Made by a program: the position numbers and the translations under genes. A DNA stretch of 64,000 nucleotides from Alkalimarinus alittae (lineage in GTDB: Bacteria > Pseudomonadota > Gammaproteobacteria > Pseudomonadales > Oleiphilaceae), in assembly GCF_026016465.1 (NCBI RefSeq), contig NZ_CP100390.1, positions 496,001 through 560,000 of the forward strand. Reading direction: 5' to 3'. The notes below the pieces were generated by a model that worked only from the letters and a program-made list of their open reading frames with translations, made no database searches and was not told the origin of the DNA. Of this stretch, positions 1 through 64,000 are shown one piece after another (the stretch's first letter is position 1; every line of letters starts with the position of its first letter).

Positions 1-2
1 AA

Positions 3-416
3 GGTATCGCAACTTATTGGGGGCGGCAAAAAATTGAATCATTAATGGATTCAGGTTCTCTTGTCAGTGATGCTGATAATCAAGCGCAAGCTAAAGTGCG
101 TCTGCGAGATCAGGTGATTGAAGTTGCTCTAAAGCACCACTTAGTCAGTCCTTATACTAGCTTAGTCGCTGTTGAAGAGGTTATTTCACGTCCAGAGGGG
201 GCAGGGCTAAACAAAGCGGCTGTTCCACAATTGTTACCTAAAGGAAGCACGCAGAAAATGGCCCGCTTTCCTCAAACCGCGACCTCATCTCAACTGTATA
301 TGTTGGTTGGCTTTTTAACCTTGATGCTGGGGATGGGAATGATTTTCCTGAATAGCGCTAGAGCGCCTTTTAGTAAGCAAATGATGGGTGCTCAATCCAG
401 TGCGATGAGCCAGTAG
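3..416 (+). CDS. Marine proteobacterial sortase target protein (VIT/vWA family), 3' end only
   Basis: The reading frame is open from the window edge (codons from base 3), so only the last ~137 residues are present. They start with GIATYWGRQKIESLMD, which resembles the region after the vWA domain in the VIT/vWA sortase-target family. Near the C-terminus a motif FPQTAT is followed by a hydrophobic helix (YMLVGFLTLMLGMGMIF) and a tail carrying Arg and Lys, the layout of a sortase sorting signal. FPQTA departs from LPXTG at the first and last positions. The sortase gene starts 11 bases downstream, so the two are surely one operon. In this family the partner is usually the only sortase substrate in the genome (established knowledge). 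The VIT and vWA domains themselves lie outside the window. Confidence 0.85.
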   Translation, partial: GIATYWGRQKIESLMDSGSLVSDADNQAQAKVRLRDQVIEVALKHHLVSPYTSLVAVEEVISRPEGAGLNKAAVPQLLPKGSTQKMARFPQTATSSQLYMLVGFLTLMLGMGMIFLNSARAPFSKQMMGAQSSAMSQ

Positions 417-427
417 GGGGAGTGAAG

Positions 428-988
428 ATGAAAAAGTGGATTCTGTTGATGACTGTGGGTGGGCTTTTATTTGGGATGGGAGGCGCTATTCAACTTAAAG
501 CGGTTGCCGCACAATGGATGCTTGAATATGCTTGGCAAAATACGCTTGATCACCATCAACGACAGAAACCATGGCCTTGGGCTGATATATGGCCTGTTGG
601 TAAGTTACAGCTAGGCTCCGCTGACTCGATGATAGTCCTTGATAGTGTGAGTGGGCAGGCATTGGCATTTGGACCAGGCCGAGTGCCAGGCACAGGGGGA
701 ACAGAGCACAAAGGCTTGACGGTCTTGGCTGGACATCGAGATACACATTTTAGTTCGCTTAAAACACTAAAAATAGGTGATGAAATATCTGTGCAAGACA
801 CCAATGGTGTGTGGCGCGTTTATACGGTCTCTGAGATCGACATTATAAATACTGAAACACACATGATCGATCTCACAGAGGATACACAAGCCTCGCCACA
901 GTTGATGCTTGTGACCTGCTACCCGTTTGATGCGATTCAAGCGGGAGGGCCGTTGCGCTATGTGGTCACGGCTAATGAAGCTGTCTAG
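428..988 (+). CDS. Class GN sortase
   Basis: Cysteine transpeptidase expected to cleave the sorting signal of the upstream protein and fix it to the cell envelope. The 186-residue protein has an N-terminal hydrophobic segment (about residues 4-28) that acts as a membrane anchor. The sortase triad is visible: His103 in AGHRDTH, Cys164 in LVTCYP and Arg177 in GGPLRYVV. The length fits class GN sortases of Gram-negative marine bacteria. I chose the ATG at 428 because AGGGGGAG lies at the right distance; an in-frame GTG at 422 overlaps that Shine-Dalgarno sequence. It follows its target gene by 11 bases, the usual order for this pair. No second sortase target is visible in the window. Confidence 0.9.
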   Translation: MKKWILLMTVGGLLFGMGGAIQLKAVAAQWMLEYAWQNTLDHHQRQKPWPWADIWPVGKLQLGSADSMIVLDSVSGQALAFGPGRVPGTGGTEHKGLTVLAGHRDTHFSSLKTLKIGDEISVQDTNGVWRVYTVSEIDIINTETHMIDLTEDTQASPQLMLVTCYPFDAIQAGGPLRYVVTANEAV

Positions 989-1000
989 CGTAGGGGGATA

Positions 1001-2437
1001 TTAGGGCGAGCTCATCGTTATCTGCTGTTTTGCCAACTGCCCTAGGGTTTGAATCGCATCTTCTCGCTCAGTTGTCCAACTGTTGGCATAACTGATCCGG
1101 ATAGAATGAGGGTATTTTTTCGGGTCCGATGAAAATATTTCACCCGGCGCGATTAAGATGTGATGCTCACGCGCTTGCTTGTAGAGTTTGGTGGATGCGA
1201 TACCTTTTGGGAGTTGGATCCAGGCGACAAACCCCCCTTGAGGCGATGACATGCGAGTCCCCTCAGGGAAGTGAAGCGAAATGAGGTCTGCGAGTCGATC
1301 ACGCCGCTGGCGGTAAGCTTCTCGCGCTAACCTAAGGTGGCGATCATATCCGCCGCCGGCCAAAAATTCTGCGACAGCCATTTGAGGTAAACGGAAACTG
1401 CCGGTGCTGCTGAGGAATTTCTGATACTCAATGAGTTTGAAGTATTTCCCCGGCATGACCCAGCCAATGCCTAGTTGCGGCTCCAAGGTTTTAGACACAG
1501 ACGAACAGAGCAATACTTGGCCTTTAGAGTCGAATGCTTTAAGTGCTTTTGGGCGTTGCGAGCCATAACCAAGATCGCCATAAATATCATCTTCTATGAG
1601 GGGTACATCATATTGGTAGATGAGATCGAGTAACGCTTGTTTGTTTTCGTCGGGCATCAGCGCGCCAACCGGATTACTAAAGCAGGGGATACTCAGCACA
1701 ATGTTAATCGGCCATTGTTCAAAGGCTAGCTTTAGTGCCTCAATGCTCATCCCATGCTCGGCGTTAGAAGGAATCTCAATGGCTTTAAGTCCTAGCGCCT
1801 CTATGAGTTGCAGCAAACCATAGTAGCTCGGCGTCTCAACGGCCACTATATCGCCTGGTTTGCTAAGCGCCCTTAGGCAAAGCCCTACTGCTGCCTGACA
1901 CCCTTCAGATATCACAATGTCTTCGGGTGACACTAATATGCCTGCATCAATAGCTCGTCTGGCTAATTGACGCCTTAAAGGATCACTTCCTTTGCCTGAG
2001 TCATAACCAATGCCGATAAATGGTTCAGTGCGAACTTTTTGAGAGAATATTCGCTTGAGTTGGTTGATGACCGGGAAGTCGTCTGCGGGAACCGCCGCGC
2101 CAAAACTAATCAAATCCGGAGAGCTTGAGTCTCGAATCACCTCCATAACAAGGTCGGGAGTAGAGACCTCTTCTGGCGTATTGGTTGTTTGAATAATTGA
2201 AGGGGCTTCAGGTGCTTTACTCAAGTTTCGGCGAACGTAATAACCTGACTTGGGGCGAACTTCAATGACCCCCCAATCTTCTAATAAGCCGTACGCCGCA
2301 AGAATGGTTGAAACGCTGGCTTGTTGTTGTTTAGCAAGTGCTCGGACTGAGGGGAGTTTATCCTCGGCCTTATAGATACCCTCTCTAATATGCTGCTGCA
2401 TCTGGTTGGCTATTCGGCTGTAAAGATGCTGTTCCAT
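1001..2437 (-). CDS. MocR/PdxR-type GntR regulator with aminotransferase domain
   Basis: A transcription regulator fused to a fold-type I PLP enzyme domain, 478 residues. Residues ~1-75 form a GntR winged helix (LYSRIANQMQQHIREGIYKAEDKLPSVRALAKQ split across the usual helix-turn-helix). Residues ~105-475 are aminotransferase-like, with SEGCQAAVGL, the YGDLGYG region and the PLP-lysine segment SSVSKTLEPQLGIGW. In this family (PdxR, GabR, TauR, EhuR) the PLP domain senses an effector and does not make product (established knowledge). It diverges from the DUF1127 gene at 2652, and the 214-base gap holds an inverted and a direct repeat that are its likely operator. The effector cannot be read from sequence. 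Confidence 0.9.
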   Translation of the reverse strand: MEQHLYSRIANQMQQHIREGIYKAEDKLPSVRALAKQQQASVSTILAAYGLLEDWGVIEVRPKSGYYVRRNLSKAPEAPSIIQTTNTPEEVSTPDLVMEVIRDSSSPDLISFGAAVPADDFPVINQLKRIFSQKVRTEPFIGIGYDSGKGSDPLRRQLARRAIDAGILVSPEDIVISEGCQAAVGLCLRALSKPGDIVAVETPSYYGLLQLIEALGLKAIEIPSNAEHGMSIEALKLAFEQWPINIVLSIPCFSNPVGALMPDENKQALLDLIYQYDVPLIEDDIYGDLGYGSQRPKALKAFDSKGQVLLCSSVSKTLEPQLGIGWVMPGKYFKLIEYQKFLSSTGSFRLPQMAVAEFLAGGGYDRHLRLAREAYRQRRDRLADLISLHFPEGTRMSSPQGGFVAWIQLPKGIASTKLYKQAREHHILIAPGEIFSSDPKKYPHSIRISYANSWTTEREDAIQTLGQLAKQQITMSSP

Positions 2438-2498
2438 ATTGAATACCTATAAAGAAGACGGAATGCTCAAGTGTTAACGCCAATAATCAATGACCGGT

Positions 2499-2553
2499 AC
2501 AGATAATGGCTAAAGGTACCATAACAGATAAGGGATAAGTAAACTGTTATGGT
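2499..2553. promoter_or_regulatory. Putative MocR operator: direct repeat plus inverted repeat
   Basis: Between the MocR gene and the divergent DUF1127 gene, ACAGATAATGGCTAA (2499-2513) recurs as ACAGATAAGGGATAA (2524-2538), 25 bp apart. A perfect inverted repeat with 10-bp arms, ACCATAACAG (2518-2527) and CTGTTATGGT (2544-2553), overlaps the second copy. MocR regulators are known to use such composite repeats. Assignment to this regulator rests on position. Confidence 0.55.
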
Positions 2554-2651
2554 TTAAATAGTTTAGTTTTGAATCTGTTTCGGTTCAATGTTTTTCTCTA
2601 TCATTATCTCATTGTAGATAACACCGCTCATAAACGGTTAAGGAGAGAGAA

Positions 2652-2882
2652 ATGACATCAATTGTTCGATTTGGCCGCTACCATGTAGTGCTGCTAAAAA
2701 GTGAGCGCGATAGCCCTTCATTGTTAGATCGCTTAAGAGCGCTGATTAAAAAACTTATTGAATATCGGCAAAATGCTTATCAGCGTAGACAGTTGGCTCA
2801 ACTACCTGATTATTTGCTGAAAGATATTGGTGTAACGCGAGCGGATGCATTAAAAGAAGCGGAAAAACCATTCTGGAAATAG
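2652..2882 (+). CDS. DUF1127 domain small protein
   Basis: A 76-residue basic protein ending in the DUF1127 (YjiS-like) signature: QLAQLPDYLLKDIGVTRADALKEAEKPFWK (quoted here as family pattern LaxLpDyLLkDIGvtRa). DUF1127 proteins are short and arginine-rich and often sit next to MocR or LysR regulators. A few have been tied to RNA binding or stress adaptation, but the molecular role is mostly unknown. The ATG has a strong AAGGAGAG Shine-Dalgarno sequence. It diverges from the MocR gene and shares the repeat-rich control region, so it is probably a target of that regulator (inference). A likely terminator follows at 2924. Confidence 0.85.
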   Translation: MTSIVRFGRYHVVLLKSERDSPSLLDRLRALIKKLIEYRQNAYQRRQLAQLPDYLLKDIGVTRADALKEAEKPFWK

Positions 2883-2923
2883 TGTCGGTTTCAGGCGCTA
2901 TCAAGGCATTATTAAGGGATTAA

Positions 2924-2957
2924 AAGGGAGTGGATGAACACCACCCCCTTATTTTGG
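2924..2957 (+). terminator. Probable intrinsic terminator of the DUF1127 gene
   Basis: Stem AAGGG-A-GTGG (2924-2933) pairs with CCAC-C-CCCTT (2941-2950) across a 7-base loop with one mismatch, followed by ATTTT. It lies 42 bases after the stop codon. Confidence 0.5.
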
Positions 2958-3019
2958 TCAGAACGGAATAGACAGAACGGAAGAATAGCGCCTGCGTAAT
3001 TAAGACAGGCTAAATACTG

Positions 3020-4420
3020 TTAGCGCCTTCTAAGTGTCCTGCTAGTTTCTTGAGTGCGGGAGTCAATTCTAGCGACTATCTCAGCCATCTCACCCGCGGA
3101 TGAAGAACTCATCGCTTGCTGCTTGGCTTCGAGCATTGCTTTCTCTTTTTCAATCATTCGCTGCAGGCGTTTATCCTGTACATTTGAAATTGACTCCGTC
3201 TTTTTTACGACCGTTGGCGCTTTCGGCGCATACTGCTGCGCCCGCTTAGCCCGGATAATCTCATTAAGTGCTTTTGCAGACTTTATCGCCATTGAGCGAT
3301 CAAATAGCGGCTCTACTGGCTTCTCAACGGGTTCATTTTTTTCAATAAACCCTGTTTTGATGAGTGCCTGCGTTAGCTTCTCAGGGTCGGCAATAACCGC
3401 TTTTTTTGCCGATGCCGCTGGTGTGAGTGTTGTTTTGGCAGGCTGCTCTGTTTTTGCTGCTTTTGTTAATGTGCCGGTTTTCGTGGCGGGTTTCGCTTTT
3501 GCTTTAACCGGCTTCTGTGTTTTTCGGCGAAGCTCAATAGAGGCGATGACTTTGTTCATCTGAACCGCTTCACGACGCTCTGCCGCTTGCTTAGCCTGAG
3601 CCCTTTCTTCACGTTCCTTGTCAATCCGCTCTCTGATTTGCTGTTCTTTGAGGCGAGAGGAGGTACGGCCTGTCGGTAGCTTTTCTTTCACTAACTTATC
3701 ATTAGTGGTTTTGATGCTAGCTGTCGTTTTTGTTTGAGGCGCCGCTTTTTTGCTTGTCAGCTTTTGTGCGTTGGCTGCATTCTTTTCGCGTTCAACTTTT
3801 CGAGCCAGTTGCTCGATTAAAGACTCTGTTCTGTCGGCCTTTGCTGGCTTGGCAGGCGCAGTCTTATTAGCAAACGATGTTGCCTCGGTTGCTGTTGCTT
3901 TAGTTTCACCTGAAGCGGATGAGCGATCTGCAGAAGGCGTGTCTTCAGATGAAAACATATCATCGTCGGATTCTGTTTCTTCAGCTGAATGCCTTGAAGG
4001 TGTTGGAATTAAATCGTCAGCGCTATCGTTGGCTAACGATCTCTCGATATCTTCAAGTAATTTAGACGCTTCTCGATCCGTTAGTTTTTTACGTTTGGCA
4101 GACGGCAATGCGTCTACCTTACCGGTATTAACTACGGTGGCATCTAGGTCATGCTGTGCTTCTCGCATCAGCTGCCTTATTTCTTTTGGGTCTTCTCCAA
4201 ACCCCCACTCTTCAACACTAAAAACATCTGTGCTGTGGTTTCTGATTTCGTCGAATATTTCACCCTCAGAACCTTCGTTCGCTTGGGTAATTAATTGCTC
4301 CCATCTATCTTCAGGAGCGTTACGGCTAGATGCCACAAAAACACGGTCGGACTCATTATTGGTAATGGTAAAAACGATCACACAACAACCTGCAAAAAAA
4401 ATGAACGAAGAAGACTTCAA
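3020..4420 (-). CDS. Unrecognised Lys/Ala/Glu-rich exported or anchored protein
   Basis: A 466-residue protein I do not recognise. The start is a TTG, forced by an in-frame stop just upstream, and gives a short hydrophobic N-terminus (FIFFAGCCVIVFTIT) that may be a signal anchor or signal peptide. The rest is low in complexity and very highly charged: runs of Lys, Ala, Glu, Arg and Thr, with several stretches likely to be disordered or coiled coil (for example around residues 265-300, with many E/R/K and Q). Repeated KPA/KTA and AKQ-type segments recall TonB- or TolA-like periplasmic spacers, but no C-terminal TonB or TolA domain is seen. It stands alone on its strand. Long open frames on the other strand are shadows. 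Confidence 0.6.
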   Translation of the reverse strand: MKSSSFIFFAGCCVIVFTITNNESDRVFVASSRNAPEDRWEQLITQANEGSEGEIFDEIRNHSTDVFSVEEWGFGEDPKEIRQLMREAQHDLDATVVNTGKVDALPSAKRKKLTDREASKLLEDIERSLANDSADDLIPTPSRHSAEETESDDDMFSSEDTPSADRSSASGETKATATEATSFANKTAPAKPAKADRTESLIEQLARKVEREKNAANAQKLTSKKAAPQTKTTASIKTTNDKLVKEKLPTGRTSSRLKEQQIRERIDKEREERAQAKQAAERREAVQMNKVIASIELRRKTQKPVKAKAKPATKTGTLTKAAKTEQPAKTTLTPAASAKKAVIADPEKLTQALIKTGFIEKNEPVEKPVEPLFDRSMAIKSAKALNEIIRAKRAQQYAPKAPTVVKKTESISNVQDKRLQRMIEKEKAMLEAKQQAMSSSSAGEMAEIVARIDSRTQETSRTLRRR

Positions 4421-4617
4421 ACCCTGAATTTAAAAACTAGAGCGTTTAAATCAGGGTTTATGAAAAGTGGTCGGCAATTATAGTGTGCAATAAAAAAAAT
4501 GTAAGAATTGACAAAGCAAAAAGACGCTTAGAATGCGAAAGAAATGCTGTATATGGTTGAAACCACTAAAATGATAAAAATGTTACAGATTGTCTTATTT
4601 TTTTATTCGCTGTGTTA

Positions 4618-4932
4618 CTACCAAGATTCGTTGCGCCGGATATAGTTATTACTATCAACTTCGTCACCCGACTTCAATTTTGCTTGCATTTCTGGGCCAC
4701 AGTTGAGAAAGAAAAGTAAGAACTCGCGTTGAATGTCGGTGTCTTGCAATCTTGAAGCAAAACGAACGAGGTCTCGTAGAGATTCATCATCTTCAATATT
4801 GAACTCTTCGTGGTACCTTTCGTAAATAAGGTCTTCCAATTGCTCAAGATGAAATACACCCGTATGGGTTAACTGTATATCCTTCATAACAACATTGGAT
4901 TCCATTTGGCTAATTAAGTGCACGTTGATCAT
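4618..4932 (-). CDS. Unrecognised small acidic protein
   Basis: A 104-residue soluble, acidic protein with no signal peptide or membrane segment. The central part (about HLEQLEDLIYERYHEEFNIEDDESL) is predicted helical and rich in Asp and Glu, and the C-terminal part has FLLFFLNCGPEMQAKL. No family is recognised. The start is uncertain: the ATG at 4932 has no well-placed ribosome site, and in-frame ATGs at residues 10 and 16 are possible. It has no operon partner, with about 270 bases on one side and 200 on the other. Confidence 0.5.
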   Translation of the reverse strand: MINVHLISQMESNVVMKDIQLTHTGVFHLEQLEDLIYERYHEEFNIEDDESLRDLVRFASRLQDTDIQREFLLFFLNCGPEMQAKLKSGDEVDSNNYIRRNESW

Positions 4933-5110
4933 CCGTTGGATTTTATTATTCTTAATGTCACCTATCTATTTAGCCTAGATTGGACGAATGTGCCATCAAT
5001 TTATAGAGAATTTTTTGAAATTAAGACCTAAGTATGAAGAATATTTGAATTGTTCACTAAATCAGTCGGTTAGCGCACTATTTATGACGGGTTGTTCATT
5101 AACTAAAGGC

Positions 5111-5136
5111 AAAAAAACCACCTCGTTGCGAGGTGG
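5111..5136 (-). terminator. Intrinsic terminator of the OmpA-family gene
   Basis: Read on the minus strand, an 8-bp GC-rich stem (CCACCTCG / CGAGGTGG, 5118-5136) with a 3-base loop runs straight into seven T residues (5117-5111). It lies about 66 bases after the stop of the OmpA-type gene. Confidence 0.85.
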
Positions 5137-5202
5137 AAAGTGGGGCGTTAAGGTAGGGTCGTATTACTGATGGAGGGGCGTATTACTGAAAGTGTGAAAG
5201 TA

Positions 5203-6006
5203 TTACTGATTTGCTGCGTAGTGAACGGTAGAGTATTCGATCTCTATACGGCGATTCTCTGCAAAATGCTGACTATTAACGAGAGGGTAGCCGCCTCCCC
5301 AACCAATTGTTTTAATTCTGTTTTTGCTAACACCTTGCTTAATGAGTTCAGACACCATCATGGCGGCTCTTTGCTGAGATAGCTTTAAATTGTAATTTGA
5401 GTCACCTTGCGCATCAGTATGCCCATGAATGGTCACCTGTAATGCAGGGTTGGATTTTAGGTATTCCGCATGCTGTTCTACCAATTCAAGATCCTCTTCG
5501 CTGAGGTTTGATTGATTAAACCCAAAGTGAAATACACGCTTTCCAGGGCGATTAAGTGACTCCGTCACAGTGTTTTCAGGCATTGGGACAACCGATTTAA
5601 GGTTTTCGCTAGCCAGCTTGGATAGTATTTCAGGGTTTTCGATTACAAGTACTGTCATGGGGTCGTTTCCTTGTTGTGTGTGCTCAATTAAACGATCACT
5701 ACTGTTGTTTAGCGGTTCCGGTGCGGTTTCACTGTTTATGGTGGTACTTGTGAGGTCTGGGCCTGTTTCAATTTGATGGCCTGCTAAGCTGTCATGGTTT
5801 GCTGCGTTGTTATCGCTAAGTGTGTGGCTGCTGCCTGTTTCTAACGTTTGACTGAGTTCTGTTGTTGGTGCTGGCGTATTTTCTGAGACTGTTGGCGATT
5901 GGTTGTTGGCGCATGCCGCTAATACTGATAAGGGAATAGCGATTAATAAAGGCTTTAACTTAAAGCGAGTTGCGCGTATAGATTTGTATTGGGTTGTATT
6001 GTTCAT
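5203..6006 (-). CDS. OmpA-family peptidoglycan-binding lipoprotein
   Basis: A 267-residue outer-membrane lipoprotein. The N-terminus carries a basic stretch, a hydrophobic core and the lipobox LAAC, with the lipidated Cys at residue 32. A ~110-residue Thr/Ser/Asn-rich spacer follows. Then comes an OmpA C-terminal domain (about residues 150-260), with HFGFNQSNLS at its start, the peptidoglycan-contact core IHGHTDAQGDSNYNLKLSQQRA and the closing NRRIEIEY. It probably ties the outer membrane to the cell wall. I chose the ATG at 6006 because AGGAG lies 8 bases upstream; a longer frame to 6051 lacks a ribosome site. It is a single gene with its own terminator at 5111. Confidence 0.88.
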   Translation of the reverse strand: MNNTTQYKSIRATRFKLKPLLIAIPLSVLAACANNQSPTVSENTPAPTTELSQTLETGSSHTLSDNNAANHDSLAGHQIETGPDLTSTTINSETAPEPLNNSSDRLIEHTQQGNDPMTVLVIENPEILSKLASENLKSVVPMPENTVTESLNRPGKRVFHFGFNQSNLSEEDLELVEQHAEYLKSNPALQVTIHGHTDAQGDSNYNLKLSQQRAAMMVSELIKQGVSKNRIKTIGWGGGYPLVNSQHFAENRRIEIEYSTVHYAANQ

Positions 6007-6277
6007 ATCAATGGCTCCTGAGTGTTTTAAGGGATTGATAGTGGTTATCAATCTAGCGCCTCGTTAGCGCCTTGATGATCATTAAACTAAACGTATGTGG
6101 CAGGTGAGTGGGGATGAAATGGCAAAAACATAATCTAATGTGATGAAATGTGGCAACGCCGAAATTTTAAAGCGAATAATTTAGTGTTATAAAAGACGCC
6201 TCTATATTAACGTTACCCTTTGTCGCTACTGAAATCCTTTAGAATATGAAGAAATTAACCCTAAGGTCTCTTGTTAA

Positions 6278-7729
6278 ATGCTTATCATCCCTGTTGAACG
6301 GCCGCTAAATTGGCGTAACCCTCCTTTTATGACGCTAGCCATTATTTTAATTAATGTGCTGGTGTTTTTTCTGTATCAGTCTCAAGATACTGAATTGTTG
6401 GAGAGGGCGGTAGATGAGTATTTAGACGCTGATCTTGCACAGTTAGAGGCGCCTGTTTACCTTGACTATTTAGAGCGAGGAATAAGGCTAAAACAAGATG
6501 ACCGCATGGAATTAGCGAGCACAGTCGCGGAAGCCATTGAAGAAAGAGACGCTGAATGGCTTGCGTATGTGATACTGCTTGACCCTGGTTTCTATGCCAT
6601 GCTCGTTAAAGAAGGTACTTTATTTTGGCAAAACGACACTTACTTTGCGTGGCAAGACGTCAGGTCAAAAATTGTAGAAAACTATATTTCTAAGATCAGT
6701 TCAAGGCGAGTTGGGCTGATACCCGCAGATATTCAGCTGTCTGATTTAGTGGGGTATCAATTTCTTCATGGTGGAATAGGGCACTTGCTCGGTAACATGA
6801 TTTTCTTGTTTTTACTGGGGTTTACGGTTGAACGAGCATTAGGAAGAAGTAAGTTTTTAATTGCCTACTTATTATGTGGCGTATTGTCAGGGTTGTTTTT
6901 TGCGGCTTTTGATCATGAAAGTCTGGTGCCTCTAGTGGGAGCCTCTGGCTCTATTTCGGGTTTGATGGGCATGTATGTGGCGATTTTTGGCTTACAAAAA
7001 ATACGGTTTTTCTATTTTGTAGGTGTCTACTTTAATTACTTTAAGGCACCTGCATTAGCGATCTTACCGGTTTGGATAGGCAAAGAAATCTATGATTATT
7101 GGTTGGGCGAAGCCTCGCGTGTTGCGTATATGGCTCATGCAGGTGGACTGATTGCAGGCGCAGGGATGGTTTGGCTATTAGGCAAAAGTTGGCTGCAAAT
7201 TAAAGAAGAATTCTACGAGCCTGAAGAAACCGAGCAGGATGATGAGTTTAGAAAACGTTACGCTAACGCTTTATCGTTAGTGTCTCAAATGGAGTTTACA
7301 AAAGCGAAAGCACGATTTGCGGCTTTATATGAGCAATACCCAGACAATATCGGAATGCTAGAGCACTTATATCATTTGGAAAAGCTCGACGATAAAGACG
7401 ACCGTTATCATCAACATACCAGGCAACTGATTGATGACTCGCTTAAAAAGAACTTTTTTTCATTAATGCTAGAGACCTATAAAGATTACCTGAAGCGAGT
7501 TGGGCCAGCCAGCCAGCTAGAAGCGGATTATCACAACAAAGTACTCTATGCTTGCTTAAGAAATGACGCAGTAAAAGAAGCTGAACGTGCATTTGAGAAC
7601 CTTAAACAGCACCCTGATATATCACCAGAAGTGCTCAAAGAGGCATGTCAGGTGCTAATTCAGGATTTTAAAAAACGGCAGCAAACCATGAAGATTAACC
7701 AATATCAAAGAATGATGACTCAACTTTAG
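6278..7729 (+). CDS. Rhomboid-family intramembrane serine protease with C-terminal helical repeats
   Basis: A 483-residue membrane protein. After a first transmembrane helix (about residues 17-33) comes a ~125-residue soluble, acidic insertion. The rhomboid core follows: HGGIGHLLGNMIFLF with the conserved His-Asn pair, catalytic Ser223 in GASG, and catalytic His287 in AHAGG. The region after ~residue 310 is soluble and helical, with TPR-like character (ARFAALYEQYPDNIGMLEHLYHL is one unit). Rhomboids cut transmembrane substrates within the bilayer. The large loop before the catalytic core and the helical tail are typical of longer marine proteobacterial members, not of the ~270-residue GlpG type. 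The substrate is unknown, and it is monocistronic. Confidence 0.88.
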   Translation: MLIIPVERPLNWRNPPFMTLAIILINVLVFFLYQSQDTELLERAVDEYLDADLAQLEAPVYLDYLERGIRLKQDDRMELASTVAEAIEERDAEWLAYVILLDPGFYAMLVKEGTLFWQNDTYFAWQDVRSKIVENYISKISSRRVGLIPADIQLSDLVGYQFLHGGIGHLLGNMIFLFLLGFTVERALGRSKFLIAYLLCGVLSGLFFAAFDHESLVPLVGASGSISGLMGMYVAIFGLQKIRFFYFVGVYFNYFKAPALAILPVWIGKEIYDYWLGEASRVAYMAHAGGLIAGAGMVWLLGKSWLQIKEEFYEPEETEQDDEFRKRYANALSLVSQMEFTKAKARFAALYEQYPDNIGMLEHLYHLEKLDDKDDRYHQHTRQLIDDSLKKNFFSLMLETYKDYLKRVGPASQLEADYHNKVLYACLRNDAVKEAERAFENLKQHPDISPEVLKEACQVLIQDFKKRQQTMKINQYQRMMTQL

Positions 7730-7791
7730 TTCTAATGAATCTGAGATTAATTTTAGCGTTTAATTTAAGCTGAACGTCCAAAAAAGGTTTA

Positions 7792-7845
7792 TTTTGGTGC
7801 ACGTTTTTAAAAAAAGCACCAAAAAGACGCAAAAAAACATATAAT
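7792..7845 (+). promoter_or_regulatory. gdhA promoter region with inverted repeat
   Basis: A perfect -10 hexamer TATAAT lies at 7840-7845, 79 bases before the gdhA ATG. No good -35 is seen; instead the inverted repeat TTTTGGTGC (7792-7800) / GCACCAAAA (7816-7824) sits where an activator or repressor would act. The stop of the rhomboid gene is 62 bases upstream of the repeat. Confidence 0.5.
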
Positions 7846-7917
7846 GCTCGCCCAAACTTATATGAATTGATTATTAATCAGATAAAGGCAATGCCCTAAT
7901 TGTTAACCAAGGCCTAA

Positions 7918-9276
<1,359 letters not shown>

Positions 9277-9324
9277 TCATACTGCGTTATTGGTGATATT
9301 ACGTACCGTAAAAACCAATGCTGA

Positions 9325-9366
9325 TAGCTGGCTTCAAATTTGAAGCTAGCTATTCCTCCTTTTTTA
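9325..9366 (+). terminator. Intrinsic terminator of gdhA
   Basis: Arms TAGCTGGCTTCAAA (9325-9338) and TTTGAAGCTAGCTA (9339-9352) pair over 14 positions with one G-U, followed by a pyrimidine tract ending in T's (9353-9365). It lies about 50 bases after the gdhA stop. Confidence 0.75.
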
Positions 9367-9478
9367 CCAAACCTTTCCGTTACATCTTAAACCGTTACAT
9401 GGTCTTACGATTTTAAATTGACCCGTGTGCGGTGGTTGTGTCATTTTCTGTTATCTTTAAATTTATGAGGGTTTAAAT

Positions 9479-9775
9479 GTGCTAAACGCATTTCGCGCCA
9501 TTAGTATTTTGGAAGGCTTATCTTACTTAACCATTTTGAGTGTTACGGCAGGTATACTTAGCCGAGAATACGTGTTTCAAATAGGTATGACGCATGGCGT
9601 GTTATTAATGTTTTATGTTCTCTTTTCTTTTATGGTGGCTAATAAAGAGAACTGGTCGTTGAAAATCTGGCTACCGGTATTCTTTGCCTCACTGATACCG
9701 TTGGCGTTTATTCTTGTTGAGGTATATCTGAAGAAGTCATCGTCAGATGATTGCTCGATGGCTGAGCCAGGCTAA
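9479..9775 (+). CDS. DUF3817-family small membrane protein
   Basis: A 98-residue membrane protein with about three hydrophobic helices (residues ~8-28, ~36-55 and ~64-87). The N-terminal pattern FRAISILEGLSYLTIL and the central GMTHGVLLMFYV match the DUF3817 family, whose function is unknown. It starts at a GTG, with GAGG 8 bases upstream; an overlapping ATG at 9477 runs into a stop after two codons. The last ~12 residues are Ser/Asp-rich and soluble. It stands alone between gdhA and the convergent methyltransferase gene. Confidence 0.75.
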   Translation: MLNAFRAISILEGLSYLTILSVTAGILSREYVFQIGMTHGVLLMFYVLFSFMVANKENWSLKIWLPVFFASLIPLAFILVEVYLKKSSSDDCSMAEPG

Positions 9776-9807
9776 CAACTGCTAGCCTAGAAGCAGGCTT
9801 TCTAGTA

Positions 9808-10467
9808 TTAAACCGTGCGTGAAAACCTCAGTATATGACCTTTAAAAGGCAAATCTAAGTAGTCAGTAGAGCTAGGCTGAATGTGATCATGGGTATAGCC
9901 TAGTTTTTCCATGAGTCGACTTAGCTTGTTTTTTCGACCGCGCCCTGGGTCTACAACAATGACTTCGCATGAAGGCTTTGCGTGGGCCTCAATGAAGTCT
10001 GTTAGCTGTTCTATATGTTGGTCTTCATATAACAGGTCACTACCAATAATTAAGTCAAAGCGTTTGAGTGTATCGGTTCCACTTTTCCAGTCGACTCTTT
10101 CGTAGGCGATAGTCTCCCCATTGTTTAGCTTGGCATTTCGTTCTAAGAACGCCTCTACTTCTGGGTGGTAATCCGTTGCAGTAATATCCGCATTTTGCTT
10201 ATTCAGTAATAAGCTAGACAGAGCCATCCCACAGCCGATTTCCAATATTCTTTTACCCTCTGTTGGGTAGTCAGACATATGGTGCGCAAGGACTAAACTT
10301 GAAGGCCAGATCACCCCAAATAATGGCCATTGTGCATCAGAAATGCCTAGGTCATGAGCAATGCCTTTAGGGTCGCTGAATTCTTGTTTATCACGTAATG
10401 TGCAGACGTGAATATCAGTAGAGCCAAATTCAACCGTTTGGTAGCGAACGCGTAGTGGAGATGTCAT
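9808..10467 (-). CDS. Class I SAM-dependent methyltransferase (METTL/lysine methyltransferase-like)
   Basis: A 219-residue Rossmann-fold methyltransferase. Motif I is RILEIGCGMALSSLLL (residues ~80-95), with the following ITATDYHPEVEAFLERNAKLN for the ribose-binding acid and the adenine contact. IIGSDLLYED (~135-145) is the motif seen in the METTL/Methyltransf_16 group that methylates protein lysines, for example electron-transfer flavoprotein beta or ribosomal proteins. FGVIWPSSLVLAHHM before motif I also fits that group. The substrate cannot be fixed from sequence. It is monocistronic on the minus strand, convergent with the DUF3817 gene. Confidence 0.8.
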   Translation of the reverse strand: MTSPLRVRYQTVEFGSTDIHVCTLRDKQEFSDPKGIAHDLGISDAQWPLFGVIWPSSLVLAHHMSDYPTEGKRILEIGCGMALSSLLLNKQNADITATDYHPEVEAFLERNAKLNNGETIAYERVDWKSGTDTLKRFDLIIGSDLLYEDQHIEQLTDFIEAHAKPSCEVIVVDPGRGRKNKLSRLMEKLGYTHDHIQPSSTDYLDLPFKGHILRFSRTV

Positions 10468-10685
10468 TATTGATCCATATCATCGAGCGGTGTCAGGTCA
10501 AGAATCTGAGATAAATGACGTAACTTAGTTGATTCAGGGTAAAGCAATGCCCGATAAGTACAAGGCATTTAATAGATAATGGTGATGTAGGTGTTGTATC
10601 CTCGCTCACTATAAGCGCTTAAAGTGCCGTTTGAGGCAATATTTATTTTAGAAATTGAAATACTGAATTGGTATGAGAAATATTT

Positions 10686-11582
10686 ATGAAATGGAACCCA
10701 TTTAACACCTCCGTTGGCCTTGCATTAGGAGGTGGTGCAGCCAAAGGTATTGCCCATATCGGAATATTAAAGGCATTCGAAGAAGAGGGGGTTGAAATTT
10801 CCTACCTGTCTGGCACGAGCATTGGTGCGTTGGTCGCAGGTTATTATGCGTTTGGTAAAACTGCAGATGAGATGCTGACAGTGGGTGAAGCGCTTAGCTT
10901 CAAACGTATGACTAGTTTTAGCTTGTTGAAGAAGGGCGGTTTTTTCACCACAGATGCGATAAAAGAGATGATTCTGGATGATATTGGTGATGTAAAAATA
11001 GAAGATGCCATTATTCCTCTTGCTATTTGTACTACCGATATTGTGACCGGCGAGCAAGTCATTTTTGAGAAAGGCAGTTTAGCGGATGCCATTTGTGCAT
11101 CTGTGGCGGTACCCGGTCTTTTTACGCCTGTTGAAATAGATGGGCGAAAATTGGTCGATGGCGGCCTTGTTGAAAATGTTCCGGTTTCATTAGTTGAAGG
11201 TCTCGGTGCAGGTATTGTTATTGGTGTTGATCTTAATGGTGTTAAGCATTATCCCGAGCCAAGTGGCATGATTGACGTGCTAGGAAATGCGATCGATATT
11301 TGTATGGATCTAAAAACTCGGGACCAATTGAAACGTGCAGACATTGTTATCTCACTTGACCTTAATGGTTACAGTCGGTCAGATAACTCAGACCGTATTG
11401 AGGCGCTGGTGATGGAAGGTTATCACCCTATGAAGGCAAAAATACGTAAGCTACTTTGGTTTAAGCGAGCGAATCTTATTCGTTATCTTGTGAAGGTGTT
11501 GAAAGCGATTGTGCCGCTCAAAGTGCCCGAACTGATAAAGCGAAAGCTCAAAGAAACATTGCCGATTATTAAAATTAATTAG
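10686..11582 (+). CDS. Patatin-like phospholipase / serine esterase
   Basis: A 298-residue acyl hydrolase of the RssA/YchK type. It shows the oxyanion loop GLALGGGAAKGIAHIG (residues ~12-27), the nucleophile elbow GTSIG (Ser at about residue 44) and the Asp of the catalytic dyad in VDGGLVENVPV (~residue 159). There is no signal peptide, so it is probably cytoplasmic or membrane-peripheral; the C-terminal ~60 residues are basic and hydrophobic. The monooxygenase gene starts 50 bases downstream on the same strand with no terminator between them, so they may share a transcript. That suggests an esterase acting after the oxygenase (inference). Confidence 0.87.
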   Translation: MKWNPFNTSVGLALGGGAAKGIAHIGILKAFEEEGVEISYLSGTSIGALVAGYYAFGKTADEMLTVGEALSFKRMTSFSLLKKGGFFTTDAIKEMILDDIGDVKIEDAIIPLAICTTDIVTGEQVIFEKGSLADAICASVAVPGLFTPVEIDGRKLVDGGLVENVPVSLVEGLGAGIVIGVDLNGVKHYPEPSGMIDVLGNAIDICMDLKTRDQLKRADIVISLDLNGYSRSDNSDRIEALVMEGYHPMKAKIRKLLWFKRANLIRYLVKVLKAIVPLKVPELIKRKLKETLPIIKIN

Positions 11583-11632
11583 TGTCTTAACAGGCCGAGC
11601 GGTCAAAATAAAATAATAAAAGGAGCACCGTC

Positions 11633-13162
11633 ATGCCCAGTAAACAAAAAAACACCCTAGAGCATACTGATACCCTCATCATAGGTGCAGGTCTATCAGG
11701 TATTGGTGCGGCCTATTATTTGAAAAAAGAGCACCCTACAAAATCGTTTGTTCTATTAGAAGCAAGAGAGGTAACGGGCGGTACTTGGGACTTATTTAAG
11801 TACCCGGGCATTCGATCTGACTCAGACTTGCATACCTTCGGCTATGAGTTTAAACCTTGGGTTGATAACAAAGCGATTGCTAACGCAGACAAGATACTCG
11901 ACTATTTGCGCGAAGCGGCAATAGAGAATGATATTAATCGCCATATTCGCTTTCAACACAGCGTGTGCAGTGCTGCTTGGTCAACCGATGAGGCGTGTTG
12001 GCATGTTGAAATTGAGCGTATGGATACGGGCGAACGATTTAGCATGACGTGTAACTGGTTATTTTCCGCGGCAGGTTACTATCGCTATGATCAAGGGTAC
12101 ACGCCTGAGTTTGAAGGTGTCGATAAATTCAATGGCCAGCTAATACATCCGCAAAAATGGCCTGAAGACCTTGATTATCAAGGCAAGCGAGTACTGGTCA
12201 TCGGCAGCGGTGCTACCGCGGTGACCCTGGTGCCAGCGATGACGGATAAAGCTAAGCATGTCACCATGTTACAGCGTACACCGAGCTATATAATGAGTTT
12301 GCCAAGTGCAGACGTGATTGCAAATGTATTACGAAAGCTATTACCTAGCGCTCTGGCGTATAGGTTAACAAGACGGAAGAATATAGCGATGTCGCGTGCG
12401 GTATGGCGTTTTTGTCAGCGCTTTCCCAAGCTGGCGCGCAGAGTGATTCGTTTTAGTAATAAAAGATCGTTACCTAAAGGCTATCCGGTGGATGAGCACT
12501 TTAATCCGCCTTATAACCCATGGGATCAGCGCTTATGTGTGGTTCCCGATGGGGATTTATTTAATGCTATTTCAGAAGAAAAGGCTTCGGTGGTCACGGA
12601 CCATATCGATACCTTTACAGAAAAAGGTGTGCGCCTAAAGTCTGGCCAAGAACTGGAAGCAGACATTATTGTTACGGCAACGGGATTGAACCTACAAGCG
12701 TTTGGTGGCATTAACATGATAGTTGATGGCAAAACGGTTGAAATGCCTGAAAAGGTCGCCTACAAGGGTATGATGCTGAGCGGTATTCCAAATTTTGCAT
12801 TTGCGATTGGTTACACGAATGCGTCATGGACGCTTAAAATAGGGCTTCTGTGCGAGCACCTTTGCCGCATCATGAGGTATATGGATCGCCATGATAAATC
12901 GATCTGCTGTCCTGAGTTACCTTCACCGAATATGCCAACGCGTCCGTTGTTAGATTTTGGGGCAGGTTATGTGCAGCGAGCATTGAGTAAAATACCACGG
13001 CAAGGAAAGGACGCGCCTTGGTTAGTCGCGATGGATTATAATGTGGATATAAAATTAATGAGGGACGGGCCTGTAGAAGATCCTAATCTCAAATTTTATT
13101 CATCAGCCAGCGAGCAAAAGCCACAAGTGCATACACGAAGTAAAGCGCTTGAAGAAGCTTAA
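11633..13162 (+). CDS. almA: AlmA-like flavin-binding monooxygenase (Baeyer-Villiger type)
   Basis: A 509-residue FAD- and NADPH-dependent oxygenase. The FAD Rossmann motif is [13 protein letters not shown] (~residues 17-29), then [17 protein letters not shown], which is characteristic of the class. The type I Baeyer-Villiger fingerprint FxGxxxHxxxWP is present exactly ([12 protein letters not shown]), followed by the NADPH motif VIGSGATAV. The overall pattern, including WPEDLDY and [11 protein letters not shown], is close to AlmA, linked in Acinetobacter and marine hydrocarbon degraders to very-long-chain alkane use (established for the family). The substrate here is unproven; it could be a ketone. 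AAGGAG lies upstream of the ATG. A patatin-like esterase precedes it. Confidence 0.85.
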
Positions 13163-13169
13163 TTTACAA

Positions 13170-13191
13170 GATAGCCCTTAAAAGGGTTATC
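13170..13191. terminator. Short hairpin between convergent genes
   Basis: GATAGCCC and GGGTTATC form an 8-bp stem (one G-U) around TTAAAA, between the convergent monooxygenase and zinc-finger membrane genes and overlapping the latter's stop codon. It lacks a clear T-run on either side. Confidence 0.35.
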
Positions 13192-14617
13192 AAAACTCTA
13201 TTCGTTTTTGCTCTGAAACAGCCATCAAATATTCTGGCAACCTAGATTGCGAGGGGTGATCAGTAAACTTTTGCTGAATAAATACCAGGTATTTGGTTGC
13301 TTTATCCCACTGCTGTAAGCCGTTTGCTAGCGTTCTGGCTACAACAAGGTAGGTGTCGGGGAGTTTGTCGAATTGATCGAATCGCTTGTGCATGTCTTTC
13401 ACCAATACCAGAATAAGTCGATATTCACACTGGTGATAGAGTTGCTGAGATAACTGAAAAATCAGCTCAGGGTCTTGCAGCTTAAATTCGGGGTCATGCT
13501 TGAGTAAGGCTTTCAGTAGCTGAGCCGACCTTTCGGGTGTATTGTTACTGACAAATAACCTTAAAATAGGTTGGGCGTATCGACTTAGTTTCTGTAAGTT
13601 TTGGCTAGCCCACAGTAGTTTGAAAAGCTGTTCCCTTCTAATAATATGATTCGGATTCTTCTTGAGTTGATCCTCAAGAATGCTTAGCACGGCATCGTAA
13701 CGGCCATCCTTTAAATTAATATCAATATCAGCATCTATTCTTAAATTGCGATTATGCACCATCGATGGTGGGCCTGGTTGGTCATCCTGAACGTCAGCGG
13801 CGTAGCCTAATTTATCTTGATACTGGAATAGTATGTAGCCTAAAAGGTGAAAGATTATTAGCATAAAGTAGCTGAATAGAAAGCCTGAAATGGGGTTGGC
13901 AATCATGATCGGTAAATGTTGCATTACAAAGTCTTGTACTGCCGACAACGCAAAAAACAACAAGACTAAGTGCGCATATAGCACCATATAGGGCCAGCCA
14001 ATAGCCCCCATTAAAGCCAGTTGACGTAAGGGGTTAATGGCGTCGGCTATGTTTTTCTCTAGGGCGAGAATGATGACTCTAGCAGGGAAGCTCAATAGCA
14101 AAAAACCTGAGACAATAATCGCGAGTACCGGCCCTCCTAAGTGCCCAGCACCTGCGATAATTAGACCCATTAGAATAAATACGCCTATTTGTTGGAAAAT
14201 TATTCCCATACCATCCCCAGTGAATGCTGAGGCGAAGGTAGGTGGCGTCATACGCCCTTCTGAGGTGTGTTCAACAATGCTGTAGACGTACTTGGTTAAG
14301 ATGCAGAAAAGTAAGAATGCGCCCAGTAAGCCGAAGAGGTTTTGACCTAAAAATATAGGCACAAAAGTGCACACCGCTATCAACATCATCGGGTCAACAG
14401 CAATAGGGTACTTAAAGAATGCCCCGATACGGTTCCAAAAAGGCTCTACATCGTTAGCAGCGCCTTGATAACGTAGGTTTTTGCAGCACTTAGGACAAAG
14501 CCCTTGCTGTTTAGCTTCGTTAGCATCAGGCATACAGGTTTTGCAGTAAAAGATCATGCATTCCTGGCAGTACCATTTGGCCGGTGATGTCGGGTGGTAG
14601 TGACAATGCTTATTCAC
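13190..14617 (-). CDS. B-box-like zinc-finger membrane protein with helical-repeat tail
   Basis: A 475-residue protein, function unknown. Residues ~4-50 hold closely spaced Cys/His pairs (CHYHP, CQEC, CKTC, CPKC), like a B-box/zinc-ribbon that would bind two zinc ions. About four to six transmembrane helices follow (residues ~75-275), in the style of DUF4013/YIP1 proteins. The soluble C-terminal part (~300-475) is helical with TPR-like spacing (DAVLSILEDQLKKNPNHIIRREQLFKLL). The start is a GTG; the first zinc pair is at residue 5, so little can be missing. It lies 31 bases after the helicase gene on the same strand, with no terminator seen between them, and may be co-transcribed with it. Confidence 0.7.
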   Translation of the reverse strand: MNKHCHYHPTSPAKWYCQECMIFYCKTCMPDANEAKQQGLCPKCCKNLRYQGAANDVEPFWNRIGAFFKYPIAVDPMMLIAVCTFVPIFLGQNLFGLLGAFLLFCILTKYVYSIVEHTSEGRMTPPTFASAFTGDGMGIIFQQIGVFILMGLIIAGAGHLGGPVLAIIVSGFLLLSFPARVIILALEKNIADAINPLRQLALMGAIGWPYMVLYAHLVLLFFALSAVQDFVMQHLPIMIANPISGFLFSYFMLIIFHLLGYILFQYQDKLGYAADVQDDQPGPPSMVHNRNLRIDADIDINLKDGRYDAVLSILEDQLKKNPNHIIRREQLFKLLWASQNLQKLSRYAQPILRLFVSNNTPERSAQLLKALLKHDPEFKLQDPELIFQLSQQLYHQCEYRLILVLVKDMHKRFDQFDKLPDTYLVVARTLANGLQQWDKATKYLVFIQQKFTDHPSQSRLPEYLMAVSEQKRIEF

Positions 14618-14648
14618 GTTTTAGGGTCACTCGTAGTCATTTTTTGTT

Positions 14649-16889
14649 TTAGCGCTTACTAAAATAGAGGTGCGCACTTTTTTTACTGAAATCCATTTCT
14701 TTGCCGTCCTCAAAGCGTACCTTAAATGAACGGTCATCTTCACCTATTACATTACCATCACCAAAAATGGCATGACTTATCGCGTCTTGGTGCCAAGTTG
14801 GGGATTCATCGCTGAGATTTATTTTTTGTCTCTCGAGCTGCGTGAGGACAGTGTTTTTCAACTCAGCATAGCGATGAGCGATCTTAGTTGGCGCATGAAT
14901 GAGCGTTAATTCTGATGGGTGGTCTGTCGGCTGTAGCTGCTCGCCTAGTTCATCGCATAGATCAAAACGCATTTCTTTAACAAATCGACTGGGCATCAAT
15001 TCGCTGGTCGCTGATCCCCCTTGCTCCATGGTGGGGGGAACCAACAAATGCAGTTGGTGAATGGTTCGGGTCATCGCAACATAAAGTAGGCGGCGCTCAC
15101 TCTCCATTAACGATTGCATATCGTTGTTGGTACGCAGAGTGTAGGGTAAAAATTTATCCATCATCCCTGGGATTATAACCGTGGGCCATTCAAGGCCTTT
15201 GGTGCGGTGCATAGTGGACAGCAATAATCCCGCTTCATTGTTTTGTTTACCCGCTCTTGCGCGTAATTCGTCGAGGTGAACGAGGGTTTCTTCAGGCGGG
15301 AGATTAAGTGAGTGTAAATAGCGAATAACGCCTTTGACAGTACCAATGCGCTCTTCTGCCGACTCATGGGTCATGGCTAGGCTACGAATGCCTTCGTATA
15401 GGTCAGATTCCTGTACATAAAAACGAGCGATATTTGCAGCGGTACCCTGCTTGCCTTCAAGACGCCGAAATAACTTGGCTGTACGTTCGATCTTGATAGA
15501 TTGAATTTTTTTCAGGTCTGGTAGTTTCATCTGCTCAAGCAGCGTTCCCCAGCCCGTTGGCTGTTCTGCGAGTACTTGGCAGAGTTGTCGTAGCTGAAAT
15601 TCTTTTAAACCAATATGCGGGAAGCGCAAAATTTGTTCAAAACGCTGCTGCCTAGCCGAAGCAGGAAGGGTAGAAAAACGACCCGCAGCCAGCTCTAGTA
15701 TTGCACTTAGGGTTTGCACTTCGCGTGTGAATAGTGCGCCTCGAGCGCGGTCTATTTTATAGGGGACTTGTTGCTCGAGCAGTTGAAGCTCGATCTGCAC
15801 GCTTTGACTCCATACGCGAAAAAGCACCGCAACATCGTTTAAGTTGCCTCCTTCCTCGGCAAAGTTTTTGGCAAAATCAGCAATAAAACGGGCATCGTCT
15901 TTAGATATATGCTGTTTGATAGTCGTATCTGGGGTGCTGGGGTGAGCGTGACAAATGACGTCTTTTCGACCTTTGTTAAAGCTGATGAGGTGATTCGCCA
16001 GCAGTGCAACTTTGTGGCCATAACGAAAGGTATAAGAGAGTGTTAATTCGTTTGGACTCTCGAATTCTTCAGCAAAACGATTCAGGATAAATTCGGGTCT
16101 TGCCCCCCTAAATTCATAGATGGTTTGATCTGGGTCTCCGACAACGGTTACTCGTGCGCGGGTGCCTGCGATATATTTAAGCAATAAGTGCTGGATTTCA
16201 TTGGTATCCTGATATTCGTCCACCAGAATAATATCCATTTTGTTGCTGACCAGCTTTTGTAATGCTGGGTTTTGGTGAATGGCCATCACCGGTTCGTAGA
16301 GCATATCGGCATAAGTAATTCGACGCTCCTGCTTGCGCCATTGCTCAAAGCGGTCGAAAAGTTCGAGTAGATAGCGATACTTCTCGGCGATCTCTAGTTC
16401 TTCGAACACCATCTCGGGAGACGAGAGTGTAGATTTAACGAGATCAATAAAATTAGAGGCGGTCTCTACGTGCTCTTTTTTACTGCGCTTAATTTCGTCT
16501 TGTAGTGATTGCGGTGCTAGCTGAGTGATTAACCGCCAGACTTGATAATGAATTTCATGCTCTTGCAATACATCGGGCTGAATGGGAGTAAGGTAACCTT
16601 CGTTGATAAAGCGTCTATAGAGACGGTAGCCCATTGAGTGATAGGTTCTAACCTCAGGAAGTCTTAATGATTGGCTGCCAATCACTCGGCTTAGCTTCTT
16701 TGTGAAATCTTCACGAGCGCTGCGGTTGAACATTAAAATAAGCAGACGCTGAGGGTCGTGGCCCTCATCTAATAGGTATTTTATTCGGTGTGCAAGGGTC
16801 GTTGTTTTACCACTACCGGCAACCGCTGTAATAACGCAATGTTCGAAGCCTGCTTGTATGATGGCCTCTTGCTCATTAGTCAGTTGCAT
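14649..16889 (-). CDS. UvrD/Rep-family superfamily 1 DNA helicase
   Basis: A 746-residue ATP-dependent 3'-5' helicase. Walker A is AVAGSGKTTTLAHR (residues ~21-34). Motif Ia follows, and motif II is VDEYQDTNEIQ (~residue 225). Motif III is VVGDPDQTIYEFRGA, motif IV LFRVWSQ, motif V MHRTKGLEWPTVIIPG, and motif VI RRLLYVAMTR. It is longer than Rep but lacks the PcrA/UvrD-type Tudor tail. The last ~45 residues instead form a small distinct segment with IFGDGNVIGEDDRSFKVRF, which resembles a compact beta domain. It is divergent from the ankyrin lipoprotein gene and upstream of the zinc-finger membrane gene. Confidence 0.9.
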   Translation of the reverse strand: MQLTNEQEAIIQAGFEHCVITAVAGSGKTTTLAHRIKYLLDEGHDPQRLLILMFNRSAREDFTKKLSRVIGSQSLRLPEVRTYHSMGYRLYRRFINEGYLTPIQPDVLQEHEIHYQVWRLITQLAPQSLQDEIKRSKKEHVETASNFIDLVKSTLSSPEMVFEELEIAEKYRYLLELFDRFEQWRKQERRITYADMLYEPVMAIHQNPALQKLVSNKMDIILVDEYQDTNEIQHLLLKYIAGTRARVTVVGDPDQTIYEFRGARPEFILNRFAEEFESPNELTLSYTFRYGHKVALLANHLISFNKGRKDVICHAHPSTPDTTIKQHISKDDARFIADFAKNFAEEGGNLNDVAVLFRVWSQSVQIELQLLEQQVPYKIDRARGALFTREVQTLSAILELAAGRFSTLPASARQQRFEQILRFPHIGLKEFQLRQLCQVLAEQPTGWGTLLEQMKLPDLKKIQSIKIERTAKLFRRLEGKQGTAANIARFYVQESDLYEGIRSLAMTHESAEERIGTVKGVIRYLHSLNLPPEETLVHLDELRARAGKQNNEAGLLLSTMHRTKGLEWPTVIIPGMMDKFLPYTLRTNNDMQSLMESERRLLYVAMTRTIHQLHLLVPPTMEQGGSATSELMPSRFVKEMRFDLCDELGEQLQPTDHPSELTLIHAPTKIAHRYAELKNTVLTQLERQKINLSDESPTWHQDAISHAIFGDGNVIGEDDRSFKVRFEDGKEMDFSKKSAHLYFSKR

Positions 16890-17109
16890 GTAACGTTTGG
16901 TCTCATGTGGTTTGTAAATGAAAGTTTTTATATTAACCCGTCTTAATGGGTCATGAGTGAGTATTGTACGTCAGAATTGCGTGGACGGGTCAGAACAACG
17001 GCAATATAACGTAGAAAAACTCAGAACTGTGATCAACAGACTTTACCATTTAGTTAAATTCGGGAAGAATGGTGCCAGACGACCACTATCATCATCAAGG
17101 ATGAGAAAT

Positions 17110-17841
17110 ATGACCATTAAAATAACAAACGTATTGTTGGCTGTCGCACTAGTGACCACTTTTACAGGGTGTGGAACGATTTCGGGCGGCGAAGAAGAAA
17201 CAAATCAAGCTAACTTAACAGAAGCCGCGTTGGCCAACGCCAATCGTGCCCCTGCTACGGCTGACAAGCCAACAGCATTGATGCTTGCTGCCGCTGAAGG
17301 CGATATTTCTGAGATGCAAGACCTGGTAGCTAACGGTGATAATGTTAATACCGAAACCCCCGAAGGTACTGCACTGACCTATGCTTTAACAAGCAATCAG
17401 AAAAATTCCGCGCTTTACCTTATGAGTCGGGGGGCAAACCCGAATAAGGGGTTTGAGCAGGGTGAACCGTCTCTACTAATGATAGCGTCCGAGCGTGCAG
17501 ATAACCGTGTAGTTAAAGCGTTATTAGCCGCTGGAGCTGAAGTCAATTATGCTGATGCCCAAGGTGAGTCAGCCATTTCTTTTGCAAGCTATAAGGGGCA
17601 CTTAACGACAGTAAAAACGCTGTTAAAGGCCGGTGCTGATGTGAATGTGACACCAGAAGGTCAGTCACTTCTGATGCGCATCGTTAAAAACAACGATCTA
17701 TTATTGGCGCAGGTTATTATTGCCGCAGGTGCAGATGTTAACTTTGCCGATGAGAGCGGTATGACTGCGTTAAAAATAGCACAAGAAAATAACTTGGCTG
17801 ATCTTGAAATGTTATTGGTCCAGTCTGGCGCAACCTCTTAG
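17110..17841 (+). CDS. Ankyrin-repeat lipoprotein
   Basis: A 243-residue lipoprotein. The signal peptide ends in FTGC with Cys at residue 21 as the lipid site. Residues ~55-243 form about five ankyrin repeats, such as ALMLAAAEGDISEMQDLVANGDN, AISFASYKGHLTTVKTLLKAG and ALKIAQENNLADLEMLLVQSGA. These are protein-contact modules, so it probably binds a periplasmic or outer-membrane partner. The open frame extends to 16957, but only the ATG at 17110 has a suitable AAGGATG ribosome site and gives a proper signal peptide (MRNMTIK at 17101 is a close alternative). A 13-bp stem follows at 17849. Confidence 0.82.
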   Translation: MTIKITNVLLAVALVTTFTGCGTISGGEEETNQANLTEAALANANRAPATADKPTALMLAAAEGDISEMQDLVANGDNVNTETPEGTALTYALTSNQKNSALYLMSRGANPNKGFEQGEPSLLMIASERADNRVVKALLAAGAEVNYADAQGESAISFASYKGHLTTVKTLLKAGADVNVTPEGQSLLMRIVKNNDLLLAQVIIAAGADVNFADESGMTALKIAQENNLADLEMLLVQSGATS

Positions 17842-17848
17842 ATTTTAA

Positions 17849-17882
17849 CCGGATGTTTTACGTAATAGGGTAAAACGTCCGG
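17849..17882 (+). terminator. Stem-loop after the ankyrin gene
   Basis: CCGGATGTTTTAC (17849-17861) pairs with GTAAAACGTCCGG (17870-17882), 13 bp with one G-U and an 8-base loop, starting 8 bases after the stop codon. There is no T-run, so it may stabilise the 3' end rather than terminate alone. Confidence 0.45.
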
Positions 17883-17994
17883 CGCTCTCCTATCGGGCGC
17901 TCACAGACGTATATCCCTTCGTATTATTCGTCCGTATAATGCCGCAAGATGATCAACACTTCTTTTTATTTGAACAAAAAGCTGAACACAAACT

Positions 17995-18774
17995 ATGTCA
18001 AAGAACTTCGTTATTCGTATTAATAACCCCCAAAGTATTGAAGCAAGCGACGATTATGATGTAACAGAAGAAACGTCTATTCGGTGGGATCGCGTTATCT
18101 CAGTATCGATCGCCGCCCTTTTGTTGCTTGCCCTATTGATTTCAGGCTTTTGGTATTTTTTTACTGCAGAAACGATGACTCATGAACCGCCACTATTTGT
18201 TGAGGCAACACCTGAGAAAGTCTCGGATGAAACGGCACCGTTAGTTAAGAAAGAGCAAGAGAATCTTCGGGTGCTCGCTAAGGTTGAGCCTGAAGTTAAG
18301 GTGCCGGATGTACCCCCACCCGCTAAAACGGATGCAGCGTCTCTAAAAAAAGCCGCTGAAAATGCGGTAACACCGGTAAAGGTTACCGCTGCCCCCACAC
18401 CCTCTATTGCACCCGCCTTTGTTGACCCTATTGAGATTAAGTCTAACCGTATTGTAAAAGCCCAGTTGACACATACAGTCAACAAAAATGAGCCGGTTGG
18501 TCGGTTAGGTGATTCTGTTTCAATGAAGGGTGATAAGTTAATAAAAGTATATTTATTTACGGGCTTAAAAGGGCTTAAAGGTGAAACCCTTTACCACGAC
18601 TGGTACTTGTCAGGGAAGAAAATGGCGCGGGTTAAAATCAATGTGCGTAGCAATGAAACGTCAGCGTCATCAAGTAAGTTTATCGATCAATATATGACGG
18701 GTGATTGGCGAGTAAAGGTCTCTACTAGCCGAGGGGATGAGCTAGTATCCGCTAATTTCAATGTAAGCCACTGA
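17995..18774 (+). CDS. DUF2914-domain single-pass membrane protein
   Basis: A 259-residue protein with a ~35-residue cytoplasmic N-terminus and one transmembrane helix (about residues 36-58). A Pro/Ala/Lys/Val-rich periplasmic linker (~60-150) follows. The C-terminal domain (~165-257) matches the DUF2914 pattern: KLIKVYLFTGLKGLKGETLYHDWYLSGKK and TGDWRVKVSTSRGDELVSANF. The function of the domain is unknown; in other proteobacteria it sits in membrane-bound envelope proteins. It is monocistronic, and the Rsm-like RNA locus begins about 80 bases downstream. Confidence 0.8.
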   Translation: MSKNFVIRINNPQSIEASDDYDVTEETSIRWDRVISVSIAALLLLALLISGFWYFFTAETMTHEPPLFVEATPEKVSDETAPLVKKEQENLRVLAKVEPEVKVPDVPPPAKTDAASLKKAAENAVTPVKVTAAPTPSIAPAFVDPIEIKSNRIVKAQLTHTVNKNEPVGRLGDSVSMKGDKLIKVYLFTGLKGLKGETLYHDWYLSGKKMARVKINVRSNETSASSSKFIDQYMTGDWRVKVSTSRGDELVSANFNVSH

Positions 18775-18852
18775 TTATAGATAATATTTATAGCTATTTT
18801 ATGCTGCCTATTCTGTTCTTGTTGAATGTTGTTAGAGCCTTTGCTCTACAAA

Positions 18853-18870
18853 TGTAAGAGATCTCGCACA
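18853..18870 (+). promoter_or_regulatory. GacA-type upstream activating sequence of the sRNA
   Basis: TGTAAG-AGATCT-CGCACA matches the GacA box TGTAAG-N6-CTTACA in the whole left half and in C..ACA of the right half. It ends 43 bases before a TACTAT -10 element (18914-18919), so with a start near 18926 the box lies about 55-75 bases upstream, the placement known for rsm promoters. Confidence 0.7.
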
Positions 18871-18925
18871 CGACTTTGAGACATTGGCTATATATCTCAA
18901 ACAGCTAAGTCAGTACTATGTATTT

Positions 18926-19048
18926 CATCAGGACGACATCGCAACGTAGGGATGCGGACAAGGAAGTAAACAGGATGGCAGGTTACCTAAGGAATGGTAA
19001 AGGAAGCATCAAACAAATAAGGCGCTGCAAGGATTGCAGCGCCTTTTT
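18926..19048 (+). ncRNA. RsmY/RsmZ/CsrB-like sRNA that would sequester RsmA/CsrA
   Basis: A ~123-nt transcript between the DUF2914 gene and mmsB. It holds eight GGA motifs, at 18931, 18950, 18956, 18962, 18973, 18991, 19002 and 19031. Several are in the AGGA or AAGGA form bound by CsrA/RsmA. One is in the loop of TTACC-TAAGGAAT-GGTAA (18983-19000), and another is the entire loop of the terminator stem. The promoter has a GacA-type box at 18853. Size, motif number and promoter layout match RsmY/RsmX-class RNAs, which titrate the translational repressor RsmA under GacS/GacA control (established knowledge). The 5' end is estimated. An open frame across it has no ribosome site. Only sequence comparison or expression data can say which Rsm subtype it is. 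Confidence 0.8.
19021..19048 (+). terminator. Terminator of the Rsm-like sRNA (GGA loop)
   Basis: A perfect 10-bp stem GGCGCTGCAA / TTGCAGCGCC (19021-19043) whose 3-base loop is GGA, followed by five T's (19044-19048). In the opposite direction it could also help end the valine operon, whose last stop is at 19081. Confidence 0.88.
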
Positions 19049-19080
19049 GCGTTTAGGGCCAATATTACTGCTGACTAAGC

Positions 19081-19965
19081 CTAAGGTTGAAACAGCTTTT
19101 GAATGCTCGAGAAGTCCAGATCACCATTGCCTTTAGATGCATGCAGTGCATACAAGCTTTTTGCCAGAGAGCCCATTGGCGTTGAAGACTTAGACGACAA
19201 CATGGCTTCTGTTGCTAATCCTAAGTCTTTACTCATTAAGTCAACCAAGAACCCCCCCTCATACTCTCTTGACGCGGGTACATTATCCATCACGCCAGGG
19301 TAGGGGTTATAAACCTCCAGTGCCCAATTATTACCTGAGCTCTTATTCATAATGCCGGATAACACTGCGGGATCTAGGCCATTATTTACACCCAGTTGAA
19401 GCGCCTCTGCGGTACTAATCATTTGAATGCCAAGCAGCATGTTGTTGCATATTTTCGCAACTTGGCCGGCTCCATTGTCTCCTGCGTGAAAGACATTTTT
19501 ACCCATGACATTAAACAGTGGCGTACCCTTTTTTAGCGCGCTTGCTTCGCCTCCTACAATAAATGTCAGCGTCCCCGCTTCTGCTCCTGCGACGCCTCCC
19601 GATACAGGTGCGTCAAGCATATCTAGCCCTCTTCGACGGGCTGCCGCGGCTACTTCTTTTGCCGCATCAGGTGCAATAGTGCTGCAGTCAATAATGAGTG
19701 GTTGGCCCGAGATGTTTTGTAATAACGCACCTTCACCAATATATAGCTGTTTAACATGAGGGCTCGAGGGCAGCATAGTGATGAGCACGTCAACGTCATT
19801 GGCTGCATCCATCGCGGATGCTGTTGTTGCTGCTCCGGCGTCTGCTAACGCTTTAAGTGCAGTGGGGTTTAAGTCAAAAACCTTTAAGTCGTATCCTGCC
19901 TTAAGTAAATTAAGAGCCATGGGCGCACCCATATGGCCTAAGCCAATAAAACCAACTTTTTTCAT
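19081..19965 (-). CDS. mmsB: 3-hydroxyisobutyrate dehydrogenase
   Basis: Oxidises 3-hydroxyisobutyrate to methylmalonate semialdehyde with NAD+ in valine breakdown. The 294-residue protein shows the N-terminal Rossmann motif GLGHMGAPMALNLLKAGYDLKVFD, then the substrate-loop signature DAPVSGGVAGAEAGTLTFIVGG. The catalytic-lysine segment is GAGQVAKICNNMLLGIQM (Lys at about residue 171). It is the last gene of the five-gene valine operon, 48 bases after the hydrolase gene, and ends beside the sRNA terminator. Length and motifs fit MmsB well. Confidence 0.94.
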   Translation of the reverse strand: MKKVGFIGLGHMGAPMALNLLKAGYDLKVFDLNPTALKALADAGAATTASAMDAANDVDVLITMLPSSPHVKQLYIGEGALLQNISGQPLIIDCSTIAPDAAKEVAAAARRRGLDMLDAPVSGGVAGAEAGTLTFIVGGEASALKKGTPLFNVMGKNVFHAGDNGAGQVAKICNNMLLGIQMISTAEALQLGVNNGLDPAVLSGIMNKSSGNNWALEVYNPYPGVMDNVPASREYEGGFLVDLMSKDLGLATEAMLSSKSSTPMGSLAKSLYALHASKGNGDLDFSSIQKLFQP

Positions 19966-20013
19966 TATTATCGTCCCTTTAGGGTTTTATCAATATGTAA
20001 TATATGAGAATGC

Positions 20014-21138
20014 TTATAAGTTTTTAAGTGGGTGATGGTTGTCCGGCCACGGAGGCGTTAAATGCTGGTTTAACCATGCTTCGGTAACGCTATCAACGTC
20101 TTTAAAAAACCAGTTGGGTGCGTTGTCTTTATCGATTAATAGCGCTCGCACTCCTTCGGGAAAATCAGGATGTCTTGTACATTGTATGGCTATTATCAGT
20201 TCGCTTTTGAACACCTCTTTTAATGAGAGTCTGTGGCCTTGGGTGATCTGGTGATAGACAATTTTGGCCGTAGTAGGGCACCCCTTTCTAAGTGCTGAAA
20301 TCCCCCGATTGAGCCATTTATCGTCGGTTTTTAGGTCAGTAATAGCCGAGACAATATCGGGTAATGTCGAGTGGGAGGTGACGCTGTTAATAAGTTCTTG
20401 GTGTGCTTCGACTTGAGCGTGAGGCCTAATTGACTCGGTGTTATCTGCAAGCTTATCGAGAATACTGTCAACTACGCTGTCTTTGCTTTGTGTGGCCACA
20501 CTCCAGTCTGCACTTTTTAATTGCTGTAGCAGAGCGCTTCGGTTATCAGAGGGTATAAAGTGAGTGGCTAAGTTCAGATACAGCGCATCAGTTGCGTTGA
20601 TAGAGGCCCCTGTAAGTCCTAAGTAAAGGCCACAGTTATCAGGCATCTTATTAAGAAACCATGTGCCGCCAACGTCAGGGAATAAACCAATGGTAATTTC
20701 GGGCATTGCAATGCGGGCATGTTCAGTGACCACGCGGTGGCTTGCGCCAGCAAATAGCCCTAAACCACCACCCATGACGATGCCTTGACCGAGGCAGATA
20801 ATCGGCTTTGAGAAGGTGTGAATTAAATAGTCCAAACGATATTCCCGAGTGAAAAAATTTTCAGCATAGGGGTTTGGACCGTTTGGGCTTTGCTTCATTG
20901 ACTCATATAGTTTAATAATATCGCCACCGGCGCAGAATGCTTTATCGCCAGTGCCTTGGAGTATTACGCATGCTAATTTATCGTTGATAGACCACTGCAT
21001 CAGTTGATGAGTGAGCAGGTCTATCATGTCGAGGGTTAACGCATTAAGTGTCTTTTCTGAATTAAGCGTCGCTACGCCAATGAAATAACCATTGAGTGCT
21101 TGTTGCTCTTCAAAAGTAACAGGTGATGTTGGGCTCAT
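20014..21138 (-). CDS. 3-hydroxyisobutyryl-CoA hydrolase (crotonase fold)
   Basis: Hydrolyses 3-hydroxyisobutyryl-CoA, the free-acid step that is peculiar to valine degradation. The protein is 374 residues, the length of the HIBCH group and longer than true hydratases. The crotonase core includes GDKAFCAGGDIIKLYES (oxyanion loop), GIVMGGGLGLFAGASHRVVTE and MPEITIGLFPDVGGTWFLN, where the Glu and Asp of HIBCH enzymes lie. The frame extends to 21192 inside the upstream gene; I chose the ATG at 21138, which begins MSPTSPVTFEE and has an AGGAAAG site. It follows the enoyl-CoA hydratase by 38 bases. Confidence 0.9.
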   Translation of the reverse strand: MSPTSPVTFEEQQALNGYFIGVATLNSEKTLNALTLDMIDLLTHQLMQWSINDKLACVILQGTGDKAFCAGGDIIKLYESMKQSPNGPNPYAENFFTREYRLDYLIHTFSKPIICLGQGIVMGGGLGLFAGASHRVVTEHARIAMPEITIGLFPDVGGTWFLNKMPDNCGLYLGLTGASINATDALYLNLATHFIPSDNRSALLQQLKSADWSVATQSKDSVVDSILDKLADNTESIRPHAQVEAHQELINSVTSHSTLPDIVSAITDLKTDDKWLNRGISALRKGCPTTAKIVYHQITQGHRLSLKEVFKSELIIAIQCTRHPDFPEGVRALLIDKDNAPNWFFKDVDSVTEAWLNQHLTPPWPDNHHPLKNL

Positions 21139-21176
21139 GATAAGTGTGTGCTTTCCTGTTTTGTTGATCTTTTGCT

Positions 21177-21962
21177 TTATCTGTTTTTCCAAGCCGGTTT
21201 ACGTTTTTCAAGAAACGCATTTACGCCTTCGCTTTGGTCTTCTGTATCAAAAAGCCCGACAAATAGTGCTCGCTCAGCTGGTAGCGCTTGTTGCATCGGA
21301 TTACTTCTGGCTGCTTGAACGAGTGTTTTACATGCAGAAACAGATGAAGGACTTTGCTTTGCAACATTTTTGGCAAGCGCCAATGCGGCCTGTAATGCAT
21401 CGCCTGTTTCGACCACTTCTTCTACCAAACCAATCGATAGTGCTTTAGCCGCATCAACACGCTCACCACACAGAATCATTCGCTTAGCCCAGCCTTCACC
21501 GACAAGCCAAGGTAGGTTCTGTGTACCACCGGCGCAAGGGAGTAGGCCAACAGTCGCTTCAGGTAACGCCATTTTGGCTTGGGTTTCTGCTATTCGAATG
21601 TCGCATGCTAGGGCGCATTCAAGTCCGCCCCCCATGGCAAACCCGTTAATGGCAGCAATGGATACACCTCTAAAATGACTGAGTGTTTCAAATGCTTCGC
21701 CGAACGTCTGAGCCATTTTTTGAGCCACGGCTTTATCGCCATCAGCAAACAGATTAAGGTCGGCGCCAGCAGAGAAGAACTTATCTCCTTGCCCTGTAAT
21801 GACCAAACAGTAGATGTTATGAGCGTCATTAAGCTCGAGCACGAGGGCTTTGAGTGCCGTAAGGCTTTCCTCGTCCCAGGTATTTGCGGGTGGATTGTTA
21901 ATGGTGATAACTGCAGTGTGATCGATGACCTCAAGCAGTAGTTTTGATGTATCAGTCGTCAT
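21177..21962 (-). CDS. Enoyl-CoA hydratase (methacrylyl-CoA hydration likely)
   Basis: Adds water to methacrylyl-CoA to give 3-hydroxyisobutyryl-CoA, judged by its place in the operon. The 261-residue crotonase-fold protein has KFFSAGADLNLFADGD (oxyanion loop) and GFAMGGGLECALACDIRIAE. ALPEATVGLLPCAGGTQNLPWLVGEGWA carries the second catalytic glutamate. It is of usual length, with no fusion. It sits between the acyl-CoA dehydrogenase (55 bases upstream) and the hydrolase gene. Confidence 0.92.
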   Translation of the reverse strand: MTTDTSKLLLEVIDHTAVITINNPPANTWDEESLTALKALVLELNDAHNIYCLVITGQGDKFFSAGADLNLFADGDKAVAQKMAQTFGEAFETLSHFRGVSIAAINGFAMGGGLECALACDIRIAETQAKMALPEATVGLLPCAGGTQNLPWLVGEGWAKRMILCGERVDAAKALSIGLVEEVVETGDALQAALALAKNVAKQSPSSVSACKTLVQAARSNPMQQALPAERALFVGLFDTEDQSEGVNAFLEKRKPAWKNR

Positions 21963-22017
21963 GTGCGTACAGCCTGCTTTTGTTTAATTAGTTTAATTTT
22001 AAAGATGAGTATAGTGG

Positions 22018-23178
22018 TTATTTGATAATATCAATCGCGCCTTCCATCAAAAGTCTGCGAGCGATAATAACGCGCATGATTTCGTTGGTGCCTTCCAGAA
22101 TTTGATGTACTCGACTATCCCTAACGTGACGCTCTAGTGGGTAGTCACGAATGTAGCCATAACCGCCATGTATTTGTAGGGCTTCATTACAAACATTAAA
22201 ACCGACATCGGTTGCAAAGCGTTTAGCCATAGCGCTGTAAACGCTTGCTTCAGGGTCGTTTTGGTCGAGTTTCCATGCCGCTAAGTGAACCATTTGTCGT
22301 GCTGCTACGAGTTCGGTTGCCATGTCTGCAAGTTTAAATTGCAATGCTTGGAAACTGGCTAGCGACCGGCCAAACTGCTGTCGTTCATGAAGGTAGCTTT
22401 GGGCTTGTTCGAGCGCCGCTTGAGCTGTGCCTAATGAACAGGTCGCAATGTTTATTCGACCGCCATCAAGCCCTTTCATTGCGATTTTGAATCCCTCACC
22501 CTCTTTGCCAATCAAGTTGCCGACGGGTACTTTTACGTCTTGCAGCGTAATGGCTCGAGTTGGCTGACTATTCCAGCCCATCTTGCTTTCTTTTCTGCCG
22601 TAGCTAATGCCTTCTGAGTTCGCAGGAATCACAAAGCTTGATATGCCTTTAGCACCCGATTCACCCGTGCGCGCCATCAACACTAATACATCCGTTGAGC
22701 CAGCACCTGAGATAAACATTTTGCTACCGTTAATAATGTAATGGTCACCCTCTAACTTAGCCGTTGTCTTGAGAGAGGCTGCATCAGAGCCTGCGTTGGG
22801 CTCTGTTAAACAGTATGACGCTAACAGCTCACCGGTTACCAGTTTAGGGCACCAGTCTTGTTGCAACGCTTCGCTGCCGTAACTGGCAATCATCCAAGTG
22901 GCCATATTATGAATGGTGATATAGGCGGTGGTTGAGGTGCAGCCCTTAGCAAGCTCTTCTAGTATCAAGCTTGCATCTAAGCGACCCAGCCCCATTCCCC
23001 CCAGTTCGGCCGGTGTGTAGAGGCTGCAAAACCCGGTTAGGCCTGCACGTTTAATGACGTCAATCGGAAAAATCGACTCTTCATCCCACTTGGCTGCATG
23101 GGGTGCCAACTCTTTCCCTGCAAATGCTGCAGCAGATTGTTGGTAGGCTTTTTGTTCATCGCTTAGGGTAAAGTCCAT
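22018..23178 (-). CDS. Acyl-CoA dehydrogenase (isobutyryl-CoA dehydrogenase likely)
   Basis: FAD enzyme that would oxidise isobutyryl-CoA to methacrylyl-CoA. It has 386 residues, the normal size. Motifs include YCLTEPNAGSDAASLKTTA (flavin and substrate contact), HIHGGYGYIRDYPLERHVRD-type sequence near the C-terminus, and the catalytic glutamate segment HQILEGTNEIMRVI (Glu at about residue 365). Substrate choice is read from the operon, since short-chain, branched and isovaleryl-CoA dehydrogenases look alike. It follows mmsA by 26 bases. Confidence 0.9.
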   Translation of the reverse strand: MDFTLSDEQKAYQQSAAAFAGKELAPHAAKWDEESIFPIDVIKRAGLTGFCSLYTPAELGGMGLGRLDASLILEELAKGCTSTTAYITIHNMATWMIASYGSEALQQDWCPKLVTGELLASYCLTEPNAGSDAASLKTTAKLEGDHYIINGSKMFISGAGSTDVLVLMARTGESGAKGISSFVIPANSEGISYGRKESKMGWNSQPTRAITLQDVKVPVGNLIGKEGEGFKIAMKGLDGGRINIATCSLGTAQAALEQAQSYLHERQQFGRSLASFQALQFKLADMATELVAARQMVHLAAWKLDQNDPEASVYSAMAKRFATDVGFNVCNEALQIHGGYGYIRDYPLERHVRDSRVHQILEGTNEIMRVIIARRLLMEGAIDIIK

Positions 23179-23204
23179 ATGCTTAACTCATGGTCTCTTT
23201 TTGT

Positions 23205-24698
23205 TTATTTTAGTGTAATTGTCATATTAGGGCCGTGAAGCGCTTCTTCATCAAACCAGCGAGACGTGATGGTTTTCGTTTCGGTATAAAAGCGAACACC
23301 TTGTTTCCCATAGGCGTGATGATCGCCATAGAAAGAGTTTTTCCAACCGGTAAATGAGAAGAAGGGAAGCGGTACAGGGATAGGCACATTAATCCCCACT
23401 TGACCCACTTCGATGTTGTGCTGAAAATAGCGGGCAGCCGACCCTGACTCTGTGAAAATTGAGGTTCCGTTACCAAAGGCATTGTTATTGATAAGTTCTA
23501 CGGCTTGCTCGAGTGACTCCGATTCCATCGTTAATAATACCGGGCCGAATATTTCTTCTTTGTAGATGGTCATGTCAGGTGTGACGCCAGAAAATAGCGT
23601 TGGGCCGACCCAGTTCCCTTCGGGATATTCAGGAAGCGTAAAGGTCGATCCATCGAGTTCACAGTTAGCGCCTTCTTGCTTGCCTTGCTCGATTAAACTG
23701 AGAATACGGGTTCTAGCTTGGGGGCTTATTACCGGGCCGAAGCCCGCGTCTTCATCATTCCAAAGCCCGGGTCTTACACTGGCAATGGCTTCTTTTATTT
23801 CAGGAATCCAGTCTTTACTCGCGCCGACAAATACCGCCACACTAATTGCCATGCAGCGCTGACCCGCTGCGCCAACTGAAGCCCCCACGATATTGTTAAT
23901 CACCTGTGACTTGTTTGCATCAGGCATGATGACCATATGGTTCTTAGCGCCGGTCATGCATTGAACACGCTTTAGGTTATGTGTGCCTGTACGATAGATG
24001 TGTTGCCCAACATGTGCTGAACCAACAAATGAGATTGCTCTTACATCAGGGTGGTTGATAATTTGGTCAACTTGTTCTTTATCGCCATGAATCACCTGTA
24101 GTAGCCCTTTAGGAAAACCCGCTTCATGAAAAAGCTCAGCCAGTCGCATGGGGGTCATAGGGTCTTGTTCTGAAGGTTTCAAAATAAAGGTATTACCGCA
24201 AGCAATCGCCAACGGAAACATCCATAAGGGAATCATCGCGGGGAAGTTAAATGGGGTTACGCCTGCGCAAACACCAAGGGGTTGAATATAACTATAGGTG
24301 TCGATATTTCTGGCGACGTTCTCTGCTGTTTCTCCCATCATCAATGAAGAAATATTACAGGCTTGCTCTACGACTTCAATGCCTCTCCATACATCACCTT
24401 TAGCATCGGCAAAAATTTTACCGGTTTCCTGACTGAGTATTTCTGCTAGTTCATCATGGTGCTCTTTTAACAGCTGCTGATAACGCATCATAAGGCGTGC
24501 GCGCTCAGGAGAGGGGGTTTCTTTCCAGCTCTCAAAGGCTGTTTTGGCGCTGGCTATGGCGAACGCTACTTCATCTTGAGTAGCGCAAGGTGCATTGGTT
24601 AAAACAAGCTGGGTCGCAGGGTTGGTAACAGGTATGGCGCGAGTGCTTTGGCTTTGAATAAATTCGCCATCAATGTACATAGGGATATTGTTATGCAT
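23205..24698 (-). CDS. mmsA: Methylmalonate-semialdehyde dehydrogenase, CoA-acylating
   Basis: Turns methylmalonate semialdehyde into propionyl-CoA with NAD+ and CoA, the final step of valine catabolism, also used for thymine and myo-inositol routes. The 497-residue protein has the N-terminal [22 protein letters not shown] and [19 protein letters not shown], typical of MmsA. The catalytic Cys is in [17 protein letters not shown] (~residue 283). The C-terminal [18 protein letters not shown] is also diagnostic. It is the first gene of the operon. A 578-base gap separates it from the divergent AraC-type regulator. A candidate regulator half-site lies 47-56 bases before its ATG. Confidence 0.95.
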
Positions 24699-25276
24699 GG
24701 ATTTGTCCTTTATGGCCGATAAAATATAGAGAGCGGCTGTTTATCAGTATAGTCAGTCTAACGTCAGAAGAGTGCGGTTATGACTGGTTATATATTGCGA
24801 AATGCGCTAATGATTGATAAAGGAGGATGGTGCGTTGAATTTTATGGAGCAGGAAACGCCAGAGCAGCCAATTAGAATGACGACCCATTAAGAACGATGA
24901 CTCATCGTCATTGGCTAAAAAGCCAAAGAAAGAACAAGACTGCTAATCAGTAACGATTCCATCCTTCCGCATCGTTATTATTTTTATTCAATTTTTATTT
25001 ATTTTTTTAATATTACTTTTTGCACGATAGCTATTGTTTTTATTTGATTGCCTGTGTGCAACTTAGCTCAAGTAGTGGGTCCATATATAGACCAATACAT
25101 TGGGCAAATTCGTTTTCCTGATCGAACCCTGATTAGCAGCGATGAAATGATTGTAAACCGAATAAGGTCAGGTTCTGGATTGACTAAATTGCTGCATTGA
25201 TGGACTATATTGCTTTTCAGTGTGAAAGAGTTGAACCTATATTCACTAAATTACCAATTAAATACAGTTGCTTATA
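24699..25276. promoter_or_regulatory. Long divergent control region of the valine operon and its AraC regulator
   Basis: A 578-base A+T-rich gap without a convincing gene. It holds the GACTATACTG half-site (minus strand, 24754-24745) and the tandem GACTA[A/T]ATTGCT repeat (25182-25214). Also present are the 16-base palindrome-like GGTCCATATATAGACC (25078-25093), small hairpins at ~24897-24935 (ATGAC-TCATC-GTCAT and TTGGCT-AAAA-AGCCAA), and an 18-codon frame with a perfect AAGGAGG (24820-24891). Confidence 0.55.
25182..25214 (+). promoter_or_regulatory. AraC-type direct repeat, 21-bp phase
   Basis: GACTAAATTGCT (25182-25193) and GACTATATTGCT (25203-25214) match in 11 of 12 bases. They are in the same orientation, exactly 21 bp apart, two helical turns, which is the spacing AraC/XylS dimers use. 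They lie 63-95 bases before the regulator's ATG; GACTATACTG on the other strand sits before mmsA. Confidence 0.6.
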
Positions 25277-26158
25277 ATGTCATTGACTTCAGATTGGCCT
25301 CTTCCGGTTGAGGGAATTCGTTTTTTTGTTCCTGATTTTATTGTGACGCTGTTCACAGAAAGTGTGCTTTGCAAAGACCTTTACCCGCTTCGCTTTGGCT
25401 ATTACCCTAAAGCGAGGGGGCATAATATGCAGCGAGATCATCATGATGATCATTTGTTGATCTACTGTATTGATGGTGAGGCTGAGTTAGTGGTGGAGGG
25501 GCGACATCACCATGTGAGAAAAGGCAATTTAGTGGTGTTACCAAAAGACAGCCTGCATTCGTATAAGGCTAATGAGGATAACCCTTGGACGATATTTTGG
25601 ATCCACTTTGAGGGGGCGCTTAGTCAAGCCTATCTTGATAACCTGAATTACAGTTTTGAAACGCCCATTATTCCACTAGGCGTAATGCCTCGGTTAGTGG
25701 CAGGGTTCGAATCATTGCTGGCCATTAGTGCCTCAGGATTTGGGCAAAAAGTGTATATCCATATCGCAAACCACCTTAAACAATTGATGACTTATATTGC
25801 GATTTTGATACCCACAGTGAAGGCTGGAGAAAGTAAATCACTCAATTTAGATGAAATACACGGCATCATGCAGCACCATATTCATGAGCATCTAGACCTG
25901 GATTCGCTAGCGGTAAAGGCTAATTTGTCTAAATACTACTTTTCAAAAAAATATAAAGATCTCACTGGGCGCTCGCCGATTCAGCATTTCATTCATTTAA
26001 AAATGGAGCACGCCTGCTATCTGTTGGATGTGTCTACACAGCATATCAATGAAATTGCACGAGAGCTCGGTTACGATGATGCCTATTATTTTTCAAGGTT
26101 ATTTAAAAAAGTAATAGGCATGTCACCGACCGAGTACAAGAAAGTACGTTACCGATAG
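25277..26158 (+). CDS. AraC-family regulator, probable activator of the valine operon (MmsR-like)
   Basis: A 293-residue regulator. The N-terminal half is a cupin-like sensing domain: RDHHDDHLLIYCIDGEAELVV, then the beta-turn GNLVVLPKDSLHSYKA and DNPWTIFWIHFEGA, typical of AraC arabinose-binding-like domains. The C-terminal ~100 residues hold two helix-turn-helix units (LDLDSLAVKANLSKYYFSKKYK and INEIARELGYDDAYYFSRLFKK) and the signature GMSPTEYKK. Divergent placement next to mmsA matches MmsR of Pseudomonas (known to control mmsAB with 3-hydroxyisobutyrate-type inducers). The ATG at 25277 was preferred to a TTG at 25268; no clear ribosome site is visible for either. It converges with hemH, the two stops being 2 bases apart. 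Confidence 0.85.
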   Translation: MSLTSDWPLPVEGIRFFVPDFIVTLFTESVLCKDLYPLRFGYYPKARGHNMQRDHHDDHLLIYCIDGEAELVVEGRHHHVRKGNLVVLPKDSLHSYKANEDNPWTIFWIHFEGALSQAYLDNLNYSFETPIIPLGVMPRLVAGFESLLAISASGFGQKVYIHIANHLKQLMTYIAILIPTVKAGESKSLNLDEIHGIMQHHIHEHLDLDSLAVKANLSKYYFSKKYKDLTGRSPIQHFIHLKMEHACYLLDVSTQHINEIARELGYDDAYYFSRLFKKVIGMSPTEYKKVRYR

Positions 26159-26160
26159 CG

Positions 26161-27150
26161 TTATAAGTTTTCTTTAACTAATGCTTCTAACAGGTCGATG
26201 TGGATATCTTGATCATTAAGTGCTGGAATGTAATGGAAATCTGAGCCACCAGCTGCTTCAAAGTACCCACGATTTTCTTCATCAATCTCTTCGATTGTTT
26301 CTAAACAGTCAGCCGAAAACCCAGGGCAGATTACATCCAACCCTTTGAGTTTAGTGTTACCTAAGGCTTTCATTGTTTCGTCTGTGTATGGCTTAAGCCA
26401 CTCGGCAGCCCCAACTCGTGATTGATAGCAAAGTTGCCACTGATCGTCAGAAAGCTGTAAAGCTTCAGCAACCAAGTTGGCTGTTGTAATACACTCTGAT
26501 TGATAAGGGTCGCCTTTATCAATATATGACTTAGGAATGCCATGAAATGAGAAAAATAGTTTTGCTTGTCGCCCGGTTGACTCCCAGTGGTTGCGTACAG
26601 TTGTGGCCAAGGCCTCTATATATAAAGGATGTTGGCAGTAACGCTTAATAAAGTGCACCTGAGGAATATTACGCATCTTTTTGATTGCGCGGCTCAACGC
26701 ATCCCATGAAGCAGCAGTTGTGGTAGCTGAGTATTGTGGATAAAGCGGCAATACCAAAATGTCGTCATAGCCGTCTACTTGCAGTTCTTTTAGAACCGTT
26801 TGAAAAGAAGGATTTCCATAGGTCATGGCGGCCGCCACTTTAACGTGTTGCGTCTGAATGTTCCGATTTAACCGTTGCTGTAATTTAGCCACTTGCTGAT
26901 TGGTGATACGACGAATGGGTGACTCGCCATCTTGCCAGATACCGCTGTAGGGCTCTACAAGCTTGGAAGGGCGGAACCTTAAGATAATAAGGTTGAGTAT
27001 AAACCACCAAATGACCCTTGGTGTTTCAATAACACGGGGGTCACTCAAAAACTCTTTGAGATAACGACGAATGGCGGGGGCTGTGGGCTCATCAGGTGTG
27101 CCAAGATTGACCAAAAGAACGGCTTTTTTGCTGTCGACACTTGGGTTCAT
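26161..27150 (-). CDS. hemH: Ferrochelatase
   Basis: Inserts Fe2+ into protoporphyrin IX, the last step of haem synthesis. The 329-residue protein shows VLLVNLGTPDEPT and AMTYGNPS near the N-terminus. The active-site region is LFFSFHGIPKSYIDKGDPY with the catalytic His, and CPGFSADCLETIEEIDEENR matches the conserved C-terminal motif. No [2Fe-2S] cysteine tail is present, as in most gammaproteobacteria. Its 5' end faces the copper-chaperone gene on the other strand, and it converges on the AraC gene. Confidence 0.95.
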   Translation of the reverse strand: MNPSVDSKKAVLLVNLGTPDEPTAPAIRRYLKEFLSDPRVIETPRVIWWFILNLIILRFRPSKLVEPYSGIWQDGESPIRRITNQQVAKLQQRLNRNIQTQHVKVAAAMTYGNPSFQTVLKELQVDGYDDILVLPLYPQYSATTTAASWDALSRAIKKMRNIPQVHFIKRYCQHPLYIEALATTVRNHWESTGRQAKLFFSFHGIPKSYIDKGDPYQSECITTANLVAEALQLSDDQWQLCYQSRVGAAEWLKPYTDETMKALGNTKLKGLDVICPGFSADCLETIEEIDEENRGYFEAAGGSDFHYIPALNDQDIHIDLLEALVKENL

Positions 27151-27413
27151 GCTTATCTCGTTGTTAAAAATGGGGGGTAATTAATTATCTTCATTACATA
27201 CTTGCGATACATTGCTCTAGCTCAATAGGCGCTAGATTATTGGTGGGTGTAAGATTATCGACCGAAAGGAGTGTTGGCAAGCCATACGGCCGATATAACC
27301 TATTATCTCTGAAAGGGCGCGGTCTGGTGCGACAAAATGACGCAGAAATCACTCGGTATATTGACTTAATAGTCGTTAAAATAGCAAAAAGTTTAAACGC
27401 TCTAGGAGAGTTA

Positions 27414-27929
27414 ATGATGCGATGGCAGCAATACTTAGCAACAACCTGTTTAATGTTAATAGTGAGTCTAACGGCTCTCACGGCTGCGGCAGAGATGACG
27501 CACCCTAAAAAGTCAGATATTCAGGCGCATATGACATGGGTGAGGGCTGTGCCTCCCGTTGCGAACACTACAGCAGCTTATATGATGCTACACAACTACA
27601 GTCAGCAAGATGACCGGTTGATTGCAATCGAGTCACCGGTAGCAGAAAAAGTAGAAATGCATGCAACAGACATGAATAACGGCATTATGAGAATGACCAA
27701 GTTACAAGGTTTAACTGTACCTGCTAAAGGCCTTGTAATGTTTGAACCCGCGGGCTATCACATTATGCTGATAAATTTAAAACAACCATTAAATGTAGGC
27801 AGTATGGTGCCAATAACGCTCGTTTTTGAGAATCATGGGGCTGTCGATATGAAATTGATGGTTTCGCACCCTCCAGAAGGTGAGCCCGACATGGAAATGT
27901 CCCACGGTGATCATCAAATGCATCATTAA
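27414..27929 (+). CDS. PCu(A)C-type periplasmic copper chaperone
   Basis: A 171-residue secreted protein thought to carry Cu(I) to the CuA site of cytochrome oxidase. The signal peptide covers residues ~1-28, ending at TAAAEM. The DUF461 core shows WVRAVPPVANTTAAYMMLHN, a Met/His pattern VEKVEMHATDMNNGIMRM with the H(M)X10MX21HXM ligands, and GYHIMLINLKQPL. The C-terminal EGEPDMEMSHGDHQMHH is rich in Met and His and may add metal sites. The start was set at 27414 since AGGAG lies 5 bases upstream (27417 is also possible, 8 bases). The longer frame from 27240 is not supported. Confidence 0.88.
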   Translation: MMRWQQYLATTCLMLIVSLTALTAAAEMTHPKKSDIQAHMTWVRAVPPVANTTAAYMMLHNYSQQDDRLIAIESPVAEKVEMHATDMNNGIMRMTKLQGLTVPAKGLVMFEPAGYHIMLINLKQPLNVGSMVPITLVFENHGAVDMKLMVSHPPEGEPDMEMSHGDHQMHH

Positions 27930-28124
27930 ACATTCTCATCCTTGATGGATATCATTTTCAATTAGCAGTAGTATTGATTAAATAGTGTGTTTTATAAACG
28001 CTGACATTTAGTCTGCTGCCCCCGCTGTTATTATGTTGTTGTATTGTTTGTAGTAGACGCGAGCGGTGGTAGCTGATAATTAGATTTAAGAAAAAATACT
28101 ACTACGATTTGAGAGGATCAACAT

Positions 28125-28451
28125 ATGAGAGCATTGAAAAATTCTGTATTGGCTATCGCGGCCACATTAGCTGTTTCAGCACCTATGATGGCGACTGCCG
28201 GTGGTGATGTTGCTGCAGGAAAAGCAAAGTCAGGTGTTTGTGCTGCATGTCACGGCCCAGCGGGTGTTGCAATGATTCCAATTTACCCTAACTTGGCGGG
28301 TCAGCAAGAGCAATACCTTGTAAGTGCTCTTAAAGCATACAAAGCTAAACAGCGTACTGGTGGTCAAGCGCCTATCATGCAAGGCCAAGCGGCTGCATTA
28401 AGTGATGCAGATATCGCTAACTTAGCTGCTTATTACGCTAGCTTGAAGTAA
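28125..28451 (+). CDS. Small periplasmic class I c-type cytochrome (c5/c553-like)
   Basis: A 108-residue electron carrier with a cleavable signal peptide (about residues 1-26, ending near ATA-GG). It has one haem site CAACHG and the distal Met in [27 protein letters not shown], where the C-terminal helix packs on the haem. The size and the motif ..[30 protein letters not shown].. match soluble cytochromes that feed or drain terminal oxidases. GAGAGGATC lies 8 bases before the ATG. The PCu(A)C gene is 195 bases upstream on the same strand. A good terminator follows at 28495. Confidence 0.9.
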
Positions 28452-28494
28452 TTTCAACTTAGCAGCAGATAAGCTTAACCGTTTATTACGGTTG

Positions 28495-28527
28495 AAAAAA
28501 CAGCGACCATTAGGTCGCTGTTTTTTT
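28495..28527 (+). terminator. Intrinsic terminator of the cytochrome c gene
   Basis: CAGCGACC (28501-28508), loop ATTA, GGTCGCTG (28513-28520), then seven T's, with six A's on the other side. It can stop transcription both ways, so it also serves the convergent ppnN gene. Confidence 0.9.
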
Positions 28528-28565
28528 ATCGGTAGATTGCGGGTTTTATTTTAGGTTTTAAGGCA

Positions 28566-29936
28566 CTAATTAATTATACGATAACTTGGTGTATACACTT
28601 TCCCGGGTAATTTCATTCTATTTTCTTTGATAAATGATTCTAACAGCCCTTCTAGTGGGTCAAGAATGGTTTTATCGCCATGAATCTCAAACGGGCCGAA
28701 CTTCTCTACTCGTCGAACCCCTTCATCCTTAACATTGCCTGCAACAATGCCTGAGAAGGCTCTTCGTAGATTGGCCGCTAATAAGTGAACGGGTTGGTCT
28801 CGATGTAGTTGTAAATTAGCCATATTCTCATGAGTGGGTTGAAACGGCTGCTGGAATAGAGGGTCAATTTTTAGGAGCCAATTAAAGTAGTAAGCATCAC
28901 GGTGGACTCTTCGATAATGGGCTACTTCATCTATCCCTTTTTTAATTTCTTTGGCGACTCTAATAGGGTCGTCAATGATGATTTTATACCGCTTTTGAGC
29001 CTCTTCACCTAATGCGCCACCAATAAAGGTGTCAATCATTTTAAAGTAAGACGCATTTTCTTTTGACCCGACGAAAAATACGGGGAATGGTAGTTTTTTG
29101 TTGGCCGGGTGAAGCAGTACACCTAGTAAATATAGAATTTCCTCTGCTGTTCCAACTCCACCAGGGAAAACGATGATTCCATGGCCTATCCGAACGAAGG
29201 CTTCTAACCGTTTTTCAATGTCAGGCAGAATAGTGAGTTCGTTCACAATAGGGTTCGGTGACTCTGCTGCGATGATGCCGGGCTCACTGATACCAATATA
29301 GCGACCGTTATGAATCCGTTGCTTAGCGTGGGCAATGGTGGCACCTTTCATCGGGCCTTTCATCGCGCCAGGGCCGCAACCGGTGCAAATGTTGAGGCCT
29401 CTTAACCCCAACTCATGGCCGACTTTTTTGGTAAAATCATACTCCTGACGGCTAATAGAATGCCCTCCCCAACATACAACAATGTTAGGCAGTGCCCCTG
29501 CAGTAAAAAATTGAGCATTACGTAGTTGATGAAAAATAACATTTGTTATGCCGCTGGATGAGTCGAGGTTAAGTTCAGCGCTTTTTGCTAAAACACTTTT
29601 AGCATGAACAATGTCGCGTAAAGCTGAGAATAAGTGCTCTTTAATGCCCTTTATCATCTCGCCATCAACGAATGCGCTGGCAGGGGCATTGGTCAGTTCC
29701 AGTTTTATACCTCTAGGCTGGTTGACTAGCTTTATGTCAAATTCTTTGTATCGTTCCATAATCGCTTTGCAGTCATCACTTTCATTGCCGCAGTTTAGAA
29801 CGGCCAACGCGCATTGGCGAAAAATATCATATAGTCCTTTTTTACTTTTATCTTTAAGAAGGCTTACTTCGTACCGAGATAGCACTTCTAGTGATCCTTC
29901 AGGGGTGATTCGTGCGTTAATTCCTGGGTTGGTCAT
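28566..29936 (-). CDS. ppnN: Pyrimidine/purine nucleotide 5'-monophosphate nucleosidase (LOG family)
   Basis: Cleaves nucleoside monophosphates to base and ribose 5-phosphate, and is known in E. coli (YgdH/PpnN) to be regulated by (p)ppGpp. The 456-residue protein has the extra N-terminal domain of this branch (about 1-140). The LOG core follows: VCWGGHS, NICTGCGPGAMKGPMKGA and the defining PGGVGTAEEILYLLGVLLHP. The C-terminal domain ends in LPGKVYTPSYRIIN. Length and domain order match PpnN rather than short LOG proteins. It is monocistronic. Confidence 0.92.
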   Translation of the reverse strand: MTNPGINARITPEGSLEVLSRYEVSLLKDKSKKGLYDIFRQCALAVLNCGNESDDCKAIMERYKEFDIKLVNQPRGIKLELTNAPASAFVDGEMIKGIKEHLFSALRDIVHAKSVLAKSAELNLDSSSGITNVIFHQLRNAQFFTAGALPNIVVCWGGHSISRQEYDFTKKVGHELGLRGLNICTGCGPGAMKGPMKGATIAHAKQRIHNGRYIGISEPGIIAAESPNPIVNELTILPDIEKRLEAFVRIGHGIIVFPGGVGTAEEILYLLGVLLHPANKKLPFPVFFVGSKENASYFKMIDTFIGGALGEEAQKRYKIIIDDPIRVAKEIKKGIDEVAHYRRVHRDAYYFNWLLKIDPLFQQPFQPTHENMANLQLHRDQPVHLLAANLRRAFSGIVAGNVKDEGVRRVEKFGPFEIHGDKTILDPLEGLLESFIKENRMKLPGKVYTPSYRIIN

Positions 29937-30185
29937 GTTGCCTCTATCAATAATAGTTACCGCTTAACGCAAGTGCGCAGTGGTGATTGTGTTGGGCGTC
30001 TGTCGGGTTTATGTCTGCTGTATATTAATAAGTCTAGTAGATTTCAGAAAGGTCTGTAGCGTTATGTTTTATAAACGCTTATTAATGAGCGTGCATCAGT
30101 GTTATGAAATCTGGGTGACAACAGGTAAAATAGTCGATTACGCCCTCATCTAGTTATTTAAAGATCCCGTTTTACAGGCAAAAAA

Positions 30186-31637
30186 ATGAAATTTATCGTC
30201 AAACTATTCCCCGAAATCACCATTAAAAGCAAGCCCGTACGTAAGCAGTTTGTAAAACAGCTTAAGAGAAACATTAGAAAAATTCTTAAGCGAGTGGACG
30301 AGCGTATTGAGGTGGCAGGGCAGTGGGATAAAATTGAAGTAGATTTGCCAGTCGAGTTGACAGATATATCAACTGACGTGATTGATGCGTTACAGCGTAT
30401 ACCCGGTATTGCAAATATATTGCAGGTTACCGAGCATGAGTACAGTGACTTTGACGATATACTTGAAAAGACGCGTGTCACCTATGCGCCGATGATTGCA
30501 GGTAAAAGCTTTGTTGTGCGAGTGAAAAGGGCGGGTAAGCATGAGTTTAGGTCTACAGATGTTGAACGATATGTAGGTGGGGGCCTGCTTAAATTTACCG
30601 AAGGTAAATCGGTTGACCTACACAATCCTGAAGTCGTCGTTAAACTTGAAATTAGGGATGAAAAACTCTACATCATCGAGAAGCGATACCAAGGGCTAGG
30701 CGGTTTTCCAATCGGCTGTCTAGATAGCGTATTGTCATTAATCTCGGGTGGCTTTGACTCAACCGTCTCTAGTTTCCTGACCATGAGACGAGGCCTAAGA
30801 ACGCATTTTTGCTTTTTTAACTTAGGCGGATCAGCGCATGAAATAGGCGTTAAGCAAGTGTCTCTTCATTTGTGGGAACAGTATGGGTCATCACATAAAG
30901 TAAAGTTTGTGACGGTTCCTTTTGAAGAGGTTGTTGCTGAAATCCTAAAGAGTGTACATCATTCGCAAATGGGGGTTGTACTGAAACGGATGATGCTTAG
31001 AGCTGCCTCGCAAGTAGCAGAGCAGATGAGTGTGCAAGCGTTGGTGACCGGAGAAAGTGTTGCTCAGGTGTCGAGCCAAACACTTACTAACTTATCGGTG
31101 ATCGACAAAGTAACTGATACCTTGGTCTTAAGGCCGCTTATCACGATGGATAAACCAGAAATTATTCGAATTTCCGCTGAGATTGGCACAGAAGATTTTG
31201 CCAAAACCATGCCGGAGTACTGTGGCGTCATCTCTGATCGTCCAACAACACGGGCAAAAATTGAGAAAATTGAAAGAGAAGAAGAACGCTTTGATTTCGC
31301 TGTTCTGGATAAAGCCGTAGAGGATCAGGTCTGGGTCACTATCGACCAAGTATTGGACTCAATCGTCACTGTTGATGATGTTGAGATTGTTTCAACGCCT
31401 TCTATTGACGATGTAATTGTGGATATTCGCCACCCTGATGAGGCCGAACGCAAGCCGTTGCATTTAACCAATAATAAAATAATAAGCATCCCGTTTTTCG
31501 AGTTGATGAGTAAAACCCAAGACATAGACCTTTCAAAACGCTATTTGCTTTACTGCGAAAAGGGCACAATGAGCCAGCTGCACGCCAGTCACCTGAAAGG
31601 TGAAGGCTTTGATAATGTATTGGTTTATAGGGGTTAA
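30186..31637 (+). CDS. thiI: tRNA 4-thiouridine synthase with rhodanese domain
   Basis: Adds sulfur at U8 of tRNA and, through the rhodanese domain, supplies sulfur for thiamine thiazole. In 483 residues the order is an N-terminal ferredoxin-like domain, a THUMP domain (~65-165), a PP-loop ATP pyrophosphatase with SGGFDST (Ser187), and a C-terminal rhodanese domain (~385-483). Its persulfide Cys457 is in LLYCEKGTMS. This is the long gammaproteobacterial form. The start is ATG at 30186; upstream bases are A-rich with no strong Shine-Dalgarno sequence. Confidence 0.95.
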   Translation: MKFIVKLFPEITIKSKPVRKQFVKQLKRNIRKILKRVDERIEVAGQWDKIEVDLPVELTDISTDVIDALQRIPGIANILQVTEHEYSDFDDILEKTRVTYAPMIAGKSFVVRVKRAGKHEFRSTDVERYVGGGLLKFTEGKSVDLHNPEVVVKLEIRDEKLYIIEKRYQGLGGFPIGCLDSVLSLISGGFDSTVSSFLTMRRGLRTHFCFFNLGGSAHEIGVKQVSLHLWEQYGSSHKVKFVTVPFEEVVAEILKSVHHSQMGVVLKRMMLRAASQVAEQMSVQALVTGESVAQVSSQTLTNLSVIDKVTDTLVLRPLITMDKPEIIRISAEIGTEDFAKTMPEYCGVISDRPTTRAKIEKIEREEERFDFAVLDKAVEDQVWVTIDQVLDSIVTVDDVEIVSTPSIDDVIVDIRHPDEAERKPLHLTNNKIISIPFFELMSKTQDIDLSKRYLLYCEKGTMSQLHASHLKGEGFDNVLVYRG

Positions 31638-31792
31638 TCCTCGCCACTAAGACTCCAACGCTCTTTTACTAGAGGCTCTAGACTCAGGCTGATCATTGGT
31701 TCTGTCTTGATGTTAGTGCCTCTATCTTCTTTAGCCTCTATCTCCTTTATCTTAAGCTAACAACCCTTTCTTTTGACCTGTTAGATATGTCT

Positions 31793-31806
31793 CTCGAATA
31801 ATCGAG
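31793..31806. promoter_or_regulatory. Putative TetR operator, copy 1 (in front of the TetR gene)
   Basis: CTCGAATAATCGAG is a perfect palindrome with arms CTCGA/TCGAG around ATAA, about 100 bases before the TetR gene. CTCGAATAATCG recurs at 32562, in front of the FadL operon. Confidence 0.5.
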
Positions 31807-31834
31807 GTTGCATACCTGTTCACAAAATACGCAA

Positions 31835-31869
31835 AATCTAAAACGTGATATGTTGTCATCTTTTAGATT
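31835..31869. promoter_or_regulatory. Inverted repeat in the TetR promoter
   Basis: AATCTAAAA (31835-31843) and TTTTAGATT (31861-31869) are perfect 9-bp arms around 17 bases, ending 36 bases before the TetR ATG. It could be an operator or a promoter-proximal structure. Confidence 0.4.
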
Positions 31870-31905
31870 CAAGGCTAGACTCTAATTAAATCAAGAGGCT
31901 GATTA

Positions 31906-32550
31906 ATGAACATAGAAAGTCCAAAAGATGCTCAAGTAGCGCCAACAGACGTTGAACCACGGAGAAAGCCGGTTCAAGGGCGTAGTCGCGAGCGGGTCAA
32001 TACTATTCTTAGTTGCACGGTTGAGTTAATCAAAGAAGTCGGTGTTCAGGGGTTAAAAACATCAGAGGTTGCTCGCCGAGCGGGTATTTCGTTGCCATCT
32101 CTCTACCGTTACTTCCCTAATAAAGCGGCAATTATTAAAGCCATTGCGCAGCTGCATATAGAAAAGCTAAATGGCATCTTACAAGCCTTTATGCTCGACT
32201 TTGATCTGGATGAGGGCTTTGATCACTTGATCGATGTATATGCTAAATTTTACCGATCAGAGCCTGGGTATAAAGAAATATGGTCTGGGGTGGAGTCGAT
32301 GCCAGAGTTGCAAGAACTTGATCTTGGGGAGCTTTATGACAATGCCGATAGCTTATCAGTAAAAGCTAAGTCAACATTTATAGGGCTCGACGATGATCGT
32401 ATTTGGCTTATCTGTGTGATGCTGCCACGCACCTGTGGGGCGATATTGCGACTATCTATGACGATGGATGAGGCACAGGCAGAAAAGTTATTGTCAGAAT
32501 TAAAACTGATGGTGAAAGCCTATTTAAGAGAGCGTGCGACACTGAAATAA
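31906..32550 (+). CDS. TetR/AcrR-family transcriptional regulator
   Basis: A 214-residue repressor. Residues ~25-75 form the TetR helix-turn-helix (RERVNTILSCTVELIKEV, then TSEVARRAGISLPSLYRYFPNKAAIIKAI), with KPVQGRSRERV in front. The ligand-binding part is helical, like the TetR_C domains that accept hydrophobic molecules. It is followed 82 bases later by the FadL/GMC operon on the same strand. A shared palindrome (31793, 32562) precedes both units, so it most likely represses itself and that operon in the absence of its ligand (inference). No stronger statement about the ligand can be made. Confidence 0.87.
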   Translation: MNIESPKDAQVAPTDVEPRRKPVQGRSRERVNTILSCTVELIKEVGVQGLKTSEVARRAGISLPSLYRYFPNKAAIIKAIAQLHIEKLNGILQAFMLDFDLDEGFDHLIDVYAKFYRSEPGYKEIWSGVESMPELQELDLGELYDNADSLSVKAKSTFIGLDDDRIWLICVMLPRTCGAILRLSMTMDEAQAEKLLSELKLMVKAYLRERATLK

Positions 32551-32561
32551 GGTTTACCGCA

Positions 32562-32575
32562 CTCGAATAATCGGG
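32562..32575. promoter_or_regulatory. Putative TetR operator, copy 2 (in front of fadL)
   Basis: CTCGAATAATCGGG matches copy 1 at 31793 in 13 of 14 bases, with the identical 12-mer CTCGAATAATCG. It lies 57 bases before the FadL-type ATG. Confidence 0.5.
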
Positions 32576-32632
32576 CTTTAACTAGGTTATTTAATAATAA
32601 AAATTATTGTGATGACGTATTGGGAGTAAGCC

Positions 32633-34102
32633 ATGAATAAGAATAACACATTAGAACGAGCTTGTTTTTCAGGGGTAAATTTTAACCGAGGGCGGGTCAA
32701 GAATGTGACGGTCTCTCCGAAAGTGCTAGCGATAAGCGCTTTAATGATGAGTGGCCCACTGGCTGCACAGGGGTATTATGTTGACGAGCAAAGTGCAAAA
32801 CGACTAGGTGATGCTTTTTCAGGTGGCGCGGCTGAAGCTGAAGATGCATCAACGGCTTTTTATAATCCTGCGGGGTTATCCCGTATTAAACAATCAGAGC
32901 TAGTGGTTAACTTGAGCCTATTGTCGACTGATACCGATGTTAAGTCGACCGGCGCTAGCCTAGACCAAATGACGAGTCTAAGCACTTATACCACAGCCCC
33001 TTTGCAAGGTGATGGATCGCCATCAGTTAGTGACGTGTTTGCTTTGCCCAGTATCTATCTTGCTCTCCCTCAGTATGAGCAACTTGCGTTTGGCCTTTCT
33101 ATTAATGCACCTTATGCAAGCGGGTCAGATTTTGGCCGAAATACTGTTGGCCGTTACTTTTCGCTAGAGTCCGAAATTACCGGCATCAATATAGGTTTTA
33201 TGGCTAGCTTAAAGGTAAATGATCAGCTGTCTTTGGGGGGCGGCATTAATATGCAGCGCATTTCTGCCAGCATTGAGCAGGCGATCAACGTTGCAGGCTA
33301 TTGTAGTGGTGCACAGAGTTTAGGTCTGACTGGCGGCAACAGTTGCGCAGGGATTGGGATAGGCGCCCCAGGCAGCAATAGTAGTGATGGGTATTTTAAA
33401 GTTAAAGGCCATGATATCGAGTACGGCTTCACTGCTGGTGTACTTTACGAGTTTAGCGAAGGTACGCGGGTAGGGATGAACTTCAGAAGTAAAATAGAGC
33501 ATACTCTTGAAGGCAGCGCCAATTTCACAATTCCTGCAAATGCAGAGGCTATTTTATCCGCGCTTGACCCTAATTTAACCACGCATTCAACATCAGGCAC
33601 CGTGGAACTAGTGACACCAGAAATGTTGTCATTGAGTGGGTTCCATCAAATCAATGAACGCTGGCATGTTCAGGCGGATGCCAACTGGACTAATTGGAGC
33701 CGTTTTAAGTCGATTGATGTTGAGTTGGCAGATACCGGTGATGTACTTAGCACACCACAATATTGGAATGACTCATGGCGCGTGGCTATTGGTGGCGGAT
33801 TCAAGCTAAACCCCGAGTGGACCTTGCGTGCTGGTATTGCGTATGAGAAAACCCCAATTCCTGATCAGACAGCCTCTATAGGATTTGCGTTTGATGATTA
33901 TAAAGCGCTTTCAGTCGGGTTTAGTTATGAACTTAACGAGACTATTGTCGTTGATGCAGGCTTGCAGCACACGTTTGCATTTGACCGAGATGTCAGCGAA
34001 GGCGATGCGTCAATATTTGGTGATGCGGCTACCAATCAGAGTAATGTTGAAACTCAATACACGTCCTTAGCTGTGGGTTTAAGGTGGACGTTTGGTGAGT
34101 AG
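32633..34102 (+). CDS. OmpP1/FadL/TodX-family outer-membrane transporter
   Basis: A 489-residue outer-membrane barrel for passage of hydrophobic molecules. The signal peptide ends around ALMMSGPLAAQG (residue ~45); the N-terminus before it is unusually long, with ~25 polar residues. Mature-part hallmarks are the N-terminal hatch and the NPAGLSRIKQSE motif (FadL NPA). The C-terminus ends in beta strands with terminal aromatic WTFGE. A central stretch with CSGAQSLGLTGGNSCAGIG holds two Cys that may form a loop disulfide. GGGAGTAAGCC before the ATG is a fair ribosome site. It heads a tight operon with the aldolase, GMC, small and ALDH genes. Confidence 0.9.
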   Translation: MNKNNTLERACFSGVNFNRGRVKNVTVSPKVLAISALMMSGPLAAQGYYVDEQSAKRLGDAFSGGAAEAEDASTAFYNPAGLSRIKQSELVVNLSLLSTDTDVKSTGASLDQMTSLSTYTTAPLQGDGSPSVSDVFALPSIYLALPQYEQLAFGLSINAPYASGSDFGRNTVGRYFSLESEITGINIGFMASLKVNDQLSLGGGINMQRISASIEQAINVAGYCSGAQSLGLTGGNSCAGIGIGAPGSNSSDGYFKVKGHDIEYGFTAGVLYEFSEGTRVGMNFRSKIEHTLEGSANFTIPANAEAILSALDPNLTTHSTSGTVELVTPEMLSLSGFHQINERWHVQADANWTNWSRFKSIDVELADTGDVLSTPQYWNDSWRVAIGGGFKLNPEWTLRAGIAYEKTPIPDQTASIGFAFDDYKALSVGFSYELNETIVVDAGLQHTFAFDRDVSEGDASIFGDAATNQSNVETQYTSLAVGLRWTFGE

Positions 34103-34148
34103 CATTTCAGCGCCAACACTTATTTAGTCAGTTACATTTAGGAGCATA

Positions 34149-35354
34149 ATGAACTATCTGGGCTATAAAAATACATTGCAAGGGCAGACGTTACCCCTTG
34201 CCTATGTCAACCTTGATTATCTAGAGAAAAATGCCCGTGCGATACTTGATCGCGCGGGCGATATGCCCGTTAGAGTAGTGTCTAAATCACTGCGCAGCGT
34301 AGATATTATCAAGCGCTTATTAAGCTTCTCACCTCGTTTTCAAGGGGTGATGTGTTTTCATCCAGATGAGGCTGCGTTTTTGGCCGAGCAAGGGTTGGAT
34401 GACTTGTTGGTAGCGTATCCATCAATGCAAGCTAGCGCCATTGAGTCGGCCTGTAAGGCGACCCTCAGTGGCAAAACCATCGTATTAATGGTGGACTCGC
34501 CTGAGCATGTTGAGTTAATTGCGAGAATAGCCAAGCAGCTAGGTGTGGTGCAACCGGTTTGTATGGACGTAGATATGTCTACGAGCTTTCCGGGGATCTA
34601 TTTTGGTGTTCGTCGCTCGCCGATTACTACCCCCGATAAAGCCGTTAAACTGTACCGTACGATTACAAAAAACGCCTCGGTTAAACTAGATGGGGTGATG
34701 GGGTATGAAGCACAAATAGCAGGGGTGGGTGAAAAGACACCTGGCAAGGAACTACAAAATAAAGCAGTACCTTGGTTAAAGCGAATCTCGATTCCTATAC
34801 TGACGCGACGTAGAGTTTCGGTTGTACGCGCCTTAGAACAAGCGGGTGCCTGCCTTCGGTTTGTAAATGGTGGGGGTACAGGCAGTATTGACTCCACACA
34901 GCTTGATCCATCGGTTACCGAATTGGCCGTCGGGTCAGGTTTCTATAGCCCTCATTTATTTGATTACTATAACGATTTTAATTATCTGCCGGCGGCAGGT
35001 TTTGCATTAGAAGTCTCGCGAAATTCAGGGGATGGCTATGTCACTTGTAGTGGTGGTGGCTATATTGCATCGGGGGGCGTCGGTATTGAGAAAGCCCCCA
35101 AGCCGTACTTACCAGAAGGGTTTGTGTTAGACGAAAACGAAGGTGCAGGAGAAGTTCAGACGCCGTTAAAGCGAGCACCTAAGAAACAATCCCAAAATAT
35201 AACAAGTGCGTTAGCACACGGTGACCCTGTTTTATTTAGGCACAGTAAAGCTGGCGAGCTTTGTGAGCGTTTTAATGAGTTGCTGTTGATAAAAAATGGT
35301 GAAGTGGTAGATAAATGCCTGACCTATCGTGGTCATGGAAAATCATTTATCTAA
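34149..35354 (+). CDS. PLP-dependent amino acid deaminase/aldolase (D-threonine aldolase-like)
   Basis: A 401-residue fold-type III PLP enzyme. The N-terminal alanine-racemase-like barrel has the PLP lysine in RVVSKSLRS (about residue 46) and later VCMDVDMSTSFPGIYFGVRRSP. The C-terminal beta domain has LFRHSKAGELCERFNE, where His and Cys are the metal ligands that mark D-threonine aldolase and D-serine dehydratase types. These enzymes split beta-hydroxy-D-amino acids to glycine and an aldehyde, or deaminate them (established knowledge). The substrate is unknown here. A link with the aldehyde dehydrogenase of the operon is attractive. It starts 46 bases after fadL. Confidence 0.82.
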   Translation: MNYLGYKNTLQGQTLPLAYVNLDYLEKNARAILDRAGDMPVRVVSKSLRSVDIIKRLLSFSPRFQGVMCFHPDEAAFLAEQGLDDLLVAYPSMQASAIESACKATLSGKTIVLMVDSPEHVELIARIAKQLGVVQPVCMDVDMSTSFPGIYFGVRRSPITTPDKAVKLYRTITKNASVKLDGVMGYEAQIAGVGEKTPGKELQNKAVPWLKRISIPILTRRRVSVVRALEQAGACLRFVNGGGTGSIDSTQLDPSVTELAVGSGFYSPHLFDYYNDFNYLPAAGFALEVSRNSGDGYVTCSGGGYIASGGVGIEKAPKPYLPEGFVLDENEGAGEVQTPLKRAPKKQSQNITSALAHGDPVLFRHSKAGELCERFNELLLIKNGEVVDKCLTYRGHGKSFI

Positions 35355-35386
35355 GCATAAACTTCATAATAAGAGAGGGATAACAA

Positions 35387-36829
35387 GTGGCAGATATTTA
35401 TGATTTCGTGATTATAGGCTCAGGCCCGTCGGGCGGCGTGTTGGCATATAACTTATGTAAAGCCGGTGCACGGGTTTTAATGCTGGAAGCGGGTAAGGCG
35501 CATTCAGCTAAAACCTTCCCGCGAAATGAAATGACTGCCAATGCCTCATTAATGTGGAGTGGCGGAATGGATACCTCGACCGATGCCGGGCTATTGTTTC
35601 TTCGAGGTAAAGTGTTAGGTGGCGGTAGTATTATTAACCAGTGTTTGCTAGATCGTTTTGACGATAACGCATTTGATGATTGGCGCGCCCGCACGGGTGT
35701 TGATTTCTATTCTAGCAGCACGATGTCACGACACTATGATGAAGTAGAGTCGCACTTGGCGCTTCACACTATGGAGAAATGCGACTGGAACCGTAACGCA
35801 GAGTTGTATGTCGAAGGGTTTGATAAGTGTGGTATGGAGTGGGCACCCTTGCGCCGAGGCCAAAGTAATTGCGGCCAAGGAAACGACTGTGTGGTATGCC
35901 TAGGGGGTTGCCCACGAGATTCCAAACAAAGTTCATTGGTCACGTTTATTAAGAAAGCGCAACAGCATGGACTTGAAATAGAAACCGAATTTAATGTATC
36001 GCAGATTATTCATGGCACCAATCTCGTTACTGTGTACGGTGATCAGTATGGCGCCGCGCGGCAAGTATATGGGCGGCGATGTATTGTGGCGGGCGGCGCG
36101 TTAGGCTCCACTCAAATGCTGTTGAAATCGGGTTTTAAAGATAAGTTGCCTGGGTTAGGAAGCAACTTCACCTGTCACCCTCAGTTTATGAATATCGCAC
36201 TGTTTGATGAGATCGTTGACGCTCACAAAGGGGCATTTCAATCTGTTAAATCCCAAGATCCGCGCTTTCGCCAACAAGGCTTTAAATTAGAAAATGTCTT
36301 TGCTGGCCCTATTGCCGTTTCGTTATTGAAGCCAGGGTTTGGTCTTGATCATCAACGCTTTATGCAGAAATACCGCAATATGGCCTGCATAGAAGTAGCG
36401 ATAAGAGACGCAACCGCTGGAACGATCAATATTGATAAGTCAGGACGATTAAAAATTAAAAAGACGATGGCTGATGCCGATTGGCAGCGCGCTAACGCTG
36501 GGATACGAGTGGTTGAAACGTTGTTTAATTCCCTTGGTGCCAGAGACGTCATGAAATCGCCCATTAAAATAGGCTTACACCTAATGGGGGGGTGTACGTT
36601 GGGTAAAGATGGTCGCAACTCAGTCGTTAATGAGCATTTTCAAGTGCATGATCATCCTAACGTATTTATTGCAGATTCATCGATATTTCCATCAGCCCCG
36701 GGTATAAACCCATCACTGAGCATTATGGCATTGGCACATAAAGCTAGCGAGCACATTCTTGCTGAGTGTGGAGTATCGTCAACGGCCAAAATAAAAAGTA
36801 AATCACCTGTTGTGGAGGTACAGCCCTAA
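35387..36829 (+). CDS. GMC-family FAD oxidoreductase (alcohol dehydrogenase/oxidase type)
   Basis: A 480-residue flavoprotein. FAD motif GSGPSGGVLAYNLCKAGARVLMLEAG (residues ~10-35; GxGxxG...E) is followed by LRGKVLGGGSIINQC. The C-terminal GMC region is HLMGGCTLGKDGRNSVVNEHFQVHDHPNVFIADSSIFPSAPGINPSLSIMALAHKASE, with catalytic His and Asn positions. A cysteine-rich patch NCGQGNDCVVCLGGCP (~residues 160-177) is unusual for plain alcohol oxidases but known in long-chain and sterol-type members. It starts at GTG with AGAGAGG upstream and overlaps the next ATG by one base. It likely oxidises an alcohol delivered through the FadL protein. Confidence 0.87.
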   Translation: MADIYDFVIIGSGPSGGVLAYNLCKAGARVLMLEAGKAHSAKTFPRNEMTANASLMWSGGMDTSTDAGLLFLRGKVLGGGSIINQCLLDRFDDNAFDDWRARTGVDFYSSSTMSRHYDEVESHLALHTMEKCDWNRNAELYVEGFDKCGMEWAPLRRGQSNCGQGNDCVVCLGGCPRDSKQSSLVTFIKKAQQHGLEIETEFNVSQIIHGTNLVTVYGDQYGAARQVYGRRCIVAGGALGSTQMLLKSGFKDKLPGLGSNFTCHPQFMNIALFDEIVDAHKGAFQSVKSQDPRFRQQGFKLENVFAGPIAVSLLKPGFGLDHQRFMQKYRNMACIEVAIRDATAGTINIDKSGRLKIKKTMADADWQRANAGIRVVETLFNSLGARDVMKSPIKIGLHLMGGCTLGKDGRNSVVNEHFQVHDHPNVFIADSSIFPSAPGINPSLSIMALAHKASEHILAECGVSSTAKIKSKSPVVEVQP

Positions 36830-37251
36830 TGTCTCTGTTTTTATCTCAACGCGAAATTCGTGGGTTAATCAAAGTAGGTGACCTAGTCATTCCGGGTGGT
36901 TATGGTTTTCCGTCTTTTTCAGAAACCGGTTGTATTGACCATGTGGATGAAGTGATGGCGCCTACACCTGCCGCAGATGTGAAAGATTTTAAATTATTAA
37001 TGAAGGTGTTTAGTGTTGCGCCGAATGCTCTGCTTAAAGGTCTTTTAAGGTTGATGGATAAAGAATCTGCTTTTCCTGAGCCGATAGGCGGATTGCTTAG
37101 ATTACTTAATGTGGGGGTCAAAGGCGTGGTGTTCAGTCTTTATTATTCGAATAAAACCAGTGAGTTTTACCAAGGCCCTTTAGTACATGAGGCGATTGGC
37201 TATCAGGTGAATTGCGAGATGGATGAGTCAAATGGGAGTGCAGGGCAATGA
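36829..37251 (+). CDS. Small protein, probable GMC oxidoreductase partner subunit
   Basis: A 140-residue protein translated in coupling with the GMC gene (TAATG overlap) and with the aldehyde dehydrogenase (ATGA overlap). The N-terminal LIKVGDLVIPGGYGFPSFSETGCIDHVD and the helical centre recall the gluconate 2-dehydrogenase subunit 3-like small subunits that accompany GMC flavoproteins. The family call is by pattern and context, not certain. There is no clear signal peptide or membrane helix. It may fold or stabilise the GMC enzyme or guide it to the membrane. Confidence 0.6.
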   Translation: MSLFLSQREIRGLIKVGDLVIPGGYGFPSFSETGCIDHVDEVMAPTPAADVKDFKLLMKVFSVAPNALLKGLLRLMDKESAFPEPIGGLLRLLNVGVKGVVFSLYYSNKTSEFYQGPLVHEAIGYQVNCEMDESNGSAGQ

Positions 37252-38795
37252 ATGCCATTGTAGTAAAAAACAGTGTGACCTTAGAAACGCTTTACGAAAT
37301 CAGTGAAACCTCTGAAGAACAAGTGCAAGCCGTCTATCAAGCTGCACGGCAAGGCTTTCAGGACTTAAAAAAGACTACGGTTAAAGAGCGAGTCGAAGCA
37401 CTTAAAAAAGTTCGAGATGCGATCTACGAACGCCGTGAAACAATCGTTGATAAAGTGATACTTGAAACCGGCAAAAGCCGAACGGATGCCTTAGTCTCAG
37501 AGGCGATGGGTGTGCTGGATTATGCCGACTGGCTGATTGCCAATGCACCTAAGATTTTAGCAGATGAAAAAGCGCATACACCGATAGCGTTATTGGGCAA
37601 AAAATCAAAAATATATCATGAAGCCTTAGGTGTGGTGTTAATCATCGCGCCTTGGAACTATCCATTTAATATCGCGATGGTGTCTATTTTAACCGCTTTG
37701 GCTGCCGGTAATTCAGTGGTGTTTAAACCGTCTGAAATAACACCGCTGAATGGCCTTATAGAAGAGGTTATTTCGGCTGCGCCTCTATTTAGGCAGTGCG
37801 TGAATGTTGTCTATGGCACAGGCTTAACAGCGCAACGATTGATTGATCAGCGACCTGCAAAAATATTCTTTACGGGGAGTGCGCGCACGGGCAAAAAGAT
37901 ACTCAGTCAAGCGGCGAATTATTTGATTCCAGTTGAACTTGAGCTGGGTGGAAAAGATCAAATGATCGTGTTTGATGACGTTAATATCGAGCGCACTGTA
38001 GCGGGTTGTTTGTGGGGGGCTATGACTAATGCCGGTCAATCCTGTACTTCTGTTGAGCGCGTATATGTTCACCAGAGCATCTACCACCCCTTTGTTGAGA
38101 AACTCAAAGAAGAGTGCGCCAAGTTAGTGGTTAATTCGGGTGATGATGGGGATGCAGATATTGGCGGTATCACCGCAGACTTTCAGCTAGATATTATTCG
38201 TAAGCAGGTTGATGAAGCAAAAGCGGCGGGCGCAAAGATTATTGCTGGCGGCGAAATGTTATCTGATGATATGCCCTTTTATCTGCCAACTATCATCGAA
38301 GACGCAACAACAGATATGACCGTCTTGAGCCAGGAGACATTTGGTCCGGTCATCACTATATCCGCGTTTAGCTCTGAGCAAGAGGTGATAGCTGAGTCAA
38401 ACAATACGGAGTTTGGTTTAAGTGCCAGTGTCTGGAGTAAAGACCTGAAGCGTGGTGATCGAGTCGCCAGAGCGTTAGAGGTGGGGGCGGTTTCTATCAA
38501 CAACGTAATGCTAACAGAGGGTAATCCGGCACTACCTTTTGGTGGGACAAAGCAGAGTGGTTTTGGTCGAGTCAAAGGGGCAGAGGGGTTGCTAGGCATG
38601 ACTCAGTCAAAAGCGATTCTAGTGGACACCCAAAGCGCTAAAATAGAAGCTAACTGGTACCCTTATACCCGAGCGAAATACGCATTGTTTAGTCAATTTA
38701 TCGACGCGTTGTTTGGTAAAGGACTACAAAAGTGGGTTAGGTTTGCTATTAGCGGCATTAAGCTAGAATCAGAATCTCAGAAGCCGAGAGGGTAA
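37248..38795 (+). CDS. Aldehyde dehydrogenase (fatty-aldehyde type)
   Basis: A 515-residue NAD(P)-dependent aldehyde dehydrogenase. It shows LGVVLIIAPWNYPFNIAM, FTGSARTGKKI (cofactor loop) and the active Glu in VELELGGKDQMIVFDD. The catalytic Cys is in NAGQSCTSVERVYV (~residue 265), with EVGAVSINNVM near the end. About 60 extra C-terminal residues (NWYPYTRAKYALFSQFIDALFG...) are hydrophobic and basic, as in membrane-associated fatty-aldehyde dehydrogenases. Its start overlaps the small subunit (ATGA). It would turn aldehyde from the GMC or aldolase enzyme into acid. It ends the operon; a bidirectional hairpin follows at 38815. Confidence 0.88.
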   Translation: MNAIVVKNSVTLETLYEISETSEEQVQAVYQAARQGFQDLKKTTVKERVEALKKVRDAIYERRETIVDKVILETGKSRTDALVSEAMGVLDYADWLIANAPKILADEKAHTPIALLGKKSKIYHEALGVVLIIAPWNYPFNIAMVSILTALAAGNSVVFKPSEITPLNGLIEEVISAAPLFRQCVNVVYGTGLTAQRLIDQRPAKIFFTGSARTGKKILSQAANYLIPVELELGGKDQMIVFDDVNIERTVAGCLWGAMTNAGQSCTSVERVYVHQSIYHPFVEKLKEECAKLVVNSGDDGDADIGGITADFQLDIIRKQVDEAKAAGAKIIAGGEMLSDDMPFYLPTIIEDATTDMTVLSQETFGPVITISAFSSEQEVIAESNNTEFGLSASVWSKDLKRGDRVARALEVGAVSINNVMLTEGNPALPFGGTKQSGFGRVKGAEGLLGMTQSKAILVDTQSAKIEANWYPYTRAKYALFSQFIDALFGKGLQKWVRFAISGIKLESESQKPRG

Positions 38796-38814
38796 TACGA
38801 GGCGGGATAACATA

Positions 38815-38849
38815 AACACCTACCTGCAATCTTAGAGCAGGTAGGTGTT
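38815..38849. terminator. Bidirectional hairpin between convergent ALDH and PEP-CTERM genes
   Basis: AACACCTACCTGC (38815-38827) pairs perfectly with GCAGGTAGGTGTT (38837-38849) around a 9-base loop. It sits between stops at 38795 and 38858. Tails are A/T-rich but not pure T. Confidence 0.65.
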
Positions 38850-38857
38850 CACTATAA

Positions 38858-39466
38858 TTAGCTTTTTTTCTTTATACGAGTCAGCGATAAGCCCACAAGA
38901 CCTAAGCTAAATAGTGCAATAGTCGCTGGTTCAGTCACTGATGCAGCTTTTGCAATGTTTTCGCTTGAAAGCGCTTGCCAGTTAATACCGTCTGTTGTGA
39001 ATTTTGCACTGCTTGCGCCATTGCAACAGTTTTCTGCCCAGTAAATCTCTAGCGTATGTGCACCTGCCGTCAAGGTGTTATCAAGTACATGCATTACGTC
39101 ACTGTTATTCCAGTTGTATGCCCACCAAAGATTATCTGTTCTGCTGCTGACTAGTGTATTGTCTAAGTAAAACGCGGCACCGTAACCGGCATCTAAACCT
39201 AAATCAAACCCCCAGGAACCCATAGACACCATATCGAAATCAATGGTCATTAGGTTGATGGTATTGTTGCCTGAGCGATATAGGTCGAATGTATCGATAT
39301 CAGTATGAGTAATGGCTGACGTTTGATTGGTCCATGAAGATACAAAATCAGTATTATCGATAGCGACATCAATACTTCTGCTATCAAGAGTGATCAGGCT
39401 CGCGTTAACAGTTGAGCTAAGAACTACAGCCGCGGCAGCTGATAATACTGAGGATACTTTCTTCAT
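38858..39466 (-). CDS. PEP-CTERM sorting-domain protein
   Basis: A 202-residue exported protein. The signal peptide ends near STVNASLI (~residue 24). The C-terminal segment VTEPATIALFSLGLVGLSLTRIKKKS is a PEP-CTERM signal: the EP motif (TEPATI), a hydrophobic helix and a basic tail. The middle (~40-170) is beta-rich with many aromatic residues and a Cys-Cys pair (ENCCNGASS); no domain is recognised, though a PA14-like fold is possible (DNLWWAYNWNNSD and GAHTLEIYWAENCC). PEP-CTERM proteins are processed by an exosortase (EpsH), which is not in this window. It stands alone. Confidence 0.82.
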   Translation of the reverse strand: MKKVSSVLSAAAAVVLSSTVNASLITLDSRSIDVAIDNTDFVSSWTNQTSAITHTDIDTFDLYRSGNNTINLMTIDFDMVSMGSWGFDLGLDAGYGAAFYLDNTLVSSRTDNLWWAYNWNNSDVMHVLDNTLTAGAHTLEIYWAENCCNGASSAKFTTDGINWQALSSENIAKAASVTEPATIALFSLGLVGLSLTRIKKKS

Positions 39467-39669
39467 AAGTGGATCTCGTTTTATGCTTTAATAAAATAGT
39501 TAATATGTGAACTAGCATAACGTATTTAATAAAAATCTAATGCAAACGAATGTAAAATCTGGCTTGGCTAAGGCGTTCTGGGGGGAGGAGAATAGCGTTT
39601 GTTTTAAGGTTAAGAGAATCGCAGTTAAGAGCGGCGCCTACAAAAAACATGTTTAGAGGGTGAGGTACG

Positions 39670-40197
39670 CTATGTGTTCGGTATAACTTCACCGGTATTT
39701 GAGTCATAGCGTATGGTGAAAGCGGTGTTCTCTTGATACGTGTAGGTACAGCGGTTAGACCCATTATAGACCGCAAGGTAGTCGCTAGCACCTGAACTGC
39801 CTACTTGCTCAGAGTTTGTAGCTAGCACTGCACGCCATACATCAAGGCAATCATCTTGGCTATTTAGCGTTAAGCTTACACCGCGTGTATCGGCGGGCCA
39901 GCCTGCTGCATTTACGCTTAAGTCACCGGCAACGATGGGGTCGTTTATCTTAACGAAGTTCAGTACAGCGCCAGGGCTACCTGCGGCATTCCATTGCAGG
40001 TGTACATTTTTAACACCTACATTAAAGGCCGCGGCAGTGGCTTCAACAGATGCTCGCTGAGCATCCTCCCCAATATTGGAAAAACGAGGCAAAGCGAATG
40101 CGGCCAATATGGCCAGTATGAGAATAACGATGACAAGCTCAATGAGTGTAAACCCGTCAGGGTTAAAGTGTTTGATTGTGAAGTCTTTATTTACCAC
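39670..40197 (-). CDS. Type IV pilin-like prepilin (MSHA/type II pseudopilin type)
   Basis: A 175-residue prepilin. The short basic leader ends in Gly at residue 15, followed by FTLIELVIVILILAILAAFALPRF, the class III cleavage and methylation site with the conserved Glu5 of the mature chain. The globular C-terminal part has a Cys pair around residues ~130-155 (DDCLDVW and NRCTYTY), likely a disulfide. The ordering resembles MshB/MshC-type minor pilins. It starts at GTG. It is not in a pilus operon; no assembly gene is nearby. Confidence 0.85.
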   Translation of the reverse strand: MVNKDFTIKHFNPDGFTLIELVIVILILAILAAFALPRFSNIGEDAQRASVEATAAAFNVGVKNVHLQWNAAGSPGAVLNFVKINDPIVAGDLSVNAAGWPADTRGVSLTLNSQDDCLDVWRAVLATNSEQVGSSGASDYLAVYNGSNRCTYTYQENTAFTIRYDSNTGEVIPNT

Positions 40198-40340
40198 AGA
40201 AAATATATCTCAATTAACGTATTGCTTGCCGTATCTTACCTATATTTTGCATAGAGTCATTTAAAAAATTGTAAAAGGTAGCGAGCTTTATGCGGGGGGG
40301 GAATGTTTGGGTTATAACAACTGTGTGGCGCAACAAAAAA

Positions 40341-40368
40341 GGCGCGTTTGAATCAACGCGCCTTTTTT
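40341..40368. terminator. Bidirectional terminator
   Basis: GGCGCGTT (40341-40348), loop TGAATC, AACGCGCC (40355-40362), then six T's on the + strand; six A's precede it, so it works in both directions. It lies 20 bases after the iron alcohol dehydrogenase stop (minus strand). Confidence 0.88.
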
Positions 40369-40388
40369 AGTTTTATGAGTTACGTTTA

Positions 40389-41597
40389 TTAAGCAACCAT
40401 CTGCTTGATAAAGGTTTCACATGTTTCTTGATCCATATACTTAGGAACAGGATAGTTGTAATGAGCTTCTTTTAGCGCCAATCTTGCGATTTCTGGGATA
40501 TCTTCAGGCTTTAAGGCTTCTAGTTTCTCAGGAATATTAAACTCTTTAAGCATTGCTCGAATCTTGTCGATAAATTTCTGAGCTAGCTCAGAATTGCTTT
40601 CTTTACCGGTTTTAAGACCACTAACGATAGCGAGTTCAGCTAGACGATCATTGATCTCTTCTTTTGAGTAATCCAACACATATGGTAATACTATGGCATT
40701 ACCTAAACCGTGAGGTGTTGAGTACTTAGCGCCAAAGTTGTGGGAGATGGCATGAACATAACCCAAGCTAGCTTTAGTAAATGCTAGGCCTGCGTAGTAT
40801 GATGCCAGTGCCATGTTCTGACGTGCTTCAAGGTCGCTGCCTTTTTTAACTGCAGTAGACAGGTTTTCCATAATAAGGCGAGTCGCGGCAATGGCATAAC
40901 CATCTGTGTCGCTAGACGCATTCTTAGAAATATACGCTTCTACAGCATGTGTTAACGCATCCATACCGGTTGCAGACGTTACAGGTGCTGGTAGACCTGT
41001 CATAAGTCCCGCGTCTAGTGCGGCCATCATTGGTACTAATTTAGGATCAATTAAAGGCGTTTTCTGGTGAGTAATTGGGTCAGATACAACCGCTGCAATG
41101 GTGACTTCTGAACCTGTTCCTGCTGTAGTAGGGATAGCAAAAAGCGGTGCCGGAGCCGTCCAGACTTTAAACATTCCTGCCAATTTCTTAATTTCACGAT
41201 TGTTGGTTGCACGTGCTGCGATTACTTTAGCTGCATCAATAGGAGAGCCGCCGCCTACCGCTAAAATAGCTTCACATTTATGCTTGTTATAAATGTTAAG
41301 GCCTGTTTCGACTTGGTCGTATGTTGGATCAGGAAGTACGCCGTCGTAGATCGCAAATTCAATGTTGTTTTTAGTTAATCGCGCTTGAATTTTATCGAGC
41401 ACACCGAGCTTTATTAACATCGCATCAGTAACAATCAGTACTTTTTTAGTACCCATCTGACTAATTGCGTCACAAAGATCGAGAGAAGAGTCTACACCCG
41501 TGAATAATGTTGGCTTAGGCATTGGGACGACTTTCGCTGCGAATTTCATCGCCCCCATTAAACCCTGATAACCTTTAACTTGAAGTGAAAATAGCAT
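40389..41597 (-). CDS. Iron-containing alcohol dehydrogenase
   Basis: A 402-residue NAD-dependent group III alcohol dehydrogenase. It shows LAVGGGSPIDAAKVIAA (nucleotide site) and FAIPTTAGTGSEVT. The metal region includes HAVEAYISKNAS, HAISHNFGAKYSTPHGLGNAIVLPYVL and the downstream His, with three His and one Asp as the Fe ligands typical of the family. The ATG at 41597 (MLFSLQVKG) has AAAGGG in position; a GTG 45 bases further up is less likely. Substrates of this family range over 1,3-propanediol, lactaldehyde, butanol and others and cannot be told from sequence. It is monocistronic with its own terminator. Confidence 0.88.
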   Translation of the reverse strand: MLFSLQVKGYQGLMGAMKFAAKVVPMPKPTLFTGVDSSLDLCDAISQMGTKKVLIVTDAMLIKLGVLDKIQARLTKNNIEFAIYDGVLPDPTYDQVETGLNIYNKHKCEAILAVGGGSPIDAAKVIAARATNNREIKKLAGMFKVWTAPAPLFAIPTTAGTGSEVTIAAVVSDPITHQKTPLIDPKLVPMMAALDAGLMTGLPAPVTSATGMDALTHAVEAYISKNASSDTDGYAIAATRLIMENLSTAVKKGSDLEARQNMALASYYAGLAFTKASLGYVHAISHNFGAKYSTPHGLGNAIVLPYVLDYSKEEINDRLAELAIVSGLKTGKESNSELAQKFIDKIRAMLKEFNIPEKLEALKPEDIPEIARLALKEAHYNYPVPKYMDQETCETFIKQMVA

Positions 41598-41841
41598 CGT
41601 TAATAACCCTTTTATTGAATCCCTGTGTCTAACTAATGACACAATACCTAGTCTTTGCTGCGCCCTTAAAGTCGTGCAAACGTCTTTTGTAGAGCAATTA
41701 CTCTAACATGAAAAATAGCTAAAGTCATACTGATCAATTTTAAGTGTAATAAAAACATACTGGATGCAGAAGAGAAAAATGGTTTTTACAGGATTTTTTG
41801 TTGGATTCTAGACGGGAGCCTAAAAACTCAACATTTTCAGG

Positions 41842-42663
41842 TTATGGTGCTGTTTTTTTAGTGGCCAATCTATTGGCCCCGGTTTGGGTGTAGCGGCTCA
41901 TAATCTTATCTATTTCGTTTGCCTTTTTAAGTGCTTTTATTCGTTTATTTACAAACGTATTAATATCAGTGTTACGTTTATCTGTACTAAAGTAGATCGA
42001 GTAAGTTGGAATAATGTCGCCCATGTAGACAAACTGAAAGCATGAGTTGTTGGTTAATTCATTTTTAATATTGAAGCGAATTCTCAGCTCCATTTCAACA
42101 AAACCATCGACTCTGTTAAGGGCCGCTAGGTTTATACCTTGTGAGTAATTTTCGACGGGGACAAGGTTGAGTAGGTGACTGTCTTCAAGTTCATTGAGTT
42201 CAGGGTGAATAAAGTCTCTTATGATTGCGATGTTTTGATGACTTAGCTCGCTCACAGACTTAATTTGAGCGGGAGGGTTCTTTTTGCACGTTAAATAGGT
42301 GTGATTAACAGAAAATAAGGGTTCAGAAACAAAGTCTCCCCACTGGCTTAATGAGTTCCAAGCTTTTGCATCATAGGCTATCCAGTTGTCTAACTGTCCG
42401 GATTCCACTATTTTATATAGCCGGTTTAGCGGCAATACATGATATTTTACAGTGTATGGGGAGCCATTAAATACTTCCTTCACTATATCGGTAATAATAC
42501 CCCCATTACTTTTGCCTTCATGTGTTATCTGAAAAGGGGGAGACTTACCCTCAACGATAAGATAATTCACCTCTTCACTGAACGTATTACTGATATAAGT
42601 GCAGGCCATCAGTAAAAATAGTTTCGTTATTATTTTGGTCACGGGTCTATAGTTCTCTGGCAA
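41842..42663 (-). CDS. Periplasmic substrate-binding protein, SBP_bac_3-like, orphan
   Basis: A ~273-residue secreted protein with a bacterial extracellular solute-binding (family 3) fold: YLIVEGKSPPFQITHEGKSNGGIITDIVKEVF at the start of the mature part, RLYKIVESGQ, and IAIIRDFIHPEL for the second lobe. No permease or ATPase lies nearby. Such orphans in marine bacteria are usually sensors or stray binding proteins. The start is uncertain: a TTG at 42663 or a GTG at 42642 both give a signal peptide ending near TFSEE. It is divergent from the DMT transporter. Confidence 0.75.
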   Translation of the reverse strand: MPENYRPVTKIITKLFLLMACTYISNTFSEEVNYLIVEGKSPPFQITHEGKSNGGIITDIVKEVFNGSPYTVKYHVLPLNRLYKIVESGQLDNWIAYDAKAWNSLSQWGDFVSEPLFSVNHTYLTCKKNPPAQIKSVSELSHQNIAIIRDFIHPELNELEDSHLLNLVPVENYSQGINLAALNRVDGFVEMELRIRFNIKNELTNNSCFQFVYMGDIIPTYSIYFSTDKRNTDINTFVNKRIKALKKANEIDKIMSRYTQTGANRLATKKTAP

Positions 42664-42741
42664 TAATGAAACAGCTATCTTGAGTATAGAAGGAGATAGC
42701 CATTATTGTAGCTAATGTGGCCTTTATGGAGAAATGACTAC

Positions 42742-43620
42742 ATGAATAGACTGAACCCTGCGACCGTAGCGATTATTTGGATGTTAGGTACGCTGTCATC
42801 ATTTACGCTGATGGCGATTGCAGGAAGAGAGTTATCTTATACCTTAAGCACCTTTGAAATACTCTTCTTTAGAAGTATTGTGGGGCTGTTGGTTTTGAGT
42901 GTGCTTATCAACTATAAAGGTTGGGTATTAATTCGAACTCATAAACTATCGACTCACGTTGTGAGAAATGTTGCTCACTTTGGAGGGCAATTCGGTTGGT
43001 TTCTAGGGTTGGCTTATCTTCCCCTATCTGATGTGTTTGCAATCGAGTTTACAGTCCCGATATGGACAGCGATGTTTGCTGTCATTATGTTGGGTGAACG
43101 AATGACAAAAGGACGTAGTATCGCGATATTGATGGGCTTTACAGGCATGCTAGTTATTTTGAGGCCTGGGATAGCGTCTATACAACCTGCGTCTTATGCC
43201 GTTCTTCTAGGAGCGATTTGCTACAGTCTGGCTTATATCAAAACTAAGTCGTTGGTGGGTACCGATAGCCCGCTTTCTATTCTGTTTTATATGACTATTA
43301 TTCAGCTGCCTTTGGGGCTATTACCCATACTGCATGAGTTTAGCATGCCATCGTTAGGTGAGTGGCTGCTGATTACAGTTGTTGCCATCTCTGCTTTAAC
43401 GGCTCATTACTGTATCGCAAGAGCTATGCAATTGGTCGATGCCTCAGTGGTTGTTCCAATGGACTTTATGCGCTTGCCACTAATCGCGTTGGTCGGTTTT
43501 TTGTTGTATAGCGAACCACTTGACTGGGCTGTGCTTGTTGGTGGTTGCATTATGTTTTTAGGTAATTATATTAACCTACAAAGCGAGAAACGTAAGTTGT
43601 CTAACCGTATGCCTGGTTAA
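42742..43620 (+). CDS. DMT-superfamily transporter (EamA type)
   Basis: A 292-residue inner-membrane protein with ten predicted helices in two EamA repeats; AIIWMLGTLSSFTLMAIAGRELS starts repeat one, and a second block begins near SYAVLLGAICYSLAYIKTKSLV. It is an exporter of small metabolites in known relatives; the cargo here is unknown. The ATG at 42742 has GGAG 10 bases upstream; the longer frame to 42715 would add polar residues in front of the first helix. It is divergent from the orphan binding protein. Confidence 0.87.
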   Translation: MNRLNPATVAIIWMLGTLSSFTLMAIAGRELSYTLSTFEILFFRSIVGLLVLSVLINYKGWVLIRTHKLSTHVVRNVAHFGGQFGWFLGLAYLPLSDVFAIEFTVPIWTAMFAVIMLGERMTKGRSIAILMGFTGMLVILRPGIASIQPASYAVLLGAICYSLAYIKTKSLVGTDSPLSILFYMTIIQLPLGLLPILHEFSMPSLGEWLLITVVAISALTAHYCIARAMQLVDASVVVPMDFMRLPLIALVGFLLYSEPLDWAVLVGGCIMFLGNYINLQSEKRKLSNRMPG

Positions 43621-43743
43621 GTACTCGATTTCGAAAATAAAGCAGACACGCCCTAAGTTTGGACTATGCTTATGTGTGGCGTACCAGAGCCCTGTCGAAT
43701 TATCGGGTTATTGTAGTTCAATAATAAAAAAAGCGAGAATATT

Positions 43744-46698
43744 TTGAACGTAAATGATAAGCCAGCGTCATCGCCGTATAGCTTTCCTATTCGAATACAC
43801 CTTTTTGTTGCCATTGTTTCTTTTGTTGTTTTGCTCGGTGTGGCGTTAGGTGTTTTTCATTATCAGAAGATTACGACCTTGATCATTGATGATGCTGAAG
43901 TGACCTTTGATCGTATCGCAAAAGACGTCTTATTAAAGTTTGAGTCAGCCTATCATCCTGTAGCGACTACTGTTGATTTACTTTCCTTTTCAGGTCTTTT
44001 GAAGGCTTCAAGCTTTGAGCAGCGAGCCGAATATCTTGAGCCTTTAACTAGCGTGCTTCGTACTAAACCTGAACTTCTCAACATGCTAGTGGGGTATGCT
44101 AATAGCGAGGCACTGATTGTTCGCCGCATCAATAATGAATCCGAGCGAAACCAATATGGCGCGGCAGTAGATACGGCCTATGTTGTCGATAATATTGAAA
44201 CAGACTCAGGCGTTGGTATTTTAACGCGGTATTATTACAGTACTGAATTAGTGCAGTTAGGGGTAAGGTCATTAGGGCAGACCACCTACGACCCTCTAGC
44301 AAGGAGTTGGTATAAACGGGCTTTGAGTAGTGACTCAACCATTGCCACTGAACCGTACATGTTCTTTTTTTCTGGTTTGGTGGGCATTACGGTTGCGAAA
44401 TACAATACGGCCAATGACGCGGTAGTAGCGGCTGATATCTCGATTAATAACCTATCTAAGACATTAAAACAAAGCCAAATAACGCAAGGATCACTGCTTT
44501 ATCTTATTGATAAAGAAGACCGTTTGTTAGCAAGTTCAGAAGGTGGTGACTTTGTACTCAGTAGCTCGCTTGATGACACTCAGCTTAAATCGGTTAAAGA
44601 GCTTAATAACACATTGTTGAATAAAGTGATTAGCCGAGGTGCATCACATTATGACAGTGGTGACTTTTTTCAGCTAAAAGAAGATAAATGGCTAGTGGCT
44701 GTGCGAGATGTTGATTTAATTGATGATTTTAATCTACGATTAGTCATTCTTGTGCCAACAGAAGAGCTGTTGTTTGAGGCTATCGAGGTCAGACATCAGT
44801 CCGTTTTGATTACCATTTTGGTTATTTTTCTGTCGATTCCTGTTGCACTGCTGATCGCCACAAAGATCGCTAACCCATTAAAAATGCTTGCAGAACAGTC
44901 ATCCCGTGTACGCCGATTTGATTTTAGTAAGCCTACTCAGGTTAAATCCTTTATTCTTGAAATTAGCGATTTGAGTCGTTCAATACAGCTGATGCAAGAT
45001 ACGATTCACAACTTTATCGAAATGATAAATGCGGTTGCTGGCGAAAAAGATTTTGAACGACTATTAGAGAAAATAACCAGTGACACCATGCACGTCAGCT
45101 CTGCTTCAGGGGCGATTGTTTACCTCCTTTCGGAAGATGAAACGATGTTGAACCCTTCTTGTTTTATGACGCCAGAGGGTATTGTTAAGACGCGGTTAAC
45201 GGCGGTGAATAGTGAAGGTGACACGTTATTGCACAAGGCAATTAAAAGCCACCAGAGTGAAGCGTTTACAGTAGATCGGCATGAAAAACCAGAAAACATG
45301 AACGCAAACCGAATAAGTGCGATTGAAGTGTTAGATGCAATGGGGGTCAATGAGCTTAAGGTGGTGGTATTCCCGTTGAGAAACAGGCAGCTCGATCATA
45401 TTGGAATGATTTGCTTGCTGTTTGACCCTCTGACAAACAGTGAAGCATCTGCCGATAAACTCGACTTTGTACAGGCGGTTGCTGGTTTTAGTGCGTTGAC
45501 GATTGAAAGTAGCCAAATGGTAGAAGCGCAGAAAAATTTATTGGATGCATTTATTAAGTTAATTGCTGGGGCTATTGATGAAAAATCCCCCTATACCGGC
45601 GGGCATTGTCAGCGGGTACCTGAGTTAACCCACATGCTTGCTCAAGCCGCGAGTACGAGTGATGATGAACGCTTTTCTGGGTTCAAACTAAAGAAGGCGC
45701 AATGGGAGGAGCTTCATATTGCTAGTTGGCTTCATGACTGCGGCAAGGTGACCACGCCTGAATATGTGATCGATAAGTCGACTAAGCTCGAAACAATATA
45801 TGATCGAATTCATGAAATCAGAATGCGCTTTGAGGTGGCTAAACGAGAAGCTGAACTCAGTTATTGGAAAGCCATAGCCCGTGGCGGCAACGAACAAGCC
45901 TTAAAGCCAGCTCTTGAGCGAGCACTTGCCCAGTTGGATGAAGACTTTGTATTTATTGCGGAGTGTAATCAAGGTGGAGAGTTTATGGCGCCAGAGAAGC
46001 TAAGCAGGCTGAGACAAATTGCGAAAACAACGTGGACGCGCACACTCGATGATCGTATTGGTTTGTCGTGGGAAGAGTTGCAGCGCAAAGACAGGTCGCC
46101 AGTCTCAATGCTTCCGGTTCAAGAAACAATATTGGCTGACCGTGACGATCATATTATAGCGCGCGAGCCGAGTCAGTATGATGACCCCGATAACCCGTGG
46201 GGCTTTAGGCTTGATGTGCCAGAAAATAAATTTAATAAAGGCGAGCTTTACAACCTATCTGTAGAGCGAGGTACTCTAACAGCTGAAGAGCGCTTTATTA
46301 TCAATAATCACATCACTCAAACAATTATAATGCTGAACAAATTGCCGTTTCCAAAGCAGATGAGTGCGGTACCCGAAATTGCAGGTGGCCATCATGAAAA
46401 GATGGACGGTACTGGCTACCCAAAGCGGCTTAAGCGAGACGATATGCCTATGAGTGCTCGTATGATGGCCATAGCGGATATATTTGAGGCATTAACGGCA
46501 TCAGATCGACCGTATAAAAGGCCTAAAACCCTTAGCCAGGCAATTGAGATAATGGGGCATATGAAGAACAATAATCATATCGATGCTGACTTGTTTGAGT
46601 TGTTTTTAACGTCGGGAATATATCTGGTGTATGGCGAGAAATACCTGCAACCTGAGCAGATTGATCACGTAGATATATCACGCTACCTTAATGAATAA
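43744..46698 (+). CDS. Membrane HD-GYP protein with Cache, HAMP and GAF domains and an inserted segment
   Basis: A 984-residue predicted cyclic-di-GMP phosphodiesterase. TM1 is at ~17-40, a periplasmic double-Cache sensor at ~41-345, TM2 at ~350-370, HAMP at ~370-425, a GAF-like domain at ~440-600, and HD-GYP at ~610-960. All metal ligands are visible: GGHCQRV, LHDCGK (His663-Asp664), NNH, and the full HHEKMDGTGYP (about residue 882) plus AIADIFEALTASDRPYK. About 220 residues separate HD and HHE instead of the usual ~65-70. The extra ~150 residues are rich in charged helices (RMRFEVAKREAELSYWKAIARGG). It starts at TTG with GCGAG upstream. A long hairpin follows. Confidence 0.88.
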   Translation: MNVNDKPASSPYSFPIRIHLFVAIVSFVVLLGVALGVFHYQKITTLIIDDAEVTFDRIAKDVLLKFESAYHPVATTVDLLSFSGLLKASSFEQRAEYLEPLTSVLRTKPELLNMLVGYANSEALIVRRINNESERNQYGAAVDTAYVVDNIETDSGVGILTRYYYSTELVQLGVRSLGQTTYDPLARSWYKRALSSDSTIATEPYMFFFSGLVGITVAKYNTANDAVVAADISINNLSKTLKQSQITQGSLLYLIDKEDRLLASSEGGDFVLSSSLDDTQLKSVKELNNTLLNKVISRGASHYDSGDFFQLKEDKWLVAVRDVDLIDDFNLRLVILVPTEELLFEAIEVRHQSVLITILVIFLSIPVALLIATKIANPLKMLAEQSSRVRRFDFSKPTQVKSFILEISDLSRSIQLMQDTIHNFIEMINAVAGEKDFERLLEKITSDTMHVSSASGAIVYLLSEDETMLNPSCFMTPEGIVKTRLTAVNSEGDTLLHKAIKSHQSEAFTVDRHEKPENMNANRISAIEVLDAMGVNELKVVVFPLRNRQLDHIGMICLLFDPLTNSEASADKLDFVQAVAGFSALTIESSQMVEAQKNLLDAFIKLIAGAIDEKSPYTGGHCQRVPELTHMLAQAASTSDDERFSGFKLKKAQWEELHIASWLHDCGKVTTPEYVIDKSTKLETIYDRIHEIRMRFEVAKREAELSYWKAIARGGNEQALKPALERALAQLDEDFVFIAECNQGGEFMAPEKLSRLRQIAKTTWTRTLDDRIGLSWEELQRKDRSPVSMLPVQETILADRDDHIIAREPSQYDDPDNPWGFRLDVPENKFNKGELYNLSVERGTLTAEERFIINNHITQTIIMLNKLPFPKQMSAVPEIAGGHHEKMDGTGYPKRLKRDDMPMSARMMAIADIFEALTASDRPYKRPKTLSQAIEIMGHMKNNNHIDADLFELFLTSGIYLVYGEKYLQPEQIDHVDISRYLNE

Positions 46699-46734
46699 AG
46701 CGGCGATAATATTGATATTATCGCCGCTTTAAAA
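46697..46734. terminator. 16-bp hairpin between convergent HD-GYP and hypothetical genes
   Basis: Perfect 16-base arms starting AAAGCGGCGATAATAT (46697-46712) and closing at 46730, loop of 2 bases, A/T-rich tails both ways (CTTTAAAA). It overlaps the HD-GYP stop codon. Confidence 0.7.
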
Positions 46735-46761
46735 GCATGCATTAATGATACTGGCGGCTCT

Positions 46762-47358
46762 TTAACGGGTTAACAGGTTAAGGTGATCAGCTGGTACATC
46801 AACGCTTAAATAAGCCAATCCGAGTACGTTAAGATAAGCCATTCGATCAATACTGGTAGGGTCAAGTTTAGGTAACAGTATTTTGTTTTGAGTGTAGAGT
46901 GCTTGGATATACTCGATGTACGGGTCGTTACCAGTCAGTAGCATCGTCGCAGCGCCTACATCTGTTTTAACCTTGCTAGCAAGATCTTCAGGCAGCGTAA
47001 GCTCGACAACAACGGGTGTTGCATCACTACCAAAGCGAGTTTTACGCAGCTCTGCTTTTTCATTTGCCCAATAGTAAGCCAGCTCTTTGCTTTGTGTTAA
47101 AAATATAGGCTCTTTTCGTTCGGTGTAGCTATTGCCTATGGCCGCCATTGTTTGTTTTGCCATCTTATTAAGCTCTGCATCCCCTGAGCCGATTAACCCT
47201 TTATCCATAATGCTATCGGTTAAATCTGATGAGGTGCCGTGGTACCAAGTGCCTGTTAATTTAAATCCATCGGCTGACAGCAATTGGGCGGCATCTTGTA
47301 AATAGGTTGGAGTTTCAATATTTGTCATAGGGTATCGGGTTCCGAAATAAACAGTCAT
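46762..47358 (-). CDS. Unrecognised protein, possible ADP-ribosyltransferase-like fold
   Basis: A 198-residue soluble protein without signal peptide. The pattern GTWYHGTSSDLTDSIMDKGLI (YHGT followed by a helix and GL.) and EPIFLTQSKELAYYWANEKAE (FLT..kelA.yYA) is the layout of the NAD-binding core in ART/PARP-like folds, where H, Y and E residues do the work. There is then VVVELTLPEDL, a beta strand. This is structural resemblance seen by eye, not a family match. The C-terminal ~70 residues are helical. The ATG at 47358 was used; 47328 (MTNIETP) is possible and neither has a good ribosome site. It is monocistronic. Confidence 0.55.
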   Translation of the reverse strand: MTVYFGTRYPMTNIETPTYLQDAAQLLSADGFKLTGTWYHGTSSDLTDSIMDKGLIGSGDAELNKMAKQTMAAIGNSYTERKEPIFLTQSKELAYYWANEKAELRKTRFGSDATPVVVELTLPEDLASKVKTDVGAATMLLTGNDPYIEYIQALYTQNKILLPKLDPTSIDRMAYLNVLGLAYLSVDVPADHLNLLTR

Positions 47359-47553
47359 CAAACGGTTTGTGAATGAGAGGATTATAGCAGTATTGATGCG
47401 ACTTGTTGACTGCGAAGTATGGGCGAGTTGCGTAACCTCATAAAGAATACTTCAGCTTTTCTCTAAATAAATCACTTAAATAACCATATAAAACCAATAA
47501 TCGATATCTCTTACTATACTGAAATAGCCAAATGTTTTTGTGGGAGTCCTGAC

Positions 47554-48666
47554 ATGATTATCGGTGTACCTAAAGAAATTAAGAATCATGAATACCGTAT
47601 TGGAATGACACCTGCCGGTGTTAGAGAGCTAGTATGCCTCGGGCATCAGGTATTGGTTCAGCGTGATGGCGGTGCGTCGATCGGATTAACGAATGACCAG
47701 TATAGGGCGGCAGGGGCAAGGTTGACCAATACCGCAGAAGAGATTTTTGCGGCGGCTGATATGATCGTAAAAGTTAAAGAGCCGCAAGCTGAAGAGTGTG
47801 CGATGTTACGGCCTGAGCAGGTTATTTTTACGTATCTTCACCTTGCTCCAGACCCTGAACAGACAAAACGGCTAATCGATTCAAACGCCGTGGCGATTGC
47901 TTATGAAACCGTGACAGATGATCATGGTGCTTTGCCGCTATTAGCCCCCATGAGTGAAGTGGCTGGACGCATGGCAATACAAGCCGGTGCACATACACTT
48001 GAAAAAGCGCAAGGTGGTAACGGCACACTGTTGGGCGGTGTGCCAGGGGTAAGCCCCGGAAAGGTAGTGGTTATCGGCGGCGGTGTGGTGGGCGAAAATG
48101 CCGCCAGAATGGCGATGGGGTTGGGGGCAGATGTTCTGGTGCTTGACCGCTCTATTGATCGCTTAAAAACGCTCGACAACCTGTACGGCCCACAATTAAA
48201 AACCCTCTATTCAACGGTTGAATCTGTTGAAACTTCTGTGTGTGATGCAGACTTAATTATCGGCGCGGTATTGGTGCCAGGTGCTGCAGCGCCTAAGCTC
48301 GTTAAACGAGAAACATTAGTCAACATGAGAAGCGGTGCCGTATTGGTAGATGTGGCTATTGATCAGGGAGGGTGCTTTGAGACCAGTAAGCCCACTACGC
48401 ATCAAGACCCCACCTATAGTGTTGATGGCGTCGTACACTATTGTGTCGCCAATATGCCAGGCGGAGTGGCGAGAACGGCAACCTTCGCGTTAACTAACTC
48501 AACATTACCTTTTGTTATTGCCCTTGCCAATAAAGGTTTTCAGCGAGCATTGTCAGAAGATCATCACCTCCGAAATGGGTTAAATATTTATAAAGGCCAC
48601 GTGACTTGTCGACCTGTCGCAGAGGAGTTGGGCTATGAATATGTCCCCTCATCAGGCGTGATTTGA
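47554..48666 (+). CDS. ald: Alanine dehydrogenase
   Basis: Interconverts L-alanine and pyruvate plus ammonia with NAD. The 370-residue protein shows [22 protein letters not shown] at the N-terminus, and the catalytic Lys and His regions [10 protein letters not shown] and [13 protein letters not shown]. The NAD motif is [22 protein letters not shown] (~residues 170-192), then [21 protein letters not shown]. This is the standard length for Ald hexamers. It starts at ATG with GGGAG upstream. It is monocistronic, with both flanking genes on the other strand. Confidence 0.95.
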
Positions 48667-48709
48667 CGCTATTCGTTACATGCACAAAGGCTACGTTTAG
48701 CGGTGTTAG

Positions 48710-49450
48710 TCATTCTTTTTCAGTGTTTAAATACTTATCAAAGATGGCTTGATAACGACCTGTCTTTTTAAGGTGCTCTAGCCCTTCGTTAAAGTCATCT
48801 CTGATTTTCTTGTCCCAAAAAACAGGGCGATAATTATTAGGGTTTACGTCTGTAAAGGGGTGAAAGGTTACGTCTTTAATGGTCGTCCCAAGTATTTCAG
48901 CTTGACTAGAATAGTATTGAAAAATATTCCTGTCGCTTAAAGCAACGTCTACTTTGCCTGCGTTAAGCATCAACACTTGCGTAAGCTGCTTATTTTGCTC
49001 CGTTACTAACTTTGCCTCATAGGGGGCTTTTAGCCATTTGGGATAACGTTTGCTCGCCCCCTGAAATGAAATAATTGAAAGCCCTTTCAGATCTGAAGGC
49101 GACTCAAGTTTAAGGTTCCTACTTTTGAGAGAAATAAATACATTGTCGTAGACTACGGCTGAGTTCCCATAGAAAGCCCCAATTAAGGACATATCATGGC
49201 CAAGATCTGTCATGGTGGCATCAACGTATCGTTGTTTAAAAACATAGGGGGTACGGGCGAGAGGGAAGTACTTAGGGTGTAATGTGTGGTTGTGAAAGGC
49301 CAAGGCTTCACCAATAACCTCTATCTCAATGCCTGAGTCAGACTCAGGGAATGAAAACGGAGGGATAGCTTCTCCAAAAGCCATTTTCACTTCTTCAGCG
49401 TAAAGAGCGGGCGAAACGATAAAGCACACAAAATAAACAAACGCTTTCAA
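48710..49450 (-). CDS. Periplasmic substrate-binding protein, SBP_bac_3-like, orphan (second copy type)
   Basis: A 246-residue secreted protein. The signal peptide covers residues ~1-18 (PALYAEE). The mature chain has MAFGEAIPPFSFPESDSGIEIEVIGEALAFHNHTL, the first lobe of a family 3 binding protein, then LKGLSIISFQGASKRYPKW and a C-terminal ...LEHLKKTGRYQAIFDKYLN. It starts at TTG; AGGG lies 7 bases upstream, and an ATG nearby runs into a stop after two codons. No transporter genes flank it, so like the gene at 41842 it may be a sensor. It converges on ald. Confidence 0.78.
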   Translation of the reverse strand: MKAFVYFVCFIVSPALYAEEVKMAFGEAIPPFSFPESDSGIEIEVIGEALAFHNHTLHPKYFPLARTPYVFKQRYVDATMTDLGHDMSLIGAFYGNSAVVYDNVFISLKSRNLKLESPSDLKGLSIISFQGASKRYPKWLKAPYEAKLVTEQNKQLTQVLMLNAGKVDVALSDRNIFQYYSSQAEILGTTIKDVTFHPFTDVNPNNYRPVFWDKKIRDDFNEGLEHLKKTGRYQAIFDKYLNTEKE

Positions 49451-49604
49451 TGCATTACCCTATAAGTTAATTGTGTTGATTCGTTTAGACTAAATCAATC
49501 TGAATAAGGAGGCAGGGAAGGTTGCTGCGTCCTTATTTAATAGACTTTTTAGTGTAGTTTGCTTGCTCATACACGCGAGTTTTATTGATTCTTAACATTG
49601 TTTT

Positions 49605-50609
49605 TTAGGCGTTTAAATCAACAACTGTTCGGCCTTGGATTTTACCCGCCATCATATCCTCTGCTACCTGCTTAATCTCCTCGAGAGACACTACTCTATT
49701 AATTTCTGTGAGTGCTGTTTCAGGCAGGTCTTGAGCGAGTCGCTTCCACGCAACTTGTCGTCGTTCATTTGGGCACATCACTGAGTCGACGCCCTGTAAA
49801 CGCACGTTTCTGAGGATAAATGGCATCACCGTAGTGGGTAATTTATAACCCGCTGCAAGGCCACAAGCGGCAACCGCGCCGTTATAGTCTGTTTCAGCTA
49901 AAACACGAGCAAGAATAGCGTCACCTGCTGTATCGACGGCGCCAGCCCAACGCTGTGCTTCTAGCGGTCTGGATGGCTTTAGCATATCCTCTCGAGGGAT
50001 AATGTCGTTAGCGCCGAGGCTTTTTAAATAGTCGTGCGTTGAGCTACGTCCTGAAACGGCTGTAACGGAATAACCCAGTTTATTGAGGATTGCGACTGCG
50101 ATACTGCCTACGCCGCCGCCAGCGCCAGTGACCACAATAGGGCCTTTACCGGGGGTGATAAACGCGTCTTCTAATGCCATCACACACAGCATGGCGGTTA
50201 AACCAGCAGTACCGATAGCCATGGCTATTTTGCTGTCAATTCCGTTGGGTAGCGGAATCAGCCATTTGGATTGGACTCGCTGAATTTGCGAATAGCCACC
50301 CCAATATTGTTCGCCGACACTCCAGCCCGTTAGCAGCACTTTGTCGCCAGGCTTATAGCTATCAGCTTGTGATTCAATGACGGTACCTGTTAGATCTATA
50401 CCCGGAACCATCGGCCAAGTCCGTACTATTTTGCCAGTGCCTGTAACGGCCATGCTATCTTTATAGTTTACGCTAGAGTAATCAACCGATAACAAAACAT
50501 CGCCTTCTGGTAGGTCGGCAATGCTGAGTTGCTCGACAGCACTGAGGGTTTTTCCGTCTTCTTGACGAAGAACTAATGCTTTAAATTGATCTGAATTCGC
50601 TTGAGTCAT
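49605..50609 (-). CDS. YhdH/AcuI-type acrylyl-CoA reductase (MDR family)
   Basis: A 334-residue NADPH-dependent medium-chain reductase without zinc ligands. Hallmarks are YSSVNYKDSMAVTGTGKIVRTWPMVPGIDLTG, and AIGTAGLTAMLCVMALED followed by VVTGAGGGVGSIAVAILNKLGYSVTAVSGR (NADPH site). The group includes AcuI, which reduces acrylyl-CoA to propionyl-CoA in 3-hydroxypropionate and DMSP routes, and E. coli YhdH. No DMSP genes are in this window, so it may be a detoxifying enzyme. It is monocistronic and diverges from the mechanosensitive channel. Confidence 0.87.
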   Translation of the reverse strand: MTQANSDQFKALVLRQEDGKTLSAVEQLSIADLPEGDVLLSVDYSSVNYKDSMAVTGTGKIVRTWPMVPGIDLTGTVIESQADSYKPGDKVLLTGWSVGEQYWGGYSQIQRVQSKWLIPLPNGIDSKIAMAIGTAGLTAMLCVMALEDAFITPGKGPIVVTGAGGGVGSIAVAILNKLGYSVTAVSGRSSTHDYLKSLGANDIIPREDMLKPSRPLEAQRWAGAVDTAGDAILARVLAETDYNGAVAACGLAAGYKLPTTVMPFILRNVRLQGVDSVMCPNERRQVAWKRLAQDLPETALTEINRVVSLEEIKQVAEDMMAGKIQGRTVVDLNA

Positions 50610-50809
50610 TTTAAACCTCTATATTGACTAAACGGGAATGAAACACCGGTGCTATACGGCCAATGAATGATGCCTCAGTCTAGCTTGAAATGTTGATGAG
50701 CTAAATGCTTTAGCTAAAAAGAACAGACTATACTTTAGTCGTGCTGACATTTACTGTTACTAGGAATATTTATGAAGAAACGACACGTGTATTCAAAGGT
50801 AGATAAGTC

Positions 50810-52084
50810 ATGACGGAACTGAGAGCACAGCTGAGAGACTTTTTATTAAGCTGGTTTGGGCAACATATGCCCGGTAGTGTTTTTTTGTGGTATGACATTC
50901 TTGTACTGCTTTGGATAGGGGTATTCGGTTTTGTATTGCACTTTGTCGTTCGAATGGTTGCTAAGAGGTTTCTTAAAGGCCGTTTTTTTTCACCTCGCAA
51001 TCAGCATCAAGAGAATATAGCAGCCGTACTCGGTGAGCGACTGGTTAAACGGTTGTCATATGTCTTGCAGGGGGTAGTGGTGGTTATTCAGTCTCACCTC
51101 TGGGTAGGTGAAGGATCCACCTTCTTGTATGTCCTTGAGTTAGTGGCTAATCAATGGATCATTCTGTTTGCGTTACTTTCGTTATTTACGTTGCTGGATA
51201 TCTTCCAAGCGGCCTCTGATAGGCGTTCTAACCGGGCTCATTTCCCATTAAGGGGGCTGATACAAACCGTTAAATTGTCAGCGAGTGTGTTAACCGGGAT
51301 TCTTGCTATATCACTGCTTATGGGTAAATCACCACTTATTTTACTCAGCGGTTTAGGTGCGTTGTCTGCCGTTTTATTGTTGGTATTTAAAGACCCTATT
51401 TTAGGCTTAGTGGCGGGTATTCAGTTATCGGCAAACAATATGCTATCGGTCGGTGATTGGCTTGAAATGCCCAAGTATGGTGCCGATGGCGATGTAATTG
51501 ATATTGCCCTTACGACGGTTAAAGTTAGAAATTGGGATAAGACAATTACCACCATACCTACCTACGCACTTATCTCTGACTCATTTAAAAACTGGCGAGG
51601 GATGTCAGAGTCTGGAGGGCGTAGAATAAAACGCAGTATTCACTTAGAAATGAACAGTGTTTGCTTTTTGAATGAGCAGCAGCTTGCAGAGCTTCAAAAA
51701 GCAGACCTTTTAAGCGACTACATTAGCCGTAAATTATCGGCTATTAATAAAGAAAACACTGAGAAAAAGACCGATATGAGCGTGATGCTGAATGGGCGCA
51801 GACTGACAAATGTGGGTACTTTTAGGCAGTACTTAGTGTCACTGTTAAAACAGCACCCTCATATTCATCAAGGTATGACATTAATCGTCAGGCAGCTTGA
51901 ACCGAGCAGTAATGGCTTGCCTATTCAAATATATGCGTTCACCAACACGACAAACTGGAATCATTATGAGGATATTCAATCGGATATTTTTGATCACATC
52001 TTAGCCATTATTCCTATTTTTGGATTAAGAGCTCACGAATCTCCGACTGGTAATGACATCCGCCTACTGACTAATCACCAATAA
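50810..52084 (+). CDS. MscS-family mechanosensitive ion channel (YbdG-like)
   Basis: A 424-residue membrane channel that opens on osmotic downshock. Four to five helices are at the N-terminal side (~25-45, ~75-105, ~115-135, ~155-180). The pore-lining helix and MscS core then read LGALSAVLLLVFKDPILGLVAGIQLSANNMLSVGDWLEMPKYGADGDVIDIALTTVKVRNWDKTITTIPTYALISDSFKNWRGM. The long form with a large C-terminal cytoplasmic domain resembles YbdG (MscM). The start is ATG at 50810 (MTELRAQ). It is followed by the DUF998 gene after 15 bases, so both are probably one unit. Confidence 0.9.
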   Translation: MTELRAQLRDFLLSWFGQHMPGSVFLWYDILVLLWIGVFGFVLHFVVRMVAKRFLKGRFFSPRNQHQENIAAVLGERLVKRLSYVLQGVVVVIQSHLWVGEGSTFLYVLELVANQWIILFALLSLFTLLDIFQAASDRRSNRAHFPLRGLIQTVKLSASVLTGILAISLLMGKSPLILLSGLGALSAVLLLVFKDPILGLVAGIQLSANNMLSVGDWLEMPKYGADGDVIDIALTTVKVRNWDKTITTIPTYALISDSFKNWRGMSESGGRRIKRSIHLEMNSVCFLNEQQLAELQKADLLSDYISRKLSAINKENTEKKTDMSVMLNGRRLTNVGTFRQYLVSLLKQHPHIHQGMTLIVRQLEPSSNGLPIQIYAFTNTTNWNHYEDIQSDIFDHILAIIPIFGLRAHESPTGNDIRLLTNHQ

Positions 52085-52099
52085 AAAAGGTATGGCTTA

Positions 52100-52708
52100 G
52101 TGACAGAACTGCTCGGATTATTAGGTGTTGTGATCTCCCTTTTTGCATTTATTGCGCCGGTTTACTATGCAAAAAAAAGTGATGGCTACTCGACACGCCT
52201 GAACACGCTGAGCGAGCTAGGTGCAACCGGCAGTCGGTATCAGAAAGCGGTATCGCGTTATTATTTTTTGCCGTTGGGCGTCGCCATAATTTTATTTTTG
52301 GTACTGAGCCAGGCTACGGTCACGTTTCTTACGCAAAGCTATTTGGCGTGGGCCTTATTGGGGTTAGTGGGGGTGGGGTACTTAGTGGCAGCCTTGTTCC
52401 CTTGTGATCCAGGTTCACCCATAGGCGGTACGGCGAGTAATAAACTGCATAATACAGCAGGCGTATTGGAGTATTTGGGGGCAGGTTTAGGGTTGATCTT
52501 GATGGGGGTATCGCCAGAGCAACCGGTTATGTTGCCTCAGATGAACCTCTATTTAATCCTAAGTGGTTCGGTGATACTGTTGAGTCTTATGATGCTAATA
52601 CTACCGTCATTTTATCGCATTAGAGGGCTGGTTCAGCGGTTCGCAGAAGCGAGTTTTTTTATCTGGATGATGACCGTGTCGCTTTTATTACTGTTGATTG
52701 ATCGCTAA
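52100..52708 (+). CDS. DUF998 family membrane protein
   Basis: A 202-residue integral membrane protein with about six helices. ALFPCDPGSPIGGTASNKLHNTAG matches the DUF998 signature (FPCD.G...HN..G). Function is unknown. It begins at a GTG 15 bases after the channel gene with AAAAAAGG upstream. It ends 93 bases before the glutamine-synthetase-like gene, with no clear terminator between. Confidence 0.75.
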   Translation: MTELLGLLGVVISLFAFIAPVYYAKKSDGYSTRLNTLSELGATGSRYQKAVSRYYFLPLGVAIILFLVLSQATVTFLTQSYLAWALLGLVGVGYLVAALFPCDPGSPIGGTASNKLHNTAGVLEYLGAGLGLILMGVSPEQPVMLPQMNLYLILSGSVILLSLMMLILPSFYRIRGLVQRFAEASFFIWMMTVSLLLLLIDR

Positions 52709-52801
52709 CCATGCACGATAGGCAGTTTATGACTAGGCTTAGATGATGTGACGAACGCTTAAAAATACAAAAATAAGAATTAAATTAAGACGAGGAAAAT
52801 C

Positions 52802-54169
52802 ATGGAAGCGAAAGATGTTCATAACATCGAAGATGCGCGCGAGTTAATTGAAGAGCGAGGGTTGAGTCACATCAAGGTCGGTGTGTTCGATATTGATGGC
52901 GTGATGCGCGGCAAATATATGTCGAAAGAAAAGTTTCTATCGTCTTTAGAGCGTGGCTTTGGGTTTTGCGATGTGGTGTTAGGTTGGGATGTCTGTGACC
53001 AGCTTTATGACAATGTAAAATACACCGGTTGGCATACGGGTTACCCTGACGCAACCGTTAGAATTATCCCCGACAGTTGCCGTGATCTGCCACTGGAAAA
53101 TAACGGTTTATTATTTCTTGCCGAGTTCGTAGGCGAAGCGGAAGCGATATGCCCTCGCGGGGTTCTGCGAAATGTGATTAAAAAAGCCAAAGCCTTGGGG
53201 ATGCAAATAGAAACGGGCTTTGAGTATGAGTTTTTTGTTTTCAACGAAACCCCTGAAAGTATCCGCGAAAAACGTTATCAATCACTTAAACCTCTTGGGC
53301 CAGCAGAGTTTGGCTATTCGATGATCCGTAACAGTGTTGAATCTCAAACCTATGAGAACTTACTTCAGCTTTGCGAGCAGATGGATATGCCGATTGAAGG
53401 TTTGCACGAAGAAACAGGGCCCGGCGTACTCGAAGCTGCGCTTGCCCACGATGATGCCTTAGCCTCTGCCGATAAAGCCGCACTGTTTAAAACATACACT
53501 AAAATTGCCATGCAAAAAGAAGGCAAAATGGCGACCTTTATGGCTAAGTGGTCGCCAGATTACCCGGGGCAGAGTGGTCATATTCACCTATCGGTGAGAG
53601 ACCTAAGCGGTGCGCCGATGTTTTATGACGAGAATAAGCCCGACAATATTAGCGACACCATGCGACATTTTTATGCTGGCCAGCAAAAATTGATGCCTGA
53701 ATTGTTAGCCATGATCGCCCCGACTATTAATGCCTATCGACGTTTAATTCCTGGTTTTTGGGCCCCGACTGAAGCGAGTGCAGGCGTTGATAATCGAACG
53801 TGCGCTATTCGTCTTATTACTGGGTCTGAGCATGCTCAGCGTATTGAATACCGTATAGGTGCCGCTGATGCCAACCCTTATATTATTCAAGCCGCGGTTA
53901 TTGCGTCCGGCTTGTGGGGGGTTGAAAATCGAGCAGAACCTGAGCCTTTAGTCGAGGGGAGTGCTTACGAACATCGCTTTCCAAATTACTTACAACTCCC
54001 TTACACCTTATGGGATGCAGCGCAAAGGCTTAAAAAATCACAGATAGCACGACACTATTTTGGTGATGTGTTTGTTGAACACTTTTCTGCCACCCGAGAG
54101 TGGGAAGAACGAGAGTTTAGAAAGCATATTTCCGATTGGGAGTTAGATCGCTATTTTGAAATTATTTAG
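52802..54169 (+). CDS. Glutamine synthetase-like gamma-glutamylamine ligase
   Basis: A 455-residue member of the glutamine synthetase fold. The nucleotide and metal sites include KKAKALGMQIETGFEYEFFVFNETP, EGLHEETGPGVLEAALAH, GQSGHIHLSVRD and RRLIPGFWAPTEASAGVDNRTCAIRLI. The N-terminal GVFDIDGVMRGKYMSKEKFL is typical of the PuuA/GlnA4-like branch rather than true GlnA, whose adenylylation tyrosine region is missing. Such ligases use ATP to join glutamate to an amine: putrescine (PuuA), ethanolamine (GlnA4) or isopropylamine-type compounds (IpuC). It starts an operon with ALDH, ADH and amidotransferase genes, so an amine or amino alcohol is a likely substrate. Confidence 0.87.
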   Translation: MEAKDVHNIEDARELIEERGLSHIKVGVFDIDGVMRGKYMSKEKFLSSLERGFGFCDVVLGWDVCDQLYDNVKYTGWHTGYPDATVRIIPDSCRDLPLENNGLLFLAEFVGEAEAICPRGVLRNVIKKAKALGMQIETGFEYEFFVFNETPESIREKRYQSLKPLGPAEFGYSMIRNSVESQTYENLLQLCEQMDMPIEGLHEETGPGVLEAALAHDDALASADKAALFKTYTKIAMQKEGKMATFMAKWSPDYPGQSGHIHLSVRDLSGAPMFYDENKPDNISDTMRHFYAGQQKLMPELLAMIAPTINAYRRLIPGFWAPTEASAGVDNRTCAIRLITGSEHAQRIEYRIGAADANPYIIQAAVIASGLWGVENRAEPEPLVEGSAYEHRFPNYLQLPYTLWDAAQRLKKSQIARHYFGDVFVEHFSATREWEEREFRKHISDWELDRYFEII

Positions 54170-54193
54170 ACCGCTACAAGACAGGATGAGCAT

Positions 54194-55576
54194 ATGAATA
54201 TCACATTGCATTCTCCCATTGATGGCCGCGAGGTTGCTGAACGAACATTAGCATCGGCTGAACAAATCTCAGCAGCGGTCGATCAGGCGACTAGCGCACA
54301 GCAGAGATGGAAGCGAGTGGCGCTAAGCGAACGGGCTGAAATCTGTCATAAAGCCATTGATTACTTTATACAGAACCAAGAGAGTATTGCGCACGAAATC
54401 ACGCTTCAGATGGGGCGGCCTATTCAGTATGCTGCTGGAGAGGTAAAGGGCGTTGAAGAGCGTGGCCGCTATATGATTGATGTTGCGGAATTTGCTTTAG
54501 CCGATCAATTAGTCGAAGAGAATAACAGCTTTAATCGATTTATTCGTCACGAACCATTAGGTGTTGTCGTCACCATTGCGCCTTGGAACTACCCCTATTT
54601 GACGGCAGTTAACTCTATTATTCCGGCTATTATGGCGGGAAACACTGTGGTGCTTAAACACTCTAATCAAACCTTTTTGTGTGCCGAGAGGTTTGCTGAA
54701 GCGTTCCAGTATGCCGGGCTGCCTGAGGGGGTATTTCAATATCTTCATTTAGATCATGAAAGCACTTCAGCGCTGATCAACCATGAGGGTGTTGATTTTG
54801 TGTCGTTTACTGGATCAGTCTCTGGAGGTAAAAAAATCGAGAAAAGTCTGGCGGGTTCTTTCAAGGGCTTGGCATTAGAGCTCGGTGGTAAAGACCCTGC
54901 TTATATTAGAGAAGATGCAAACCTTGCTCATGCGATAGAAGGGGTGCTGGATGGCGCCTTTTTTAACTCAGGCCAATCTTGCTGCGGTATCGAACGCGTG
55001 TATGTACATGCGTCGCTCTATGAGCGATTTGTAACCGGTGCGATTAACCAAGTTTATGAACACACGCTAGGTAACCCGCTCGTACAAGAAACCACTCTAG
55101 GCCCGATGGTCAGTGCAGCTGCAGCCGAAGCCGTACAACAGCAAATTGAAGATGCGATTGCCCAAGGCGCGATCGCGGGGATTGACCAGCATTATTTTGA
55201 ACGACCTGAAGACGGGGCAGCATATATGCCACCTCAAATACTGACGCATGTTAATCACCAAATGAGGGTGATGACCGAGGAGAGTTTTGGGCCGGTTATT
55301 GGTGTGATGTCTGTCGCGAATGATGAGGAAGCGATCAGGCTGATGAATGATAGTCAGTATGGATTAACCGCCTCTATTTGGACTGAAGATGAAGAGCAAG
55401 CCTTAGTGATAGGTGATCAGCTTGAAACCGGCACGGTGTTTATGAACCGTTGTGACTATCTTGACCCTGCCTTACCTTGGTCGGGCGTTAAGCAGTCTGG
55501 TCGAGGTTGTGCATTGTCTGCATTAGGTTATCAGCAGCTAACGCGTCCTAAGTCATTCCATTTAAGACGTATTTAA
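54194..55576 (+). CDS. Aldehyde dehydrogenase of the gamma-glutamyl pathway
   Basis: A 460-residue NAD(P)-dependent aldehyde dehydrogenase. It has LGVVVTIAPWNYPYLTAVN and FTGSVSGGKKI, the active Glu in LALELGGKDPAYIRED, and the catalytic Cys in NSGQSCCGIERVYV (~residue 265). EQALVIGDQLETGTVFMNRC lies near the end. It would oxidise the aldehyde made by the downstream alcohol dehydrogenase, for instance a gamma-glutamyl-aminoaldehyde. It starts 24 bases after the ligase gene. Confidence 0.9.
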   Translation: MNITLHSPIDGREVAERTLASAEQISAAVDQATSAQQRWKRVALSERAEICHKAIDYFIQNQESIAHEITLQMGRPIQYAAGEVKGVEERGRYMIDVAEFALADQLVEENNSFNRFIRHEPLGVVVTIAPWNYPYLTAVNSIIPAIMAGNTVVLKHSNQTFLCAERFAEAFQYAGLPEGVFQYLHLDHESTSALINHEGVDFVSFTGSVSGGKKIEKSLAGSFKGLALELGGKDPAYIREDANLAHAIEGVLDGAFFNSGQSCCGIERVYVHASLYERFVTGAINQVYEHTLGNPLVQETTLGPMVSAAAAEAVQQQIEDAIAQGAIAGIDQHYFERPEDGAAYMPPQILTHVNHQMRVMTEESFGPVIGVMSVANDEEAIRLMNDSQYGLTASIWTEDEEQALVIGDQLETGTVFMNRCDYLDPALPWSGVKQSGRGCALSALGYQQLTRPKSFHLRRI

Positions 55577-55622
55577 TCAATACTTGAAAGATAATAAGAA
55601 CAGGCAATAAGTGAGAGTATTT

Positions 55623-56822
55623 ATGGAACAGCGGTTAGACCTTACAACACCAGATGACATTCAGGGCAACTGGAATTATCCCACCACTATACGTATGGGC
55701 AGTGGCAGGTTGAGTGAGCTTCCATTTGTGTGTAAATCATTAGGTATTCGCAACCCTTTATTGGTCACAGATGCAGGGCTCGTAGCGCAACCTTTTGTTG
55801 TAAGAGCCATGGCGTATGTTCAAGCGGAGGGTTCAAACATAGGGCTGTTTAGCGACATTAAGCCTAACCCTACGGGTGCAAATATCGAGGCCGGTGTTGC
55901 TACTTATAAGGCCGGTAATCATGACGGTGTGATCGCATTAGGGGGCGGTAGTGCGCTTGATGCAGGCAAAGCCATTGCACTGATGAGTGGGCAAACACAT
56001 TCAATTTGGGCGCTTGAAGACGTGGGAACCAACTGGCTGCGGGCAGATCCCGATGGCATTGCGCCGATAGTGGCCATACCGACCACATCAGGTACAGGGT
56101 CTGAAGTGGGTCGAGCGTCGGTTATTTTAGATGAAGAGAATCACGTAAAGAAAATTATCTTTCACCCCAAAATGATGCCGCAGGTGGTCTTGGCTGACCC
56201 TGAATTAGTGGTAGGGTTACCGGCCCATTTAACTGCGGCTACCGGGGTAGACGCACTGGTTCATTGCCTCGAAGCTTATTGTGCCCCAGGGTATCACCCC
56301 ATGGCCGACGGTATAGCCTTAGAGGGCATGAGGCTGATAAAAGAGTGGTTAGTGCCTGCCGTAGAAGACGGTAGCAACCTCACGGCGCGCAGCCATATGA
56401 TGGTGGCTTCATCAATGGGGGCTACGGCATTTCAAAAAGGGTTAGGCGGCGTGCATGCGCTAGCTCATCCATTAGGCGCGCTATTCGATGCGCATCATGG
56501 CTTACTCAACGCCATCATCTTGCCTTATGTGCTGGTTCGTAATCGCTTAGCGATTGAATCCAGAATTGAGCATGTGGCCACGTGTATCGGGCTTGAAGAC
56601 AAAACATTTGATGGTTTTATGGCGTGGGTCATAGACCTTCGTAAGACGCTCAAGATACCCCATGCGTTATCAGAGATAGGAATCACCGCAGAGCGGAGTG
56701 AGTTGGTCGGCGAGATGGCCGCAGTTGATCCGTCTGCCGGCGGTAATCCGATCCCTTTAACCGCTGAAGATTACGGTATTCTCTTTAGTACTGCCGTAGC
56801 AGGAATAGGATTTGTAGTATGA
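55623..56822 (+). CDS. Iron-containing alcohol dehydrogenase of the gamma-glutamyl pathway
   Basis: A 399-residue group III alcohol dehydrogenase: IALGGGSALDAGKAIALMSG, AIPTTSGTGSEVGRASV, DALVHCLEAYCAPGYHPMADG and HALAHPLGALFDAHHGLLNAIILPYVLVRN carry the cofactor and iron sites. A start at GTG 55611 (MRVF-) is possible; I used ATG 55623. In this operon it would oxidise an alcohol group to the aldehyde taken by the ALDH; no plain polyamine route needs an alcohol step. It overlaps the amidotransferase start by ATGA (translational coupling). Confidence 0.88.
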   Translation: MEQRLDLTTPDDIQGNWNYPTTIRMGSGRLSELPFVCKSLGIRNPLLVTDAGLVAQPFVVRAMAYVQAEGSNIGLFSDIKPNPTGANIEAGVATYKAGNHDGVIALGGGSALDAGKAIALMSGQTHSIWALEDVGTNWLRADPDGIAPIVAIPTTSGTGSEVGRASVILDEENHVKKIIFHPKMMPQVVLADPELVVGLPAHLTAATGVDALVHCLEAYCAPGYHPMADGIALEGMRLIKEWLVPAVEDGSNLTARSHMMVASSMGATAFQKGLGGVHALAHPLGALFDAHHGLLNAIILPYVLVRNRLAIESRIEHVATCIGLEDKTFDGFMAWVIDLRKTLKIPHALSEIGITAERSELVGEMAAVDPSAGGNPIPLTAEDYGILFSTAVAGIGFVV

Positions 56823-57553
56823 CCGATCAACAGTTAAAACTGGGCATTCTCGATTGCGACGTTCTACACGAGTCGTTGCGACCTTTGTATGCCTCTTATG
56901 CGCATATGATGCAGACGTTATTTATGCAGGTGGCGCCGTCTATCAACTTTTCAGTTTATCCTGTTATTGAAGGGGTTTACCCTGAGGATGTTGATGAGTG
57001 TGATGGTTATATTATTACCGGTAGCAAAAGCAGCGCATACGATAATGATGAGTGGATTGGAGCGTTGCGTAACTATGTAAGGACGCTCGCCAGTCAAAAT
57101 AAAAAAATGGTGGGTATTTGCTTTGGTCACCAACTGTTAGCGCATGTTTTGGGTGGCATCACCCAGAAAAGCGAAAACGGCTGGGGGTTAGGCGTAAAGT
57201 CGAGTAATGTCTTGGCGACACCTGAATGGATGCAGCCCGCTATGGCGTCGTTCTCGTTGCTTGTGAGTCACCAAGACCAAGTGGTGCAATTGCCATCTAG
57301 CGCCATAGTGATTGCCAGTAGTGATTACTGTCCGAATGCGGCTTTTCAGTTAGGCGACAATGTCTTGGGGTTTCAAGGGCATCCTGAATTTAATAGAGGC
57401 TACAGCCGAAAACTCATGGAAATGCGTAAGGATACTATTCCTGAAGAAGTGATTGAAAAAGCACAGGCAACGTTGTTTGATGATACCGATCATCTCGTCA
57501 TTGCCCAATGGATTGTTAACTTTTTCAATCAACCTGTCATATCGCCTGAGTAG
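56819..57553 (+). CDS. Class I glutamine amidotransferase / gamma-glutamyl hydrolase-like
   Basis: A 244-residue GATase1-type protein. Nucleophile Cys101 is in GICFGHQLLAHVLGG and His188 in GFQGHPEF, the usual dyad of this class; Glu follows (PEF). Similar proteins act as glutamine amidotransferases (GuaA-like) or as gamma-glutamyl hydrolases. Placed after a gamma-glutamyl ligase, it most likely frees glutamate from the oxidised product, as IpuF or PuuD do for their pathways, although PuuD belongs to a different GATase subgroup (inference). It overlaps the ADH gene by 4 bases. A hairpin follows at 57552. Confidence 0.8.
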   Translation: MTDQQLKLGILDCDVLHESLRPLYASYAHMMQTLFMQVAPSINFSVYPVIEGVYPEDVDECDGYIITGSKSSAYDNDEWIGALRNYVRTLASQNKKMVGICFGHQLLAHVLGGITQKSENGWGLGVKSSNVLATPEWMQPAMASFSLLVSHQDQVVQLPSSAIVIASSDYCPNAAFQLGDNVLGFQGHPEFNRGYSRKLMEMRKDTIPEEVIEKAQATLFDDTDHLVIAQWIVNFFNQPVISPE

Positions 57554-57570
57554 AGGTCTAGGCCTCTTTT
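57552..57570 (+). terminator. Small terminator hairpin between convergent operons
   Basis: AGAGGTC (57552-57558) pairs with GGCCTCT (57561-57567) around TA, then TTTT (57567-57570). It overlaps the amidotransferase stop and the ABC permease stop. Confidence 0.5.
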
Positions 57571-58412
57571 CGTTGTACAAACAACGACAGCAAGGCTAAA
57601 CAAGCAGAGCCTGTCATCAATATCACCGACACCGCGTTTAATACCGGTGTCGAGCCTTCTTTGAGTCGATCAAACATTGCGATGGTTAATGGCGCATCTG
57701 AGCCGACTAACATTAACGTAGTGTTGAAGTTCTCAAATGACATGAGAAAACTCACGATACCCGCCCCAATCAGCGCAGGCTTCAGGTAAGGGAGCGTGAC
57801 GGTAGCGATAGCGGTCATACGGTTAGCGCCGAGGTTCATTGCCGCTTCTTCTAGTGTGGAATCAAACTTACGTAAGCGCGCCGAGATTACCAGCGTCGAG
57901 ATGGTCGTGATAAATGCAAATTGCCCGATAATAACCAGTGTTAATCCTGGCCTTAGGGCTTCTATATCATAGCCAAACTGCATCTCTACCCAATTAGCAA
58001 TGGAGCTGCTAAATACCAGTATCGACACTCCAAGAATAACACCAGGTATCACCAGTGGCGTGAGCATTAAGATATACAGCAAGTTTTTACCGGGGAACTG
58101 CTCTCGCTCAAATAAAAAGGCGTTACAGGTGGCCAAGGCGAGGCTGGCGATAGTCGTTGCGATGGCAATGCTAACGCTGGTCCAAATGCTTTCTAGTAAT
58201 TCCGAATCATGAAAGATACCGAGCTTGGGTTCTGTGTCATTAAAATACCAGTCGAGCGTCCCTCCATTCCACGGGAGAGAAGGGAACATTGAATCATTAA
58301 ATGAAAATACAGCGACGACCACTAATGGCGCCATTAAAAAGATGAAAAAACAGGCCACATAAAAAATATACGAGAAGCGAAAAAAACGACTGCTGGCGAT
58401 AGTGGGGATCAT
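57558..58412 (-). CDS. ABC transporter permease (PotC-like)
   Basis: A 284-residue inner-membrane permease with about six helices, partner of the PotB-like subunit. The EAA loop, which touches the ATPase, reads STLEEAAMNLGANRMTAIATVTLPYLKPALIGAGIVSFLMSFENFNTT. This fits the spermidine/putrescine/Fe3+ permease group. It overlaps the PotB-like gene by ATGA. The operon faces the gamma-glutamyl enzyme operon. It may carry a polyamine, an amino alcohol or a related cation. Confidence 0.88.
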   Translation of the reverse strand: MIPTIASSRFFRFSYIFYVACFFIFLMAPLVVVAVFSFNDSMFPSLPWNGGTLDWYFNDTEPKLGIFHDSELLESIWTSVSIAIATTIASLALATCNAFLFEREQFPGKNLLYILMLTPLVIPGVILGVSILVFSSSIANWVEMQFGYDIEALRPGLTLVIIGQFAFITTISTLVISARLRKFDSTLEEAAMNLGANRMTAIATVTLPYLKPALIGAGIVSFLMSFENFNTTLMLVGSDAPLTIAMFDRLKEGSTPVLNAVSVILMTGSACLALLSLFVQRKEA

Positions 58413-59290
58413 GACATCACCTTCGAAAATGACTGTTTAGACAGTTTAAGCCCGGCCCAAACGATGAGCGAAGAGAGAAACAATAACAGCATGCCAAAGG
58501 CAGCCCCTTGCTCCCAATTAAAGCGGGTGATGAACTGCGTATAAATTTGCTCAGTAAACCAAAGGCTATCTTTTCCCCCCAGAAGTGTAGGGGTCAGGTA
58601 GTTGCCCAGTGTGAGCATAAATACCACGATACAACCGCTGACAATGCCCGGCATAGCATGAGGGATAATAATGTCTTTAAGCACATTCCAGCTGTTACCC
58701 CCAAGATCGTAACCGGCTTCTATTAAGCTGTTATCAAGGCTATCGAGTGTTGATACCAGTGGCACCACCATAAACAACATCGAGGTATAGATTAGACCGA
58801 CCATAATGGCGGCATCGTTATATAGCATCTCGATAGGCTGGTCGGCTAACCCTGCCCATTGAAGAAATGTACTGATTAGACCTGTTTCTCTAAGAATAAT
58901 CATCCAGCCGTAGGTGCGCACCAATTCACTGACCCAGAAAGGAATAAGGCAGAGCACAAAGAGAGCGGTCTTTAAACGGCCTGTGAGCATCTTGGCGATA
59001 TAATACGAAATCGGAAAGGCGATCAGTAACGTCAATGCGGTCGCAATAATCGACATCACAGCGGTTCGTACAAAGGTGTTCCAATACAGTGGTTCGGTAA
59101 AAAACGCAGTGTAATTGCTAACGCTAAAACTATAGTTGCGAGAGGATATGCGTTCTTGCAACGAAATAAGCACCATATCGACATGGGGCAAAATAATCAG
59201 TAAAGAAAGCCACAGCAAAATAGGGGCGAGCAACAACCATAAACCGATTTTACTAGTACTAGAAAGCGATGCTGAATGGGCTGGTGACAT
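58409..59290 (-). CDS. ABC transporter permease (PotB-like)
   Basis: A 293-residue permease. The N-terminus SSTSKIGLWLLLAPILLWLSLLIILPHVDM is the first helix; the EAA loop reads SLIEAGYDLGGNSWNVLKDIIIPHAMPGIVSGCIVVFMLTLGNYLTPTLLGG. I chose the ATG at 59290 (MSPAHSA), which has AGAGAG upstream and leaves a 13-base gap to the ATPase gene. A GTG at 59332 would overlap that gene. Confidence 0.88.
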   Translation of the reverse strand: MSPAHSASLSSTSKIGLWLLLAPILLWLSLLIILPHVDMVLISLQERISSRNYSFSVSNYTAFFTEPLYWNTFVRTAVMSIIATALTLLIAFPISYYIAKMLTGRLKTALFVLCLIPFWVSELVRTYGWMIILRETGLISTFLQWAGLADQPIEMLYNDAAIMVGLIYTSMLFMVVPLVSTLDSLDNSLIEAGYDLGGNSWNVLKDIIIPHAMPGIVSGCIVVFMLTLGNYLTPTLLGGKDSLWFTEQIYTQFITRFNWEQGAAFGMLLLFLSSLIVWAGLKLSKQSFSKVMS

Positions 59291-59303
59291 GAGCGGTGCT
59301 CTC

Positions 59304-60458
59304 TTAGTTCTGGGGGGGGTGTTGCGGAGCACGAAAGCATAAACACTGTTTTTTGCTCCATTGTAGCGTCACATTATCACCTTTCGACAAATGAGAATGC
59401 TGACCTGTTTGGGGGAGAGAAACGTGCATGGGTTCACCGCTGCTGGTATCGACTAAAACCTGACTACGAGCGCCATCAAACAGTACGTTGACGATACGCC
59501 CTTGGCATTGATTAATGTCTTCAGGGTTATTTATTGTCGGCGCCGTGGTTGCGTCTGGCACAATCGAAATGGCTTCAGGTCGAATGTAGGCGGTTACAGC
59601 GTCATGTTTGTTGAGTTGCTGACCTGGCGCTGACAACCCATTAAGCTTAAGCCCTTGCTCCGTAGTCAGCGATATTAAGTCTTCGTCTTGACTACTAACC
59701 TTCCCATACCAGCGATTGCTGTCACCAACAAAGCTGGCAACAAAAGGGGTTTCTGGTTGGTAATACAGTTCTTGAGGTGTACCGACTTGTTCAAAACGGC
59801 CGTTATTCATGACGGCAACCTGATCACTCATGACCAGTGCTTCTGACTGATCATGCGTGATATAAATAAAGGTGGTGCCGAATACTTGTTGTAAATGCTT
59901 TAACTCTATCTTCATTTGCTCGCGCAGTTTTAAATCGAGAGCCCCTAACGGCTCATCTAACAGCAGTACATCGGGCTTTAATACTAAACAGCGAGCAATG
60001 GCAATACGCTGTTTTTGTCCGCCTGACAGTTGGTCAATGCGTTTATTACCTGCGTCGGGTAGGTCGATGCGTTCAAGCACATCTTTAATTAGCGGTTGCT
60101 GTTCACTTTTACTGATGCCTCTTCGCTTTAGTCCATAAGCAATATTCTCAGCCACTGTCATAGTGGGAAAGAGCGCCAAGTGCTGAAACACCATATTGAC
60201 AGGGCGTTTGTTGGGGGGGGTATTCAGAACTGATTTATTCTTAATAAATATATCGCCCGAACTGGGTTGCTGAAACCCTGCAAGCATTCTGAGTAACGTT
60301 GTTTTACCGCAGCCAGAAGGCCCAAGGATCGAGAAAAATGAGCCTTGAGGAATCTTAAAAGACACATCATCTACAGCCACAAAGTCGCCAAACGCTTTGC
60401 TAAGATTACGACACTCTAAGTCGAATGAGAGTGGGGTTAAATGGTCATCTGCCGGCAT
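59304..60458 (-). CDS. ABC transporter ATP-binding protein (PotA-like)
   Basis: A 384-residue ATPase. Walker A is LGPSGCGKTTLLRML (~residue 43), the Q-loop lies near VFQHLALFPTMTVAENI, the ABC signature is LSGGQKQRIAIARCL, and Walker B is DVLLLDEPLGALDLKLREQ, with the His in YITHDQSEALVMSD. The C-terminal TOBE-like domain (~285-384) contains AYIRPEAISIVPDA and RIVNVLFDGARSQVLVDT. It is the standard PotA length. The ribosome site before the ATG is weak. The hairpin at 60527-60588 lies between it and the binding-protein gene. Confidence 0.92.
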   Translation of the reverse strand: MPADDHLTPLSFDLECRNLSKAFGDFVAVDDVSFKIPQGSFFSILGPSGCGKTTLLRMLAGFQQPSSGDIFIKNKSVLNTPPNKRPVNMVFQHLALFPTMTVAENIAYGLKRRGISKSEQQPLIKDVLERIDLPDAGNKRIDQLSGGQKQRIAIARCLVLKPDVLLLDEPLGALDLKLREQMKIELKHLQQVFGTTFIYITHDQSEALVMSDQVAVMNNGRFEQVGTPQELYYQPETPFVASFVGDSNRWYGKVSSQDEDLISLTTEQGLKLNGLSAPGQQLNKHDAVTAYIRPEAISIVPDATTAPTINNPEDINQCQGRIVNVLFDGARSQVLVDTSSGEPMHVSLPQTGQHSHLSKGDNVTLQWSKKQCLCFRAPQHPPQN

Positions 60459-60526
60459 TAAATATGATCTCAGTGGTGGTTATATTGAATAGGCTATAAC
60501 AAGGTACTTGCTACTTGATGTCATTA

Positions 60527-60588
60527 CCGTTAAGGCAGAAAACCAGTACTATGACGTATCAAATAGCACCCGATTTCTGCGTTAACGG
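60527..60588 (-). other. Intercistronic stem-loop between the binding-protein and ATPase genes
   Basis: CCGTTAAGGCAGAAA (60527-60541) pairs with TTTCTGCGTTAACGG (60574-60588): 15-base arms with one or two mismatches and a ~32-base loop. It lies in the 167-base gap of the ABC operon transcript and may protect the binding-protein mRNA from decay, so that more of it is made than of the membrane parts (inference). Confidence 0.5.
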
Positions 60589-60625
60589 CGATGAGCAAAG
60601 GTTAAAACAAGCGCATCTGCATGTC

Positions 60626-61699
60626 TTAACTTGCGGCTTTCACACGATCAAGCACTTTACCTTCCATCTCTTCTAAGCCAGCAGGTACAGGTGGATACCA
60701 CTTGATATTATCAATAGCCTCTTGTGAGAAGCTTTCTTTAAACTGCGCTTTGAGCGTGTCATTAACATAATCATCGCTGCCTTTAGCCGCTGTAAAGTTG
60801 CCGGCTGCTTCTGTTATTTTAGCTGCAACGTCGGGGCGCATGACGTAGTTAATCCACTGGTAAGCTGCATTTTCTGCTTTGCTCTTGCGGGGGAGTGCAA
60901 AGGTATCGATCCAGCCTAATGCCCCCGATTTTGGCGCAATAAAGGTGATATCTTTGTTTTCTTTGTTAAGCTTCCAGCCGCCAGCATCCCATGCCATAGC
61001 TGCATTGACTTCGCCAGAACGCATGAGATTTAGTAATGCATCGCCGCCACTCCAGTAAGCTTTAACGTTGCTCTTACACTCAATTAGCTTGCTTTCAACT
61101 TTATTGAGGATGGCCTGATACTGACCTTTATCACCATAAGCGCCAAAGGGGTCTTCACCCATCGCGAATGCAAAACCAATAATGGTTGGGCGTTTTAGAC
61201 GATAAGAAACCGCTCCATTTAAGCGGGTATCACATAGGTCGGTATAGTCAGCAACCTGACCGGCGGTTTTTCGATTAACAATCAAACCACTGGTGCCCCA
61301 CACGTGAGGTACGCCATATACTTTACCGTTATGCATGGTGCTCTTTTTGGTGGCTTCAAGCATAGACCCTATGATTTGGTCCGCGTTGATTTTGCTTAAG
61401 TCTATGGGCTTATAAATATCGAAGTCGGCTTGTGCGCTGGTGATGCGGTCTTGGCTAGGCTGAGCTAGGTCAAAGCCTGCGCCTCGCGTTGCGCGCAGTT
61501 TGGAAATCATATCTTCGTTATTAGATTTAGTCACTTTAACCGATATGCCGGTTTCTTTTTCGAAGTCGCTAATGACTTCTTTAGGCGCGTAGCCGCCCCA
61601 AGTTAGTAAGCGTAGTGTTTCTGCTTGAATAGGGGCTGCGATAAACGTAGCCGTTGCGGTCATTAACCCTAGTGCTTTGAGATTCAGTAAACCTTTCAT
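60626..61699 (-). CDS. Periplasmic substrate-binding protein (PotD/PotF-like)
   Basis: A 357-residue binding protein, first gene of the operon. Its signal peptide runs through ~residue 26 (APIQAE). The mature chain begins LRLLTWGGYAPKEVISDFEKETGISVKVTKSNNED, typical of PotD/PotF, and includes VPHVWGTSGLIVNRK and AMAWDAGGWKL. The polyamine family has Asp/Glu and Trp residues at the ligand pocket; those seen here (for example WDAGG) fit the family but do not tell the ligand. It lies 167 bases before the ATPase gene with a hairpin between. Confidence 0.9.
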   Translation of the reverse strand: MKGLLNLKALGLMTATATFIAAPIQAETLRLLTWGGYAPKEVISDFEKETGISVKVTKSNNEDMISKLRATRGAGFDLAQPSQDRITSAQADFDIYKPIDLSKINADQIIGSMLEATKKSTMHNGKVYGVPHVWGTSGLIVNRKTAGQVADYTDLCDTRLNGAVSYRLKRPTIIGFAFAMGEDPFGAYGDKGQYQAILNKVESKLIECKSNVKAYWSGGDALLNLMRSGEVNAAMAWDAGGWKLNKENKDITFIAPKSGALGWIDTFALPRKSKAENAAYQWINYVMRPDVAAKITEAAGNFTAAKGSDDYVNDTLKAQFKESFSQEAIDNIKWYPPVPAGLEEMEGKVLDRVKAAS

Positions 61700-62033
61700 T
61701 TCAATACCTATCTTGGTTAGACGTATTAAGTGCCGAAGCGGTTCTTGTTATATTTGTATTGCCGGATTCTTCGTTCAAACTAGTTGTTAGACGTGGATTA
61801 CAGCAAGAACATTGGACGACCCATTCGTAAATTCCATCTCAAACTAACAACGATAAGTTACAGAAAAGTGACAGTGTTTAGCTAAACACAGTTGAGGCAA
61901 AAACCTATTAGACTTTAGTCGTATACAGGGTGTTTTATGTTGTTGGGCTTTTGGGGCAGAAATGCGATCGGAGGAATCATGTGCTAACTTGTTTTGTAGC
62001 AGAAACAGAACTCAATATTAGTAGGTTATATTG
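61700..62033. promoter_or_regulatory. Divergent control region of the ABC operon and the YjbR gene
   Basis: A 334-base A+T-rich gap with no gene. It contains one perfect 16-base palindrome at 61874-61889 (GTGTTTAG/CTAAACAC), a candidate operator, and a GGAGG near 61971-61976 followed only by a 2-codon frame (ATG TGC TAA). Confidence 0.45.
61874..61889. promoter_or_regulatory. Perfect 16-bp palindrome, candidate operator
   Basis: GTGTTTAGCTAAACAC is a complete palindrome 175 bases before the ABC binding-protein start and 145 bases before the YjbR-family start. No regulator gene is adjacent. Confidence 0.35.
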
Positions 62034-62417
62034 ATGGATTATAATACCTCGAAACAATACCTTTTAAGTAAGCCAGAGGCTCAAGAAAGTGAACCTTTTG
62101 GTGTGGACATTCCTGTGTTTAAAGTGTGCAATAAAGTGTTTGCCATTTTAGGTGTGAATGAAGGTACTGCTCAGTTAAATCTTAAGTGTGATCCCAATGA
62201 AGCGTTGGCGCTAAGAGATATTTTTGATGCCGTTATTCCGGGGTATCATATGAACAAAAAACACTGGAATACGGTCATTTTGAATGGGTCTATTCCAGCG
62301 AGTGAGATAGAGCGAATGATCGATCACTCTTATGGGCTTGTTGTGAAAGGTCTGAAAAAACTTCAGCGGGAAGGGCTAGAGCTTCGATTTGGAAAAGATG
62401 CGCTCTATAAGCAATAA
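62034..62417 (+). CDS. MmcQ/YjbR-family DNA-binding-like protein
   Basis: A 127-residue protein of the YjbR/CyaY-like family: YLLSKPEAQESEPFGVDIPVFKVCNKVFAILG, NLKCDPNEALALRD and YHMNKKHWNTVILNGSIPASEIERMIDHSYGLVVKGL are the signatures. A double-wing DNA-binding-like fold is known, but the role is unclear. ATG 62034 was preferred to a TTG at 62031; GTAGGTT is upstream. The racemase-family gene follows after 26 bases, so they may be co-transcribed. Confidence 0.87.
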   Translation: MDYNTSKQYLLSKPEAQESEPFGVDIPVFKVCNKVFAILGVNEGTAQLNLKCDPNEALALRDIFDAVIPGYHMNKKHWNTVILNGSIPASEIERMIDHSYGLVVKGLKKLQREGLELRFGKDALYKQ

Positions 62418-62443
62418 ATGGAATTAATTTAAAAGGAATCAAT

Positions 62444-63136
62444 ATGAAAACGATTGGACTCATTGGCGGTATGAGTTGGGAAAGCACGGTAGGTTATTAC
62501 AGGGCGATCAATCAAGGGGTTAAAGAGGCGTTGGGTGGTTTACATTCTGCCAAAATAGCGCTGGTCAGCGTCGACTTTGACCCTATAGAAAAACTTCAGC
62601 AGCAAGGTGATTGGCAGACGAGTGGTGAATTGCTTGCAGATGCTGCACGCAAGGTCGAGTTAGCCGGGGCAGAGTGTGTTCTTATTTGTACCAATACGAT
62701 GCACAAAGTAGCCGATCAAGTGGCTAATGCAGTCTCTATTCCATTGTTACATATCGCAGATGCGACCGCGGAGTCATTACTTAGCAACGGTGTAAAGCGA
62801 GTAGGGTTACTCGGCACTGGGTTCACGATGGAGCAGAACTTTTACAAAGGACGATTGATCGATAAGTACGGTTTAGATGTTATCGTGCCAAACCCATCAG
62901 ATAGAAAGGTCGTTCATGACGTTATATATCAAGAGCTCTGCTTGGGGGTTGTTAAGGCATCATCAAAAGCTGAATATGTGCGGATTATTAATGGGCTAAA
63001 ATCGTCGGGTGCAGAAGCTGTTATCTTAGGTTGTACTGAAATAGGTATGTTGGTGAGCGAGTCAGATACTGATACTCCGTTATATGACACCACCAACATT
63101 CACGCTGCGAAAGCCATTGAATTTGCTGTGAGCTAA
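62444..63136 (+). CDS. Aspartate/glutamate racemase family protein
   Basis: A 230-residue cofactor-independent racemase-fold protein. Two catalytic cysteines are in CVLICTNTMHKV (~residue 83) and EAVILGCTEIGMLV (~residue 194), and the N-terminal GLIGGMSWESTVGYYRAIN is typical of the YgeA/RacX group. AAAAGGAATC lies before the ATG. It probably racemises an amino acid such as aspartate, glutamate or a broader range. No amino-acid-specific neighbour helps decide. Confidence 0.9.
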   Translation: MKTIGLIGGMSWESTVGYYRAINQGVKEALGGLHSAKIALVSVDFDPIEKLQQQGDWQTSGELLADAARKVELAGAECVLICTNTMHKVADQVANAVSIPLLHIADATAESLLSNGVKRVGLLGTGFTMEQNFYKGRLIDKYGLDVIVPNPSDRKVVHDVIYQELCLGVVKASSKAEYVRIINGLKSSGAEAVILGCTEIGMLVSESDTDTPLYDTTNIHAAKAIEFAVS

Positions 63137-63229
63137 CGAGTAATTTAGGAAAGACTGATTTTTTATTGATTTTCGCCTGTATTGAAGGCATTGTCGCGGA
63201 CACTCATCAGTATTATAGGTTTGGTTGGT

Positions 63230-64000
63230 ATGCTCAGTTATCGGCACAGTTATCACGCGGGCAATTTTGCAGATGTTCTTAAACACTGCACTCAACTCGC
63301 GATTATTGAATACTTGAAACGAAAGGATAAACCCTTTTGCTATCACGATACGCATAGTGGTGCGGGGGTTTATACAGTGTACTCTGCAGAAATGCAGAAA
63401 AACGGAGAATACCAGAGCGGTATTGGTAAGCTGTTTGGGCGTCGTACGGGAGTGGGTATTATTGACCACTATATTGATCTTATCGGTACCCTAAACCCTA
63501 CTGGAAGATTAAATAACTACCCAGGGTCGCCTCAGATTACACTCTTGGCTCGACGACCTACTGATAGAATGCAATTAACAGAGCTTCACCCAGCGGACTA
63601 CTCGCACTTACAGTCGTTGGTCGGTAAATCAAAAAAAGTAAAAGTATATCAGCAGGATGCATGGCAAGGGTTGAAGTCATTATTGCCACCTGCTGAAAAA
63701 CGAGGTCTAGTGCTAATTGACCCATCTTATGAAGTTAAACAGGACTACAAAACCATTGTTTCTGCACTTCAGCAAGCCCATAAACGTTTCTCTTCGGGCA
63801 TATTTGCTATCTGGTATCCGGTGCTTGAGCGTAAGGCAACAGAACAGTTTATAGACCGATTGGCGAGTGCAGGTATCCCTAATATGTTGCGGATAGAGCA
63901 CTGTATTTTACCCGATGTGGAAAGCGGTATGACCGGCAGCGGTATGGTTGTCGTGAACCCTCCTTATACGCTTAAAGCGGATATGGAAATAGCGCTCCCC
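63230..64000 (+). CDS. rlmJ: 23S rRNA (adenine(2030)-N6)-methyltransferase, 5' part
   Basis: Methylates A2030 of 23S rRNA with SAM. The frame starts at ATG 63230 (MLSYRHSYHAGNFADVLKHC) and is open to the window end, giving 257 codons of ~280 expected. It has the RlmJ N-terminus just quoted, CYHDTHSGAGVYTV for SAM binding, GRLNNYPGSP, and the catalytic VLIDPSYEV (DPSY-type) with GIFAIWYPVLER. The DPPY variant here is DPSY, seen in this family. The gene follows the racemase-family gene by 93 bases on the same strand. The C-terminus is not in the window. Confidence 0.93.
   Translation, partial: MLSYRHSYHAGNFADVLKHCTQLAIIEYLKRKDKPFCYHDTHSGAGVYTVYSAEMQKNGEYQSGIGKLFGRRTGVGIIDHYIDLIGTLNPTGRLNNYPGSPQITLLARRPTDRMQLTELHPADYSHLQSLVGKSKKVKVYQQDAWQGLKSLLPPAEKRGLVLIDPSYEVKQDYKTIVSALQQAHKRFSSGIFAIWYPVLERKATEQFIDRLASAGIPNMLRIEHCILPDVESGMTGSGMVVVNPPYTLKADMEIALP

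Follow-up and report, generated by a model that had tools for sequence, protein, structure and literature searches.

What is encoded in the interval that separates a DUF2914 gene from the mmsB end of a valine operon in the 64-kb stretch of DNA analysed here (the window)? A preliminary description had placed in this interval an RNA of ~123 nt, of the RsmY/RsmZ type, under the control of a GacA box. RNAs of the RsmX/Y/Z class are produced from GacA-activated promoters and act through repeated GGAs in a ~120-nt RNA (PMC4950607, PMC2375449, PMC7366521), and one genome may hold several such sponge genes, as with RsmX1-5, Y and Z in P. syringae and nine genes in A. vinelandii (PMC7366521). No described Rsm RNA for the lineage studied here was found in the literature searched, including that on Hahella and Marinobacter. 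The analysis leads us to put at about 93% the probability that the unit is a GacA-activated sponge sRNA gene of the Gac-Rsm/Csr circuit, whose predicted product would sequester CsrA/RsmA.

Results

The predicted Rsm/Csr-type sponge RNA was modelled as a unit of 121 nt at 18928..19048 on the + strand, close to the length first proposed, and scores 144.4 bits with model R1. It is represented in alignment A1 by 18 full copies, drawn from five genomes within the genus and one from a sister genus. The true 5′ end of the unit probably lies within a few bases of 18925, the estimated start site. No ORF of at least 80 codons covers the unit and none is conserved across the 18 copies, in which the longest ATG ORF is 5-20 codons, in keeping with the earlier statement that no protein gene explains the signal. 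Eight GGA motifs were counted, as had been described, beginning at 18931, 18950, 18956, 18962, 18973, 18991, 19002 and 19031. Two of them are in hairpin loops; several conserved GGAs, some in hairpin loops, are a mark of CsrA/RsmA-sequestering sRNAs. The first such hairpin (18983..19000, +; UUACC/GGUAA, in DNA TTACC-TAAGGAAT-GGTAA) presents GGA in an 8-nt loop, and folding bore out this part of the preliminary description. The second is the intrinsic terminator (19019..19045, +), which is followed by a T run; GGA does form its whole loop, as had been noted, but the stem measures 12 bp rather than 10 bp. The folding z of the RNA, -5.7, is owed mostly to this terminator.

On the + strand of the window the mean GGA density is 0.95 per 124 nt. 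Since 0.6% of the sequences obtained by mononucleotide shuffling of the unit reached eight or more GGAs, the GGA count by itself is modest evidence. The sole other + strand run of at least seven GGAs in the window (seven in 124 nt, 2858-2985) spans the end of a 76-codon ORF (2652-2882) and the DNA past it, and no GacA box match was found near it.

Upstream of the unit is an 18-bp GacA-type activating box, TGTAAGAGATCTCGCACA (18853..18870, +), which within the window is alone in matching TGTAAG-N6-CKCACA exactly; a pattern search of the same 64 kb returned four other matches, each with two mismatches. From the start of the box to the sequence TCAGG the spacing is 75 nt, identical in 18 of 18 copies, and a box distance of -75 has been reported for rsmY (PMC4950607). 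The right half of the box reads CGCACA, not CTTACA as in the RsmX/Y/Z box, and the core box sequence AGATATCT is retained. A -10-like element, TACTAT (18914..18919, +), appears as TAYYAT across copies, and no -35 consensus was found in the promoter region. Both box and -10-like element are thus where they had first been placed, and the unit has, as far as its sequence tells, what CsrA/RsmA-sequestering sRNAs have: a promoter of its own with a GacA/UvrY box. A degenerate second box-like element, TTTGAGACATTGGCTATA (18875..18892, +), is partly conserved in the promoter alignment, reads TTTNAGAGATATCCTACA in many copies of the RNA family and may share in regulation. It lies 22 bp past the first, and since this is about two helical turns, the spacing suggests that two GacA dimers may sit at the promoters of this family.

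The DUF2914 gene runs in the same direction and ends 79 nt upstream, as would be expected were the signal the 3′ UTR of an adjacent gene or its leader element. That reading is hardly credible given that the unit is equipped with a box, -10 element and terminator of its own, that mmsB is convergent and that sister copies lie beside other genes. For the same locus a tie to the valine operon had been put forward; it found no support, the operon being merely a convergent neighbour and the sister copies being located elsewhere.

BLAST identified homologues, in several copies per genome, in each of the genus's four remaining genomes and in one genome of the sister genus. Across the 18 aligned copies all 24 GGA columns are invariant, so that every one of the eight motifs is kept, compared with 42 of the 97 remaining columns (p=4.6e-8, hypergeometric test), and because of this conservation the unit was judged to be real rather than a product of chance. 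The pairs of the terminator stem show two-sided compensatory changes; outside the terminator only one pair covaries and the structure is weak. A short form of 121-122 nt comprises the window copy, its orthologues and the copies in G004 and G036, and a long form of 145-158 nt contains a variable insert able to form a hairpin. Folding of the G036 homologue was no better than that of shuffles.

Each genome holds three to eight copies of the family, some of them clustered locally ~1 kb apart, and decayed remnants are also present. Such a distribution is what a repeated mobile or REP/MITE-like element with incidental GGA content might leave. At the orthologous locus of four species (G000-G003), however, position has been kept, with the DUF2914 gene on one side and mmsB or its neighbour on the other, and identity stands at 93-95% for the RNA and at 72-89% for the box region, whereas the flanks have diverged to only 25-34% upstream and 40-49% downstream. 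The GGA columns are selectively invariant, box and terminator are held at a fixed distance, and one RNA copy is itself interrupted by an IS3-type element, which together make a mobile element very improbable. The interrupted copy lies at G002:C1:714193-715605 (L018), and other intact copies remain in that genome.

With the covariance model, real homologues were recovered from genus g5, at up to five per genome, and, in one genome each, from two more of the family's genera; these carry seven to thirteen GGAs, mostly with boxes. In the rest of the order the model gave false matches only. Matches to R1 in genus g12 (best E 3.7e-4) were rejected as terminator similarity beside protein genes, boxless and with two to four GGAs, and those in two genomes from a different family within the order (E ~1e-4) on the same grounds. 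For each copy R1 also gave low-scoring matches on the complementary strand, which are the reversed terminator.

The regulatory partners of such an RNA were sought in the genome. GacA/UvrY was found at 308.7 bits (curated cut-off 280), with uvrC directly after it, an arrangement shared with Pseudomonas and E. coli. A full-length BarA/GacS homologue scored 884 bits against a cut-off of 890, six bits under it, and CsrA, whose gene follows lysC, scored 90.9 bits. csrA, gacA and gacS thus occur in one genome, as belongs to the class of CsrA/RsmA-sequestering sRNAs. A divergent second CsrA (G000:C1:1261645; L029:1474-1674), of 66 codons from ATG, scored 49.7 bits and has unrelated neighbours.

A genome-wide pattern search for the box returned five exact sites, where by our own estimate ~0.03 are expected by chance, and one site with a single mismatch; sites with two mismatches were no commoner than in a reversed control. 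Some box sites had at first been read as lying upstream of mRNA targets, for example a metallo-beta-lactamase-fold gene, and this reading was abandoned, since in the alternative orientation they point to a conserved GGA-rich stretch. Each of the six exact or single-mismatch boxes has a GGA-rich stretch downstream, and this revealed, besides the three copies of the window RNA family, a second small family (B), a CsrB-like RNA (C) and a weaker candidate (D). Family B (G000:C1:3066783, L035, +), which adjoins the metallo-beta-lactamase-fold gene on the opposite strand, carries six GGAs within 135 nt, one of which is presented by the hairpin CACTGAA-TGGA-TTCAGTG. Its box is followed by TATAAT, 61 nt from the box start, and the family is conserved in every one of the genus's five genomes. 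Family C (G000:C1:3726059, L037, + from about 1686) packs 22 GGAs into 400 nt, a count that rises to as many as 29 in relatives. It is conserved across at least four of the genus's genomes, and in four its start lies 186-187 nt past the box, a distance reminiscent of the -196 given for rsmZ; the family resembles CsrB in GGA richness, yet reaches only 17.9 bits with the CsrB model (threshold 71). Family D (G000:C1:3955605, L038, -) is a candidate only, with four GGAs within 200 nt after the box and a single relative (G003:C2:383996, L091), the pair having four to six. In G036 three copies of a further family (L092, L098 and L105, -) have eleven GGAs in 200 nt and near-perfect boxes. The genome very probably carries five or six such predicted sponge-RNA genes, the window gene among them.

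The distinct intrinsic terminator and the conserved single-stranded stretches would also suit an sRNA under GacA control whose main action is pairing with mRNAs, in the manner of Hfq-type sRNAs, rather than CsrA titration. The invariant columns, however, centre on the repeated GGAs, and the unrelated sister RNAs under the same box have GGA richness alone in common, so that we give mainly mRNA pairing little credence. A CsrA-sequestering Rsm/Csr-type sRNA under a GacA box appears to be the best reading, given the fixed-distance box, the conserved GGAs, the sister copies and the presence of gacA, gacS and csrA.

The search of the window against Rfam gave no family match at gathering score, and none of the RsmY, RsmX, RsmZ/PrrB and CsrB models reached threshold. 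Among the Rfam Rsm/Csr families RsmY (RF00195) was best, at 12.8 bits for the window copy and 22.6 bits for the best sister copy (gathering score 57); PrrB_RsmZ and CsrB were unlisted for the unit even at E up to 10. Several sub-threshold matches at E up to 10 fall on the antisense terminator. Run over the unit's own genome, the RsmY model gave four weak matches, none GGA-rich, and those inspected were terminators or coding sequence. The label RsmY/RsmZ-type is therefore apt as a description of function but does not hold as Rfam family membership.

Discussion

Since all sequence-level features of the RsmX/Y/Z class were found in the unit, it was assigned as a putative CsrA sponge, a reading well supported by comparative evidence. 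From the sequence we infer transcription, activation by GacA, binding of CsrA and an effect on targets. Phosphorylated GacA would bind the box, which lies 75 nt ahead of the RNA, and switch on a promoter that has a -10 element and no clear -35; the resulting RNA of ~121 nt, with its eight GGAs, would sequester CsrA/RsmA dimers and so release CsrA-bound mRNAs. The window RNA may act jointly with its two sister copies, the second small GGA-rich RNA, the CsrB-like RNA and perhaps a sixth gene.

A Gac-Rsm circuit with a full set of parts would thereby be extended to a lineage of marine bacteria with Oleiphilus and Hahella among its relatives, and the lineage may serve as a test case for why genomes retain many redundant CsrA sponges. 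The box alone appears to detect sponge RNAs where Rfam models fail. On balance we incline to a broader view, in which a lineage-specific, GacA-controlled sponge family absent from Rfam, with three to eight copies per genome of the genus, exists beside another two or three sponge families unrelated to it, a CsrB-like one with 22-29 GGAs among them, and GacA has practically no other direct targets.

The window RNA resembles CsrB and CsrC of enterobacteria and vibrios as a predicted CsrA sponge governed by the BarA/UvrY (GacS/GacA) pair, but the unit is about one third as long and has fewer GGAs. With RsmX, RsmY and RsmZ of Pseudomonas and Azotobacter it has in common a length of ~120-150 nt, seven to nine GGAs, an intrinsic terminator, an upstream palindromic GacA box (at -75 in rsmY) and several genes per genome. 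Its GGA-spaced body, however, is not confidently alignable with theirs and the match to RF00195 is insignificant; we read the window RNA as a lineage-specific new family that would use a known mechanism.
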